Shown here one piece after another: positions 1-64,000 of a DNA stretch of 64,000 nt; positions within the stretch are counted from its first letter, which is position 1; each line of letters starts with the position of its first letter. Origin of the DNA: Rhodanobacter sp. C06 (GTDB lineage Bacteria > Pseudomonadota > Gammaproteobacteria > Xanthomonadales > Rhodanobacteraceae); NCBI RefSeq assembly GCF_002001105.1, contig NZ_MUNP01000027.1, forward strand, positions 1 through 64,000. The letters run 5' to 3'. The notes below the pieces were generated by a model. That model saw only the letters and a list, made by a program, of their open reading frames with translations, searched no databases and was not told the origin of the DNA. A program made the translations under genes and the position numbers.

Positions 1-57
1 CTGTTTGCGCTGGTCAACCTATGGATGGCGCGCGGGATACTGCTGCAACCGAGATAG
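1..57 (+). CDS. Transposase C-terminal fragment (partial)
   Basis: Eighteen codons and a TAG stop, continuing from beyond the left edge. The short peptide looks like the end of an IS5-family transposase, but it is too short for a firm assignment. Confidence 0.35.
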   Translation: MFALVNLWMARGILLQPR

Positions 58-197
58 GGTTGCTGCGTCCGCCGTGGCCTGAAAAGGCTGGCGGCGGCAC
101 GAAGAACATGGAATGGGGCTCGCGGGCGGGAGCATCTTGCCTGCCGCTGGCTCAAATACGCGCCGAGAGCATGAGGCGGTGATTGATCAGACCATCC
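1..197 (+). mobile_element. 3' remnant of a probable IS5-family insertion sequence
   Basis: The first 57 bases encode the tail of a protein entering from the left (ending NLWMARGILLQPR, then TAG). This resembles the C-terminus of IS5-family transposases, which often carry an L-NLWMARR-like tail. About 140 bases later the sequence reads GATTGATCAGACCATCC and is followed by TTAG at 198-201, which fits the YTAR target duplication of the IS5 group. I read 197 as the right end of the element. The left end lies outside the window, so neither the inverted repeat nor the target duplication can be confirmed here. Confidence 0.45.
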
Positions 198-200
198 TTA

Positions 201-286
201 GAGCACCTTTTCCAAGACCCGTGATGCTTCAAGTCCCGCAAAAACAAGGGTCAGAGTACACCTTCCAAAGGCCCGTGGTGTTCTAG
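201..286. repeat. Imperfect tandem repeat beside the asparaginase 3' end
   Basis: Two related ~33-base segments lie at 201-233 and 254-286, both of the form GAG..ACCTTcCAA...CCCGTG.TG.TTC. The second overlaps the stop codon of the asparaginase gene. Between them is GGGTCAGAGTACAC, a phrase I associate with Xanthomonadales intergenic repeats. No gene is visible here. Confidence 0.4.
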
Positions 287-774
287 TTCTTCACTTCCTC
301 GAACCGATTCTCCGCCCGGTTCTTGCGCACCTTGGCCGGATCCCACACGCGGCCGTTCATGGTGATGTAGACGCCGTCGGGCAGGGTCTGCACCGCGGCC
401 ACCGCGCAGCCGATGTTGAACACCGCGTCCGAACCCTGGAAGCGCGCGGGGTTCAGCGCGCCGGTGAGCACGATCACCTTGCCGGGGATGGTAGCCAGCA
501 CCTTCGCGGTTTCCACCATGGTGTCGGTGCCGTGGGTCACCAGCACGTGGCGGTGCGGTTGCGCCTCGATGGTGGAGCGGATCAGCGCGCGGTCCTCGTC
601 GGTGACGTGCAGGCTGTCCTTGCGCAGGATCGGGATCACGTCGAACTGGAAGGCCACGCCGAGCTGGCCGAGGATCTCGCCGATCTGCGGCGCGCCGATC
701 TTGTAGTCCGACTTGTCGTCGAAGTAGATCTTGTCGATGGTGCCGCCGGTGGTGACGATGGTGAGATGCTGCAT
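283..774 (-). CDS. Short (single-domain) asparaginase-family protein
   Basis: A 163-residue protein matching only the N-terminal domain of type I/II L-asparaginases, which are normally about 330 residues. The two asparaginase signatures are present: TTGGTID at residues 8-14, with the nucleophilic Thr, and HGTDTM at 81-86. Classical enzymes use residues from a second domain and from neighbouring subunits, so whether this form hydrolyses asparagine is uncertain. Stand-alone N-terminal-domain proteins of this size are known in proteobacteria, so it is probably not a truncation. The protein is cytoplasmic, with no signal peptide. It lies downstream of the AidB-like gene in the same direction, 57 bases away. 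Confidence 0.8.
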   Translation of the reverse strand: MQHLTIVTTGGTIDKIYFDDKSDYKIGAPQIGEILGQLGVAFQFDVIPILRKDSLHVTDEDRALIRSTIEAQPHRHVLVTHGTDTMVETAKVLATIPGKVIVLTGALNPARFQGSDAVFNIGCAVAAVQTLPDGVYITMNGRVWDPAKVRKNRAENRFEEVKN

Positions 775-831
775 GGTCGCTGCGCCGCAAGGGGAGTCCG
801 CGCATTTTAGCGGGTTGCGTCCGTGTGGCGC

Positions 832-2469
832 TCAACCCAGCAACAGGCCCGTGTCATCCATGTCGATGTCGGCCAGCCGCAACAGGCCGTGGCCGAGGAA
901 GCGGCGCAGCGCCGCCGCCGGACGCGTGTCGCCGCGCGCCTGCGCCCATGCAGCTTGCCGCGCCAGCAACGCCGCCGCCGCGCTGCGCGCGAGTGTGAGC
1001 GCCAGCCCGCGCGCACCGGCTTCCAGCGTGGCGCGATCCGTGGATGGCGCATCGAGATGGCCGGCGGCGGCATCTAGCGCGGCGTCGATCGCGAAGGCGG
1101 CGTGCGGATCGCCGCCTTGCAGCCAAGCGGCGACGACCGTGCGCAGCGCGCCGAGACCATCGCCCGCGAGTGCGCGCAGCGCGTCCAGCGACAGCACGTT
1201 GGTGGTGCCTTCCCAGATCGCGTACACCTGCGCGTCGCGCAGCAGCTGCGGCAGGCCGGTGTCCTCGATGTAGCCTTGGCCGCCGAAGCATTCCAGCGCC
1301 TCGGAACAGAGGCGCACCGCCAGCTTGCCCGTCCACAGCTTCGCCAGCGGCGTGAGCAGGCGCAGCAGCGCGGCCTCGTGCGGTGCCGCGCTGCCGTGCT
1401 CCACGCGGCCCAGCAACTGCGCCACCTCGAAGGCCAGCGCGAACGCGCTCTCGAACTCGGCCTGCATGTCCGCCAGCGTCTGTGCGTGCAGCGGTTGTTC
1501 GACCAGCGGACGGCCGAAGGCCTGCCGTCGTTCGGCATAGTCGCGGGCCAGCGCGATCGCCCGCGCCATGCTGGCGACGGCGCAGACCGCGTTCCACGTA
1601 CGGGTGACGTTGAGCATCGGCGCCACCTGGCGCACGCCGTTGGCCAACTCGCCCAGCGGCCAGGCGAGCAGGCCGTCGAGGTGGATCTCGGCGGTGGGCA
1701 GTTCCTGCGTGCCCAGCTTGTCCTTGAGGCGGTCGATCACCAATTCCGGCTTGCGCTGCGCTCCGTCCATGGTCTCCACGTAGAACAGCGCCAGTGCACC
1801 GGAACCGTGGCCCGCGCCCTCGGGTCGCGCCAGCGCCAGCGCGGCCTCGCCCACCACGGCGGAGCTGAACCACTTGCGGCCGTGCAGCCGCCACTGGCCG
1901 TCGGCATCCTGTCGCGCCACGGTTTCGGTATGGCCCACGTCCGAGCCGCCGTGCGTCTCGGTCATCCATTGGCCGCTGAGCCAGAACGTGGCCGCGTCGC
2001 GCGAGAGGAAGTGCGGCAGCGCGCGTTCGATCAGTGCGCGATTGCCCGAAGCCTTCAGCGCCGTCGCCGCGCCGTCGGTCATCGCCAGCGGACAGGTATA
2101 GAACTCGCTGGCCACGTGGTAGAGGTAGACGCGGGCGAACTCCTCCAGCCGCGCGTGTTCGTGTGCCTCGTGGCCGCTGGCGAGCACGGCGTGGCGCGTG
2201 GTGATGTCGGAGCCTTCCTGCCACGCCGTGGTCAGCTCGATGCGATCCACGCGGCGTCCCCAGGCGTCCCATTGCGTGAGCACCGGCTTGCGCCGCGTGG
2301 TGACGGCGGCGCGCTGCCACGCCATCAGTGCGTAGTCGCCCAGCGCGTCGAGGTCGGACTCCAGCGCGGCGCGGCGTGCGGCGGGCAGGGCGCGATCCAG
2401 CAGCGCGTGCAGCAGGCGTTCGCCGCGCCAGGGATGCGACAGTTGCGGGGCGTCTTGCAGGAATTCCAT
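832..2469 (-). CDS. AidB-like acyl-CoA dehydrogenase family protein
   Basis: A 545-residue flavoprotein of the acyl-CoA dehydrogenase superfamily. It resembles E. coli AidB (DNA alkylation response) rather than short-chain dehydrogenases: [13 protein letters not shown] at 166-178 corresponds to the AidB FAD-contact motif, ERLKDKLG-type and [14 protein letters not shown] segments follow, and a WEGTTNV block lies near residue 430. The start is set by a GGAG Shine-Dalgarno just upstream; the longer open frame to 3333 overlaps the DUF4328 gene and is not used. Members of this group bind FAD, and E. coli AidB also binds DNA. The substrate is unknown, and a catabolic role as an isovaleryl-CoA-type dehydrogenase remains possible. 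Confidence 0.85.
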
Positions 2470-2552
2470 GGGAGGCTCCAAGGATGGCCTGCCAGCAGTA
2501 TAGGCAGGCTGCAGCGGGCCCCTGCGTGAAACCGATGCAGCCTGCGCGGGCC

Positions 2553-3254
2553 TTAGCCGGCGACTTCGGTCGTGAGCGTTGGCGCTGACGGAGGCGCGGC
2601 ATGCATGGACTGCATCTGCCAGATCCGGGCGATCAACAGCGCAAAGGCCAGATTCAGCGGCATGTCGATGAGCGAACTCACCAGTTGCTCGGCATTGGTC
2701 AGCAACCAGCCTTCCGCCACGTTGCCATGGCGTGCCGTCATGCCGGCGTACGTGCCGATGAACCACGGGATGAGGAAACCCAGCAGCCACAGCAGCCACC
2801 AGAGGCGCAACAGGATTGGAGTGGCCTGTGTCTGTTGTTGCTGCGCTCCGGCGCTGGCCCGATGGATTTCCCGCATGGCCTGATACGGCTTCCAGAAATT
2901 CGCGATAGGGATGAAATACCAGCCCACGGCCCAACCGGGACTGGTCGTCATGCCCGTCGCATGGATTGCGTGCATGTTGGCGGCCGCGCGATAGATCCAC
3001 ACGGCGGCGAGGATGAGCGTTGCCAAGGCCACGATCATCACGGGGTAGCTGACAAACCCGCTGGCCCATGCACCGGAGTGGTCCGCAGCCTTGGCGCTCT
3101 CGGCGACGGCGACGCCCTGCGCGAGCAGGTGCCGAAACACCTTGCGCTGGTGGATGGCGCTGTCCAGCGAAAACAGTTCGATGACAACGCCGAGGTACAG
3201 CAGCCGACGCAACCACCGGGTCAACCACTCCAGGTTCCGCCAAGTGTGTTTCAT
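2553..3254 (-). CDS. DUF4328 family membrane protein
   Basis: A 233-residue integral membrane protein. It has about five hydrophobic segments and the DUF4328 hallmark [20 protein letters not shown] in its middle, between a W-rich interfacial stretch and a Q-rich loop (AGAQQQQTQ). The family has no established function. The start is supported by GGAGG eight bases upstream. It is read towards the acyl-CoA dehydrogenase gene with an 83-base gap, so co-transcription is possible but not shown. Confidence 0.8.
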
Positions 3255-3360
3255 GGTTCCCTCCGACTTCCTGTTCGTGTCGGGATGGTCCTGTCGCGGA
3301 GGGCGGTTGTCGAGATCCGTGCCGGCGAAACATCTTGCGCTGCAGGTTTGCGCGGGGCGG

Positions 3361-3828
3361 TCAGTCCGGCACGATCGCTTCGAAGTCCACCAGGTCGCCC
3401 TGCTCGCCGCGCACGTACAGGCGCTTGCGGCGGTGCGGGTAATCGCAGATGTCTTGTTCGAGCCGCTGGCCCGCCACCAGCAGCACAAGTGGGGCGTCGC
3501 CGGTGTTGGTGATCACGTGGGCCGGGCCGTTGCGTGCGAAGCCGAGGAAGTCGCCCGGGCCGATGGCGTGGGCCTGTTCGTCGATAAGCGCCTGCCCGTG
3601 CCCGGCCAGCACGTAGACGCATTCTTCCTCATAGTGATGGCGGTGGTATTCGCTGGAGTCGCGGCCGGGCATCAGCTCGATGCGATGGAAGCCGAATCCG
3701 GTGAGCCCGGTGGCATCGCCGAGCGACTTGCAGTGGCGCACCGCGTTGGCGTTTAGGCTGTGCGTGCTGACCACCGGCGTCATCGCCTCGATCTCGGCGG
3801 CCTTCAGCAGTGCGTGTGGCGAGGACAT
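3361..3828 (-). CDS. Cupin domain-containing protein
   Basis: A 155-residue single-domain cupin. Cupin motif 1 (YHRHHYEEECVYVLAG) provides metal-binding His and Glu residues, and motif 2 lies around GPGDFLGFARNGPAHV. Proteins of this size are often small metal-dependent enzymes or sugar/anion sensors; the substrate cannot be read from sequence. A GGGAG Shine-Dalgarno precedes this start; an upstream ATG would add 13 residues (MPPHPPIDRENR...) of poor conservation. The gene lies 35 bases downstream of the DUF2069 gene and may be the last gene of the wrbA unit. Confidence 0.8.
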   Translation of the reverse strand: MSSPHALLKAAEIEAMTPVVSTHSLNANAVRHCKSLGDATGLTGFGFHRIELMPGRDSSEYHRHHYEEECVYVLAGHGQALIDEQAHAIGPGDFLGFARNGPAHVITNTGDAPLVLLVAGQRLEQDICDYPHRRKRLYVRGEQGDLVDFEAIVPD

Positions 3829-3863
3829 GCGGTTCTCCCGATCGATTGGTGGATGGGGCGGCA

Positions 3864-4822
<959 letters not shown>

Positions 4823-4862
4823 CTAGTGTACGGGCGATCCCCGCGAGCCTGGCGAGCCGCTC

Positions 4863-6131
4863 ATGAAACTCCGTTTCGACCGCGATCGCACGCGCAGTTT
4901 CGGCCGCTTCCTGTGGCAGCGCTTCGTCGACGACAAGTGCTTCGAGACCGCCGGTGCACTGTCCTACACCACCCTGGTGTCGCTGGTGCCCCTGATGGTG
5001 GCGGCGCTGGCGATGTTTTCGGCGTTCCCGGTGTTCGAGGGCGCCCGCGACACCTTGCTCGACTTCGTGTTCCACCATTTCGTGCCGGCGGCCGGCCACC
5101 ACATCGAGCAGGCGATGCAGGGCTTTGCCAGCAACGCCAGCCAGCTCACCGGCATCAGCCTGCTGGTGATGCTGTTCAGCGCGATCTCGATGATGGTGAG
5201 CATCGAGGACAGGCTGAACCGCATCTGGCGCGTGCAGGCCCCGCGCCGCTGGAGCTCGCGGCTGCTGCTGTACTGGGCCGCGTTGACGCTGGGGCCGGTG
5301 CTGGTGGTGGGTGGTCTCGCGGTGAGTTCCTACCTCACGGCCATGCCGTTGCTGCAGGGAGCGGCAGTGTCGCTGGGGCTGGGCGAGCGTCTGCTGCGAC
5401 TGGTGCCGCCCATGGTGACCTTCGTCACGCTGTGGCTGATGTACGTGCTGATCCCGAACCGGCACGTGTCGCGCCGCAATGCGGCGATCGGCGCCTTGCT
5501 GGGGGCGCTGCTGTTCGCGGTTGCCCGCTGGGGATTCCGCCTGTTCGTGCATGGCGGCCACGCCTATCAGCAGATCTACGGCGCGCTGGCGGCGATCCCG
5601 ATTTTCCTGGCGTGGATCTACCTGTCGTGGATCATCGTGATCCTCGGTGCCTCGGTGGCGGCGGCCGTGTCCGCGTTCGAATACCAGCCGACCGCCGAGA
5701 AGCTGCCGCCCGGCAGCGAGCTGCTCGGCTTGCTGGTCGTGTTGCGGCACTGCGTGGACGCGCACCGCGCCGGCCGCAGCGTGGATCCGGCGGCACTGCG
5801 CGCGTGCGAGCCGCGCCTGCACAGCTTGGCGATCGCCGCGTATTTCGACGACCTGCACCGCGCCGGGTTGGTCCAGCGCGACGAGGCGGGCGCCTGGCGG
5901 CTGGCGCGCAGCCTGGACAGCACCGACCTGCGCCGCGTGTACGCGCACTGCGGCTACCGCCTGCCGCTGGACCCGGCGCGCGAGGCTGCGGCGCTGGGCT
6001 TGTCCCTGCCGGATGAACTGGTCGCCTTGCTGGACTCGCTCGCCGGTATGCTGGATGGCACGCTGGGCACCCGGCTGGATCGGGCCTATCCTGCCGCCAC
6101 GTCCCCCGTTGCCGAGGAAACCACCCGATGA
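4863..6131 (+). CDS. YihY/BrkB family inner-membrane protein
   Basis: A 422-residue protein with the N-terminal YihY domain (about 1-280): CFETAGALSYTTLVSLVPL near the start, roughly six transmembrane helices, and the LAAIPIFLAWIYLSWIIVILGA segment split over two helices. A cytoplasmic C-terminal part of about 130 residues resembles a winged-helix domain (LGLLVVLRHCVDAHRAG...YFDDLHRAGLV), a known variant in xanthomonads. It was once misnamed ribonuclease BN; the true function is unknown. Its TGA overlaps the ATG of the thioredoxin-like gene. Confidence 0.88.
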   Translation: MKLRFDRDRTRSFGRFLWQRFVDDKCFETAGALSYTTLVSLVPLMVAALAMFSAFPVFEGARDTLLDFVFHHFVPAAGHHIEQAMQGFASNASQLTGISLLVMLFSAISMMVSIEDRLNRIWRVQAPRRWSSRLLLYWAALTLGPVLVVGGLAVSSYLTAMPLLQGAAVSLGLGERLLRLVPPMVTFVTLWLMYVLIPNRHVSRRNAAIGALLGALLFAVARWGFRLFVHGGHAYQQIYGALAAIPIFLAWIYLSWIIVILGASVAAAVSAFEYQPTAEKLPPGSELLGLLVVLRHCVDAHRAGRSVDPAALRACEPRLHSLAIAAYFDDLHRAGLVQRDEAGAWRLARSLDSTDLRRVYAHCGYRLPLDPAREAAALGLSLPDELVALLDSLAGMLDGTLGTRLDRAYPAATSPVAEETTR

Positions 6132-6607
6132 ATGCCCGCAAATGGTTGGGGCTGTGCGTGCTTGCGCTGGCCGGCCTCGCGCCCGCCCATGCCGCGATGC
6201 CCGCGCATCCCGCGCTCCACATCACCACGCTGGACGGCAAGCCGTACGACCTCGCCGCCGAGCGCGGCCACTGGGTGATCGTGAACTTCTGGGCCACCTG
6301 GTGCGTACCGTGCATCAAGGAGATGCCGGACATCTCGCGCTACGTGGCCACGCACAAGGACGTGCGCGCGATCGGCCTGGCTTACGAGGACAGCGAGCCG
6401 GCCGACATCAAGGCCTTCCTCGCCAAGCATCCGGTGGTGTACCCGGTCGCCCAGGTCACGCTGGACAAGCCGGTGAAGGATTTCGACGAGCCGCGCGGCC
6501 TGCCCACCACCTACCTGATCGCCCCCGACGGCACGGTGGCGACGCACTTCATCGGCCCGATCGATGCCGCGAAACTCGACGCGGCGATAACCAAGGGCAA
6601 GCGCTGA
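6128..6607 (+). CDS. TlpA-like periplasmic thiol-disulfide oxidoreductase
   Basis: A 159-residue thioredoxin-fold protein. A signal peptide (MNARKWLGLCVLALAGLAPAHA) is followed by a TlpA/ResA-like domain with active site WCVPC at residues 58-62 and the cis-proline loop GLPTTYLI. The WCxxC with an acidic-rich surround suggests a reductant for cytochrome maturation or another periplasmic thiol pathway. Its ATG overlaps the yihY stop and its TGA shares a base with the next start, so yihY, this gene and the acylphosphatase are translationally coupled. Confidence 0.85.
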   Translation: MNARKWLGLCVLALAGLAPAHAAMPAHPALHITTLDGKPYDLAAERGHWVIVNFWATWCVPCIKEMPDISRYVATHKDVRAIGLAYEDSEPADIKAFLAKHPVVYPVAQVTLDKPVKDFDEPRGLPTTYLIAPDGTVATHFIGPIDAAKLDAAITKGKR

Positions 6608-6873
6608 TGCCGACGGCGCGCTTCCTCGTCAGCGGCCGCGTGCAGGGGGTGTGCTACCGAGCCGGTACCCGCGAGCAGGCGCTGGGCCTGGGCGTGGCCG
6701 GTTGCGCGAAGAACCTGCCGGACGGGCGCGTGGAAGTGGTCGCCTGCGGTGCGGCGGAGGCGCTGGATGCGCTGGAGCACTGGTTGCGCCAGGGGCCGCC
6801 GGGTGCGAGGGTGGCGACCGTGGATCGTGCGGCGCTGCCCGATCAGTCGCTGCACGGATTCCGCATCGACTGA
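6607..6873 (+). CDS. acyP: Acylphosphatase
   Basis: An 88-residue acylphosphatase, a small cytosolic enzyme that hydrolyses carboxyl-phosphate bonds such as acetyl phosphate. The phosphate cradle VSGRVQGVCYR at residues 8-18 contains the essential Arg18, and the catalytic Asn36 lies in KNLPDGRVEV. Length and motifs are standard. The start codon overlaps the preceding stop (TGATG), making it the third gene of the yihY unit. Confidence 0.92.
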   Translation: MPTARFLVSGRVQGVCYRAGTREQALGLGVAGCAKNLPDGRVEVVACGAAEALDALEHWLRQGPPGARVATVDRAALPDQSLHGFRID

Positions 6874-6877
6874 TCGG

Positions 6878-8980
6878 CTACAAATCCAGATCCGCAGCCG
6901 GTCTCCCGCTGCGATACCTGGCGCTGATGGCCTTGAGCATGCGGCGGAAGTCGGCGGCGAAGCCTTGCATGTCGAACAGCGGATTGTTCGCGCGCTGCAT
7001 GGCGAGGCGCAGGCGCAGCATGTCGAGCGCGTCGCGATCGTTGCCGTACAGCACGGCGGTGGCGACGAAGGCGGCTTCGTTCTCGCAGACGAGTTCCGGC
7101 ATGTCCAGGTGATGGAGCAGGCTGGCGGCAACCCGGCCGGGGAAGCCGTGGCCGCGGCAGGTGAGCAGCGGACAACCCGCCCACAATGCATCGGAGGCGC
7201 TGGCGTGCGCGTTGCAGGGCAGCGTGTCCAGGAACAGGTCGGCGTGGTTGTAGCGTGCCAGGTACTCCAGGTGCGGCAGGCGCGGCAGGAAGACCAGCCG
7301 CTCCGGCGCGATGCCGGCGGCGGCTGCTGCGCCGCGCAGACGATCGTCCGCGCCTTCCGGGCCTGATCGCAGCCACAGCACGCTGTCGGGTACCTGCTGC
7401 AGGATTTTCATCATCCGCTGGAACGAGTTCGCGTTGAGCTTGTGGCTGCCGTTGAAGCACGCGAACACGGTGCCGTGTGCAGGCAGGCCGCATTCCGCAC
7501 GCCCGGGCGGATGCCGCACGATGCGGCTGACGTCGCTGGGCTGGCAGCAGCGCGGCAGGCGCAGCAGCTTTTCGCGGACGTGGGGACGCATGCTGTCGGG
7601 CAGCATCACGGCATCGGCCAGCAGGTAATCCATCCAGGGCGCGCCCGACGTGCCGGGGCAGGCCAGCCAGTTCACCTGTACCGGCGCGGCGCGCAACGCC
7701 ATCAGCTCGCCGTCATCCTTGCCGCCATGGCCGTTGAGGTCGACCAGGATCTCGATGCCGGCCGCGTGGATCCGCCGTGCCGTCTGCACCGGAGCTAGCG
7801 CCGAGACATCGTGCAAGCGGGCGGCGCTGGCCAGCCGGCGGCGGGTAGTGCCGCCGTCGTCCGGTGTCGTGGCGAACAGGTGGAGTTCCAGCGGCTTGCC
7901 GGGCAAGGCTTCGAGCAGCGCGACCACCAGCAGGCCGGTGGCGTGTTCGTTGAAGCCGTCGGCGACGAAACCCACGCGTATCGGCATGTCCAGCGCGGGC
8001 CGGGGGTGCGTGAAATCGAGCTGCCAGCGCAGCGGTGCAGTCCGCTGATCGACGGTGGCTGCCCAAGCCTTGGCGGCGCGCAGTTGCACCGCCGGTTCCA
8101 GCTCTTCGGCAAGCAGCGCGAACGGGTTGAGGATGGCATGGCCCGAGGCCGCTGCCTGCCGCAGGCGTTCGGCCAACGCGTCCAGTTCACGCCAGTCGCA
8201 CAACCGGCGCCGCAGGAACACCAGCCGGCCCAGCGCCGGGATGTAATTCGGGTCCAGGCGCAGCGCGCGGTCATAGGCATCGGCGGCGGTTTCGAGCGTG
8301 CCCATTCGCTCCAGTATCCGGCCCGCCTCGCAGGGATATTGCGCGTTGCCTGGGTCGAGTCGTTCGGCCTGCAGCCAGGCGTCGAGGGCTTCCCGGGAGC
8401 GGCCCTGCATCTGCAGCACCTGCCCGAGCAGGGCGTGGGCGGCATCGGAGGAGGGCGCGAGCTGCAGCGCTTCGCGCACCCCTGCTTCCGCTTGCCTGGC
8501 GTGGCCGAGTTGCAGTTCGGCCTCGGCGAGTTCCAGGCACAGGCCCGGATGCTGCGGCATGGCTTGCAAGGCCAGGGCGAATGCCTCGCGGGCTTCCCCG
8601 TGGCGCGCGGCGGCCATCAGCGCGCTGCCGAGCATTTGCAGGGCCGCGGGATGGTTCGGCGAGTGGCGCAACATGGTACGCATGCGCTCGATGGCGTCGT
8701 CGGCGCGCCCCCCGGACAGCGCGATGGCGGCGAGGCTGCATTGCGTCTCGACGCTTTCGGGCGCCAGTTCCGCCGCGCGGACCAAGGCCATCTGCGCCTC
8801 CTTGAAGCGCCCCAGTTGCAGGAGGGCGGTGCCGTGCAAGCGGACCAGTTCCGCCGCCACGGGATACTGCAGGCGTGCGCCGGCGGCAAGATTCGCGGCG
8901 TCGGCAAAGGCGCCGTCCTGCAGCAGGACCGTCAGCCGGTTCAGTACGGCGTTGACATCGGCGAAGGATGTACTGGCCAT
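6878..8980 (-). CDS. TPR-repeat protein with SPINDLY/OGT-type glycosyltransferase domain
   Basis: A 700-residue protein. Residues about 1-290 are a run of tetratricopeptide repeats, and the C-terminal ~380 residues match the GT41 (O-GlcNAc transferase/SPINDLY) catalytic region: PIRVGFVADGFNEHATG, EILVDLNGHGG, APVQVNWLACPGTSGAPWMDY, FACFNGSHKLN and the nucleotide-sugar loop DLFLDTLPCNAHASASDALW. Such bacterial proteins modify Ser/Thr or flagellin-like targets, or act on glycans; the acceptor is unknown. It meets the acylphosphatase tail to tail (4 bases apart) and lies downstream of prfA in the same direction, where many gammaproteobacteria carry prmC. Confidence 0.85.
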   Translation of the reverse strand: MASTSFADVNAVLNRLTVLLQDGAFADAANLAAGARLQYPVAAELVRLHGTALLQLGRFKEAQMALVRAAELAPESVETQCSLAAIALSGGRADDAIERMRTMLRHSPNHPAALQMLGSALMAAARHGEAREAFALALQAMPQHPGLCLELAEAELQLGHARQAEAGVREALQLAPSSDAAHALLGQVLQMQGRSREALDAWLQAERLDPGNAQYPCEAGRILERMGTLETAADAYDRALRLDPNYIPALGRLVFLRRRLCDWRELDALAERLRQAAASGHAILNPFALLAEELEPAVQLRAAKAWAATVDQRTAPLRWQLDFTHPRPALDMPIRVGFVADGFNEHATGLLVVALLEALPGKPLELHLFATTPDDGGTTRRRLASAARLHDVSALAPVQTARRIHAAGIEILVDLNGHGGKDDGELMALRAAPVQVNWLACPGTSGAPWMDYLLADAVMLPDSMRPHVREKLLRLPRCCQPSDVSRIVRHPPGRAECGLPAHGTVFACFNGSHKLNANSFQRMMKILQQVPDSVLWLRSGPEGADDRLRGAAAAAGIAPERLVFLPRLPHLEYLARYNHADLFLDTLPCNAHASASDALWAGCPLLTCRGHGFPGRVAASLLHHLDMPELVCENEAAFVATAVLYGNDRDALDMLRLRLAMQRANNPLFDMQGFAADFRRMLKAISARYRSGRPAADLDL

Positions 8981-9073
8981 GGCGCCACGCTAACCGAGCT
9001 CGCCAGCGTTGCCAAACGTCGGGGATAGGGCTGACAGGCCGGTGCCGCCTGCGCCGGGGCAATCAGGGCATCC

Positions 9074-10147
9074 TCAGGCGAGCGCCTTCAGTTCGTCGAC
9101 CTGGTGCTCGCGGGTGAGCGTGTCGATCAGCTCGTCGAGGTCGCCCTGCATGATCTCGGGCAGGCGGTACAGGGTGAGGTTGACGCGGTGGTCGGTGATG
9201 CGGCCCTGCGGGAAGTTGTAGGTGCGGATGCGCTGGCTGCGATCGCCCGAGCCGACCTGCAGGCGGCGTTCCTGCGCCTGCGCCGCGGCTTGCTTGCCCT
9301 GCGCCTCGTCCAGCAGGCGCGCCTGCAGCAGGCTCATCGCGCGGGCGCGGTTCTTGTGCTGGCTGCGTTCGTCCTGGCACTCCACCACCGTTCCCGTGGG
9401 CAGATGCGTGATGCGGATCGCCGAGTCGGTCTTGTTGACGTGCTGGCCGCCCGCTCCCGAAGCGCGGAAGGTGTCGATCTTGAGGTCGGCGGGGTTGATC
9501 GCGATGGATTCGATTTCGTCCAGCTCGGGCAGGATCGCCACGGTGGCGGCCGAGGTGTGGATGCGCCCCTGCGACTCGGTTTCCGGCACGCGTTGCACGC
9601 GGTGCGTCCCGGATTCGAACTTCAGACGCGAATAAGCACCGCGGCCCTCGACGCGCGCCACGATCTCCTTGTAGCCGCCGTGCTCGCCTTCGTGTGCGCT
9701 GAGGATCTCCACTTGCCAGCGCCGCCGCTCGGCGTAGCGCGTGTACATGCGGAACAGGTCGCCCGCGAAGATCGCCGCCTCGTCGCCGCCGGTGCCGGCG
9801 CGCACTTCGAGGTAGAGGTTGGCCTCGTCACGCGGGTCCTTCGGCAGCAGCAGGAGCTGCAGCTCGCCGTCGAGTTCGGTCAGGCGGCTTTCCAGCCGTG
9901 CGATATCGTCGGCGGCCAGCTCGGCGAGTTCGGGGTCGTCGGTCATCGCGCGCGCATCGGCCAGCTCGCGCACGGCGCCTTCGTGCTCGCGCAGCGCGGC
10001 CACCACCGGTTCCAACTGGGCATATTCGCGCGACAGCTCGCGAAAGCGCGTGCCGTCGGCCAGCACGTCGGGCTGGGCCAGCAGCAGGCCGACCTCCTCG
10101 TGGCGTTCGGCAAGGGTTTCGAGTTTGCGGCGGATGGATGGCGTCAT
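9074..10147 (-). CDS. prfA: Peptide chain release factor 1
   Basis: A 357-residue RF1 that reads UAA/UAG and triggers peptidyl-tRNA hydrolysis. The class-I signature [15 protein letters not shown] holds the catalytic GGQ whose Gln is normally methylated by PrmC. The RF1 codon-recognition tripeptide is PET in [14 protein letters not shown], an accepted PxT form. The N-terminal alpha-helical domain is complete. The start is at [10 protein letters not shown]; an upstream in-frame extension runs through the REP pair and is not used. The hemA-prfA order matches E. coli, but prmC does not follow. Confidence 0.96.
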
Positions 10148-10166
10148 GGAGTCGTCGGTTGCGTGC

Positions 10167-10244
10167 GTAGGAGCGCACTCTGTGCGCGATTGCTCCTGGC
10201 TTCGATCGAAGCGCAAGGCATTCGCGCGCAGGGTGCGCTCCTAC
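10167..10244. repeat. Inverted pair of REP-like elements between hemA and prfA
   Basis: GTAGGAGCGCACTCTGTGCG (10167 onward) and its near-perfect reverse complement ending at 10244 face each other across about 32 bases. This GTAGGAGCGC...GCGC type is a recurrent Xanthomonadales extragenic palindrome. Each arm also folds on itself (GAGCGCAC/GTGCGC). The right arm contains the hemA stop codon (TAG within GTAG on the minus strand). Confidence 0.75.
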
Positions 10245-11509
10245 AGGTCAGGGTCTTGCGGATCGAGGTCGTACAACCGCCCCGCCGCATGCAGCAGATC
10301 CAGGTCGCCGGATAGCGCGGCTTCGCGCAGGCGCGCGCTGGGGTGGTGCAACAACTTGTTCGTGAGCGTGTGGGCGAGGAAGCCCAGCGCCTCGTCGGGC
10401 GACTTGCCGCGCGCGAGCATGGCGCGGGCCTTCTCCAGCACCTCGTCGCGATAGACCTCGGCGTGCTGGCGCAGGTCCAGCGCGGGATTGCGCAGGCCGA
10501 GCGCGCGGCGCCAAGCCATGTAGCGATCCACCTGCAGGTCGATGATCGCGTCGGCCTCGCGCGCGGCGGCGGCGCGCGAGCGGCGGTTGTCGTCGATCAC
10601 CTGCTGCAGGTCGTCGATGCCGTACAGGTATACGTCGGGCAGCTCGGCCACCGCGGGTTCGATGTCGCGCGGCACCGCGATGTCGACCATGAACATCGGC
10701 TTGCGCCGGCGCGTGGCCAGTGCCTGCTCGACCATCGCGCGGGTGACGACGGGCTGGCGCGCGGCGGTGGAGGCGATCACCACGTCGGCCTCGGCCAGGT
10801 GTTGCGGCAGGTCGGCCAGCGCGATCGCGTAGCCGCCGTAGCGGCCAGCGAGGTCTTGCGCGGTCTCCAGCGTGCGGTTCGCCACGATCAGCCGGCGCGC
10901 CTGCTTGTCGGCGAGGTGGCGCGCGGCCAGTTCGATGGTGTCGCCGGCGCCGATCAGCAGCACGCAGGCTTCGCGCAGGTCGGCGAACACCTGCTCGGCG
11001 AGGCGCACCGCGGTGAACGCCACCGACACGGTGTGCGCGCCGAGACGGGTTTCCGTGCGCACCCGCTTGGCCACCGCGAAGGTGTGCTGCAGCAAGCGGT
11101 CCAGTGGCGCCTTCAGCGTGTGCGCGTCGCGCGCGAGCTGGTAGGCGTCCTTCACCTGGCCGAGGATCTGCGGCTCGCCCAGCACCATCGAATCCAGCCC
11201 GGTTGCGACGCGGAAAAGGTGGCGCGCGGCGTCCTGCTCGTCGTGGCGGTACAGGAACTCGTCCAGCTTGCCGGGAGTCAGACGATGGTGGCGGCTCAGC
11301 CACGCCAGCGGCAGTTGCTCGGCGCCGGCGGCCACGCCCACGTACAGCTCGGTGCGGTTGCAGGTGGACAGGATCATCGCCTCTTCCACGCCGGGTTCCT
11401 GCTGCAGTTCGTGCAGGGCGGCGGCGGTGGCTTCGGGGTCGAACGCCACCTGTTCGCGCAGGGTGACCGGCGCGGTGAGGTGGTTGAGCCCGAGGGCGAT
11501 CAGCGGCAT
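10241..11509 (-). CDS. hemA: Glutamyl-tRNA reductase
   Basis: A 422-residue NADPH-dependent enzyme reducing Glu-tRNA(Glu) to glutamate-1-semialdehyde, the first step of C5-pathway haem synthesis. The catalytic cysteine is Cys50 in [31 protein letters not shown] and the Rossmann segment [17 protein letters not shown] follow, then the C-terminal dimerisation helix ending in the usual LHHPSARLR segment. The enzyme is cytoplasmic. It is divergent from the TPR lipoprotein and upstream of prfA. The last codons run into a REP arm, which supplies the stop. Confidence 0.96.
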
Positions 11510-11658
11510 GGTGTGGCGAATCTTCCGGCGTGGGTCTGGCGGCGTAGGCTAAGCTTGTCGTCGAGGCGCCGTGGATACGGACACGGTCGTGGCGTGTTGG
11601 GCAGACGGACGGACAGACGGTGGTCAGTGTGCGAAGCAGGCGTTGCGGATTCAAGCAG

Positions 11659-13374
11659 ATGCGGCATTTTACGGCAGCCGCGACGCTGATGCTCGGGCTG
11701 GTCGGCTGCGCCCAGGCGCCGCTGAAACCGGCCGCCAAATCGGCGGCGGCCGCGGCCCAGCCGCTGGCGCGGATGACGGTGGTGACGCCGGACGAGGATC
11801 ACGACCTGCTCGCGCAGTTGCTGGCCGGCGAAATGGCGCTGGGCCACAGTGATCTGAAGACCGCCGCCGTCCATTACGGCAAGGCGATGGTGCTGGGCGA
11901 CGATCCCGCGGTGGCCGAGCGCGCCGCGATGCTGGCGATCGCGACGCGCGATGATGCGGCCGCCGCACGTGCGCTGGACCGCTGGCAGGCGCTGGGCGCG
12001 AAGCCCGCGGCGATGGCGCAGGCGCGGGCCCAGCTCGCGCTGAATCGCGGCGACACCGCCGAGGCGCGGCGCCAGCTGGAGATCCTCGTCGGCAGCCACG
12101 ACAAGAACGCCTGGCGCCAATTCGGCCAGGTGTTGCTGGGCGCGCGCGACCAGGCCCAGGCCGGGCAGCTGCTGGAGGGGCTGGCCACGCCGCAGCGCCT
12201 GCCTGCCGACCCGCAGGCCTGGCTGGCGATGAGCGAGCTGGGTGACAAGCTGGGTCGCCATGCCTACGCGCAGCACATCGCGGACGCCGCGCTGGCACGC
12301 TTCCGCAACAACGCCGAGGTGTATGCCTGGGCGGCGCAAATGAAGGCGCGCAACGGCGACGCCAAGGGCGCGCGCGCGCTGCTGCAGCAGGCGATCGCCA
12401 AGGCGCCCGACAACGTGCACCTGCGCCTGGTCTACGCCAGCATGCTCAGCGCGTCCGGCGATTACGCGGCGGCCGCGAAGCTGCTCGACCACGGCCCGCA
12501 GGACGCCGACACCTACCAGCTGCGCGCCGCGCTGGCGGCGCGCAGCAACGACACCAAGGCGCTGGCGGCGCTGTATCGCCAGCTGCAGCAGGCCGCACCG
12601 GACGTGCGCGAACAGAACGCCTTCCTGCTCGGCCAGCTGGCCGAGATGCAGCACCACGAGACCGAGGCGCTGGCCTGGTACGGCCAGGTCGGCGACGACG
12701 ATCCGCATGCCTTCGACGCCGACCTGCGCAGCGCCGTGCTGCTGCAGGCGCAGGGCAAGAGCGGCGCGGCGCACGAACTGCTGGGCCAGATGCAGCTGGA
12801 CTATCTCGACCAGCCGGCCCAACTGCGCCAGGCCTGGCAGCTCGACGCCGAGCTCTACATGCGCGAGCAGCACTACGTGCAGGCGATCAACGCATTCACC
12901 CGCGCGCTGCAGGTGGTGCCGAACGACCCGGGCCTGCTGTACGGCCGCGGCCTGGCCTACGCCGAGGCCGGCCAGACCGATCTCGCGGTGCAGGATTTCC
13001 GCAGCCTGCTCAAGCTCAAGCCCGACGACATCGACGCCAGCAACGCGCTGGGCTACACCCTGGTCGACGCGAACCGCGACCTGCCCGAGGCGGAGCAGCT
13101 GATCGCGAAAGCGCGCGCGGCGCGGCCGAATGATCCGGCGATCGCCGATTCCTGGGGCTGGCTGCAGTACCGGCTGGGCCATCTCGACCAGGCGGTGCAG
13201 GCGCTGCGCGGCGCGTGGCAAGCGGGCAAGGATGCCGATGTCGGCGTGCATCTGGGCGAGGCGCTGTGGGCGCAGGGCAACCATGCGGACGCGCGGCACG
13301 TATTCGACGAGGTGCACAAGATCGATCCGCACAACGCCAGCCTGCAAGGCGTGCTGAAGCGACTCCATCCATGA
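11659..13374 (+). CDS. TPR-repeat lipoprotein
   Basis: A 571-residue protein with a lipoprotein signal (MRHFTAAATLMLGLVGC, lipidated Cys17) followed by an Ala-rich linker and about twelve tetratricopeptide-like helical hairpins to the end (for example LLYGRGLAYAEAGQTDLAVQ and SWGWLQYRLGHLDQAVQALR). It is probably anchored in the outer membrane facing the periplasm, acting as an assembly scaffold. A TPR protein at this place between hemA and lolB is common in xanthomonads and pseudomonads. The start was chosen for the lipobox; a GTG 13 codons upstream is possible. Its TGA overlaps the lolB ATG. Confidence 0.85.
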   Translation: MRHFTAAATLMLGLVGCAQAPLKPAAKSAAAAAQPLARMTVVTPDEDHDLLAQLLAGEMALGHSDLKTAAVHYGKAMVLGDDPAVAERAAMLAIATRDDAAAARALDRWQALGAKPAAMAQARAQLALNRGDTAEARRQLEILVGSHDKNAWRQFGQVLLGARDQAQAGQLLEGLATPQRLPADPQAWLAMSELGDKLGRHAYAQHIADAALARFRNNAEVYAWAAQMKARNGDAKGARALLQQAIAKAPDNVHLRLVYASMLSASGDYAAAAKLLDHGPQDADTYQLRAALAARSNDTKALAALYRQLQQAAPDVREQNAFLLGQLAEMQHHETEALAWYGQVGDDDPHAFDADLRSAVLLQAQGKSGAAHELLGQMQLDYLDQPAQLRQAWQLDAELYMREQHYVQAINAFTRALQVVPNDPGLLYGRGLAYAEAGQTDLAVQDFRSLLKLKPDDIDASNALGYTLVDANRDLPEAEQLIAKARAARPNDPAIADSWGWLQYRLGHLDQAVQALRGAWQAGKDADVGVHLGEALWAQGNHADARHVFDEVHKIDPHNASLQGVLKRLHP

Positions 13375-13976
13375 AGTCCCATCACCGGCTCCTCGCGGCG
13401 GCGCTGCCGCTGCTGCTCGCCGCCTGCGCGCCGCAGCTCGTGCGCATCAAGGGCGATGCCAGCCTGCTCAATGCGCAGGTCGCGCGCGAACACGCGCTGG
13501 CGCACACCGACCACTGGACGCTGGAAGGGCGGCTGGGCGTCTCCGACGGCCACACCGGCGGCAGTGGCGGTTTCACCTGGACCCAGGACGGCGACAGCTA
13601 CCGCTTCGTGTTCCGCACGCCGATCACCGGCCGCAGCTTCGAGCTCAGCGGCGGCCCCGATGGCGCCCTGCTCGAAGGGTTGGACGGCGGCCCGCTGCAG
13701 GGCACCGATGCCGAGGCCTTGATGCGCCGCGCGCTGGGCTGGGAAGTGCCGCTGCACGATCTGCGCGCCTGGGTGCTGGGACTGCGCGCGGACAGCGGTC
13801 CGGCCGAGCTGGCGTTCGGCGACAACCAGTTGCCCTCGCTGCTCACCCAGGACGGCTGGACGGTGGATTACCGCGCCTGGGATACCGCGCGCCAGCCGGC
13901 GCTGCCCACCACGATCTTCGCCGCGCGGCCGCCGTACAAGGTGCGGCTGTCGGTGGAGAACTGGACGATCCGCTAG
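13371..13976 (+). CDS. lolB: Outer-membrane lipoprotein LolB
   Basis: A 201-residue LolB. The lipoprotein signal ends in LLAAC with Cys19 as the lipid anchor. The mature part holds the LolB beta-barrel signature, with WTLEGRLGVSDGHTGGSGGFTW early and a PYKVRLSVENWTIR end typical of the family. LolB accepts lipoproteins from periplasmic LolA and inserts them in the outer membrane. Its ATG overlaps the stop of the TPR lipoprotein gene (ATGA). Position before ispE is conserved in gammaproteobacteria. Confidence 0.93.
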   Translation: MKSHHRLLAAALPLLLAACAPQLVRIKGDASLLNAQVAREHALAHTDHWTLEGRLGVSDGHTGGSGGFTWTQDGDSYRFVFRTPITGRSFELSGGPDGALLEGLDGGPLQGTDAEALMRRALGWEVPLHDLRAWVLGLRADSGPAELAFGDNQLPSLLTQDGWTVDYRAWDTARQPALPTTIFAARPPYKVRLSVENWTIR

Positions 13977-14003
13977 ACTGCGCAGCCCGCCAGGGCCTCC
14001 CGC

Positions 14004-15401
14004 ATGAGCTGCACCATCGTTCCCGCCCGCCTCGACCAGGCCGACACGCTGTGCGACATCGAGCGCGCCGCGCAGGAGCTGTTCCGTGGCCATCCCGCGT
14101 GGCCGTCATATGCCGCCGCGGCCATGGATGCGCAGGCGCTGGCTGAAGCGATCAGCGCGGGCCGCGTATGGGTGGCGCTGGACGAGGATGGCTGCGCCGT
14201 GGGCTTCGTGGGCGTGGAGATCGAGGACGGCGAGGTCGGCATCGCCGAGATCGACGTGCTTCCCAGCCACGGCCGGCGCGGCATCGGCGCAGCGTTGCTG
14301 GAGCATGCGTGCGCCTGGGCGGCCGAGTCGGGCTATCCGTCCGTGGTGCTGGGCACGCTTGCCGACGTGCCGTGGAACGCGCCGTTCTACGCGCGCCACG
14401 GCTTCGTGGCCATCGATCCGGGGCACTACACGCCGGCGCTGGCGGCGCACGCCGGGAGCGACCGCGAGCGCGGGTTTCCGATGCATCTGCGGGTCTTCAT
14501 GCGACGCCGCCTGCAGCCATCGCCTGCCGGTTGGACGCGCTGGCCGGCGCCGGCCAAGCTCAACCTGTTCCTGCGCATCACCGACCGTCGCGCCGACGGT
14601 TACCACGAGCTGCAGACCGTGTTCCGTCTGTTGGACTGGGGCGACGAACTGCGCCTGCGCGTGCGCGCGGACGGCGAAATCCACCGCCTCACCGAGGTGC
14701 CCGGCGTGCCCGCGCAGGAGGATCTGGTGGTGCGCGCCGCACGGCTGCTGCAGGAGCAATCGGGCAGCGCGCTGGGCGCCGAGATCGAAATCGGGAAGCG
14801 CATCCCGATGGGCGGCGGCCTTGGCGGCGGCAGCTCCGACGCCGCCACCGTGCTGGTGGCGCTGAACCACTTGTGGTGCTGCGGGCTGGACGAGGACGCG
14901 CTGGCCGAACTGGGCCGGCGGCTGGGCGCCGACGTGCCGGTGTTCGTGCGCGGCCGTTCGGCCTGGGCCGAGGGCGTAGGCGAACGACTCAGCCCGCTGG
15001 CGCTGCCGCGACGGCACTACGTGGTGCTCGATCCGCACGCGCACGTGCCCACCGCGGCGCTGTTTCAAGCGCCTGAATTGACACGAAATGCGCCCCCGGC
15101 GACAATTTCGTCCTTTGTTTCGGGCGAAACGACGGAAAACGCCTTCACACCGGTGGTGCGCGCGCGCCATCCCGGCGTGGCGGCGGCGCTGGACTGGCTG
15201 GGTCGCCACGGGGCGGCAAGGCTTTCCGGCAGCGGCGGCTGCGTGTTCCTGGAAACGGCAACGCGCGAGCAAGCCGAAGCCGTGGCGACGCAGTGCCCCA
15301 AGGAATTCGGCGTTCACATGGCGAGCGGCGTGAACCGTTCACCTTTGCTGGCTGCGCTGAACCGTCACCGCGCGGTTGTCGCCGGAACAAAAACGGATTG
15401 A
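14004..15401 (+). CDS. ispE: GNAT acetyltransferase fused in frame to IspE (CDP-ME kinase)
   Basis: One continuous 465-codon frame. Residues 1-165 form a GNAT N-acetyltransferase: EIDVLPSHGRRGIGAALLEH holds the acetyl-CoA loop RRGIGA, and NAPFYARHGF is the usual strand near the end. Residues about 174-465 form 4-diphosphocytidyl-2-C-methyl-D-erythritol kinase of the MEP isoprenoid pathway: WPAPAKLNLFL with the catalytic Lys, the GHMP ATP loop PMGGGLGGGSSDAA, LGADVPVF with the catalytic Asp, and LSGSGGCVF. No stop separates them. ATG14499 (residue 166) could start a free-standing 300-residue IspE, but I see no Shine-Dalgarno before it. IspE assignment is firm; whether the product is a fusion is open. 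Confidence 0.88.
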   Translation: MSCTIVPARLDQADTLCDIERAAQELFRGHPAWPSYAAAAMDAQALAEAISAGRVWVALDEDGCAVGFVGVEIEDGEVGIAEIDVLPSHGRRGIGAALLEHACAWAAESGYPSVVLGTLADVPWNAPFYARHGFVAIDPGHYTPALAAHAGSDRERGFPMHLRVFMRRRLQPSPAGWTRWPAPAKLNLFLRITDRRADGYHELQTVFRLLDWGDELRLRVRADGEIHRLTEVPGVPAQEDLVVRAARLLQEQSGSALGAEIEIGKRIPMGGGLGGGSSDAATVLVALNHLWCCGLDEDALAELGRRLGADVPVFVRGRSAWAEGVGERLSPLALPRRHYVVLDPHAHVPTAALFQAPELTRNAPPATISSFVSGETTENAFTPVVRARHPGVAAALDWLGRHGAARLSGSGGCVFLETATREQAEAVATQCPKEFGVHMASGVNRSPLLAALNRHRAVVAGTKTD

Positions 15402-15572
15402 CCAGGTGCCACCCCAAAGTGTCGCCGTTCCATCGGACAGTTCGGCCAGGATGGCCAGGATGGCCAGTAGAGCCTTCCGTCGCATGGACGTGGCGCAGTG
15501 AATATCGGGAAGTCCGGCCCGGACGGCCGGTGGAGCTTCCAGCCGCATGGATGTGGCGTAGTGAATGAATAC
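15402..15572. repeat. Compound palindromes between ispE and tRNA-Gln
   Basis: No gene is visible. Two overlapping GGCCAGGATGGCC hairpins (15444-15465) are followed by CGCATGGACGTGGCG (15481-15495). A second unit follows: CCGGCC-CGGAC-GGCCGG (15514-15530), then GCCGCATGGATGTGGC (15542-15557). Each unit pairs a GC hairpin whose loop reads AGGA or CGGA with a second palindrome centred on CATGGA. Confidence 0.7.
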
Positions 15573-15649
15573 TGGGGCGTCGCCAAGCTGGTTAAGGCAC
15601 GGGATTTTGATTCCCGCATACGCAGGTTCGAATCCTGCCGCCCCAGCCA
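15573..15649 (+). tRNA. tRNA-Gln (anticodon TTG)
   Basis: A 77-base cloverleaf. Acceptor TGGGGCG pairs with CGCCCCA; anticodon stem CGGGA/TCCCG encloses loop TTTTGAT, giving anticodon TTG; the T-arm contains GGTTCGAATCC; CCA is encoded. A tRNA-Gln between ispE and prs is typical of this lineage. Confidence 0.97.
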
Positions 15650-15685
15650 TCCAGCAGCAGTTGCAGGTTACCGAGGAACACAAGC

Positions 15686-16645
15686 GTGGACAGGTCCAGC
15701 CCGATGATGCTGTTTACCGGCAAGGCGCACCCCGCATTGGCGGAGGACGTCGCGCATCGCCTCGGCGTGCCGCTGGGCAAGGCGCTGGTCAGCACCTTCA
15801 GTGACGGCGAGGTGCAGATCGAGATCGAGGAGAACGTCCGCAACCAGGACGTGTTCGTGCTGCAGCCCACCGGCGCGCCGAGCGCGAAGAACCTGGTCGA
15901 GCTGCTGGCGCTGGCCGACGCGCTCAAGCGCGCCTCGGCCGCCAGCGTCACCGCGGTGATCCCGTACTTCGGCTATGCGCGGCAGGACCGCCGCCCGCGT
16001 TCGGCGCGCGTGCCGATCACCGCGAAGCTGGTGGCGAAGCTGATCAGCACCGCCGGCGTCGACCGCGTGCTCACGGTGGACCTGCATGCCGAGCAGATCC
16101 AGGGCTTCTTCGACATCCCGGTGGACAACGTCTATGCCTCGCCGGTGCTGCTGGCCGACATCTGGCGCCACTTCAGCATGGACGACATGATCGTGGTGAG
16201 CCCGGACGTGGGCGGCGTGGTGCGCGCCCGCGCGCTGGCCAAGCGGCTGGACGACGCGGACCTCGCGATCATCGACAAGCGTCGCCCCAAGGCGAACGTG
16301 GCCACGGTGATGAACATCATCGGCGACGTGGCGGGCAAGACCTGCGTGATGGTGGACGACATCGTCGACACCGCCGGCACGCTGTGCGCCGCGGCCGCGG
16401 CGCTGAAGGAGCGCGGCGCGAAGAAGGTGGTGGCCTACTGCGTGCACCCGGTGCTGTCCGGCGCGGCGATGCACAACCTGGAGAATTCCCAGCTCGACCA
16501 GTTGGTGGTCACCAACACGCTGCCGCTGAGCCCCGAGGCCCAGGCCTGCGCGAAGATCCGCCAGCTCTCGGTGGCCGAGCTGCTGGCCGAAACGATCCGC
16601 CGCATCGCCTTCGGCGAGTCGGTGAGCTCGCTGTACGTGGATTGA
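15686..16645 (+). CDS. prs: Ribose-phosphate pyrophosphokinase
   Basis: A 319-residue PRPP synthetase, transferring pyrophosphate from ATP to ribose 5-phosphate for nucleotide, His and Trp synthesis. Family motifs are [15 protein letters not shown] near residue 32, the flexible-loop [15 protein letters not shown], the [12 protein letters not shown] segment and the PRPP-binding loop [12 protein letters not shown]. The GTG start is preceded by GAGGAA; the ATG six codons later would remove MDRSSP and is also plausible. The enzyme is cytoplasmic and hexameric in known homologues. It lies 36 bases after tRNA-Gln. Confidence 0.95.
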
Positions 16646-16649
16646 GAAT

Positions 16650-16785
16650 TTGGAAGTCCGCCCAGGATGGGCGGTTTTGATGTTCAGCTCTCTCGGCATG
16701 GATGCCGCGTGGAAATTTTGAAAGTTCGCCCAGGACGGGCGGTTTTGATGTACGGCTTTTCGCGGCATGGATGCCGCGTGGAAGT
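16650..16785. repeat. Tandem pair of compound palindromes before rplY
   Basis: Two copies of a 68-base unit. Copy one: CCGCCC-AGGAT-GGGCGG (16658-16674), TTTT, then CGGCAT-GG-ATGCCG (16694-16707). Copy two: CGCCC-AGGAC-GGGCG (16727-16741), TTTT, then CGCGGCAT-GG-ATGCCGCG (16761-16778). The first hairpin of each, with its T run, could work as a weak terminator between prs and rplY. Confidence 0.75.
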
Positions 16786-16857
16786 AACGGACTCCCCTGG
16801 TCGCGGGAGAGTCGCAATCCCACCGCAAGGTGGGTCAACCTCAAGGTAGTAAAAGAA

Positions 16858-17529
16858 ATGGCACAGACTCATGAAATCAAGGCCGAAGGCCGCAAGGACG
16901 AGGGGAAGGGTGCGAGCCGCCGCCTGCGTCGCGCGAGCTTCGTTCCGGCCGTCGTCTATGGTGCGGGCCAGCCCGCGCAGAGCATCCAGATCGAGCACAA
17001 CACCATCCTGCTCGCCGCCAAGCACGAGTGGTTCTTCTCCTCCGTGCTCGACCTGAACGTCGACGGCAAGGTGCAGAAGGTGCTGGTGCGCGACTGGCAG
17101 AAGCACCCGTTCAAGCAGCAGATGATGCACATGGACTTCCTGCGCATCGACGAGAACGCCAAGCTGCGCGTGAACGTGCCGCTGCACTTCCTGAACCAGG
17201 AGAAGTCCGACGCCGCCAAGACCTCCGGCGTGGTGATCTCGCACAACCTGACCGAAGTGGAAGTCTCCTGCCTGCCGCGGGACCTGCCCGAGTTCATCGA
17301 GCTGGACCTGGCTGACCTCAAGCCCGGCGACATCGTGCACCTCTCGCAGGTGAAGCTGCCCAAGGGCGTGGAGAGCGTGGCGCTGCACCTGGGTGCCGAC
17401 CACGACATGACCGTGGTCACCGCGAATACGGTGAAGGAAGAGGTCGAGGAAGCGCCGGCCGACGCCGCCGCCGCGACCGAGGCCGCGCCGGCCGCGGCCG
17501 CCGCGCCGGCCAAGGACGCCAAGAAGTAA
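16858..17529 (+). CDS. rplY: 50S ribosomal protein L25 (long, CTC form)
   Basis: A 223-residue L25/CTC protein. The N-terminal 5S rRNA-binding domain (about 1-95) contains the R-RLRRASFVPAVVYG-type start and WQKHPFKQQMMHMDF. A C-terminal TL5 domain (about 100-190) and an Ala/Pro/Lys-rich tail follow. This long form is common outside the enterics. It binds 5S rRNA in the large subunit. The start is preceded by AAGG. It is separated from prs by the palindrome pair at 16650-16785. Confidence 0.95.
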   Translation: MAQTHEIKAEGRKDEGKGASRRLRRASFVPAVVYGAGQPAQSIQIEHNTILLAAKHEWFFSSVLDLNVDGKVQKVLVRDWQKHPFKQQMMHMDFLRIDENAKLRVNVPLHFLNQEKSDAAKTSGVVISHNLTEVEVSCLPRDLPEFIELDLADLKPGDIVHLSQVKLPKGVESVALHLGADHDMTVVTANTVKEEVEEAPADAAAATEAAPAAAAAPAKDAKK

Positions 17530-17535
17530 GCCGCT

Positions 17536-17565
17536 GCGACCCGCGTCCGTCAGGGCGCGGGTCGC
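17536..17565 (+). terminator. GC-rich hairpin between rplY and pth
   Basis: A perfect 10-base stem, GCGACCCGCG/CGCGGGTCGC, with a 10-base loop, immediately after the rplY stop and 16 bases before the pth start. No T run follows, so it may be a 3'-end stabiliser rather than an intrinsic terminator. Confidence 0.5.
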
Positions 17566-17581
17566 ACGCTTGCTGGCCGTC

Positions 17582-18166
17582 ATGGCGGGTCTGCGACTCA
17601 TCGTCGGGCTGGGCAATCCCGGCGCCGAATACCTCCGAACCCGGCACAATGCCGGGTTCTGGCTTGTGGACGCCCTCGTGGCGGGGCACGGTGCGCGCTG
17701 GGGCTTCGACGGCAAGCTGCACGGCGAGACCTGCAAGCTGCGCATCGGCGGCGAGAGCGTATGGCTACTCAAGCCCGCCACCTTCATGAACAAGAGCGGC
17801 ATCGCGGTGGCTTCCGCGCTGCGCTACTACAAGATCGAACCTGCGGAATGCCTGGTCGCCCACGATGACCTGGATCTTCCTGCCGGCACCACGCGCCTGA
17901 AGTTCGACGGCGGCCATGGCGGCCAGAACGGCTTGCGCGACATCGTCGCCCACCTGGGCCACGGCAAGTTCCACCGCCTGCGCATCGGCATCGGCCATCC
18001 CGGCCACAAGGACCAGGTCACCTCGTGGGTGCTGGGCCGGCCCTCGGCGCCGGACGAGGACGCGATCCTCGACGGCATCGCCCGCGCGCTGGACGTGCTG
18101 CCGCTGACGGTGGACGGCCAGTTCGACAAGGCGATGCAGCAGTTGCATACCGCCGATGGCAAGTAG
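17582..18166 (+). CDS. pth: Peptidyl-tRNA hydrolase
   Basis: A 194-residue Pth that recycles tRNA by cleaving peptidyl-tRNA released from stalled ribosomes. Motifs: GLGNPGAEY at residues 9-17, RHNAGF with the catalytic His22, KPATFMNKSG and VAHDDLDLPAGTTRLK, followed by GGHGGQNGLRDI. The size is normal. ATG17582 was preferred to the TTG four codons upstream because the protein then begins MAGLRLIVGLGNPG as in relatives. The rplY-pth-ychF order is conserved in gammaproteobacteria. Confidence 0.96.
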   Translation: MAGLRLIVGLGNPGAEYLRTRHNAGFWLVDALVAGHGARWGFDGKLHGETCKLRIGGESVWLLKPATFMNKSGIAVASALRYYKIEPAECLVAHDDLDLPAGTTRLKFDGGHGGQNGLRDIVAHLGHGKFHRLRIGIGHPGHKDQVTSWVLGRPSAPDEDAILDGIARALDVLPLTVDGQFDKAMQQLHTADGK

Positions 18167-18177
18167 GTTTTCCTGAC

Positions 18178-18202
18178 GCCGTTGCCGCTTTCGCGCAACG
18201 GC
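18178..18202 (+). terminator. Hairpin between pth and ychF
   Basis: GCCGTTGC (18178-18185) pairs with GCAACGGC (18195-18202) around a 9-base loop. It lies in the 69-base pth-ychF spacer and lacks a following T run. Confidence 0.4.
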
Positions 18203-18235
18203 GCTCGCAACAGCACAAACGTTTCGGAGTTTTCC

Positions 18236-19327
18236 ATGGGCATCAAATGCGGCATCGTCGGCCTGCCCAACGTCGGCAAGTCCACCCTGTTCAACGCGCT
18301 GACCAAGGCCGGCATCGCCGCGGCAAACTTCCCGTTCTGCACGATCGAGCCGAACGTGGGCGTGGTGCCGGTGCCCGACCCGCGGCTCAATGCGCTGGCG
18401 GCCATCGTCAATCCGCAGAAGGTCATTCCCACGGCGGTGGAGTTCGTCGACATCGCCGGTCTGGTCGCCGGTGCCTCGAAGGGCGAGGGACTGGGCAACA
18501 AGTTCCTCGCGCACATCCGCGAGGTGGACGCGATCGCCCATGTGGTGCGCTGCTTCGAGCACGGCGACATCGTGCACGTGGCCGGCAAGGTCGATCCCAT
18601 CGCCGACATCGAAACCATCGACACCGAGCTGGCGCTGGCCGACCTGGAGTCGGTGGAGAAGGCGCTGAACCGTGCCGAGCGCGCCGCCAAGGCGAACGAC
18701 AAGGAAGCGCTGGCGAAGAAGCCGGTGCTGCAGAAGCTCGCTGCCACGCTCAACGAGGGTCGGTCGGCACGCAGCGCGAAGCTGGACGAGGAGGAAAAGG
18801 CGCTGGTGCGCGACCTGTTCCTGCTCACACTGAAGCCGCTGATGTACATCGCGAACGTGCTGGAAGACGGCTTCGAGAACAACCCGCACCTCGACGCCGT
18901 GCGCGCCCGTGCCGCGGAGGAGGGTGCCGAGGTGGTGCCGGTGTGCGCCGCGATCGAGGAGGAGCTGGCCCAGCTCGACGACGCCGACCGCGACGAGTTC
19001 CTCAAGGACCTCGGCCTGGACGAGCCGGGACTCAACCGCGTGATCCGCGCCGGCTACAAGCTGCTCGACCTGCAGACCTATTTCACCGCCGGCGTGAAGG
19101 AAGTGCGCGCCTGGACGATCAAGCGCGGCTTCACCGCGCCGCAGGCCGCGGGCGTGATCCACACCGACTTCGAACGCGGCTTCATCCGTGCCGAGACGGT
19201 CGGCTACGACGACTTCATCCAGTACAAGGGCGAGCAGGGCGCGGCGCAGGCCGGCCGCCTGCGCAAGGAAGGCAAGGATTACGTGGTCAAGGATGGCGAC
19301 GTGCTGCACTTCCTGTTCAACGTCTGA
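18236..19327 (+). CDS. ychF: Redox-regulated ATPase YchF
   Basis: A 363-residue member of the universally conserved Obg-related YchF/OLA1 family. Walker [10 protein letters not shown] at 9-17, [22 protein letters not shown] (hydrophobic residue in place of catalytic Gln, as usual for HAS-type NTPases) and the C-terminal TGS domain with the characteristic [20 protein letters not shown] ending. It prefers ATP over GTP and associates with ribosomes. GGAG stands before the ATG. The length is exactly that of E. coli YchF. Confidence 0.96.
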
Positions 19328-19330
19328 GAC

Positions 19331-19348
19331 GCTGCCGCCAGGGCGGCA
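19331..19348 (+). terminator. Short hairpin after ychF
   Basis: TGCCGCC/GGCGGCA (19333-19348) just past the ychF stop, with no T run. It may end or protect the ychF transcript. Confidence 0.35.
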
Positions 19349-19408
19349 TGCGCCGTCGCTGAGTGGTCCGTGCGAGGATGCGCGCCACTCGGTAGTGCAG
19401 GGTGGAGC

Positions 19409-19891
19409 ATGGCGGAGGCAGTGCTGCGGATCCGGTTGGGACGTCCCGCGGACGCCCGCGCGGTGAGTATGCTGGTGCGCCGCGTGACGCGGCGCTGGAT
19501 CGTGCCCGACCAGCCGCGCGAGGCGGGCTTGGCGCTGTTGTCACGGCAAGGTGCGGCGGACCAGCGCCAGCACATGGCCGAAGGCCATCGTTTCCATCTC
19601 GCCTGGCTCGGCGGCACTTTGGTGGGCGTGGTGGCCATGCGTGACGACAGCCATCTCACCCAGCTCTTCGTCGGCACCCGCTACCACGGGCGTGGCATCG
19701 CGCGGCGACTGTGGCAACGCGCGATGGCCGACGCGGTGCGTCGCGCCGGCACGCGTCGCTTCACGCTCAACGCCTCGCGCTGCGCGGTACCGGCCTATCG
19801 CCGGCTGGGTTTCGTGGCCACCGGGCCGGAGCGGTTTTCGCCGAACGGCGTGCTCACCACGCCGATGCTGCTGGAATGCGCGCCGGCCTGA
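19409..19891 (+). CDS. GNAT family N-acetyltransferase
   Basis: A 160-residue single-domain GNAT. It has an N-terminal RIRLGRPADARAVSMLVRR helix, the acetyl-CoA site TQLFVGTRYHGRGIARRLW with the R-x-x-G-x-A/G loop (YHGRGIA), and a final NASRCAVPAYRRLGFVATG strand-helix. The substrate is unknown. The start was placed at the ATG preceded by GGTGGAGC; an upstream in-frame ATG would add 13 weakly conserved residues. It stands alone between ychF and the thioesterase gene, 51 bases before the latter. Confidence 0.82.
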   Translation: MAEAVLRIRLGRPADARAVSMLVRRVTRRWIVPDQPREAGLALLSRQGAADQRQHMAEGHRFHLAWLGGTLVGVVAMRDDSHLTQLFVGTRYHGRGIARRLWQRAMADAVRRAGTRRFTLNASRCAVPAYRRLGFVATGPERFSPNGVLTTPMLLECAPA

Positions 19892-19942
19892 TACCCGGCG
19901 AGGCATAATGCCGGTCCCCCAGTCGCAGCAACCGAGGCGCGC

Positions 19943-20443
19943 ATGCCAGGCCAGCAGCACGAAGTCACGTTCCGCTTTCTCGCCCAACCCACCGACGTCA
20001 ACTTCGGCGGCAAGGTGCACGGCGGCATGGCGATGAAGTGGATCGACCAGGCCGGTTACGCCTGCGCGGTGGCGTGGAGCGGGGCGTACTGTGTCACCGC
20101 CTCGGTCAGCGGCATCCAGTTCGTGGCGCCGATCCTGATCGGCGACCTGGTGACGGTGCGGGCGCGGCTGATCCACACCGGCACCAGCAGCATGCACATG
20201 GCGGTGGATGTGCTGGCCAGCGACCTGCGCAAGGACGAGCGGCGCCTGGCAACCAGCTGCGTGATGGTGTTCGTGGCGCTGGACGCGCCGGACGGCAAGC
20301 CCACCCCGGTGCCGCGTTGGGAGCCGCGCGACGACGCCGAACGCCAGCTGCAGGCGCATGCGCGGCGGTTGCAGGAGCTGTCGCGCGAGATGGGGCAACT
20401 GGTGGATGCGCGAGGTGGCGAAAACCGTCGCGATCAGGGCTGA
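19943..20443 (+). CDS. Acyl-CoA thioesterase (hotdog fold)
   Basis: A 166-residue single hotdog-domain protein resembling YciA/BFIT-type acyl-CoA thioesterases. TDVNFGGKVHGGMAMKWIDQ contains the central hotdog helix and the catalytic Asp near its end; VSGIQFVAPILIGDLV and VMVFVALD strands follow, and a charged C-terminal helix completes it. It probably hydrolyses acyl-CoA to free acid and CoA; chain-length preference is not readable. It is the last protein gene before the tRNA-tuf cluster. Confidence 0.87.
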   Translation: MPGQQHEVTFRFLAQPTDVNFGGKVHGGMAMKWIDQAGYACAVAWSGAYCVTASVSGIQFVAPILIGDLVTVRARLIHTGTSSMHMAVDVLASDLRKDERRLATSCVMVFVALDAPDGKPTPVPRWEPRDDAERQLQAHARRLQELSREMGQLVDARGGENRRDQG

Positions 20444-20482
20444 AAACCCGTTGCGAGTCGCGCCTGCGCGCGCCGAAGGGTG

Positions 20483-20511
20483 TTGACAGTCGACGGGTCG
20501 ATCCACACAAT
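20483..20511 (+). promoter_or_regulatory. Probable sigma-70 promoter of the tRNA-tuf operon
   Basis: A consensus -35 TTGACA (20483-20488), a 17-base spacer and -10 CACAAT (20506-20511), followed by a GC-rich ACGCG discriminator. A strong -35 with a GC discriminator is typical of stringently controlled stable-RNA promoters. The expected start is within about 10 bases of tRNA-Tyr. Confidence 0.7.
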
Positions 20512-20525
20512 ACGCGTTCTTTGTT

Positions 20526-20611
20526 GGAGGGATACCCAAGCGGCCAACGGGGGCAGACTGTAAATCTGCTGGCTTACGCCTTCGGTGGTTCGAATCCACC
20601 TCCCTCCACCA
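20526..20611 (+). tRNA. tRNA-Tyr (anticodon GTA)
   Basis: An 86-base class II tRNA with a long variable arm. Acceptor GGAGGGA/TCCCTCC, anticodon stem GCAGA/TCTGC with loop CTGTAAA (anticodon GTA), T-arm GGTTCGAATCC, encoded CCA. Confidence 0.97.
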
Positions 20612-20686
20612 GTCGACTCGCGCAAGTTGCGATTGGGCTGGTCCGCCGAGTCGGCGTGGCCGATCCGGCAACGGGCTCCGCGCAGG

Positions 20687-20760
<74 letters not shown>

Positions 20761-20897
20761 TTGCGCTACTCCAGGCCGCCCTCCATGGCGGCAAGAGGAA
20801 ACAGCCCTGGCCTCGTCGAGGGTTGTTGAAAATTTGAAGAGCCTTGCACGGATGCAGGTTTGTTCTTTGCCATCATGGAGGATGGCCGAAAGTCTCC

Positions 20898-20973
<76 letters not shown>

Positions 20974-21034
20974 TCACTGTTGCTCGCCCGTTCCGGGCGG
21001 TTTTCCTCTCACTGACTCCACCGGGATTCTGGTC

Positions 21035-22225
21035 ATGGCAAAGGGCAAGTTCGAGCGCACCAAGCCCCACGTGAACGTGGGCACGATCGGTCACGTGGAC
21101 CACGGCAAGACGACGCTGACGGCGGCGCTGACGAAGGTCGGTGCGGAGCGTTTTGGCGGTGAATTCAAGGCCTACGACGCGATCGACGCGGCGCCGGAAG
21201 AGAAGGCGCGCGGCATCACGATCTCGACGGCGCACGTGGAATACGAATCGCCGGTGCGCCACTACGCGCACGTGGACTGCCCGGGTCACGCCGACTACGT
21301 GAAGAACATGATCACGGGTGCGGCGCAGATGGACGGCGCGATCCTGGTGTGCTCGGCCGCCGATGGCCCGATGCCACAGACGCGCGAGCACATCCTGCTG
21401 TCGCGCCAGGTGGGCGTGCCGTACATCGTGGTGTTCCTGAACAAGGCCGACATGGTGGACGACGCCGAGCTGTTGGAGCTCGTCGAGATGGAAGTGCGCG
21501 AGCTGCTGTCGAAGTACGACTTCCCGGGCGACGACACCCCGATCATCAAGGGTTCGGCGCTGAAGGCGCTCGAGGGCGACCAGAGCGAGATCGGCGTGCC
21601 GGCGATCATCCAGCTGGTGGACGCGCTGGACAGCTACATCCCGGAACCGGTGCGTGCGATCGACAAGCCGTTCCTGATGCCGGTGGAAGACGTGTTCTCG
21701 ATCTCGGGCCGCGGCACCGTGGTGACCGGTCGTATCGAGCGCGGCGTGATCAAGGTTGGTGACGAAATCGAAGTGGTCGGCATCCGTCCGACCCAGAAGA
21801 CCACCGTGACCGGTGTGGAAATGTTCCGCAAGCTGCTGGACCAGGGCCAGGCGGGCGACAACGCCGGTCTGCTGCTGCGCGGCCTGAAGCGCGACGACGT
21901 GGAGCGCGGCCAGGTGCTGGCGAAGCCGGGCACGATCACCCCGCACACCGACTTCGAGGCCGAGGTGTACGTGCTGTCGAAGGACGAGGGCGGCCGTCAC
22001 ACGCCGTTCTTCAAGGGCTACCGCCCGCAGTTCTACTTCCGCACCACCGACGTGACTGGTGCCTGCCAGCTGCCGGACGGCGTGGAGATGGTGATGCCGG
22101 GCGACAACGTGAAGATGGTGGTGAGCCTGATCCACCCGATCGCGATGGACGAAGGCCTGCGTTTCGCGATCCGCGAAGGCGGCCGCACCGTCGGCGCCGG
22201 TGTGGTGGCCAAGGTCATCAAGTAA
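21035..22225 (+). CDS. tuf: Elongation factor Tu (copy 1, tRNA-linked)
   Basis: A 396-residue EF-Tu that delivers aminoacyl-tRNA to the ribosome as a GTP complex. GTP-binding motifs: GHVDHGKT near residue 19, RGITIST (switch I), DCPGHADY and NKADM. Domains 2 and 3 are complete ([13 protein letters not shown], and the kirromycin-region [11 protein letters not shown] at the end). I found no nucleotide difference from the copy at 38648-39838; similarity starts at GTCATG and ends at TAA. Its position after tRNA-Tyr/Gly/Thr and before secE corresponds to tufB of E. coli. Confidence 0.98.
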
Positions 22226-22229
22226 CATA

Positions 22230-22322
22230 CGACGGGATTCGGGAGGCGGGATTCGGGATGCGGAGGGCGCCACGCTCTCTCGCTTAGGCCGAATCCCGAG
22301 TCTCGAATCCCGTATCCCGTTT
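22230..22322. repeat. GGGATTCGGGA inverted repeat between tuf and tRNA-Trp
   Basis: Left arm (22232-22263) carries two GGGATTCGGGA phrases; right arm (22289-22320) carries the complement, with CGAATCCCG twice and ATCCCG. The arms flank about 25 bases and can form a long imperfect hairpin. Such iterated GATTCGGGA strings are common intergenic repeats in Xanthomonadales. A related AT-richer string lies in the rpoB-rpoC spacer. Confidence 0.65.
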
Positions 22323-22327
22323 TACCT

Positions 22328-22403
<76 letters not shown>

Positions 22404-22484
22404 TCTTCCCGAGGATCGATGACGGATGACGGCGGACCGGACGCTTTCCAGGTTCCGGTGACCGATGACATCCGCAGACTGCAC

Positions 22485-22874
22485 ATGAACACCAAGGCAG
22501 AACAGCCCAAGGGCACGACCGCCGCCGATATCGGCAAACTGGTGCTGGCCGCCGTGATCCTGGTGGCCGGCGTCGTGGCCTACTCCTGGTTCAGCAACGA
22601 CGCCAGCGTGCCGCCGGTGGTGCGCCTGCTGGGCGTGCTGGCGGCGCTGGTGATCGCACTGGCGATCGCCGCATTCACCGCGCTGGGGCGTCGCGTGCGG
22701 CACTTCCTCGCCGAATCGCAGTTCGAAATGCGCAAGGTGGTCTGGCCGACTCGCGACGAGACGATCAAGACCACCGGCATCATCCTCGTCGTGGTCATCA
22801 TCCTGTCGCTGCTGCTGGGCCTGATCGACCTGATCCTGAAGTCGGTCATTCTCGACTGGCTGCTCAAGCTGTGA
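22485..22874 (+). CDS. secE: Preprotein translocase subunit SecE
   Basis: A 129-residue SecE with three transmembrane helices. The third is preceded by the conserved amphipathic segment and the [15 protein letters not shown] motif that clamps SecY. SecE stabilises the SecYEG channel in the inner membrane. I chose ATG22485 because the product then matches the usual length; ATG22419, which has a GAGG close upstream, would add 22 residues and cannot be excluded. It is followed by nusG after 10 bases. Confidence 0.92.
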
Positions 22875-22884
22875 GGGCAATGCC

Positions 22885-23445
22885 ATGAGCAAGCGTTGGT
22901 ATGTGGTGCACGCCTATTCGGGCTTCGAGAACCAGGTGAAGCGGGCGCTCTCCGAGCGCATCGTGCGCGCCGGGATGGAGGAGAAGTTCGGCGAGGTGCT
23001 GGTGCCGACCGAGGAAGTGATCGAGATGCGCGGCGGCCAGAAGCGCCGCAGCGATCGCAAGTTCTTTCCCGGTTACGTGCTGGTGCAGATCGAAACCAAT
23101 ACCGAGGGCAAGGCGCCGCGCATCGACGACGAGTGCTGGCACTTGGTCAAGGAAACGCCCAAGGTGATGGGTTTCATCGGCGGCACCGCCGACAAGCCGC
23201 TGCCGATCCGCGACAGCGAGGCCGATACCATCCTGAGTCGCGTGCGCGAGGGCGTGGAAAAGCCCAAGCCCAAGGTGCTGTTCGAGCCGGGCGAAATGGT
23301 GCGCGTCACCGAGGGCCCGTTCAACGACTTCAACGGCGTGGTCGAGGAAGTCAACTACGAGAAGAGCCGCCTGCGCGTGGCGGTGCTGATCTTCGGCCGC
23401 TCCACGCCAGTAGAACTGGAATTCGGGCAAGTCGAAAAGGCCTGA
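22885..23445 (+). CDS. nusG: Transcription termination/antitermination factor NusG
   Basis: A 186-residue NusG. The N-terminal NGN domain ([19 protein letters not shown], then [10 protein letters not shown]) binds the clamp helices of RNA polymerase. The C-terminal KOW domain ([20 protein letters not shown]) contacts Rho or ribosomal protein S10. The longer linker between domains is usual in xanthomonads. GAGGG precedes the ATG. It forms a unit with secE, as in nearly all bacteria. Confidence 0.97.
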
Positions 23446-23677
23446 TCTGGCGATATCGTTCGGGCGGAGCAGCATTGCACCGCACGTTCGCCTCCTCTCC
23501 CCTCCGGGGAGAGGATTGAGGTGAGGGGCCGGGGCTTGCGTAGAGATTGATTCGAAGCGCTCCTCCGGTCCGGCGTCAAAGCCAGCTTGACCCCTCATCC
23601 GGCCCTTCGGGCCACCCCGGACCGAATCCGGGGCAGGCGCTTCTCCCCGGAGGGGAGAAGGGAGTTCGGCATGGGGC
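23446..23677. repeat. Palindromic repeats between nusG and the rplK promoter
   Basis: No gene is seen. CTCTCCCC-TCC-GGGGAGAG (about 23502-23515) with a GAGGTGAGGGG tail, and the facing CTTCTCCCC-GGA-GGGGAGAAG (about 23640-23660), bracket GGCCCTTCGGGCC and CCCCGGACCGAATCCGGGG hairpins. Together they resemble the mobile CCCTCACCCC/CTCTCCCC intergenic repeats frequent in GC-rich proteobacteria. They separate the nusG transcript from the rplK promoter and may terminate it. Confidence 0.6.
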
Positions 23678-23706
23678 TTGCTAGAGGGCTGGTCAATCCT
23701 TATACT
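23678..23706 (+). promoter_or_regulatory. Promoter of the rplKAJL-rpoBC cluster
   Basis: -35 TTGCTA (23678-23683), exactly 17 bases, -10 TATACT (23701-23706). About 130 bases of leader follow before rplK, starting with a GCCGGGGTC-TTAC-GACCCGGC hairpin (23718-23738). This is the only strong sigma-70 match in the spacer. Confidence 0.75.
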
Positions 23707-23717
23707 GCACGGTTCCC

Positions 23718-23738
23718 GCCGGGGTCTTACGACCCGGC
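23718..23738 (+). promoter_or_regulatory. Hairpin in the rplK leader
   Basis: A stem with one bulged G and loop TTAC about 5 to 10 bases after the predicted transcription start. It could be part of the L1 autoregulatory site or a 5' stabiliser; L1 of other bacteria binds the rplK leader. Confidence 0.4.
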
Positions 23739-23841
23739 GTGTCCGTGTTTCAGGAATCCGCGGGAGCGCGGTTTCCCCTCTCAACCAGGGACGTTGCATG
23801 GCGAGGAGCCGCAAGGCGCCTGAACTCGCGAGGAAAATCCA

Positions 23842-24270
23842 ATGGCAAAGAAAGTAGTTGGCTACATCAAGCTGCAGGTCAAGGCCGGTCAGGCCAACCC
23901 CAGCCCGCCGGTGGGTCCGGCGCTGGGTCAGCGCGGTCTGAACATCATGGAGTTCTGCAAGGCGTTCAACGCCGCCACGCAGAAGATGGAGCCGGGTCTG
24001 CCGATTCCGGTGATCATCACCGCGTATTCCGATCGCAGCTTCACCTTCATCACCAAGACCCCGCCGGCCACGATTCTGATCAAGAAGGCCACCGGCGTCG
24101 CCAAGGGTTCGTCGAAGCCGAACACCGACAAGGTCGGCAAGATCACCCGCAAGCAGCTCGAAGACGTCGCAAAGCAGAAGGAGCCGGATCTGACGGCTGC
24201 CGATCTGGACGCCGCGGTGCGCACCATTGCCGGTAGCGCGCGCAGCATGGGCCTGGTGGTGGAGGGTTAA
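23842..24270 (+). CDS. rplK: 50S ribosomal protein L11
   Basis: A 142-residue L11, the stalk-base protein that binds 23S rRNA in the GTPase centre and is needed for RelA activation. [20 protein letters not shown] at the start is the thiostrepton-region motif; the C-terminal RNA-binding domain ends in [22 protein letters not shown] is the ribosome-binding site. rplA begins 3 bases after its stop. Confidence 0.98.
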
Positions 24271-24273
24271 GAC

Positions 24274-24981
24274 ATGGCAAAGATCACCAAGCGTATGAAG
24301 GCCGCCCAGGCGGCAGTGCAGCCGGGCAAGGTCTACGGCCTGGAAGAGGCCTTGAAGATCGTCAAGGACAACGCCAAGGCGAAGTTCGCCGAATCCGTCG
24401 ACGTGGCCGTGCGCCTCGGCATCGACGCGAAGAAGTCGGACCAGGGCGTGCGTGGCTCCTCGCTGCTGCCGCACGGCACCGGCAAGACCGTCAAGGTCGC
24501 CGTGTTCTGCCCGGCCGGCGAGAAGGCCGAAGCCGCCAAGGCCGCTGGCGCCGACGCGGTCGGCATGGACGACCTGGCCGAGCGGATGCAGGGCGGCGAC
24601 CTCGACTTCGGTCGCGTGATCGCCACGCCGGACGCGATGCGCGTGGTCGGCAAGCTGGGCCAGCTGCTCGGCCCGCGCGGCCTGATGCCGAACCCGAAGG
24701 ACGGCTCGGTCACCGCCGACGTCGTCACCGCGGTGAAGAACGCCAAGGCCGGCCAGGTGAAGTTTCGCAACGACAAGGCAGGCATCATCCACGCCACCAT
24801 CGGCAAAGCCACGTTCGAGGCCGCGCAGCTCGCGGACAACCTCAACGCGCTGGTCGCCGACCTGCTGAAGGCCAAGCCGGCCACGGCCAAGGGCCAGTTC
24901 CTGCAGAAGGTGGCGCTGTCGTCCACGATGGGCGTCGGCGTTGCCGTCGATACCGCGTCGCTGAATATCGCGGCCAAGTAA
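24274..24981 (+). CDS. rplA: 50S ribosomal protein L1
   Basis: A 235-residue L1, which forms the mobile L1 stalk handling deacylated tRNA and represses its own operon by binding the rplK leader. Motifs: [48 protein letters not shown]. The C-terminal [20 protein letters not shown] is complete. It is coupled to rplK with a GGAGGG inside the rplK end. Confidence 0.98.
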
Positions 24982-24992
24982 AGAAGTGTTTT

Positions 24993-25025
24993 CCCGCGCG
25001 GCCGGTTGCCGCGCGGGTCGTTTTT
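24993..25025 (+). terminator. Intrinsic terminator/attenuator after rplA
   Basis: A nine-base stem CCCGCGCGG/CCGCGCGGG (24993-25017) with loop CCGGTTG, followed by TCGTTTTT. It would end part of the rplKA transcripts before rplJ and allow separate adjustment of rplJL-rpoBC. Confidence 0.75.
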
Positions 25026-25049
25026 GAGGGCAGCCCCGATCGCATGGTC

Positions 25050-25200
25050 GAGGCAGCCGTCAAAGACCGCAGGCGCGGTCAGCGCGCGACGACGACGGGC
25101 AGGGAGCTCGCTCTTGGCAGGGAATCGCCGTCGTCGCCAGCCCGGTCGCTTAATCGGATGCCCGTCATCCGGCCTGCGCAGATGGTGACGCCCCCACTGG
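25050..25200 (+). promoter_or_regulatory. Ribosomal protein L10 leader (rplJ leader)
   Basis: The spacer holds the landmarks of the L10 autoregulatory leader: CAAAGACCGCAGGC (from 25061), CTTAATCGGATG, and GGCCTGCGCAGATGGTGACG (25171-25190), where GCAGGC pairs with GCCTGC. In E. coli and pseudomonads L10(L7/L12)4 binds such a leader and represses rplJL translation. The long GACGACGACGG/CCGTCGTCG pairing (about 25087-25136) would form the intervening arm. About 120 bases remain before the rplJ start. Confidence 0.7.
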
Positions 25201-25322
25201 AATGATTCGTCGTTCTGGAAAGGCCACCACCCGGGACGCCCCGCGTCCCCGACGTCACGGACGGCGTCGCCCAGGACCGCAAGCGGCAGGAGCCGTGAGC
25301 GGAGTTCATTTGGAGGAGTGCA

Positions 25323-25844
25323 ATGGCTCTCAATCTGTCCCAGAAGCAAGAAGTAGTCGCCGAGCTGGCAGAAGTCGCCGCGAAGGCCCACTCCCTGGTC
25401 GCTGTCGAGTACGCGGGCACCACGGTCGAGCAGATGACCGCGATGCGCAAGAAGGCCCGCGAAACCGGTGTGTTCCTGAAGGTTGTCAAGAACACGCTGG
25501 CGTCGCGTGCCGTGGCGGGCACCGGGTTCGAGGTCGTCAAGGACGTCCTGACCGGTCCGCTGCTGTACGCATTCTCGACCGAGGAGCCCGGCGCCGCCGG
25601 TCGCCTGATCAAGGAATTCGCCAAGAGCAACGACAAGCTGAAGGCGCGCGTCGTCTCGGTGGAAGGCAAGCTGCTGCCGGCCGCGCACGTCGACGTGCTG
25701 GCCTCGCTGCCGACCCGTGACGAGGCGCTGGCCATGCTGGCCCGCGTGCTGGCCGAGCCGGCCGCGATGTTCGCCCGCGCCGTCAAGGCCGTGGCCGACA
25801 AGCAGGGCGGTGGCGAAGCCGCCGAAGCCCCTGCGGCCGCCTGA
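25323..25844 (+). CDS. rplJ: 50S ribosomal protein L10
   Basis: A 173-residue L10, the stalk scaffold. The N-terminal domain ([20 protein letters not shown], then TAMRKKARE and KNTLASRAV) binds 23S rRNA beside L11. The C-terminal helix recruits L7/L12 dimers; an Ala-rich tail ends the protein. A strong GGAGGAG site precedes the start. It is regulated through the leader at 25050-25200 and is followed by rplL 47 bases later. Confidence 0.98.
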
Positions 25845-25891
25845 TCCCGACGACGTATCCGTAACGAATCCATTTCCAGAGGTAAATCAAA

Positions 25892-26263
25892 ATGTCCCTG
25901 AGCAACGAACAGATCGTTGAAGCCGTCGCCGCCAAGTCGCTGATGGAAGTGATGGAGCTGGTGAAGGCCATCGAAGAGAAGTTTGGCGTTTCCGCCGCTG
26001 CCCCGGTCGCAGTCGCCGCCGCCGGCGGTGCCGCTGCCCCGGCTGCCGAAGAGCAGACCGAGTTCGACGTGATCCTGAAGAGCGCCGGCGACAAGAAGGT
26101 CGACGTGATCAAGGCCGTCCGCGCGATCACGGGCCTGGGCCTGAAGGAAGCCAAGGACCTCACCGAGGCCGGTGGCGTCGTGAAGGAAGCTGCTTCGAAG
26201 GAAGACGCCGCGAAGTTCAAGAAGGACCTGGAAGCTGCTGGCGCCACGGTCGAACTGAAGTAA
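25892..26263 (+). CDS. rplL: 50S ribosomal protein L7/L12
   Basis: A 123-residue L7/L12. N-terminal dimerisation and L10-binding region, an Ala/Val-rich hinge (about 37-53), and the C-terminal domain [20 protein letters not shown]...[12 protein letters not shown] that recruits translational GTPases. The length is normal. The gene is followed by the 414-base structured spacer before rpoB. Confidence 0.98.
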
Positions 26264-26304
26264 TCGGCGCTCTTGCGCGCCGTCAGTCAGACCTAGCGCA
26301 AGCC

Positions 26305-26332
26305 AAGCCTGGGGGCGAAAGCTCCCGGGCTT
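26305..26332 (+). terminator. GAAA-tetraloop hairpin after rplL
   Basis: A 12-base-pair stem (AAGCC-T-GGGGGC with GCTCCCGGGCTT, including two or three G-T pairs) capped by GAAA, 41 bases after the rplL stop. Only TTT is available as a U tract, so it may act as a partial terminator equivalent to the rplL-rpoB attenuator of E. coli, or as an RNA-processing site. Confidence 0.6.
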
Positions 26333-26350
26333 TGGCCGCTTCAAGAGCCA

Positions 26351-26528
26351 GGCGCGGCACTCGCCGCGCCGCGGGCCAGGATGGCCCGCCGTGGATCAGG
26401 CGCTCGCGCCTGATCCAGCGGAGTCCGCAGCGGGCCAGGAAGGCCCGTCGCAGCTCAGGCGCATAGCGTCTGAGCTGGCGGAGCCCACCTTTGGTGGGCG
26501 AGTCTGGAATGGGCAGGAGCCCATTTCA
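26351..26528 (+). repeat. Seven further tandem stem-loops between rplL and rpoB
   Basis: Back-to-back hairpins: GGCGCGGC-ACTC-GCCGCGCC (26351-26370); GCGGGCC-AGGAT-GGCCCGC (26371-26389); GGATCAGGCG-CTCG-CGCCTGATCC (26393-26416); CGGGCC-AGGAA-GGCCCG (26431-26447); GCTCAGGCG-CATAG-CGTCTGAGC (26453-26475); GCCCACC-TTT-GGTGGGC (26483-26499); TGGAATGGGC-AGGA-GCCCATTTCA (26505-26528). Stems are 6 to 10 pairs, six of the seven free of mismatches apart from G-T pairs. No protein gene lies in 26264-26677. Three loops read AGGA. Confidence 0.85.
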
Positions 26529-26677
26529 GGCATATCAAGCACGGACGCTTTGGCTTTGGGGTATGGCGGTTAGGAATTCAGAACACCGAGTTCAAAACCG
26601 CGATCCCCCAGATCCAAGCATCCCCATTCAGCCGGTGCGTGCACCACCGGCGTCACTGCGAACCGAGGCGTCAACCC

Positions 26678-30838
<4,161 letters not shown>

Positions 30839-30927
30839 GTTGAGGAGGAGGCGCGGAGCGAACCATCGCTCTGCGCACTCCCGATTCTTGATTCTCCATT
30901 CCCTATTTCCGATCTTCGGAGACATCC
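30839..30927. repeat. rpoB-rpoC spacer with GATTC-type repeat string
   Basis: Eighty-nine bases without a gene. The right half reads TCCCGATTCTTGATTCTCC and similar phrases, the degenerate GATTC(T/C)C string seen in many Xanthomonadales spacers. It places a GGAG site (30917-30920) before the rpoC start. Confidence 0.45.
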
Positions 30928-35142
<4,215 letters not shown>

Positions 35143-35198
35143 GCCCGTTCCGGGCGCTGCTCGCTAGACATACGAAATGAGGTGCACGGAGGCACCTC
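35143..35198 (+). terminator. Hairpins after rpoC
   Basis: GCCCG-TTC-CGGGC (35143-35155) directly after the stop, and GAGGTGC-ACGGAG-GCACCTC (35179-35198). Neither has a T run, so termination may be partial or factor-dependent before the str promoter. Confidence 0.45.
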
Positions 35199-35229
35199 GT
35201 GTTCGGGTCATGGAAGGCGGGACGTTGGC

Positions 35230-35259
35230 TTGTCTGTGACAGGCCGTCCGTGTTATATT
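35230..35259 (+). promoter_or_regulatory. Promoter of the str operon
   Basis: -35 TTGTCT (35230-35235), 18 bases, -10 TATATT (35254-35259), followed by CCCGC. The leader to rpsL is about 55 bases. It is the best sigma-70 match between rpoC and rpsL. Confidence 0.7.
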
Positions 35260-35320
35260 CCCGCTTCTTGGCAGACCGAGCTTGTTCGGGCTGCCTTTAT
35301 GTTTTCAGGAAAGGCTTCGC

Positions 35321-35695
35321 ATGGCGACTATCAACCAGCTGGTGCGCAAATCCCGCAGCCCGAAGAGCTACAAGAGCGATTCGCCTGCTCTGCAGAACAG
35401 TCCGCAGCGTCGCGGCGTCTGCACACGCGTTTACACGACCACCCCGAAAAAGCCGAACTCGGCCCTGCGCAAGGTTGCCAAGGTGCGCCTGACCAATGGC
35501 TACGAGGTGATCAGCTACATCGGTGGCGAAGGCCACAATCTGCAGGAGCACTCGGTGGTGCTGATCCGCGGCGGCCGCGTCAAGGATCTGCCGGGCGTGC
35601 GCTACCACACGGTGCGCGGCAGCCTCGATTGCGCCGGCGTCACCAAGCGTCGCCAGTCGCGCTCGAAGTACGGCGCCAAGCGTCCGAAGGCCTAA
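35321..35695 (+). CDS. rpsL: 30S ribosomal protein S12
   Basis: A 124-residue S12, located at the decoding centre. [14 protein letters not shown] and [13 protein letters not shown] carry the wild-type lysines whose mutation gives streptomycin resistance. The start ATGGCGACTATCAACCAGCT is preceded by AGGAAAGG. It heads the str operon. Confidence 0.98.
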
Positions 35696-35704
35696 TTGAG
35701 GAGC

Positions 35705-35742
35705 GCGGTCAGGACGGCCGCTTTTCTTGGGGCATGGATGCC
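35705..35742. repeat. Compound palindrome between rpsL and rpsG
   Basis: GCGGTC-AGGAC-GGCCGC (35705-35721), then TTTTC, then GGCAT-GG-ATGCC (35731-35742). Same two-part architecture as the units before rplY: an AGGA-loop hairpin with T run, followed by a CATGGATG palindrome. Confidence 0.7.
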
Positions 35743-35762
35743 TATTCAAAGAGACAATAACT

Positions 35763-36230
35763 ATGTCGCGTAAAGGTTCCCATCCCGCCCGTGTGGTGCT
35801 GCCCGACCCGAAGCACGGCAGCCAGCTGATCGCCCGCTTCATCAATATGGTGATGAAGAGCGGCAAGAAGTCGGTGGCCGAGAGCATCGTCTACGGCGCG
35901 CTGCAGCATCTGGGCGAGAAGCACGCCGAGCCGGTGGCTCTGGTCGAGAAGGCGCTGAACAACGTCGCGCCTGCCGTCGAGGTGAAGTCCCGTCGCGTCG
36001 GCGGTGCCACCTACCAGGTGCCGGTGGAAGTGCGTCCGGGTCGCCGCATGGCGCTGGCGATGCGCTGGGTGATCGAGGCTGCGCGCAAGCGCGGCGAAAC
36101 CTCGATGCCGCGCAAGCTGGCCGCCGAGTTGCAGGAAGCTTCCGAGAGCCGTGGTGGCGCCGCCAAGAAGCGTGAGGAAACTCATCGCATGGCGGAAGCC
36201 AACAAGGCCTTCTCGCACTACCGCTGGTAA
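35763..36230 (+). CDS. rpsG: 30S ribosomal protein S7
   Basis: A 155-residue S7, the primary binder of the 16S 3' major domain; in E. coli it represses the str operon at the rpsL-rpsG spacer. Motifs: [38 protein letters not shown], and the C-terminal [20 protein letters not shown]. The spacer here carries the compound palindrome rather than an obvious E. coli-like S7 site. Confidence 0.98.
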
Positions 36231-36242
36231 TCGGCGGTGGTT

Positions 36243-36268
36243 GCGCCGCCCGCTGATGCGGGCGGCGC
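36243..36268 (+). terminator. Strong GC hairpin after rpsG
   Basis: A perfect ten-base-pair stem GCGCCGCCCG/CGGGCGGCGC with loop CTGATG, 12 bases after the rpsG stop and just upstream of a T-run terminator. Confidence 0.6.
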
Positions 36269-36274
36269 CAGACA

Positions 36275-36299
36275 AGCCGGCACACGTGCCGGATTTTTT
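36275..36299 (+). terminator. Intrinsic terminator between rpsG and fusA
   Basis: CCGGCA-CACG-TGCCGG (36277-36292) followed by ATTTTTT. It lies within the str operon, so some transcripts should end before fusA. No clear new promoter is visible in the remaining 66 bases. Confidence 0.75.
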
Positions 36300-36309
36300 C
36301 ATGACCAGA

Positions 36310-36326
36310 GCGGCCCGGATGGCCGC
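36310..36326. repeat. GCGGCC-CGGAT-GGCCGC hairpin before fusA
   Basis: A six-base stem with loop CGGAT, similar to the AGGA-loop family seen in other spacers of this window, 40 bases before the fusA start. Confidence 0.5.
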
Positions 36327-36365
36327 CATTGCCCATTCGGGGATGGATCTCCGTCGGATACGACC

Positions 36366-38495
<2,130 letters not shown>

Positions 38496-38496
38496 C

Positions 38497-38521
38497 GCTT
38501 GCGGCCGTCCCGGCCGCAAGC
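38497..38521. terminator. Hairpin between fusA and tuf
   Basis: A perfect 11-base stem GCTTGCGGCCG/CGGCCGCAAGC with loop TCC directly after the fusA stop. The T run is on the minus-strand side (AAAATAAG on the plus strand), so it is not a good rightward terminator; a role in processing or 3' stability is as likely. Confidence 0.5.
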
Positions 38522-38647
38522 AAAATAAGTACAGCGGTTTTCCAGTGTTGTGCTTTTGAGAAAACAGTGCGACCCGTGTGGTCGCGTAATTGAAACGACG
38601 CGGCAATCGCCGCACTGACAGAAAGTTCTATCCAGAGGTCTCAAGTC

Positions 38648-39838
38648 ATGGCAAAGGGCAAGTTCGAGCGCACCAAGCCCCACGTGAACGTGGGCACGAT
38701 CGGTCACGTGGACCACGGCAAGACGACGCTGACGGCGGCGCTGACGAAGGTCGGTGCGGAGCGTTTTGGCGGTGAATTCAAGGCCTACGACGCGATCGAC
38801 GCGGCGCCGGAAGAGAAGGCGCGCGGCATCACGATCTCGACGGCGCACGTGGAATACGAATCGCCGGTGCGCCACTACGCGCACGTGGACTGCCCGGGTC
38901 ACGCCGACTACGTGAAGAACATGATCACGGGTGCGGCGCAGATGGACGGCGCGATCCTGGTGTGCTCGGCCGCCGATGGCCCGATGCCACAGACGCGCGA
39001 GCACATCCTGCTGTCGCGCCAGGTGGGCGTGCCGTACATCGTGGTGTTCCTGAACAAGGCCGACATGGTGGACGACGCCGAGCTGTTGGAGCTCGTCGAG
39101 ATGGAAGTGCGCGAGCTGCTGTCGAAGTACGACTTCCCGGGCGACGACACCCCGATCATCAAGGGTTCGGCGCTGAAGGCGCTCGAGGGCGACCAGAGCG
39201 AGATCGGCGTGCCGGCGATCATCCAGCTGGTGGACGCGCTGGACAGCTACATCCCGGAACCGGTGCGTGCGATCGACAAGCCGTTCCTGATGCCGGTGGA
39301 AGACGTGTTCTCGATCTCGGGCCGCGGCACCGTGGTGACCGGTCGTATCGAGCGCGGCGTGATCAAGGTTGGTGACGAAATCGAAGTGGTCGGCATCCGT
39401 CCGACCCAGAAGACCACCGTGACCGGTGTGGAAATGTTCCGCAAGCTGCTGGACCAGGGCCAGGCGGGCGACAACGCCGGTCTGCTGCTGCGCGGCCTGA
39501 AGCGCGACGACGTGGAGCGCGGCCAGGTGCTGGCGAAGCCGGGCACGATCACCCCGCACACCGACTTCGAGGCCGAGGTGTACGTGCTGTCGAAGGACGA
39601 GGGCGGCCGTCACACGCCGTTCTTCAAGGGCTACCGCCCGCAGTTCTACTTCCGCACCACCGACGTGACTGGTGCCTGCCAGCTGCCGGACGGCGTGGAG
39701 ATGGTGATGCCGGGCGACAACGTGAAGATGGTGGTGAGCCTGATCCACCCGATCGCGATGGACGAAGGCCTGCGTTTCGCGATCCGCGAAGGCGGCCGCA
39801 CCGTCGGCGCCGGTGTGGTGGCCAAGGTCATCAAGTAA
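38648..39838 (+). CDS. tuf: Elongation factor Tu (copy 2, str operon)
   Basis: A 396-residue EF-Tu with the same protein sequence as the copy at 21035-22225, and no nucleotide difference that I could find. Identity begins 3 bases before the ATG and ends at the TAA, while flanks differ completely, a pattern of recent gene conversion. This copy corresponds to tufA of E. coli at the end of the str operon. GAGG is in the upstream leader (CCAGAGGTCTCAAGTC). Confidence 0.98.
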
Positions 39839-39846
39839 GTATCGTT

Positions 39847-39870
39847 GTCCCGGCAGCCTGCTGCCGGGAC
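39847..39870 (+). terminator. Hairpin after tuf copy 2
   Basis: GTCCCGGCAG-CCTG-CTGCCGGGAC, ten perfect pairs with a tetraloop, 8 bases after the tuf stop. It lacks a T run but is well placed to close the str operon. Confidence 0.6.
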
Positions 39871-39946
39871 AGCTCCGTCGTTGACCCGAGCCGATGGGTC
39901 GAATCGCGACGGGGAGAGAAGGGAGGTCGCTTCGATTTCGCCCCTC

Positions 39947-39975
39947 TTCACTAAATCCAGATTTACCGTTATACT
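39947..39975 (+). promoter_or_regulatory. Promoter of the S10 operon
   Basis: -35 TTCACT (39947-39952), a 17-base spacer, -10 TATACT (39970-39975). A leader of about 290 bases follows before rpsJ. It lies well downstream of the tuf hairpin, in an AT-richer stretch. Confidence 0.75.
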
Positions 39976-39981
39976 TCGCAG

Positions 39982-40127
39982 CTCACTTGCCAGACGAATG
40001 ATTTTCGACTGGCTCACAGCGAAATGAGGCGCAGGAAGTGCTTCGAGTTCGCAGGCCGTGGACGGCCACCGCATTCGGCGTAGTTTCGGGTCGATCCCGC
40101 CGCCACGCCACTGCGCAGCAGGATTTG
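39982..40127 (+). promoter_or_regulatory. S10 operon leader (structured, upstream part)
   Basis: The transcribed leader before the terminator contains GGCCGTGGACGGCC-type and CGGGTCGATCCCG hairpins, and no open frame with a good ribosome-binding site. In E. coli the S10 leader mediates L4-dependent transcription attenuation; here the layout (long leader, then a terminator, then rpsJ) is similar, but sequence identity to the E. coli leader is not evident. Confidence 0.5.
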
Positions 40128-40164
40128 CGCCAAGCGAGCCACTACGTGCTCGCTTGGCGTTTTT
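40128..40164 (+). terminator. Intrinsic terminator (attenuator) in the S10 leader
   Basis: A perfect 12-base stem CGCCAAGCGAGC/GCTCGCTTGGCG with loop CACTACGT, followed by TTTTT. It lies after the S10 promoter and 109 bases before rpsJ, so it must be bypassed for operon expression. This fits an attenuator, possibly controlled by L4. Confidence 0.8.
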
Positions 40165-40273
40165 CAGGTCGGGATCGCCAGGTGCGGCCCCGATGGTTCC
40201 AGAGAGCAGTGCGATGCGGTGAGAAGCCGCCTCGTTGCACAGTCAAGTTCTTTTGATAACAGGACACGGTTTT

Positions 40274-40585
40274 ATGGCGAACCAGAAGATTCGCATCCGC
40301 CTCAAGGCGTTCGATCATCGCCTGATCGACCGCTCGGCCAGCGAGATCGTCGAGACGGCCAAGCGCACCGGTGCCACGGTACTCGGTCCGATTCCGCTCC
40401 CGACCAAGATCGAGCGTTACACCATTCTGGTGTCGCCGCACGTCGACAAGGATGCCCGCGACCAGTACGAGACCCGTACCCACAAGCGCGTGCTCGACAT
40501 CGTCGACCCCAACGACAAGACCGTGGACGCGCTCATGAAGCTTGATCTCGCCGCTGGCGTCGATGTTCAGATCAAGCTCGGTTGA
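40274..40585 (+). CDS. rpsJ: 30S ribosomal protein S10
   Basis: A 103-residue S10 (NusE), which also takes part in antitermination through NusB and links to Nus[18 protein letters not shown] at the start, then the [17 protein letters not shown] loop and [20 protein letters not shown]. First gene of the S10 operon, controlled by the upstream leader. Confidence 0.98.
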
Positions 40586-40605
40586 GCGACAGACAGGATA
40601 CGAAG

Positions 40606-41247
40606 ATGAGTATCGGACTGGTAGGCCGCAAGTGCGGCATGAGCCGGCTCTTCACTGAAGACGGGCGTTCGATTCCGGTGACCCTTATCGAGGCCACCCC
40701 GAATCGCGTCACCCAGCTGAAGACGGAAGACAATGATGGCTACAGCGCGGTGCAGGTCGCGGCGGGCGTGAAGCGCGCCAGCCTGCTGACGGCGCCGCTG
40801 AAGGGCCATTACGCCAAGGCCAAGGTGGAGCCGGGCCGCGGCTTGTGGGAGTTCCGCGTGGCCGCCGAGGATCTCGGCAAGTACAGCGTGGGCGCGGAGA
40901 TCAAGGCCGAGGAGGTGTTCTCGGTCGGCCAGATCGTCGACGTCGCCGGCGTCTCGAAGGGCAAGGGCTTCCAGGGCACCATCAAGCGCTGGAACTTCAA
41001 GATGGGCGACGCGACGCACGGCAACTCGCTGTCGCACCGCGCGCCGGGTTCGATCGGCCAGCGTCAGACGCCGGGTCGCGTGTTTCCCGGCAAGAAGATG
41101 TCCGGCCAGATGGGTAACGTGAATCGTACCCAGCAGGGTCTGGAAGTGGTCAAGGTCGACGCCGAGCGTCATCTGATCGCGGTGAAGGGCGCTGTCCCCG
41201 GTGCGACCGGTGGCGACGTCGTGATCCGTCCGACCACCAAGGGTTGA
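40606..41247 (+). CDS. rplC: 50S ribosomal protein L3
   Basis: A 213-residue L3, whose central extension reaches the peptidyl transferase centre. [17 protein letters not shown] start; [34 protein letters not shown] and KKMSGQMGN. The Gln usually methylated by PrmB lies in the GSIGQRQ region. AGGA precedes the start at MSIGLV; an earlier in-frame start would add eight residues and overlap rpsJ. Confidence 0.98.
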
Positions 41248-41258
41248 GGAGAGACGCC

Positions 41259-41861
41259 ATGGAACTGAATGTCATTGGCGCCAAGCCGCTCAGCGTGTCG
41301 GACGAAGTGTTCGGCGGCGAGTTCAAGCAGGCCCTGATCCACCAGGTGGTGGTTGCGTACCAGGCCGGCGCTCGCGCCGGCACCAAGGCGCAGCTGTCGC
41401 GTGGCGAGATGTCGGGCACCACCAAGAAGTTCAAGAAGCAGAAGGGCGGCGGCGCCCGTCACGGTGACTACCGCGCCCCGATCTTCGTGGGCGGCGGCGT
41501 GACGTTTGCCGCGAAGCCGCGCAGCTTCGAGCAGAAGGTCAACCGCAAGGCCTATCGCGTGGCGATCCGCTCGATCCTGGCCGAACTGAACCGCCAGGGT
41601 CGCATCAAGGTGGTCGAGAGCTTCGGCGTCGACCAACCCAAGACCAAGGCGATGATTGCCAAGCTCGCCGAACTCGAGGTGTCCGGTCGCGTGCTGCTGG
41701 TTTCCGAGGATGCCAGCGAGGCGCTGTACCTGGCCGGGCGCAACATCCCGTACCTGCATGTGCTGGACGTGATGGCGCTGAATCCGGTCAGTCTGGTCGG
41801 TTCCGACCACATCGTCATGACCGTCGATGCCGTGAAAAAGATCGAGGAGTGGCTGGCATGA
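41259..41861 (+). CDS. rplD: 50S ribosomal protein L4
   Basis: A 200-residue L4, with its extended loop lining the exit tunnel ([19 protein letters not shown], then [16 protein letters not shown]). In E. coli L4 is the autogenous regulator of the S10 operon, relevant to the attenuator at 40128-40164. A GAGGAGAG site precedes it. Its TGA overlaps the rplW ATG. Confidence 0.98.
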
Positions 41862-42151
41862 GCAACGAACGCATTCTCGACACGCTGCGCGCGCCGCACA
41901 TCTCCGAGAAGTCGGCTCGCGTCGGCGAGCACAACCAATACGTTTTCGTGGTGGCCCCCGAGGCGACCAAGGCCGATGTCCGTGCGGCGGTGGAGCAGAT
42001 GTTCGACGTCAAGGTCGAGCAGGTGAACCTCGTCAACAGCAAGGGCAAGGTCAAGTCCTTCCGTTTCCGCGCTGGCAGCCGCCAGGGCAAGCGCAAGGCT
42101 TATGTGCGTCTCGCCGATGGCCAGTCCATCGACGTGTCGGCCAAGGCCTGA
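41858..42151 (+). CDS. rplW: 50S ribosomal protein L23
   Basis: A 97-residue L23, located at the tunnel exit where trigger factor and SRP dock. [19 protein letters not shown] start and the [16 protein letters not shown] extension. The start overlaps the rplD stop (ATGA), so the two are translationally coupled. Confidence 0.97.
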
Positions 42152-42168
42152 GCCAGGAGTTCTTCGAG

Positions 42169-42990
42169 ATGGCACTAATCACCCACAAGCCGACCTCGCC
42201 GGGTCGCCGTGACGCGGTCAGCGTCCGCACGGAAGGCCTGCACAAGGGCGCGCCGCACGCGGCGTTGACCGAGGCGCAGTCCAAGACCGGCGGCCGCAAC
42301 CACTTCGGTCGCATCACCACGCGTCATCGCGGCGGCGGTCACAAGCAGCATTACCGCATCATCGACTTCAAGCGCGACAAGGAAGGCATTGCCGCCAAGG
42401 TCGAGCGCATCGAGTACGATCCGAACCGCACCGCGCACATCGCGTTGCTCTGCTACGCCGACGGCGAGCGCCGCTACATCATCGCGCCGAAGGGCGTGCA
42501 GGTGGGCGACCGCCTGCTGTCCGGCCACGACGCGCCGATCAAGGCCGGCAACTGCCTGCAGCTGCGCAGCATCCCGGTGGGTTCCACCATCCACTGCATC
42601 GAGATGAAGCCGGGCAAGGGTGCGCAGATCGCCCGTTCCGCCGGCGCCTCGGTGCAGCTGGTGGCCCGCGAGTCCGGCTACGCCACGCTGCGCCTGCGTT
42701 CCGGCGAAATGCGCCGTGTGCCGGTCGAGTGCCGCGCCACGATCGGCGAGGTCGGCAACGGCGAGCACAGCCTGAAGAAGCTCGGCAAGGCCGGCGCCAA
42801 GCGCTGGCTGGGCATCCGCCCGACCGTGCGCGGCGTGGTGATGAACCCGGTCGACCATCCGCACGGCGGTGGTGAAGGCCGTACCTCCGGCGGCCGTCAT
42901 CCGGTCAGCCCGTGGGGCACGCCGACCAAGGGTTACAAGACCCGCAACAACAAGCGCACGCAGCAGTTCATCGTGCGTCGCCGCAAGTAA
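42169..42990 (+). CDS. rplB: 50S ribosomal protein L2
   Basis: A 273-residue L2, needed for subunit joining and peptidyl transferase activity. [13 protein letters not shown] in the OB-like domain, [13 protein letters not shown] in the SH3-like domain, and [17 protein letters not shown] carrying the conserved His near the peptidyl transferase centre. CAGGAG is upstream. Confidence 0.98.
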
Positions 42991-43002
42991 CAGGAACCCG
43001 AC

Positions 43003-43275
43003 ATGCCACGCTCTCTGAAGAAAGGTCCGTTCGTCGACCTTCACCTCGCCAAGAAGGTGGAAGCCGCGGTTTCCGCCAACAACAAGCGTCCGATCAAGAC
43101 CTGGTCGCGCCGCTCGATGATCCTGCCCGAAATGGTGGGCCTGACCATCGCCATCCACAACGGCCGCCAGCACGTGCCGGTGCTCGTCAACGAGAACATG
43201 GTCGGGCACAAGCTCGGCGAGTTCGCGGTGACGCGTACCTTCAAGGGCCACGTCGGCGACAAGAAGGGCAAGTGA
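43003..43275 (+). CDS. rpsS: 30S ribosomal protein S19
   Basis: A 90-residue S19 of the 30S head. [19 protein letters not shown] start, [19 protein letters not shown] in the middle, and the basic C-terminal tail GHVGDKKGK. Its TGA shares a base with the rplV ATG (TGATG). Confidence 0.98.
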
Positions 43276-43610
43276 TGAGCACCGAAGCCAAAGCGATCCT
43301 GCGCAGCGCCCGCATTTCGGCGCAGAAGGCACGCCTGGTGGCTGACCTGGTCCGCGGCATGCCCGTGGGCCGAGCCAGCGACGTGCTCCAGTTCACCAAC
43401 AAGAAGGCCGCAACCCTTGTCCGCAAGGTGCTGCTGTCGGCCGTCGCCAACGCCGAGAACAACCTCGGCGCCGATGTCGACGAGCTGAAGGTCGCGCGCA
43501 TCTTCGTGGACGAAGGTCCGGCGATGAAGCGCATGTATGCCCGGGCCAAGGGTCGCGGTTCGCGCATCCTGAAGCGCACCAGCCACATCACCGTGGTCGT
43601 CGGCGAGTAA
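43275..43610 (+). CDS. rplV: 50S ribosomal protein L22
   Basis: A 111-residue L22, whose beta-hairpin lines the exit tunnel ([20 protein letters not shown]) and is where macrolide-resistance changes arise; it looks ordinary here. [18 protein letters not shown] start. The start overlaps the rpsS stop. Confidence 0.97.
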
Positions 43611-43622
43611 GAGGAGAAGACG

Positions 43623-44384
43623 ATGGGTCATAAAGTTCATCCCACCGGTATCCGCCTCGGCATCGCCAAGGACTGGAACGCCAAGTGGTACGCCAACAAG
43701 GGCGACTACGCGAAGTATCTCGTGGCGGACATCAAGGTCCGCGAGATGCTGAAGAAGAAGCTGGCTGCCGCCGGCATCTCGAAGATCCAGATCGAGCGTC
43801 CGGCCAAGACCGCGCGCGTGACGATCCACACCGCCCGCCCGGGCGTGGTGATCGGCAAGAAGGGCGAGGACATCGAGAAGCTGCGCAAGGAAGTCAGCGA
43901 CCTGATGGGCGTCCCGACGCACATCAACGTCAACGAAGTGCGCAAGCCCGAGCTCGACGCCCAGCTGGTGGCCGAGTCGATCGCGCAGCAGCTGGAACGC
44001 CGCATCATGTTCCGCCGCGCGATGAAGCGCTCGGTGGGCAACGCGATGCGCCTGGGCGCGCTGGGCATCAAGATCAACGTCTCCGGCCGTCTGAACGGCG
44101 CCGAGATCGCTCGCTCCGAGTGGGCGCGCGAAGGTCGCGTGCCGCTGCATACCCTGCGTGCCGACATCGACTATGGCACCGCCGAGGCCAAGACGCAGTA
44201 CGGCATCATCGGCATCAAGGTGTGGGTCTACAAGGGCGAGATCTTCGACGTGACCCAGATCGGCCAGGAGCCCAAGGACGAGTCCCCGGCGCCGTCGCGC
44301 CGCGAGGGTGGCGAAGGCCGTCGTGACCGTGAACCGCGTCGTGACCGTGATGGCGAAGGCCGTCGCGAGCGCGCGGCGAAGTAA
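43623..44384 (+). CDS. rpsC: 30S ribosomal protein S3
   Basis: A 253-residue S3, at the mRNA entry site. N-terminal [13 protein letters not shown], the KH domain with [12 protein letters not shown], and the C-terminal domain ending [15 protein letters not shown]. About 20 extra residues follow compared with E. coli (233), an Arg/Glu/Asp/Gly-rich tail made of short RDRE/RRDR repeats, encoded by GTCGTGACCGTGA-like repeats. AGGAG precedes the start. Confidence 0.98.
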
Positions 44385-44395
44385 GGAGAGTTGCC

Positions 44396-44809
44396 ATGTT
44401 GCAACCCAAGCGAACCAAATTCCGCAAGCAGTTCAAGGGCCGCAACGACGGTCTGGCGCAGTGCGCCAACCTCGTTAGCTTCGGCGAGTTCGGCCTGAAG
44501 GCGACCACCCATGGTGCGCTCACTGCGCGCCAGATCGAGGCCGGCCGCCGTTGCATCACCCGCTTCGTGAAGCGTGGCGGCAAGTTGTGGATCCGCGTGT
44601 TCCCGGACAAGCCGATCACCAAGAAGCCGATCGAAGTGCGTATGGGCGCCGGCAAGGGCGGCGTGGAGTTCTGGGTCGCCCCGATCCAGCCCGGTCGCAT
44701 GCTATATGAAATCGAAGGCATCGACGAAACGTCGGCGCGCGAGGCGTTCCGCCTGGCCGCTGCCAAGCTCTCGGTGCAGACCCAGTTCGTGACCCGGGCG
44801 GTGATGTGA
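44396..44809 (+). CDS. rplP: 50S ribosomal protein L16
   Basis: A 137-residue L16, positioned near the A-site tRNA elbow. [17 protein letters not shown] start, [15 protein letters not shown], and [19 protein letters not shown], the segment that includes the Arg hydroxylated in E. coli. AAGGAG lies upstream. The stop TGA overlaps the rpmC ATG. Confidence 0.98.
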
Positions 44810-44994
44810 TGGCCATCAAAGATCTGACAACCAAGTCGGCCGACGAGCTGAAGTCGCACCTGCTGGACCTGCGCAAGGAGCAGTTCAACCTGCGCATGCA
44901 GAAGGGTGCCGGCCAGCTCAGCCAGCCGCATCAGCTGCGCCGCGTCCGGCGTGACATCGCCCGCACGAAGTTCGTGCTCGGCGCGAAGAAGTAA
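44809..44994 (+). CDS. rpmC: 50S ribosomal protein L29
   Basis: A 61-residue L29, two helices beside L23 at the tunnel exit ([20 protein letters not shown], then [16 protein letters not shown]). The start shares a base with the L16 stop; an in-frame GTG one codon earlier is less likely. Confidence 0.96.
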
Positions 44995-45006
44995 GGGAGC
45001 GCCGAG

Positions 45007-45267
45007 ATGAGCGACAACCAGAAGCAGGCGCGCACCCTCGAGGGCCGCGTCATCAGCAACAAGATGGACAAGACGGTCACCGTCCTGATCGAGCGCCAGG
45101 TGCAGCATGGCCTGCTGGGCAAGATCGTGCGCCGGTCGACCAAGCTGCACGCGCAGGACGACCTCGGCGCGAACGAGGGCGACCTGGTGCGCATCGCCGA
45201 GTGCCGTCCGCTGTCCAAGACCAAGCATCACCGCGTGGTCGAAATCGTCGTCCGCGCGGCTGTCTAA
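45007..45267 (+). CDS. rpsQ: 30S ribosomal protein S17
   Basis: An 86-residue S17, an OB-fold primary 16S binder. [20 protein letters not shown] and [23 protein letters not shown] is upstream. It is the last gene of the S10-operon set, with rplN 15 bases later. Confidence 0.97.
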
Positions 45268-45282
45268 TAGGAGGGTGCAGAC

Positions 45283-45651
45283 ATGATCCAGATGCAAAGC
45301 ACGCTCTCCGCGGCGGACAACAGCGGCGCCAAGGAACTGATGTGCATCAAGGTGCTCGGCGGCTCCAAGCGCCGTTACGCCGCGATCGGTGACGTGATCA
45401 AGGTCACCGTGAAGGATGCCATCCCCCGCGGCAAGGTGAAGAAGGGCGAGGTGTACAACGCCGTGGTGGTCCGTACCGCCAAGGGTGTGCGCCGTCCCGA
45501 TGGCTCGCTGATCCGTTTCGACGGCAATGCAGCGGTGCTCCTCAACAACAAGCTCGAGCCGATCGGCACCCGTATCTTCGGGCCGGTCACCCGCGAGCTG
45601 CGCAGCGAGAAGTTCATGAAGATCGTCTCGCTCGCGCCCGAAGTGCTCTGA
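45283..45651 (+). CDS. rplN: 50S ribosomal protein L14
   Basis: A 122-residue L14, forming an intersubunit bridge and the RsfS silencing-factor site. [19 protein letters not shown] start; [45 protein letters not shown] stands before the ATG. First gene of the spc-type set; there is no separate promoter visible here. Confidence 0.98.
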
Positions 45652-45665
45652 GCGGAGTCAAGAAC

Positions 45666-45980
45666 ATGAACCGTATCCGCAAGGGTGATCAGGTCCTCGT
45701 GATCACCGGCAAGAACAAGGGCCAGCGCGGCGAAGTGCTGCGTGTCGCGGACGACCGCGTTTACGTCTCGAACGTGAACCTGGTCAAGCGCCACACCAAG
45801 CCGAATCCGCAGGCCAACCAGGCCGGCGGCATCGTCGAGCGTGAAGCCTCGATCCATCTCTCCAATGTGCAGCTGTTCAACCCCGCCTCGAACAAGGGTG
45901 AACGCGTTGGCACCAAGACGCTCGCTGATGGGCGCAAGGTCCGCGTGTTCCGTTCGACTGGCGAGGTCGTGGACGCGTAA
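45666..45980 (+). CDS. rplX: 50S ribosomal protein L24
   Basis: A 104-residue L24, assembly initiator of the 50S subunit. KOW motif at the start ([20 protein letters not shown]), then [14 protein letters not shown] and [20 protein letters not shown]. It continues directly into rplE (11 bases). Confidence 0.97.
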
Positions 45981-45991
45981 GGATTAATGAC

Positions 45992-46531
45992 ATGACGCGC
46001 CTTGAGACGTTTTACAAAGAGCAGGTAGTGCCGAAGCTCACCGAGAAGTTCGGCTACCAGAACGTGATGCAGGTTCCCCGCATCACCAAGATCACGCTGA
46101 ACATGGGCGTGGGCGAAGCGGCCGGCAACAAGAAGATCCTCGAGAACGCCGTGGCCGACATGGCGAAGATCTCGGGCCAGAAGCCGATCACGACCAAGGC
46201 GCGCGTTTCCGTGGCCTCGTTCAAGATCCGCGACGGCTGGCCGATCGGCTGCAAGGTCACCCTGCGCCGCGCGCAGATGTTCGAGTTCCTGGATCGCCTG
46301 ATCAACATCTCGCTGCCTCGCGTCCGCGACTTCCGCGGCGTCTCGGGCCGCGCCTTCGACGGCCGTGGCAACTTCAACTTCGGCATCAAGGAACAGATCA
46401 TCTTCCCGGAAATCGACTTCGACGCGGTCGACGCGATGCGCGGCATGGACATCGCCATCACCACCACGGCGAAGACCGACGCCGAGGCCAAGGCGCTGCT
46501 GGAAGCCTTCAGCTTCCCGTTCCGTAACTAA
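45992..46531 (+). CDS. rplE: 50S ribosomal protein L5
   Basis: A 179-residue L5, which binds 5S rRNA and the P-site t[23 protein letters not shown] start, [20 protein letters not shown], and [26 protein letters not shown] is upstream. It is followed by a structured 67-base spacer. Confidence 0.98.
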
Positions 46532-46532
46532 A

Positions 46533-46573
46533 CGATCATCCGTGATCGAGAAAAACCGGCCATCCATGGCCGG
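46533..46573. repeat. Compound palindrome between rplE and rpsN
   Basis: CGATCA-TCCG-TGATCG (46533-46548), then AAAAA, then CCGGCCAT-CC-ATGGCCGG (46556-46573) followed by ACTTTTC. This is the CATCCATG sub-type, found again twice before rplQ. The A/T-flanked second hairpin could terminate weakly. Confidence 0.7.
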
Positions 46574-46598
46574 ACTTTTCAAAAGAGAGCATTAACAC

Positions 46599-46904
46599 AT
46601 GGCAAAGACCTCGATGGTCAACCGCGACATCAAGCGGACCAAGCTCGTCCAGAAGTACGCCGCCAAGCGCGCCGAACTGAAGGCGATCGTGCTGAGCCCC
46701 ACCGCCTCCTACGAGGAGAAGATGGAAGCGCAGAGCAAGCTGCAGAAGCTGCCGCGCGACGCCAGCCCGACCCGCCAGCGCACCCGTTGCGCGCTGACCG
46801 GCCGTCCGCGCGCCGTGTACGCCAAGTTCAACCTCGGCCGCAACAAGCTGCGCGAAGCCACCATGCGCGGCGACGTGCCCGGCCTGCGCAAGGCCAGCTG
46901 GTAA
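46599..46904 (+). CDS. rpsN: 30S ribosomal protein S14 (zinc-free form)
   Basis: A 101-residue S14 of the long, zinc-independent type: there is no CxxC pair, and the conserved end reads [20 protein letters not shown] followed by the typical [18 protein letters not shown]. It lies in the 30S head. AGAG precedes the start. After it the operon has a 216-base gap with a promoter. Confidence 0.97.
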
Positions 46905-46920
46905 GACCCTAGCTGGGGCA

Positions 46921-46935
46921 GGGCGGGCCCCGCCC
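46921..46935 (+). terminator. GGGCGG hairpin after rpsN
   Basis: GGGCGG-GCC-CCGCCC, 16 bases past the rpsN stop, without a T run. Together with the promoter at 46995 it marks a likely transcript boundary inside the spc-type operon. Confidence 0.4.
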
Positions 46936-46994
46936 GACCCGATGCGGCGACAGTCTTTGAGGGCTGCCGTCGTCGGCGCACACCAGCGCCGGTA

Positions 46995-47023
46995 TTCGCA
47001 AGGCCGGAAAAAGCTGCTATAGT
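46995..47023 (+). promoter_or_regulatory. Internal promoter before rpsH
   Basis: -35 TTCGCA (46995-47000), exactly 17 bases including an A-rich stretch, -10 TATAGT (47018-47023). The leader of about 90 bases to rpsH is AT-richer than its surroundings (TCTAGAAGATTTCC). Confidence 0.65.
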
Positions 47024-47120
47024 CGGCGGTCTGCGCAACGCAGGCTGACGCCTTGTCGGCATCACAATCTAGAAGATTTCCGGTTTTATCGGATATCGGT
47101 GCACTCTGAAGGATGTTTTC

Positions 47121-47516
47121 ATGAGCATGACTGATCCCATCGCCGACATGTTTACGCGTGTCCGCAATGCCCAGCTGATGGGCAAGCCGACGGTACGCAT
47201 GCCGTCGTCCAAGCTGAAGGTGGCGATCGCCAACCTTCTCAAGAACGAAGGCTACATTCTCGACGCGCAGTCCTCCCAGGCGGAGGGCAAGCCGGTGCTC
47301 GAGCTCAAGCTGAAGTATTTCGAAGGCCGTCCGGCCATCGAGTCCATCTCCCGCGTCAGCCGTTCCGGCCTGCGCATCTACCGCGGCAAGGATGAACTGC
47401 CGAAGGTGCTCGGCGGTCTGGGCATCTCGATCATCTCGACGTCCGCCGGTCTGTTGACCGACGCACAGGCTCGCTCCAAGGGCCTGGGCGGCGAAGTCAT
47501 CGGCCAGGTCGCCTAA
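47121..47516 (+). CDS. rpsH: 30S ribosomal protein S8
   Basis: A 131-residue S8, primary binder of the 16S central domain and, in E. coli, the repressor of the spc operon. [18 protein letters not shown] start; [20 protein letters not shown]; the end [20 protein letters not shown]. The AAGGA site fits ATG47121; ATG47127 is an alternative. It is headed here by its own promoter. Confidence 0.98.
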
Positions 47517-47526
47517 GGAGCCGACG

Positions 47527-48054
47527 ATGTCACGTGTTGCCAAGAAGACGATCAACCTGCCGAAGGGCGTGGAGCTGAAGGCTGCGGCCGACGGCATTTC
47601 CGTGAAAGGCCCGAAGGGCACCCTGGCCATCCATGCGCTGCCTGGCGTGTCGGTCAAGGTGGACGGCGAAGCCGTCAACATCCAGCTGGCCGAAGGCGCC
47701 GACGACAAGTTCGGCGGCACCGCACGCGCGTTGCTGGCCAACATGGTCAAGGGCGTGTCCGAGGGTTACGAGCGCAAGCTGGAGCTGGTCGGCGTGGGTT
47801 ACCGCGCATCCATGGCCGGCAAGTCGCTGAACCTGAGCCTGGGCTTCTCGCACCCGGTGGTGTTCGAGGCGCCGGCCGGCGTCACGCTGGAAACCCCTAC
47901 GCAGACGGAAATCCTCATCAAGGGTGCCGACAAGCAGGTGGTGGGCCAAGTGGCCGCCAAGATCCGCGCCTTCCGCGCGCCGGAGCCCTACAAGGGCAAG
48001 GGCGTGCGCTATGCCGGCGAGAAGATCACCCTGAAGGAAGCAAAGAAGGCGTAA
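47527..48054 (+). CDS. rplF: 50S ribosomal protein L6
   Basis: A 175-residue L6 with its two homologous domains; the second includes [20 protein letters not shown] and the signature [14 protein letters not shown] close to the sarcin-ricin loop. AAGGAG is upstream. It follows rpsH by 10 bases. Confidence 0.98.
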
Positions 48055-48081
48055 GCCGATCCGCTTTCGAGGAACATGACG

Positions 48082-48435
48082 ATGAACAAGAACGAATCCC
48101 GCCTGCGTCGCGCCAAGTCCACGCGCTCGCACATCCGCAAGCTCGGCGTGGCGCGTCTGTCGGTGCACCGCACCGGCCAGCACCTCTACGCCCAGGTGTT
48201 CGCCGCCGACGGCCAGAACGTGGTGGCAGCTGCCTCCACCGTGCAGAAGTCGGTGGCCGAAGGCCTGAAGGGCACCAAGAATCTCGAGGCCGCTGCTGCG
48301 GTGGGTAAGGCTGTTGCCGAGCGTGCGCTGGCTGCCGGCGTGGAGTCGGTGGCGTTCGACCGCTCCGGCTTCCGCTTCCACGGTCGCATCAAGGCGCTGG
48401 CCGATGCGGCCCGCGAGGCCGGCCTGAAGTTCTGA
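48082..48435 (+). CDS. rplR: 50S ribosomal protein L18
   Basis: A 117-residue L18, which binds 5S rRNA with L5 and L25. [20 protein letters not shown] start; [20 protein letters not shown] end. GAGGA is 8 bases before ATG48082, which gives the E. coli length; ATG48076 is too close to the site. Confidence 0.97.
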
Positions 48436-48544
48436 CGATCGGGGCGGGATTCCTCGAATCCCGTCCTCCATCAGCGACACACAACAACAAGCGGCGCAGC
48501 CGCAAGCAAAAGTCCCGGATGGTCCGGGCACACGGAATCGAGAA

Positions 48545-49054
48545 ATGTCTTCCAACGATCGCGAAAATTCCGACGGCCTGCTGGAAAAGCTGATTGCCGT
48601 CAACCGCGTGGCCAAGACCGTGAAGGGTGGCCGCCAGATGAGCTTCACCGCGCTGACCGTGGTCGGTGACGGCGAGGGCAAGGTTGGCTTCGGCTATGGC
48701 AAGGCGCGTGAAGTGCCGGTCGCCATCTCCAAGGCGATGGAGCGTGCCCGCCGCCAGATGGTGAGCATCGACTTGAACAACGGCACCCTGTGGTACGCCA
48801 TCAAGGCCAACCACGGCGCGGCCCGCGTCTACATGCAGCCGGCCTCCGAAGGTACCGGCGTGATCGCCGGCGGCGCCATGCGCGCGGTGCTGGAAGTGGT
48901 GGGCGTGAAGAACGTGCTGGCCAAGGCGGTCGGTTCGCGCAACCCGATCAACCTGGTGCGCGCCACCATCAAGGGCCTGCAGGCGGTTGCCTCGCCGAAG
49001 CAGATCGCCGCCAAGCGTGGCAAGACCGTGGACGAGGTGCTTGGCAATGGCTAA
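48545..49054 (+). CDS. rpsE: 30S ribosomal protein S5
   Basis: A 169-residue S5, involved in decoding accuracy and mRNA unwinding. [20 protein letters not shown] is the dsRBD-like motif; [39 protein letters not shown]. The 109-base spacer before it is unusually long and contains a CCCGGATGGTCCGGG hairpin. It overlaps rpmD by 8 bases. Confidence 0.98.
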
Positions 49055-49244
49055 GAAGAACGAAACCGCCGGCACCGTGCGCGTGCGCTTGGTGAAGGGC
49101 CTGCGTGGCGTGCAGGCGCGGCATCGTCTCAGCGTCAAGGCGCTGGGCCTGAACAAGACCAACGATGTCCGTGAGCTGAAGGACAGCCCGCAGGTGCGTG
49201 GCCTGATCAACACGGTCTACTACCTGGTCCGGGTCGAGGAGTAA
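49047..49244 (+). CDS. rpmD: 50S ribosomal protein L30
   Basis: A 65-residue L30. The core [20 protein letters not shown] and [20 protein letters not shown] are canonical. ATG49047 overlaps the last codons of rpsE, with a GAGG (49035-49038) inside rpsE; a longer in-frame opening is not used. Confidence 0.96.
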
Positions 49245-49249
49245 TCATC

Positions 49250-49681
49250 ATGCGTCTCAACGACATCAAGCCCGCCGCTGGTTCGCGCAAGACCAAGCTG
49301 CGCGTCGGTCGCGGCATCGGTTCCGGCCTCGGCAAGACGGCCGGTCGCGGCCACAAGGGTCAGCACGCCCGCGCCGGCGGCACCCACAAGTACGGTTTCG
49401 AAGGCGGCCAGATGCCGCTGCAGCGTCGCCTGCCCAAGGTCGGCTTCCGTTCCAAGCTGAAGGCCGAGAGCCAGCAGGTGTTCCTGTACCAGCTGGCCAG
49501 CCTCAAGGTCGACGTGATCGACGCCATCGTGCTGCACCAGGCCGGCCTGATCGACAGCAACGCCAAGAAGGTGAAAGTGGTGCTGAAGGGCGAAATCGGT
49601 CGTGCGGTGAAGTTGTCGGGTCTGCTGGCCACGGCCGGCGCCAAGGCAGCCATCGAGGCGGCCGGCGGCAGCGTGGAGTAA
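49250..49681 (+). CDS. rplO: 50S ribosomal protein L15
   Basis: A 143-residue L15, a late assembly protein. [20 protein letters not shown] start; [21 protein letters not shown] basic extension; the C-terminal fold ends [19 protein letters not shown] is the ribosome-binding site; secY starts 4 bases after its stop. Confidence 0.97.
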
Positions 49682-49685
49682 TCGC

Positions 49686-51008
49686 GTGGCCAAGGCCAAC
49701 GGCAACGCACTCGGCAAGCTCGGCAAACTGACCGAACTGCGTCAGCGCATCTTCTTCGTGATCGGTGCGCTGGTGGTGTTCCGTCTCGGTTCGTTCATCC
49801 CCGTGCCGGGCGTGAACCCCGACGCGATGAGCAACCTGGTCAACGGCAACGGCCTGATGGACATGTTCAACATGTTCTCGGGCGGTGCGCTGGCGCGCTT
49901 CTCGGTGTTCGCGCTGGGCGTGATCCCGTACATCTCGGCGTCCATCGTGATCCAGATGATGGGTTCGGTGATCCCGAGCCTGCAGGCGCTGCGCAAGGAA
50001 GGCGAGTCCGGCAAGCGCAAGATGACGATGTACACGCGCATCGGCACCGTAGGTCTGGCGCTGTTCCAGTCCTTCGGCATCGCGGTGGCGCTGCAGAAGC
50101 AGGTCGCGGCGGGCGGTGCGCCGGTGGTGTACACCCCGGGCTTCGGCTTCGTGCTGGCCTCGGTGGTGGGCTTGACTGCCGGCACCATGTTCCTGATGTG
50201 GCTGGGCGAGCAGATGACCGAGCGCGGGATCGGCAACGGCATCTCGCTGCTGATCTTCGCCGGCATCGTGGCGGGCCTGCCGGGCGCGGTGGTGCACACC
50301 CTGGGCATGTCCAGCAACGGCGAGCTGTCGGTGCTGATGCTGCTGATCGTGTTCGCGATCGTGCTGGGTGTCACCGCGTTCTGTGTGTTCATGGAGCGCG
50401 CGCAGCGGCGGATAACCGTCAACTATGCGCGGCGTTCCGGCGGCCAGCGGGCTTACCAGAACCAGAGCTCGAACCTGCCGCTGAAGATCAACATGTCGGG
50501 CGTGATCCCGCCGATCTTCGCGTCCAGCCTGCTGATGTTCCCGGCCACCGCGGTGAGCTGGTTCGGCACCGGCCACCAGGCACGCTGGCTGCAGGACCTG
50601 ACCCAGGCGCTGAATCCGGGTGAGCCGCTGTACGACATCGTCTATTCGGTGCTGGTGATCGGCTTCGCGTTCTTCTACACCGCGATCGTGTTCAACGCGG
50701 ACGAGACGGCGGACAACCTCAAGCGTTCCGGCGCGCTGATTCCGGGCATCCGTCCGGGTCGCGCCACGGCCAGCTACATCGATGGCGTGATGACCCGTTT
50801 GACCGGCGTCGGCGCGCTGTACCTGGTGCTGGTCTGCCTGGTGCCGTCGTTCATGCAGAAGTTCTGGCACGTGCCGTTCTATTTCGGCGGCACCTCGCTG
50901 CTGATCGTGGTGGTCGTGGTGATGGATTTCACGGCCCAGGTGCAGGCGCATCTGGTCAGCCACCAGTACGAAAGTTTGCTCAAGAAGGCCAATCTCCGCC
51001 GCAACTAG
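49686..51008 (+). CDS. secY: Preprotein translocase subunit SecY
   Basis: A 440-residue SecY with ten transmembrane helices forming the protein-conducting channel. [20 protein letters not shown] (TM1), [20 protein letters not shown] (plug and TM2), the [19 protein letters not shown] segment, and the cytoplasmic loop [20 protein letters not shown]. The start is GTG, with GGAG in the rplO end. In E. coli rpmJ follows; here the next gene is rpsM. Confidence 0.97.
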
Positions 51009-51074
51009 TGGCTGCTGGGCGCGGGAGATGGGTCGAAAACCCGGAGGGCCGGGCGGCGTTGGGCGCCGCAGGGC

Positions 51075-51103
51075 TTTCCTGACAAGTTGATTCAAGATAG
51101 AAT
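51075..51103 (+). promoter_or_regulatory. Possible promoter of the alpha operon
   Basis: -10 TAGAAT (51098-51103) with a poor -35 TTTCCT (51075-51080) at 17 bases. It lies in the 137-base secY-rpsM gap, which contains no rpmJ frame. The match is moderate. Confidence 0.4.
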
Positions 51104-51145
51104 TGCGCGTTTACCGCGCACGAAACGCATCGGAGAAAGTACATC

Positions 51146-51502
51146 ATGGCGCGCATCGCGGGTGTCAATTTGCCGGTCCAGAAGCATGTCTGGGTTGGCC
51201 TGCAGAGCATTTTCGGCATCGGCCGCAGCCGGGCCAAGAAGGTCTGTGCGGACGCTGGCGTGGTTCCCACCACCCAGATCAAGTCGCTGAGTGAAGGCGA
51301 AGTGGAAAAGCTTCGCGCGGAAATCGCCAAGTATGTCGTGGAAGGCGACCTGCGCCGCGAAGTGGGCATGGCGATCAAGCGCCTGATGGATCTGGGCTGC
51401 TATCGCGGTCTGCGCCATCGTCGCGGCCTGCCGGTGCGCGGCCAGCGCACGCGTACCAACGCACGCACCCGCAAGGGCCCGCGTCGCGCCATCAAGAAGT
51501 AA
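51146..51502 (+). CDS. rpsM: 30S ribosomal protein S13
   Basis: A 118-residue S13, contacting the P-site tRNA and bridging to the 50[19 protein letters not shown] start; [18 protein letters not shown]; the basic tail [28 protein letters not shown] precedes the start. Confidence 0.98.
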
Positions 51503-51518
51503 TTAGGTAACTACGCAC

Positions 51519-51905
51519 ATGGCAAAGCCAGTCAAGACCAAGAAGAAGATCAAGCGCGTTGTCACGGATGCCGTGGCCCACGTGCAGGCCTCCTTCAACA
51601 ACACGATCGTCACCATCACCGATCGGCAGGGCAACGCTCTGTCGTGGGCGACTGCCGGCGGCGCGGGTTTCCGCGGTTCGCGCAAGTCGACCCCGTTCGC
51701 CGCCCAGGTCGCCGCCGAGAAGGCCGGTCGTGCCGCCGGCGACTACGGCGTGAAGACCGTGGAAGTGCGCATCAAGGGCCCGGGCCCGGGTCGTGAGTCG
51801 GCCGTGCGTTCGCTGAACGCCTTGGGTTACAAGGTGCTCAACATCATCGACGTCACGCCGATTCCGCACAACGGCTGCCGTCCCCCCAAGAAGCGTCGAG
51901 TCTAA
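51519..51905 (+). CDS. rpsK: 30S ribosomal protein S11
   Basis: A 128-residue S11 of the platform. [39 protein letters not shown] and [18 protein letters not shown]. The Asn-Gly that is often isomerised lies in the PHNGCRPP motif. Confidence 0.98.
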
Positions 51906-51916
51906 GGAGCACAACC

Positions 51917-52543
51917 ATGGCACGTTATCGTGGAGCTACCTGCAAGCTCGCCCGCCGCGAAGGCGCCGACCTGAGCCTCAAGAGCCCGGCACGCGCGATC
52001 GACTCCAAGTGCAAGCTGGAGAACAAGCCCGGCCAGCATGGCGCGAACAAGCGCATGCGCATGTCCGACTACGCCGTCCAGCTGCGCGAGAAGCAGAAGG
52101 TCAAGCGCATCTACGGCGTGCTCGAGCGCCAGTTCAGCAACTACTACTCGAAGGCGTCGACCCTCAAGGGCAACACCGGCGAGAACCTGCTGCGCCTGCT
52201 CGAAAGCCGCCTGGACAACGTCGTCTACCGCATGGGTTTCGCGGTCACCCGCGCCCAGGCCCGCCAGCTGGTCGCCCACAAGGCGATCCTGGTCAACGGC
52301 AAGAAGGTCAACATCCCTTCCTACCAGGTCAAGCCGGGCGACGCGATCGCGCTGACCGAGCGTGCCCGCAGCCAGCTGCGCGTGCAGGAAGCGGCGACCG
52401 TGTTCGACACCATGGACCTGCGTCCGGGTTGGGTCGAGGTCGACAGCAAGAAATTCGAAGGCACGTTCAAGACGGTGCCGGATCGCGGCGACCTGCCGTC
52501 CGACATCAATGAAGCATTGATCGTCGAGCTTTACTCGAAGTAA
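51917..52543 (+). CDS. rpsD: 30S ribosomal protein S4
   Basis: A 208-residue S4, the 16S 5'-domain nucleator and, in E. coli, the alpha-operon repressor. [20 protein letters not shown] start; the S4 domain [20 protein letters not shown], then [20 protein letters not shown] end. AAGGAG precedes the start. It lacks the zinc-type Cys cluster. Confidence 0.98.
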
Positions 52544-52558
52544 TCACCGGAGCTCTGC

Positions 52559-53557
52559 ATGGCAGTTTCGTCAACTAGCGTGCTGCGGCCACGCGGCCTC
52601 AGCGTCGAACAGCTCGGAGCCAATCGCGCCAAGGTGGTGGTCGAGCCGCTCGAGCGTGGCTTCGGTCACACCCTGGGCAACGCGCTGCGTCGCGTGTTGC
52701 TTTCCTCGATCCCCGGCAGCGCCATCGTCGAGGTCGAGATCGACGGCGTGCTGCACGAATACACCACCCTCGAGGGCCTGCAGGAGGACGTGATCGAAGT
52801 CCTGCTGAACCTCAAGGATGTGGCGATCCGCCAGCACACCGGCGACGAGGTCACCCTCACCCTGTCCAAGAAGGGCAAGGGCGTGGTCACGGCCGGCGAC
52901 ATCGTCGTCGACCACTCGGTGGAAATCATCAACCCCGAGCACGTGATCTGCCACCTGACCAAGGACATCGCGCTCAACATGCGCCTGAAGGTGCGTCGCG
53001 GCGTGGGTTACCAGCCGGCCAGCTCGCGCATCCATCCAGACGACGAGGCGCGTCCGATCGGCCGTCTGCAGCTCGACGCGTCGTTCGCGCCGGTGCTGCG
53101 CGTGGCCTACGAAGTGGACGCGGCTCGCGTCGAGCAGCGCACCAACCTCGACAAGCTGGTGCTGGACATCGAGACCAACGGCACCATCGGTGCCGAGGAC
53201 GCGGTGCGCAAGGCGGCCGAGATCATCAACGACCAGCTGTCGGTGTTCGGCGATTTCTCGCGTCGCGAGAGCGCCACCGACAAGGCCGAGAAGAGCGGTT
53301 TCGACCCGCTGCTGCTGCGCCCGATCGACGATCTGGAGCTCACCGTGCGTTCGGCGAACTGCCTGAAGGCCGAGAGCATCTACTACATCGGCGACCTGGT
53401 GCAGAAGACCGAGGTCGAGCTGCTGAAGACGCCGAATCTGGGCAAGAAGTCGCTCACCGAGATCAAGGACGTCCTCGGCTCGCGCGGTCTGGCCTTGGGC
53501 ATGAAGCTGGAGAACTGGCCGCCGGCCGGTCTTTCCCACGGCATGCAGTTGGGTTGA
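52559..53557 (+). CDS. rpoA: DNA-directed RNA polymerase subunit alpha
   Basis: A 332-residue alpha subunit. The N-terminal dimerisation domain has [20 protein letters not shown] and the C-terminal domain (about 250-325) has [20 protein letters not shown] and [14 protein letters not shown] for UP-element and activator contacts. Alpha dimerises to nucleate polymerase assembly. It is followed not directly by rplQ but by a 314-base repeat-rich spacer. Confidence 0.99.
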
Positions 53558-53871
53558 TGAGTTACTAGTGCGATCGTCCCTGATCGCTGTGTAGCGAGAC
53601 ATCGGCCAAGGCGTGCATAGCGCCTTGGCCGAACGTCAAAAGCGGCCACCCATGGCCGCGGCGTAATTTTTGCGATCGTCCATGATCGCTACGCCATGCG
53701 CGTTCGGTGGGCACATGTCGTGTGTTGTCGCCGGGCGCCAGAAGCGGCCATCCATGGCCGCACTCTGAATAGAAGCCCGTATCACCAAGGGCCTCATCAG
53801 CGGGCAACCGCGGGAAGCTGGACACAATCGCCGGCTTTTCATAACAACAGACCTGTAGAGAGTATTCCGCC
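53558..53871. repeat. rpoA-rplQ spacer with duplicated palindromes
   Basis: No gene is visible. Two copies of a unit: GCGATC-GTCCCT-GATCGC (53570-53587) with GCGGCCA-CCCA-TGGCCGC (53642-53659), and GCGATC-GTCCAT-GATCGC (53672-53689) with GCGGCCAT-CC-ATGGCCGC (53744-53761). Between them is a perfect 11-pair hairpin CGGCCAAGGCG/CGCCTTGGCCG (53603-53631). GTAATTTTT follows the first GCGGCCA hairpin and could terminate transcription. I see no strong promoter for rplQ. Confidence 0.75.
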
Positions 53872-54258
53872 ATGCGCCACATGAAATCCGGTCGCAAGCT
53901 CAACCGCACCAGCGCCCACCGTGAAGCGATGTTCAAGAACATGGCTTCGTCGCTGTTCAAGCACGAGCTGATCCGTACCACCCTGCCGAAGGCCAAGGAA
54001 CTGCGCCGCGTCGCCGAGCCGCTGATCACGCTGGCCAAGACCGACGGCGTCGCCAATCGCCGCCTTGCGTTCGCGCGTCTGCGCGACAAGGAAGCGGTGG
54101 GCAAGCTGTTCGTCGAGCTGGGCCCGCGTTACCGCGAGCGCCCCGGCGGCTACCTGCGCATCCTGAAGTGCGGCTTCCGCGACGGCGACAACGCCCCGAT
54201 GGCGTATGTCGAGCTGGTCGGCCGCCCGCAGGCTGCCGAGGCCGCCGACGCCGAGTAA
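53872..54258 (+). CDS. rplQ: 50S ribosomal protein L17
   Basis: A 128-residue L17. [20 protein letters not shown] start, [20 protein letters not shown], and [20 protein letters not shown]. It ends the alpha operon and is followed by a strong terminator. A GAGAG site lies upstream. Confidence 0.98.
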
Positions 54259-54297
54259 GCGCCGTCGCAGTCGGACATCCAGACGTCCAAACGAAAA

Positions 54298-54330
54298 CCC
54301 CGGTCAGGCAGCTGACCGGGGTTTTCGTTT
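54298..54330 (+). terminator. Intrinsic terminator after rplQ
   Basis: A ten-pair stem CCCCGGTCAG/CTGACCGGGG (54298-54321) with loop GCAG, followed by TTTTCGTTT. The A run on the left makes it potentially bidirectional. It closes the ribosomal protein cluster. Confidence 0.9.
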
Positions 54331-54414
54331 GTGCGACAGGCGGTCGATAAGCCGATGCTGACAGCCCGCCGGCAAGCGGTTAATGTCTTGTCTTCGCTCC
54401 CTGCCGTATTCCCC

Positions 54415-54936
54415 ATGAATCCCTTGCGTTGGTCGTTCCGCGTCAGCCTGCTCGCCGGCTTCCTCGTCTGCGCCGGCCTGATCGGTTTCGCGCTGTACGC
54501 GCAGTACGTGCTGCAGATGGACCCGTGCCCGCTGTGCATCCTGCAGCGCGTGGTGTTCATCGGGTTGGGCCTGGTGTTCCTGGTCGGCGGCCTGCACGCG
54601 CCGCGCGGCGGGGGCCGCTGGGTCTACGTGGGGCTGCTGGTGCTGGTTGCGCTGGTCGGCATCGGCATCGCCGCGCGCCACCTTTGGATCCAGTCGCTGC
54701 CGCCCGGCCAGGTGCCGAGCTGTGGCGCGCCGCTGGGTTACCTGCTGGAAACCCGCGCGAGCAACGGCGGCCTGGTCCGCGTGCTGCTGAAGGTGCTCAG
54801 CGGCTCCGGCGAATGTGCCGCGGTGCAACCTATCCTGGGCCTGTCGATGCCGTGGTGGTCGCTGATCTGGTTCGTGCTGCTGGGACTGTGGGCGGTGCTG
54901 GCCGGTGCGCGCCGCCCGACGGCGACGCGGCGATGA
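54415..54936 (+). CDS. dsbB: Disulfide bond formation protein DsbB
   Basis: A 173-residue inner-membrane protein with four helices that reoxidises DsbA and passes electrons to quinone. First redox pair CPLC at residues 38-41, periplasmic second pair Cys103 and Cys134, the usual DsbB arrangement. An upstream in-frame start (54331) would begin inside the terminator and was rejected. Its TGA overlaps the next ATG (ATGA), coupling it to the DAHP synthase gene. Confidence 0.92.
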   Translation: MNPLRWSFRVSLLAGFLVCAGLIGFALYAQYVLQMDPCPLCILQRVVFIGLGLVFLVGGLHAPRGGGRWVYVGLLVLVALVGIGIAARHLWIQSLPPGQVPSCGAPLGYLLETRASNGGLVRVLLKVLSGSGECAAVQPILGLSMPWWSLIWFVLLGLWAVLAGARRPTATRR

Positions 54937-56303
54937 ACAACGCCACGCCAAGCGTGTTCGTGGCGGACTGGACGCCGTCGTCGTGGCAGCAGCGTACGGC
55001 GCTGCAGCAGCCGCAGTACGAGGACGCCGCCGAACTGGCCGAGGCCACCACGCAGCTGGCCGGGCTGCCGCCGCTGGTGACCTCGTGGGAGGTGCTGGCG
55101 TTGAAGCAGGCGCTGGCCGAGGCGCAGGAGGGGCGGCGCTTCCTGTTGCAGGGCGGCGATTGCGCGGAAAGCTTCGCCGACTGCAGCAGTCCGATCATCT
55201 CTAACCGGCTCAAGGTGCTGCTGCAGATGAGCCTGGTGCTGGTGCACGGGCTGAAGCAGCCGGTGCTGCGGGTGGGGCGTTTCGCCGGCCAATACGCCAA
55301 GCCGCGTTCGACCGACAGCGAGACGCGCGACGGCGTGACCCTGCCCAGCTTCCGCGGCGACGTGGTCAACGGCCCTGAATTCACCGCCGTGGCGCGGCGT
55401 GCCGATCCGCAGCGGCTGATCCGTGCCCATGCGCATTCCGCGCTGACGATGAACTTCGTGCGGGCGCTCATCGACGGCGGCTTCGCCGACCTGCATCACC
55501 CCGAGTATTGGGATCTGGCCTGGGTCGAGCACTCGCCGCTGGCCGCCGAGTACCGCCGCATGGTGGCAGGCATCGGCGATTCGCTGCGCTTCATGGAGAC
55601 CCTGGCCGGGCCGATCGCCGGCTTCACCAAGGTGGATTTCTTCACCTCGCACGAGGCGCTGCTGCTGCATTACGAGGAGGCGATGACCCGCCAGGTGCCG
55701 CGGCATCCGGGCTGGTTCAACCTGTCCACTCACTTCCCGTGGATCGGCATGCGTACCGCGGCGCTGGACGGCGCACACGTGGAGTACTTCCGCGGCATCC
55801 GCAACCCGATCGCGGTGAAGGTCGGTCCCTCGGTCACCGCCGAGCAACTGCTGCCGTTGATCGACGCGCTGAATCCGCAGGACGAACCGGGCCGGCTGAC
55901 CCTGGTCCACCGCATGGGCCACGCGAAGATCGCCGAAGCGCTGCCGCCGCTGCTGCGGGCGGTGCAGCGCGAAGGGCGACGCGTGCTGTGGGTGGCCGAT
56001 CCCATGCACGGCAACACCGAGAGCACCGCCAACGGTTACAAGACCCGCCGCTTCGACAACATCCGCGGCGAGCTGGACCAGGCTTTCGACATCCACGCCG
56101 CTGCCGGCACCCGGCTGGGCGGCGTGCACCTGGAACTGACCGGCGAGGACGTCACCGAATGCACCGGCGGTGCGCGCGGACTCTCCGAGGCCGACCTCGA
56201 ACGCGCCTACAAGTCGATGGTCGATCCGCGCCTCAACTACGAGCAGTCGCTGGAGCTGGCGATGCTGATCGTGCGCAAGTCGACAGCTTCATTGTCTGGT
56301 TGA
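54933..56303 (+). CDS. 3-deoxy-7-phosphoheptulonate synthase, class II
   Basis: A 456-residue class II (plant-like) DAHP synthase, condensing phosphoenolpyruvate with erythrose 4-phosphate as the first step of the shikimate pathway. Motifs: FLLQGGDCAESFADCSS (metal-binding Cys), RVGRFAGQYAKPRS, GIRNPIAVKVGPS, WVADPMHGNTESTANGYKTR and HLELTGEDVTECTGG. Class II enzymes replace or supplement the E. coli AroFGH type. The enzyme is cytoplasmic. It is translationally coupled to dsbB, although the functions are unrelated. Confidence 0.95.
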   Translation: MNNATPSVFVADWTPSSWQQRTALQQPQYEDAAELAEATTQLAGLPPLVTSWEVLALKQALAEAQEGRRFLLQGGDCAESFADCSSPIISNRLKVLLQMSLVLVHGLKQPVLRVGRFAGQYAKPRSTDSETRDGVTLPSFRGDVVNGPEFTAVARRADPQRLIRAHAHSALTMNFVRALIDGGFADLHHPEYWDLAWVEHSPLAAEYRRMVAGIGDSLRFMETLAGPIAGFTKVDFFTSHEALLLHYEEAMTRQVPRHPGWFNLSTHFPWIGMRTAALDGAHVEYFRGIRNPIAVKVGPSVTAEQLLPLIDALNPQDEPGRLTLVHRMGHAKIAEALPPLLRAVQREGRRVLWVADPMHGNTESTANGYKTRRFDNIRGELDQAFDIHAAAGTRLGGVHLELTGEDVTECTGGARGLSEADLERAYKSMVDPRLNYEQSLELAMLIVRKSTASLSG

Positions 56304-56370
56304 CATTGGGGCGTACCTTGCCCGCGATAACTCTGGCGGCTTGATCGAAGCGAAAGCTCAAGGAGGAAAG

Positions 56371-56829
56371 ATGGCTTCAGTGATGTTATCGAAGAAGGTG
56401 CGATTCATTGAGGTGGTCTTGCTCGTGATGAGCGCCATGGCTGCGTATGCTCCGCTGCTTCTCGGAATGGGTCTCTCGCTGATCATGTTGATGTTTTGCG
56501 ACAGCGGCCCTCTGGCGAAATGCGCGGCGATGAGCGGCGATACTTTGCTGATTGCGGCGCTAGCGGCGACCGGGCCATTTTTGGCAACGTTTGCGCTGAC
56601 CTGCCCGAATGCGAAGATCGCCCGCTTTCTCACGGTATATCCCTACTGGATGCTCGTGCAGGCGTTGGCAACCCTGTATGGGGCGATCAAGTTGCAGTCG
56701 ATTCCGGCGACTTGGCGGGTCATGCTGGCGCAGGTGGCCGCAGGCTACTTGGCAATGGTAGCCCTGCTGTTCGTGCGTTCGCGGTGGATCAAGCAGGCGA
56801 CGAAGGCGACACCGTTGTTGGCAGAGTGA
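56371..56829 (+). CDS. Small four-helix membrane protein of unknown function
   Basis: A 152-residue protein with four hydrophobic segments (about 13-40, 52-75, 88-105, 117-135) and a basic C-terminal tail. I recognise no family. A very good ribosome-binding site (AGGAGG, 4 bases from the start region) selects ATG56371. Base composition is visibly AT-richer, and codon use less GC-biased, than in neighbouring genes, suggesting recent acquisition or weak expression. It stands alone between the DAHP synthase gene and the convergent amidase gene. Confidence 0.65.
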   Translation: MASVMLSKKVRFIEVVLLVMSAMAAYAPLLLGMGLSLIMLMFCDSGPLAKCAAMSGDTLLIAALAATGPFLATFALTCPNAKIARFLTVYPYWMLVQALATLYGAIKLQSIPATWRVMLAQVAAGYLAMVALLFVRSRWIKQATKATPLLAE

Positions 56830-56847
56830 GCCTAGCCACGGCCGCGG

Positions 56848-58449
56848 TCAGCGTGGCGCCACCGGCTTGCCGCCCACCGTGTCGAGGAATTTCGGCGGCT
56901 GCCATGCGTGCGTGTGTTGTTCGTAGCCGTAGGCAATCGAGATGAGTGTCGGCTCGCTCCACTTCGCGCCGAACAGCACGATGCCCACCGGCAGGCCGTG
57001 CGCCCAGCCGGCGGGCACGGTGATCGAGGGATAGCCCGCCATCGCCGCCGGCTGCGAGGCGCCGCCGATGGTGGGATCGCCGCTGACGATGTGGTCACCC
57101 AGCACGAGGTCGGTCATGAAGGCGGGGCCCCAGGACGGCGCCAGCAAGGCGTCGAGGTGCTGCGACTCGAGTGCGGCGTCGATGCCTTCCGGGCCGGCCA
57201 GCCGTTTCGCCTTGGCCAGCGCATCGAGGTACGCCTGGTCGGTCAGCGGCCCCTTCGCCTCGGCCTGCTCGAACAGCTCCTGCCCGAACCACGGCATTTC
57301 CTGGGCGGCGTGCGCCGTGTCGAAGGCGATCAGGTCGGCCAGCGTGTGCGCGGCGAGGCCGGTACGCGTGGCGAGGTAGGCGTTGATGTCGTGCTTGAAG
57401 TCGTACAGCAGCACCGTCATCTCCGGGGCCCCCAGCTCGCTCAGGTGCGGCAGCTGCACGGGGTCGACGATGATCGCGCCCTGCGCCTTCATCGTGGCGA
57501 TCGCCGCATCGAGCACGCGGTCGGCATTCGGTTCGTTGCCGGCCAGCTCGCGCGCCACGCCGATGCGCTTGCCCTTGAGGCCGTTCGGGTCGAGGAACTT
57601 CGTGTAGTCGGTGGCGTGCTTGTCGGCCTCCACCGTGGCCGGGTCGTGCGGGTCGCTGCCGGCGATCACCGAGAGTAGGGCGGCGGCGTCGGCCACGTCG
57701 CGCGCCATCGGGCCGGCGGTGTCCTGGTTGTGGCTGATCGGCACGATGCCGGCGCGGCTCACCAGGCCCAGCGTGGGCTTGATGCCCACGATGCCGTTCA
57801 TCGAGGCGGGGCAGATGATCGAGCCGTCGGTCTCGGTGCCGATCGCCACCGTGGCGAGCCCGGCCGCCACCGCAGCGCCGGAGCCCGCGCTGGAGCCGCA
57901 GGGATTGCGGTCCAGCGCATACGGATTCTTCGTCTGCCCGCCCATGCCGCTCCAGCCACTGCTGGAATGGTTGGAGCGGAAGCTGGCCCATTCGCTGAGA
58001 TTGGTCTTGCCGAGGATCACCGCGCCGGCCTTGCGCAGCTTCGCCACCACGGTCGCGTCGCGCGACGCGGGCGCGCCGGCCAGCGCCAGCGAGCCGGCGG
58101 TGGTGCGTTCGCGGTCGCCGGTGTCGATGTTGTCCTTCAGCAGCACCGGGATGCCGTACAGCGGGCCACGCGTCTTCCGGCGTTTCTTGTCCAGCGTGCC
58201 GGCGATCTGCAAGGCGTCGGGATTGGTTTCCAGCACCGCACGCAGGTTCGGGCCGCTGCGGTCGGTGTGCTGGATGCGGTCGAGGAAATCCTGCGTCAGC
58301 GCCTTGCTGCTCAGGTTGCCGGCATCCATGCGCTGCTGCAGCTGGGCGATGGACGCATAGGCATCGTCGTCATGCTGCTGCGCGCACAGCGGCGCGCTGG
58401 CGAGCAGGGCGATGGCGAGCACTGAACGGGCGAACAGTTGGCGCGTCAT
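56848..58449 (-). CDS. Exported amidase-signature family hydrolase
   Basis: A 533-residue amidase with a signal peptide (MTRQLFARSVLAIALLASAPLCA). The Ser-cisSer-Lys triad is readable: Lys105 in YGIPVLLKDNID, Ser186 in NPCGSSAGS, nucleophile Ser210 in GTETDGSIICPAS. The order and spacing match the amidase signature family (amide, fatty-amide and aryl-amide hydrolases). The substrate is unknown. It is periplasmic or secreted. GGGGGA lies before the chosen start; another ATG eight codons upstream is weaker. It is divergent from the cytochrome c gene (96 bases). Confidence 0.9.
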   Translation of the reverse strand: MTRQLFARSVLAIALLASAPLCAQQHDDDAYASIAQLQQRMDAGNLSSKALTQDFLDRIQHTDRSGPNLRAVLETNPDALQIAGTLDKKRRKTRGPLYGIPVLLKDNIDTGDRERTTAGSLALAGAPASRDATVVAKLRKAGAVILGKTNLSEWASFRSNHSSSGWSGMGGQTKNPYALDRNPCGSSAGSGAAVAAGLATVAIGTETDGSIICPASMNGIVGIKPTLGLVSRAGIVPISHNQDTAGPMARDVADAAALLSVIAGSDPHDPATVEADKHATDYTKFLDPNGLKGKRIGVARELAGNEPNADRVLDAAIATMKAQGAIIVDPVQLPHLSELGAPEMTVLLYDFKHDINAYLATRTGLAAHTLADLIAFDTAHAAQEMPWFGQELFEQAEAKGPLTDQAYLDALAKAKRLAGPEGIDAALESQHLDALLAPSWGPAFMTDLVLGDHIVSGDPTIGGASQPAAMAGYPSITVPAGWAHGLPVGIVLFGAKWSEPTLISIAYGYEQHTHAWQPPKFLDTVGGKPVAPR

Positions 58450-58545
58450 GACATCCCCCGGCTGGTGCGACATGGTGTCGTGCCGGCAGAGCATAGCCCG
58501 CCGGTCCACCCGCGACACGGCGGTGAACCTGCCTATACTCGACGG

Positions 58546-59328
58546 ATGAATGTACGCATGCCTGGCTCCCCGCGTGTCGCTGCCGGACGTACCGCCCGGC
58601 GCCTGTCGTCCCTGGTCTTGTCGCTGCTGCTGGCGCCGGCGTTCGCCGCCGCACCCGCGACGTCTTCGTCGTCGCCCGCACCGTCGGTGCCTGACACCTT
58701 GCAGCAGCGCATCGCGGCCTGCACCACCTGCCACGGCGTGCACGGCGAGGGTTCGCCCGGCAGCGGCTTCTTCCCGCGCCTTGCCGGCAAGCCGGCCGGT
58801 TACCTCGTGCGGCAGCTGCAGGATTTCCAGAACGGCCTGCGCAAGTACGCGCCGATGGAATACACCGTGCGCGGGCTCGATCCGGCCTACCTGAGGGAGA
58901 TCGCCGAGTACTTCGCGGCGCAGCAGGTGCCGTACGCGCGCTCGCCGCGGCCCGCGGTATCCGCCGCGACACTGCAGCGTGGCGAGCAACTGGTGAGCGC
59001 GGGCGACCCCGCGCGCGGCATTCCCGCCTGCGAGCGCTGCCACGGCAGCCAGCTCACCGGCGTGCAGCCCGACATCCCCGGCCTGGTCGGCTTGCCGTAC
59101 GACTACATCAGCGCCCAACTCGGCGCCTGGCGCACGCACACCCGCGCCACCGTGGCGCCGGATTGCATGGCCGAGGTCGCGGGGCGCCTGAGCGAGTCCG
59201 ACATCACCGCGGTGGCAGCGTGGCTGGCCGGTCGCGAACTGCCGGCTGACATGCACGCGCAAGCGGCCGGCAGCGTGCAGCCGCCGCTGCGCTGCGGTGT
59301 GCTGGCGGACAGCGCCGACGGTACATGA
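58546..59328 (+). CDS. Dihaem cytochrome c (c4-like)
   Basis: A 260-residue periplasmic cytochrome with a signal peptide (hydrophobic SSLVLSLLLAPAFAAA) and two haem sites: CTTCH at 59-63 and CERCH at 162-166, each in a c4/c553-like domain (FFPRLAGKPAGYLVRQLQDF is typical). Such proteins carry electrons to terminal oxidases. A TATACT lies only 7 bases before the start codon, so the mRNA could be nearly leaderless if that is the -10 box. ATG58558 is an alternative start. Confidence 0.88.
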   Translation: MNVRMPGSPRVAAGRTARRLSSLVLSLLLAPAFAAAPATSSSSPAPSVPDTLQQRIAACTTCHGVHGEGSPGSGFFPRLAGKPAGYLVRQLQDFQNGLRKYAPMEYTVRGLDPAYLREIAEYFAAQQVPYARSPRPAVSAATLQRGEQLVSAGDPARGIPACERCHGSQLTGVQPDIPGLVGLPYDYISAQLGAWRTHTRATVAPDCMAEVAGRLSESDITAVAAWLAGRELPADMHAQAAGSVQPPLRCGVLADSADGT

Positions 59329-59458
59329 ACACCGCGTCGCGACGCGGCGGTGCCGCTGGCCATGCGCCAGCCTTCCGGATCGAGTCGGATTGCGGCAGCG
59401 TCGGGGTAAGTGCGTAAGCTCCGTAGAACCGTTCTCCATTCGGAGTGGAGCGCAGCTG

Positions 59459-59983
59459 CTATCGGTGTATCTGCTGTTCGGTGCGATACAACGCACCCAG
59501 TGCACGCCACGACTCGACATCCCAATGCCCTCGAGCCTGCCCGGAAGGCGAAGGCAACACGAACACTTGCGTCTCGCCGATGCGCTCGTCCTGCAGGCCG
59601 CAGTCGACGGCATGGCCCAGCGCGGCGCGCGCGGCATTCTTGCTGGTGAAGGCGACGAAGCGCGGTGCGTAGCGCTCGATTTTCGCCCACAGTGCCGGCG
59701 CGTCGAAGGCATCGCGCGGCAGTTCGTCGTCGTTGCCGCTGTGGCGCTTGGCGAGGTCGGTGAGGCCGATGCCGAATTGCGGCAGCAGCGGAAACTCGGC
59801 GGGTGCGAGCAGGCGCGGCGTGAAGCCGGCCTCGTGCAATGCACGCCAGAACAGGTTGCCGGGGTGGGCGTAGTAGGCGTGCTCGGCGGCGGAGCGCTTG
59901 CCCGCCGCGGTGCCGCAGAACACCAGGGCGAGGCCGGGCCGCAGCACGTCGGGCAGCACGTGCGCTTCAGGCTTGCGGGTCAT
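59459..59983 (-). CDS. Mug-like mismatch-specific uracil-DNA glycosylase family protein
   Basis: A 174-residue protein of the uracil-DNA glycosylase superfamily, closest to Mug/TDG by HPGNLFWRALHEAGF (36 onward) and FGIGLTDLAKR. Motif 1 reads VFCGTAAGKRSA at 22-32, where E. coli Mug has GINPG with catalytic Asn, so the Asn position is occupied by Ala. This variant occurs in annotated mismatch-specific glycosylases but may change substrate range. ATG59983 overlaps the end of the PP-loop gene by 17 bases; an upstream ATG at 60037 would overlap more. Confidence 0.8.
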   Translation of the reverse strand: MTRKPEAHVLPDVLRPGLALVFCGTAAGKRSAAEHAYYAHPGNLFWRALHEAGFTPRLLAPAEFPLLPQFGIGLTDLAKRHSGNDDELPRDAFDAPALWAKIERYAPRFVAFTSKNAARAALGHAVDCGLQDERIGETQVFVLPSPSGQARGHWDVESWRALGALYRTEQQIHR

Positions 59984-60665
59984 CGTCGAGCAGGAAATCG
60001 GTGAACTGGAAGCGGTTATCGCGCAGCACGGATTCACCGCGCCTGAGCTTGAGCGTCTGCTTGAACAGCGGGCCGCCGAAGCTCAAGGTATGAAATTCGC
60101 CGCGCTCGCCGCAGGGATCGACGCCGGCCGGCAGGGCGTCGAGCAGGGCGGCATCGTAGGCGCGGCCGCAGAAATCCGCGGCGAGTTGCTGGGTGTCCAC
60201 GCAGCACAGCATCGCGTGATGGCCTTCGGCCACGAAGCGGCGCGACAGTGTGGCGGTGTCCTCGCCCCACAGCGGGAAGACCGCGCGCCAGTTGTCGCGG
60301 CCGAGCTGGCGCACGCGGTAGTCGCGCACATCTTCGAGGAAGAGGTCGCCGAACGCGCAGTGGCGGATGCCGGGCCAGCGCCTGTGCGCCTCGGCCAGCG
60401 CCTGCACGTGCGCGGCCTCGTACGCCTCGTTGCTGCCGGGCCAGTCCAGCAGCACTTCGACCAGCGGCAGGCCGAGTGCGGCCACCTGGGCCTTCAACAC
60501 GTCCTGCCGCACGCCGTGCATGGCGATGCGCTGGTAGTTGCGATTGATCGTGGTGAGCAGGCCGACGACCTGCCAGTGCGGGTCGGCGCGCAGGCGCTGC
60601 AGCGCCATCAGGCAATCCTTGCCGCCGCTCCAGGCGAGCAGGATGGGCGTGGGGGTGTCGCTCAT
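59967..60665 (-). CDS. Dph6-related PP-loop ATP pyrophosphatase
   Basis: A 232-residue protein of the adenine nucleotide alpha-hydrolase family related to diphthine-ammonia ligase Dph6 (DUF71, TIGR00290-type). The PP-loop SGGKD is at residues 13-17 in LLAWSGGKDCLMALQRL; HGVRQDVLKAQVAALGLPL and the C-terminal GERGEFHTLSFGGPLF are family hallmarks. Bacteria lack diphthamide, so the substrate is unknown; an adenylation or amidation reaction is expected. Its ATG overlaps the kinase stop (ATGA) and its 3' end overlaps the glycosylase start. Confidence 0.85.
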   Translation of the reverse strand: MSDTPTPILLAWSGGKDCLMALQRLRADPHWQVVGLLTTINRNYQRIAMHGVRQDVLKAQVAALGLPLVEVLLDWPGSNEAYEAAHVQALAEAHRRWPGIRHCAFGDLFLEDVRDYRVRQLGRDNWRAVFPLWGEDTATLSRRFVAEGHHAMLCCVDTQQLAADFCGRAYDAALLDALPAGVDPCGERGEFHTLSFGGPLFKQTLKLRRGESVLRDNRFQFTDFLLDDDPQA

Positions 60666-62062
60666 GGCGTCTCCGAAGTGATGGCGGCGCGCCAGTCCAG
60701 CGTGGCATGCAGACGCTGCTGCGGATCGAGCCGGAAGTCCAGCGCCAGGCCCAGCGCCTGCGCCGCAGCGGTGGTGAGCGCCAGGCCCAGCCCGGCGTGC
60801 CCCGCGTGCGGCAACTGCTTGCGCCAGAAGCGCTGGCCGAAGCTGGCGAGATCGGCGTCCGTGAGGCCGGGCGCGGCGTTGTCGATGGAAAGCCCCCGCG
60901 TGTCGACGCGCAGGCGCACGGTGCCGCCTGCAGGTGCGTAGGCGCAGGCATTGCCCAGCAGGTTGCCCACGATCACCTCCAGCAGCGCCGAGTCGGTGTG
61001 CAGGCCCTCCGGAGGCGTGCCTTCGCAGCTCAGCACGAGGTCGCGCGCCGCGGCGGTGGCGTGCTGGCGCTGCAACTGGCGTTCCAGCCACGGCGCCAGC
61101 GTCAGTGTCTGCCATTGCGGCTGCTCCAGGCCGGATTGCAGGCGGGTGAGCAGCAGCAGGGCGGTGACGGTGGCTTCCAGTTCGGCGCCGATGCTGCCGA
61201 TCTCGGCAAGCAGTTCGGGCGTGCTGCGGCCGCTGGGGTAGCGCGCTTCCACCTCGGCCAGCACGCGCAGTTCGGCGAGCCGGGTGCGCGTCTCGTGGGC
61301 GAGGCCGCTGGCGAACTGGCGCTCGCGCGCGAGGCCGTCGTCCATGCGGCCGAGCACGTCGTTGAAGCGCGCCACCAGCGGGTCGAGTTCCTTCAGGCCG
61401 ACCGCGGCGAGCCGCTGGCCGGGCGCGTTGGGGCCGATGCCGCGCATGCGCTCCACCAGTGCGCCGATCGGGCGCAGGCCGCGGCGCACCACCAGCGGCA
61501 CCACGATCAGCGCGAAGACCGCGGCGAGCAGCGGCCCCAGCGCGAGGATCCAGTCGATCGCCAGCAGCAACTGGTCGAGCGAATGGCGATCCTGCACGAA
61601 CAGCAGGCGGCAGGTGGCGGGCGCGGCGTTGGCCGCGGCCAGGCCTTCGTCGTCCTCACCGACCGGGCGGGGGAAGCTCAGCCGTACCGAATCCAGATGA
61701 TGCTCGTGGTGGCCAAGCCGGGCAAAACGCGGCTGCGGGCCGGTGTCGTCGGGCCAGCCCTCGGGCACGGCCGGCGGCGGCGGGTCGCTGCGCCGGGGCG
61801 CGGCCCCGTCGCAACGCAGCTCGTACCAGCTGTTGCCGTCGCCACCGGGCTGGCCGGCGGCGAGGCGGCCGTTGGGCGCGTCCTGCTCCAGCGCGACCAT
61901 GTTGCCGAGGGTACGGGCCTGGCTCAGCAGGTCCGCGCGGAAGCGGCTGGCCATTTCGTGGTCGATCCGCCAATCCATCAGCTTGGCGCCGCCGCCCAGC
62001 ACCAGCAGGCAGACGATGGCCAGCAGCACGGTGACGCGGGCGGAGAGGGAGGTGGGCCTCAT
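60662..62062 (-). CDS. Sensor histidine kinase (divergent)
   Basis: A 466-residue two-transmembrane sensor (helices about 9-28 and 170-192) with a periplasmic domain, a HAMP-like linker (VRRGLRPIGALVERM), an H-box FASGLAHETRTRLAELRVLA with His256, and an N-box NLLGNACAYAP near 375. The canonical Pro of HExRTP is Arg, and the DxGxG box reads SIDNAAPG, so ATP binding or phosphatase balance may differ. No response-regulator gene lies on either side within the window. The start was placed after the repeat-encoded open frame, at MRPTSLS. Confidence 0.85.
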   Translation of the reverse strand: MRPTSLSARVTVLLAIVCLLVLGGGAKLMDWRIDHEMASRFRADLLSQARTLGNMVALEQDAPNGRLAAGQPGGDGNSWYELRCDGAAPRRSDPPPPAVPEGWPDDTGPQPRFARLGHHEHHLDSVRLSFPRPVGEDDEGLAAANAAPATCRLLFVQDRHSLDQLLLAIDWILALGPLLAAVFALIVVPLVVRRGLRPIGALVERMRGIGPNAPGQRLAAVGLKELDPLVARFNDVLGRMDDGLARERQFASGLAHETRTRLAELRVLAEVEARYPSGRSTPELLAEIGSIGAELEATVTALLLLTRLQSGLEQPQWQTLTLAPWLERQLQRQHATAAARDLVLSCEGTPPEGLHTDSALLEVIVGNLLGNACAYAPAGGTVRLRVDTRGLSIDNAAPGLTDADLASFGQRFWRKQLPHAGHAGLGLALTTAAAQALGLALDFRLDPQQRLHATLDWRAAITSETP

Positions 62063-63098
62063 GTGCGCAGGCTCCCCCTCTCCCGCTGGAGGAAGAGGGG
62101 GTTGGGGAGAGGGGCTTTTCTCGTCGCGCTCTCGCAAGATTCAAAGCGGTTTCGTCCACCTGCCGGTGGCCGAGCTACTTCTCTTTTGCTTGTCCACGCA
62201 TGCGCAGGAGCGCATGCGAACAGCGAAGCTGGCCCGCAAGGGCGAAGGGCAGGATGCCCGGAGTCAAAGAGAAGTAGCCAAGAGAAAAAGACACCCCGCG
62301 GCGGCGCTTTCCACCCATCCATGGGCGGAAAGTCCGTGATCCGTGGCCGGGCTTTTCGAGCGGGCTCCTGCCCGCGCGAAAAGGCGAGCCCATCCATGGC
62401 CTCGCCCGCTGCGCGGCCTTGTCGTCCACGCCTCACCGCCGCCGAGGGGCCCCACAAGAGCCGGTGCGCATCGTGCGCGCCAGAAGCAACAGCGAGAGCA
62501 AAAGCAGGGCGATGCAAGCGTGTTGTCTCCCTCCCCTGCCTGCAGGGGAGGGCCGGGGTGGGGTGCTCTTGCCGTTGTTTCTGCGCGCAGGAGCGCGCTG
62601 CTTCACCCGGGCCCCCTATGGCGCGGCGGGTGGGTGGAGGAAAGTCCGCAGGATGGCCCGCAGGGATGCGGGCCAGTTTTCCGCCGGCACACGGAGGTGC
62701 CGTCGGAAAACCCCGTAACCCGCCCGCGCACCCGTAGCCCATGGGTGGGCGCAGGGCGCGCCATCGGGGGGCCGTTTCTCTTTGGCTACTTTCTCTTGAC
62801 TCCGGGCATCCTGCCCTCCGCCCTTCGGGCCAGCTTCCGCTGTTCGCCGCCGCTCCTGCGGCGGCGTGGACAAGCAAAAGAGAAGTAGCTCGGGCGCCGG
62901 CAGGCGTCCGAAACCGCTTTGAAGCGCGTGCAAGCACAGAAGCAGAAACCCCCCTCACCCCAACCCTCTCCCCCAACGGACAAACTGTTGGGGGAGAGGG
63001 AGCAATCGCATCCCGCAAGTAGGTGAAGGGAGTCGGATACCGACAGGTATCCGATACCGCCTCGAACCTCGCGCAAATCGGGCAACCGCGATGCATGT
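62063..63098. repeat. One-kilobase intergenic repeat island
   Basis: No credible gene. Two arms of about 160 bases (62130-62290 and 62774-62932) are imperfect inverted copies, each with CTACTT(C)TCTTTTGCTTGTCCA- and GGATGCCCGGAGTCAAGAG-like blocks. Inside are nested hairpins (CCTCCCCTGC/GCAGGGGAGG near 62536; TTTTCCG...CGGAAAA near 62676-62710). Outside the right arm are CCCTCTCCCCCAAC/GTTGGGGGAGAGGG (62964-63000) and TCGGATACC-GACA-GGTATCCGA (63033-63054). Xanthomonadales genomes carry many such mosaic elements. Confidence 0.75.
62964..63000. repeat. CTCTCCCCCAAC long hairpin
   Basis: Fourteen perfect base pairs (62964-62977 with 62987-63000) around a 9-base loop GGACAAACT. This is the CCCTCACCCCAACCC...GGGGAGAGGG intergenic repeat type, here just downstream of gspI on the minus strand, where it could terminate transcription. 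Confidence 0.7.
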
Positions 63099-63509
63099 TC
63101 ATGGCGCACCGCCCGCCGGCGCCTGCGGCTGGCCCAGCCGCAACGTGTCGAAGTGCGCCGTTTGCGGATGCGCGGCGCTGCCCCACTGCACCGCCAGATC
63201 CAGCCGGTACAGCTGCAGCGCGCCGCCGCCACCGGGCGGCGTGCCGGGCACTTGCCACGGCGTGACGTCCAGCATCCAGCGATAGCGATCATTGAAGCGG
63301 CCACTGCGACTGCCCGGCGCCACCGGCTCCGTGACGAAGGCGCTGTCGAGCAGGCTGCGCGCCCACAGCGCCGCCTCGTCGTGCGCCGCCGCGTTGCGCG
63401 ACAGCGCGATCGCGCCGCCGGCCACCTTCATCAGCGCGGCGAAGGCGATTGCCAGCAGCAGCATCGCGGCTATCACTTCGAGCAGGGAGAAGCCGCGCTG
63501 CCGCTTCAT
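63099..63509 (-). CDS. gspI: Type II secretion minor pseudopilin GspI
   Basis: A 136-residue pseudopilin. Prepilin leader MKRQRG with cleavage before Phe7 (RG|FSLLEVIAAMLLLAIAFAAL), Glu at mature position 5, one hydrophobic helix, then a GspI-like domain (AALWARSLLDSAF, FNDRYRWMLDVTPW). GspI, J and K form the tip of the pseudopilus. The ATG overlaps the gspH stop (ATGA). Downstream, where gspJ is expected, only an ATGA and repeat-derived sequence are present. Confidence 0.85.
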   Translation of the reverse strand: MKRQRGFSLLEVIAAMLLLAIAFAALMKVAGGAIALSRNAAAHDEAALWARSLLDSAFVTEPVAPGSRSGRFNDRYRWMLDVTPWQVPGTPPGGGGALQLYRLDLAVQWGSAAHPQTAHFDTLRLGQPQAPAGGAP

Positions 63510-64000
63510 CGCGCCACCACCTGGTCCACCACCGCGACCTGCCCGGTGAGCCACGACACGTTGATGCGCCACTGGCGGCGGCCGCTGGCCAGGGTGATGT
63601 GGCCGCCGGTGGAGCTGCCGTCGGGGAAGAAGCGGATGCGCCCGGTGTGCTGGTCCGGGCGATCTTCCAGCGCGCTGGTGATCGAGAGTTTCAGGCCCTT
63701 GGGCAGGCGCACGTCCTTCCGCTTCGCGTCGCTGTACGTGTCGCTGCGGACATCCACATCGAAATGCTGTTCCTTGCCCTGCACGATGGCCTGTGCGCGC
63801 GTGGCGCGCAGCGCGGCGGCGATCTCGCCGCTGGCCGCATTGATGCGCGCGCTGGCCAGCCCCTGGGTCACCGACACCGCGACCGCCGCCGCCGCGATGC
63901 CGATCAGCACGATCACCACCAGCATTTCGAGCAGGGTGAAGCCGCGCCCGCATCGCCACGCTCCCGTCGCCTGTGTGGCAGGGAATCCGGGCTCGCATGG
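63506..64000 (-). CDS. gspH: Type II secretion pseudopilin GspH (5' end unresolved)
   Basis: A GspH/FimT-like pseudopilin: RG|FTLLEMLVVIVLIGIAAAAV signature helix, then ALRATRAQAIVQGKEQHFDV and RIRFFPDGSSTGGHITLASG, both typical of GspH. The frame is open to the right window edge, but codons upstream of the prepilin motif contain no ATG, GTG or TTG; the nearest ATG (CGATGCGGGCGCGGC) is one base out of frame. Either the gene starts beyond 64000 or a one-base shift has occurred near 63945-63955. Confidence 0.75.
   Translation of the reverse strand, partial: PCEPGFPATQATGAWRCGRGFTLLEMLVVIVLIGIAAAAVAVSVTQGLASARINAASGEIAAALRATRAQAIVQGKEQHFDVDVRSDTYSDAKRKDVRLPKGLKLSITSALEDRPDQHTGRIRFFPDGSSTGGHITLASGRRQWRINVSWLTGQVAVVDQVVAR

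Follow-up and report, generated by a model that had tools for sequence, protein, structure and literature searches.

A dispersed hairpin module with exposed GGA motifs in the rplL-rpoB spacer of Rhodanobacter sp. C06 and behind other genes

Hairpins of the rplL-rpoB spacer

The DNA analyzed here, referred to as the window, was the 64,000-nucleotide stretch from position 1 to position 64,000 (forward strand) of contig NZ_MUNP01000027.1 of Rhodanobacter sp. C06. In this window, the rplL gene for ribosomal protein L7/L12 (25892..26263, + strand) was recognized from its open reading frame and protein sequence, and the downstream rpoB gene (26678..30838, + strand) was recognized from a gene call and its protein sequence. 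The spacer between them was 414 bases long (26264-26677). The rplL-rpoB spacer of E. coli carries an attenuator and an RNase III site. In the window, eight adjacent hairpins had been predicted at 26305-26528; all eight could be drawn at that place, and each of them folded alone.

Folding also placed the array far outside what chance would give. The spacer reached -251.9 kcal/mol, compared to -181.5 +/- 6.0 kcal/mol for 100 dinucleotide shuffles (z of -11.8), and 0 of the 100 shuffles folded as low. The 224-base stretch at 26305-26528 reached -157.5 kcal/mol, and 2 of 8220 segments of equal length, taken in steps of 112 along both strands of 464 kb from this genome, folded as low or lower. A strict scan of the same 464 kb returned five intergenic rows of at least three strong, closely spaced hairpins, three of which were members of the family described below, and overlooked family copies within its sample, at least C82:42727 and C33:56167.

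The hairpins, all on the + strand, were of different kinds. The first (26302..26337; loop GAAA; -29.3 kcal/mol) was an old, attenuator-like rplL-rpoB hairpin that lay outside the dispersed module. The second (26351..26370; loop ACTC) preceded the module at a position that we call H0, folded with two fully complementary 8-base arms, and varied among species of the genus. The remaining six belonged to the module, which was recognized with a covariance model, R1, built from an alignment, A1, of ten modules (nine rplL-rpoB copies and one paralogue). An extra half-module came first (R1 half match at 26372-26421, E of 6.8e-11). It consisted of hairpin H1 (26371..26389; 8 pairs; loop CAGGATG, with the AGGAT of the original prediction) and hairpin H2 with the GCGGAG that follows it (26390..26423; hairpin at 26390-26419, loop CTCG, two 12-base arms with full complementarity). 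The full module followed at 26430..26565 (R1 positions 1-135; 147.5 bits; E of 9.9e-35, for a sequence that was itself among the ten used to build R1). Here, H1 (26430..26447) folded with loop CAGGAAG (AGGAA), and H2 (26449..26482; hairpin at 26449-26480, loop CATAG) had complementary arms that folded alone. The end of H2 reached into the H2-H3 junction, GGCGGAGCC (26477-26485), which contained a GGA. H3 (26483..26499; loop TTT) folded and was followed by GCGAGTC, and H4 (26504..26529) had two 11-base arms that were 91% complementary and loop GCAGGAGC (AGGA). The conserved tail, ATCAAGCACGGACGCTTTGGCTTT (26534..26557), may form a weak fifth hairpin (A1 helix 6, columns 123-126 with 133-136, 97.5% of cells paired). 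Two more structures fell beyond the range of the original prediction: a long imperfect hairpin (26548..26620; -36.0 kcal/mol; 30-base arms, 77% complementary) that overlapped the tail and was not part of the module, and a hairpin preceding rpoB, GCCGGTGCGTGCACCACCGGC (26632..26650), which folded and was common to many spacers of the family.

The count of eight hairpins merges two unlike parts, an old, order-wide first hairpin and a repeated module (hairpins 3-8) with its first half doubled. One reason for the high count was that the first half of the module was present twice in G000 and G013. A tandem repeat was rejected as a description of the array; TRF found none at 26200-26700, and the doubled part was the first half of the module. 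No intrinsic terminator (GC-rich hairpin plus T run; 0 sites) and no sigma-70 promoter were found at 25800-26800, so termination inside the module had no sequence support.

For a comparison of spacers, rplL was matched in 37 of 41 genomes. Of 30 loci retrieved, 26 had a spacer with definable limits, 11 from the same genus and 15 from other genera; the spacers at L031, L034, L038, and L040 were unreadable, and seven further rplL-bearing genomes fell outside the fetched loci. The first hairpin was present in 26 of 26 readable spacers, recognized by its pattern in 25 of them and by eye in G003, about 30-40 bases after the rplL stop codon, as AAGCCTGGGGGC....GCCCCCGGGCTTTG or a compensated form, with swaps between GCCT and GGCT matched by a compensating change on the opposite arm. 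Judging from its place, this hairpin would be the natural counterpart of the E. coli attenuator and may act by partial termination. Only the first hairpin fit an attenuator, and the other hairpins were not part of it.

The four-hairpin module was found in 9 of the 11 readable spacers of the same genus (G000, G001, G002, G003, G004, G006, G008, G010, and G013). By eye, it was missing from the rplL-rpoB spacers of G009 and G012, which belong to the same genus, and it was not seen in any of the 15 readable spacers from other genera. Different inverted repeats were present in several of these 15. A long inverted repeat of the GGGAATGGAGAATAGGGAATCG type stood in place of the module in the rplL-rpoB spacers of G009, G012, G016, G021, and G023. 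A search of 38 loci from named genomes located the module between rplL and rpoB in two, those of Rhodanobacter sp. DHG33 and a Lysobacteraceae metagenome assembly; the remaining five matches were two opposite-strand shadows and three weak matches elsewhere. Two other Rhodanobacter loci, from B05 and MP7CTX1, had no match.

Dispersal, anatomy, and covariation of the module

A DNA search of the genome of strain C06 returned weak matches to pieces of the array elsewhere, as fragments only. When these fragments were read in context, the hairpins proved to be arranged in the same order but built from different stems. R1 gave 27 matches in this genome at E <= 1; 21 were below 1e-8, one of which was the extra half-module. 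Among the matches listed, R1 was matched in 20 of 41 genomes overall and in 13 of the 15 genomes from the genus, each with 1 to 22 matches, and G011 and G012 had no match. When more of the order was sampled and the filters were tightened, an R1 match at 1e-5 was present in 15 of 151 genomes. Copies were often found in likely operons, such as rplL-rpoB, ffh-rpsP, thyA-folA, and probably tamA-tamB (gene names assigned by eye from protein ends), and a copy also lay behind tsf. The same module thus stood behind many other genes, which argues against the array being a special device of the rpoBC operon, as had been proposed.

For the analysis of structure, 92 matches from 77 loci, a subset of all R1 matches, were aligned (A2). 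Eighty-three of the 92 were used and were grouped into 41 loci by their flanking DNA; the nine rows left out were two half-modules, one duplicate (L096 = L133), and six matches that merely shadowed a palindromic copy from the opposite strand. The unit was ~140 nt long. H1 was a stem of at least 6 pairs with loop CANGGATG, and H2 was a long stem with a variable loop. The H2-H3 junction was CGGAGCC, H3 was variable, and the H3-H4 junction was GCGAGTC or GCGAGCC. H4 was a long stem with loop GCAGGA, followed by a tail like ATCAGGCACGGCGCTTTTGCT. Many copies had, ahead of H1, the extra hairpin H0, which could take in the stop codon. Five loci (L066, L069, L115, L147, and L086) appeared by eye to form a subfamily in which TGAAAAA and TTTTTCA ends bordered H0 and the last hairpin; this may be a further mobile version.

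Pairing was kept through compensatory, two-sided changes in related genomes. In A1, which was not fitted to the model and from which its own structure was nevertheless derived, 18 of 45 pairs showed a two-sided change and 95.5% of cells were paired; 0 of 500 shuffles reached either value, 4 of 500 reached the number of further pair types, and slid structures paired at 30-43%. In A2 (89 distinct rows), 38 of 41 pairs showed a two-sided change, with 960 two-sided cells, and 96.9% of cells were paired, compared to 32-42% for slid structures; these counts lean toward the model because A2 was fitted to it and contained the nine rows dropped elsewhere. Between loci, identity was 0.54-0.69 in the 5' arms and 0.83-0.95 in the loops and junctions. 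Within single ortholog groups, the contrast between stems and loops was smaller, and in the pgl-edd group the H1 stem (0.94) was more conserved than the H1 loop (0.78). In that group, entire H3 stems were swapped between species with pairing kept.

The GGA motif was present in loop 1 in 38 of 41 loci and in loop 4 also in 38. The H2-H3 junction contained it in 40 loci, and loop 2 in only 1. It was also present in the H3 loop region in 18 of 41 loci, where the stretch counted includes stem bases. Of the 41 loci, 31 had CANGGATG as loop 1 and 2 had CAGGATG; the two H1 loops of the window, CAGGATG and CAGGAAG, were one base shorter than the CANGGATG form. Thus, the stems were free in sequence and nonetheless paired, and three GGA motifs, two in loops and one at a junction, were fixed.

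The family is recognized by its shape and a few short exposed motifs, not by shared sequence as dispersed bacterial repeats usually are, and its stems amount to an unusually rich natural covariation experiment. Because only the shape and short motifs are shared, sequence-based searches and Rfam miss it. Rfam identified only tRNAs over the window and gave weak matches, all far below cut-off, over four loci of the family. We know of no described family of such dispersed GGA hairpin modules, and in the open-access literature, mostly at the level of listings, the element was not found described.

Position, strand, and stop codons

Genes around the copies were called with a purpose-made codon model. 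The upstream gene was on the same strand as the module in 35 of 41 loci; five loci were antisense, and one was without a gene call. None of the 41 loci lay between divergent genes, compared to 43 of 195 gaps that were divergent in a sample of gaps of at least 100 bases. In 33 of the 35 sense loci, the start of the module fell at -46 to +41 bases relative to the stop codon of the gene call, and the other two began at 105 bases (rplL) and 930 bases; the full module at rplL began 166 nt past the stop codon. Isolated stem mismatches, counted in one copy per locus, were G.U in 29 cases and A.C in 11 (~0.003 by a hand sign test). The numbers were 55 and 34 over all 83 copies, compared to 266 and 262 in flanking DNA. 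The strand bias and the G.U excess suggested that the module acts at the level of the RNA strand.

The stop codon itself often lay inside a stem. Sixty copies had a sense stop codon no more than 80 bases away, and 22 of them (16 of 33 loci) held it in a stem of 9-21 pairs, in the 5' arm in 20 copies and in the 3' arm in 2. Among 404 control genes, the stop codon lay in a stem in 19, with 8 cases in the 5' arm and 11 in the 3' arm. L052 and L113 differed in their stop codons (TAG versus TAA), and the partner arm changed to match. How an arm comes to pair with the closing bases of the upstream gene, including its stop codon, is a question of hairpin evolution.

Facing pairs of elements, with one copy per strand, were found at L101, L097, L061, L134, and L045/L079. 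At L101, L097, L061, and L134, the pairs lay between convergent genes, with each copy behind its own gene. In the pgl-edd facing pair, one copy was antisense to both genes, yet it was kept in nine species.

GGA-loop hairpins of other kinds were also present in the window. Hairpins with CANGGATG loops lay antisense in its ribosomal operons, and at 46533-46573 and 53570-53761, in gaps of ribosomal protein operons and on the strand opposite the genes, we observed GGA-loop hairpins CATGGATG, CACGGATG, and CAGGGACG, among others.

Possible roles of the module and its relation to known systems

Kept structure, stems free in sequence, GGA motifs in loops and at a junction, and a sense position behind stop codons are what would be expected of a 3'-UTR RNA with a ligand that reads GGA. 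Our preferred explanation, to which we assigned a probability of about 0.45, was that hairpins 3-8 are a copy of a dispersed 3'-UTR RNA element that is jointly a guard of the 3' end and a site for RsmA/CsrA. The folded RNA would close off the upstream coding part at its 3' end and protect it from 3'-5' exonucleases, and this sealing would set the upstream level apart from that of the next gene, in this case rplJL relative to rpoBC. The GGA loops and junction may bind dimers of the single RsmA/CsrA of the genome, and the copies might serve as RsmA sites within the mRNA or give rise to sponges like RsmU; such RsmA binding is suggested by motif and architecture. The genome contained one CsrA gene, which was complete. 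The SELEX consensus for CsrA, RUACARGGAUGU, was located mostly within hairpin loops (PMC7652899), and loop 1 of most copies was CANGGATG. Because the exposed GGA was the most conserved part of the array, a CsrA-like protein was the best of the binding and processing guesses made in the original prediction.

RsmZ, RsmY, RsmX, CsrB, and CsrC are sponges encoded by separate small RNA genes, and each is a row of hairpins whose loops and single-stranded junctions carry GGA. The module resembled them in its row of hairpins and its exposed GGA and differed in not being a separate small RNA gene. The searches (all of Rfam over the window and the four loci, and RsmZ, RF00166, over the genome) gave no match to the CsrB/RsmX/Y/Z families above cut-off, and the RsmV model scored 20.3 bits on one copy (cut-off 100). 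The best RsmZ match in the genome was elsewhere, at 28.9 bits (cut-off 44). It lay at L257 ~1440-1660 (reverse strand), where two GGA hairpins were followed by a strong terminator-like hairpin. This could possibly be a separate RsmA-binding small RNA; weak matches to the RsmZ model are common, being found in 8 of 14 control genomes as well. TwoAYGGAY RNA (RF01731) has hairpin loops of the form AYGGAY, a form shared with H1 of most copies, and its model gave no match over the genome above the gathering score of 43 (best match, 23.7 bits, elsewhere). That RNA is listed in a table of PMC2864571.

Among the closest known systems was RsmU (sRX061) of Xanthomonas campestris, a member of the same order. 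This RNA is derived from a 3'-UTR, has four GGA motifs, and binds RsmA (PMC7694677), and the module had the same feature of several GGA motifs in loops or single strands of a folded RNA. RsmU differs in being a single locus with sequence conserved at >90%, reported in Xanthomonas only (PMC7694677), whereas the module occupied many loci in another genus, with free stems and a putative RsmA site. No CsrB or RsmX/Y/Z homologue was reported to be found in Xanthomonas (PMC7694677). If RsmA binds the module, it would be one way in which bacteria of this order (with CsrB/RsmY-type RNAs reported missing from Xanthomonas; PMC7694677) might tune RsmA, and it would place such sites behind rplL and other core genes.

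Several points count against the preferred explanation. Five loci were antisense, the H1 loops of the window were one base short, GGA hairpins lay antisense in the window, the contrast between stems and loops was weaker within a locus, and a relative in G027 looked mobile. RsmU with GGA changed to AAU at all four motifs retained both RsmA binding and its effect (PMC7694677). In the SELEX study of CsrA, the ligands mostly had at most 4 contiguous pairs, and high structural stability may be a disadvantage (PMC7652899). An extended form of the RsmA reading seemed rather unlikely to us. In this form, a genus-wide distributed RsmA-binding system would comprise up to ~20 mRNAs per genome, several of them from core genes, each with a cassette anchored at the stop codon. 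Any paired stems would serve, even the end of the gene itself, and little beyond the three GGA sites and the junctions would be fixed; the pool of these mRNAs would set free RsmA without a dedicated sponge, and the cassette could ride on a miniature transposon.

A different possibility, which we considered somewhat doubtful, was that the module is a palindromic repeat of the MITE or REP kind, a miniature element that is mobile or selfish and inserts behind genes, with its structure serving movement at the DNA level and any effect on mRNA being secondary. The main support came from G027, a genome from another family of the order with 71 R1 matches among the matches listed. The 17 copies read there (L116-L132; for example, L117 at ~1490-1710) looked near-identical, were five hairpins long, and mostly started with GGAG and ended with CTCC. 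In 12 of the 17 (13 if L124, whose end was one base shorter, is included), the same four bases stood on both sides (e.g., TTAG, CTAA, CTAG, and TTAA; nearly all YTAR, with L116, L119, L122, and L129 differing). Such flanks are the mark of a miniature transposon, and they show that the fold can travel; these copies looked like a recently active miniature transposon with the same fold. In its 4-base duplications and its many near-identical copies, the G027 version was like MITEs with YTAR duplications of the IS5 type. Nothing was drawn from the orientation of the G027 copies because the gene calls were poor (the codon model had been derived either from a different genome or from a single short piece of a gene). 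Match numbers that ranged from 0 to 22 within the genus, among the matches listed, the facing pairs of copies, and two genes of the Y1_Tnp (REP-transposase) type in the C06 genome also favored mobility. However, the two Y1_Tnp loci as fetched held no R1 match, and a link to the REP transposase was rejected. The copies in the genus differed from locus to locus in their stems, showed by eye neither shared ends nor target duplications, and were not near-identical, and the strong bias in position and strand and the excess of G.U over A.C argued for action as RNA. REP and BIME elements are likewise dispersed, extragenic, palindromic, present in multiple copies, and often near stop codons. Those of E. 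coli share a common consensus over 14-40 nt (PMC12306157), whereas the stems of the module shared little over a much longer unit. The element would combine traits of REP elements with those of RsmA-binding RNAs, yet it lacks a REP consensus and falls below the cut-offs of the sponge models tested.

Three further explanations were considered. The module might be only a barrier in mRNA processing or stability (RNase III or RNase E sites, or protection of the 3' end, as with the REP in malE-malF), with GGA serving a role other than RsmA binding, such as the fold of the junction. The stable stems close after stop codons, often within likely operons, fit this explanation, which we considered similarly doubtful to the mobile one; it leaves unexplained why GGA was fixed while the stems drifted. 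That a stem at the stop codon and the array behind it delay the ribosome at termination, so that less of the upstream protein is made, appeared improbable. REPs of E. coli that lie <16 nt from the stop codon have this effect, as quoted in PMC12306157, and 22 of 60 copies held the stop codon in a stem, but 38 of 60 did not, and the full module at rplL began far behind the stop codon. Least probable was an attenuator cluster specific to rpoBC, as proposed in the original prediction. The array sits where the attenuator of E. coli lies, and the first hairpin was in every readable spacer. The module, in contrast, was dispersed across the genome and seen in none of the readable spacers of other genera, and the region had no terminator-like site; for hairpins 3-8, the dispersal led us to reject a cluster of attenuators confined to rpoBC.

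Two other repeat structures were observed in the window. In an intergenic gap at 16658-16778, hairpins of the GCCCAGGATGGGC and GGCATGGATGCC types alternated and were repeated. At 62150-62900, a 750-base stretch was largely self-complementary (-539 kcal/mol), with several GGA-loop hairpins and repeated ends, and had the form of a composite inverted repeat.
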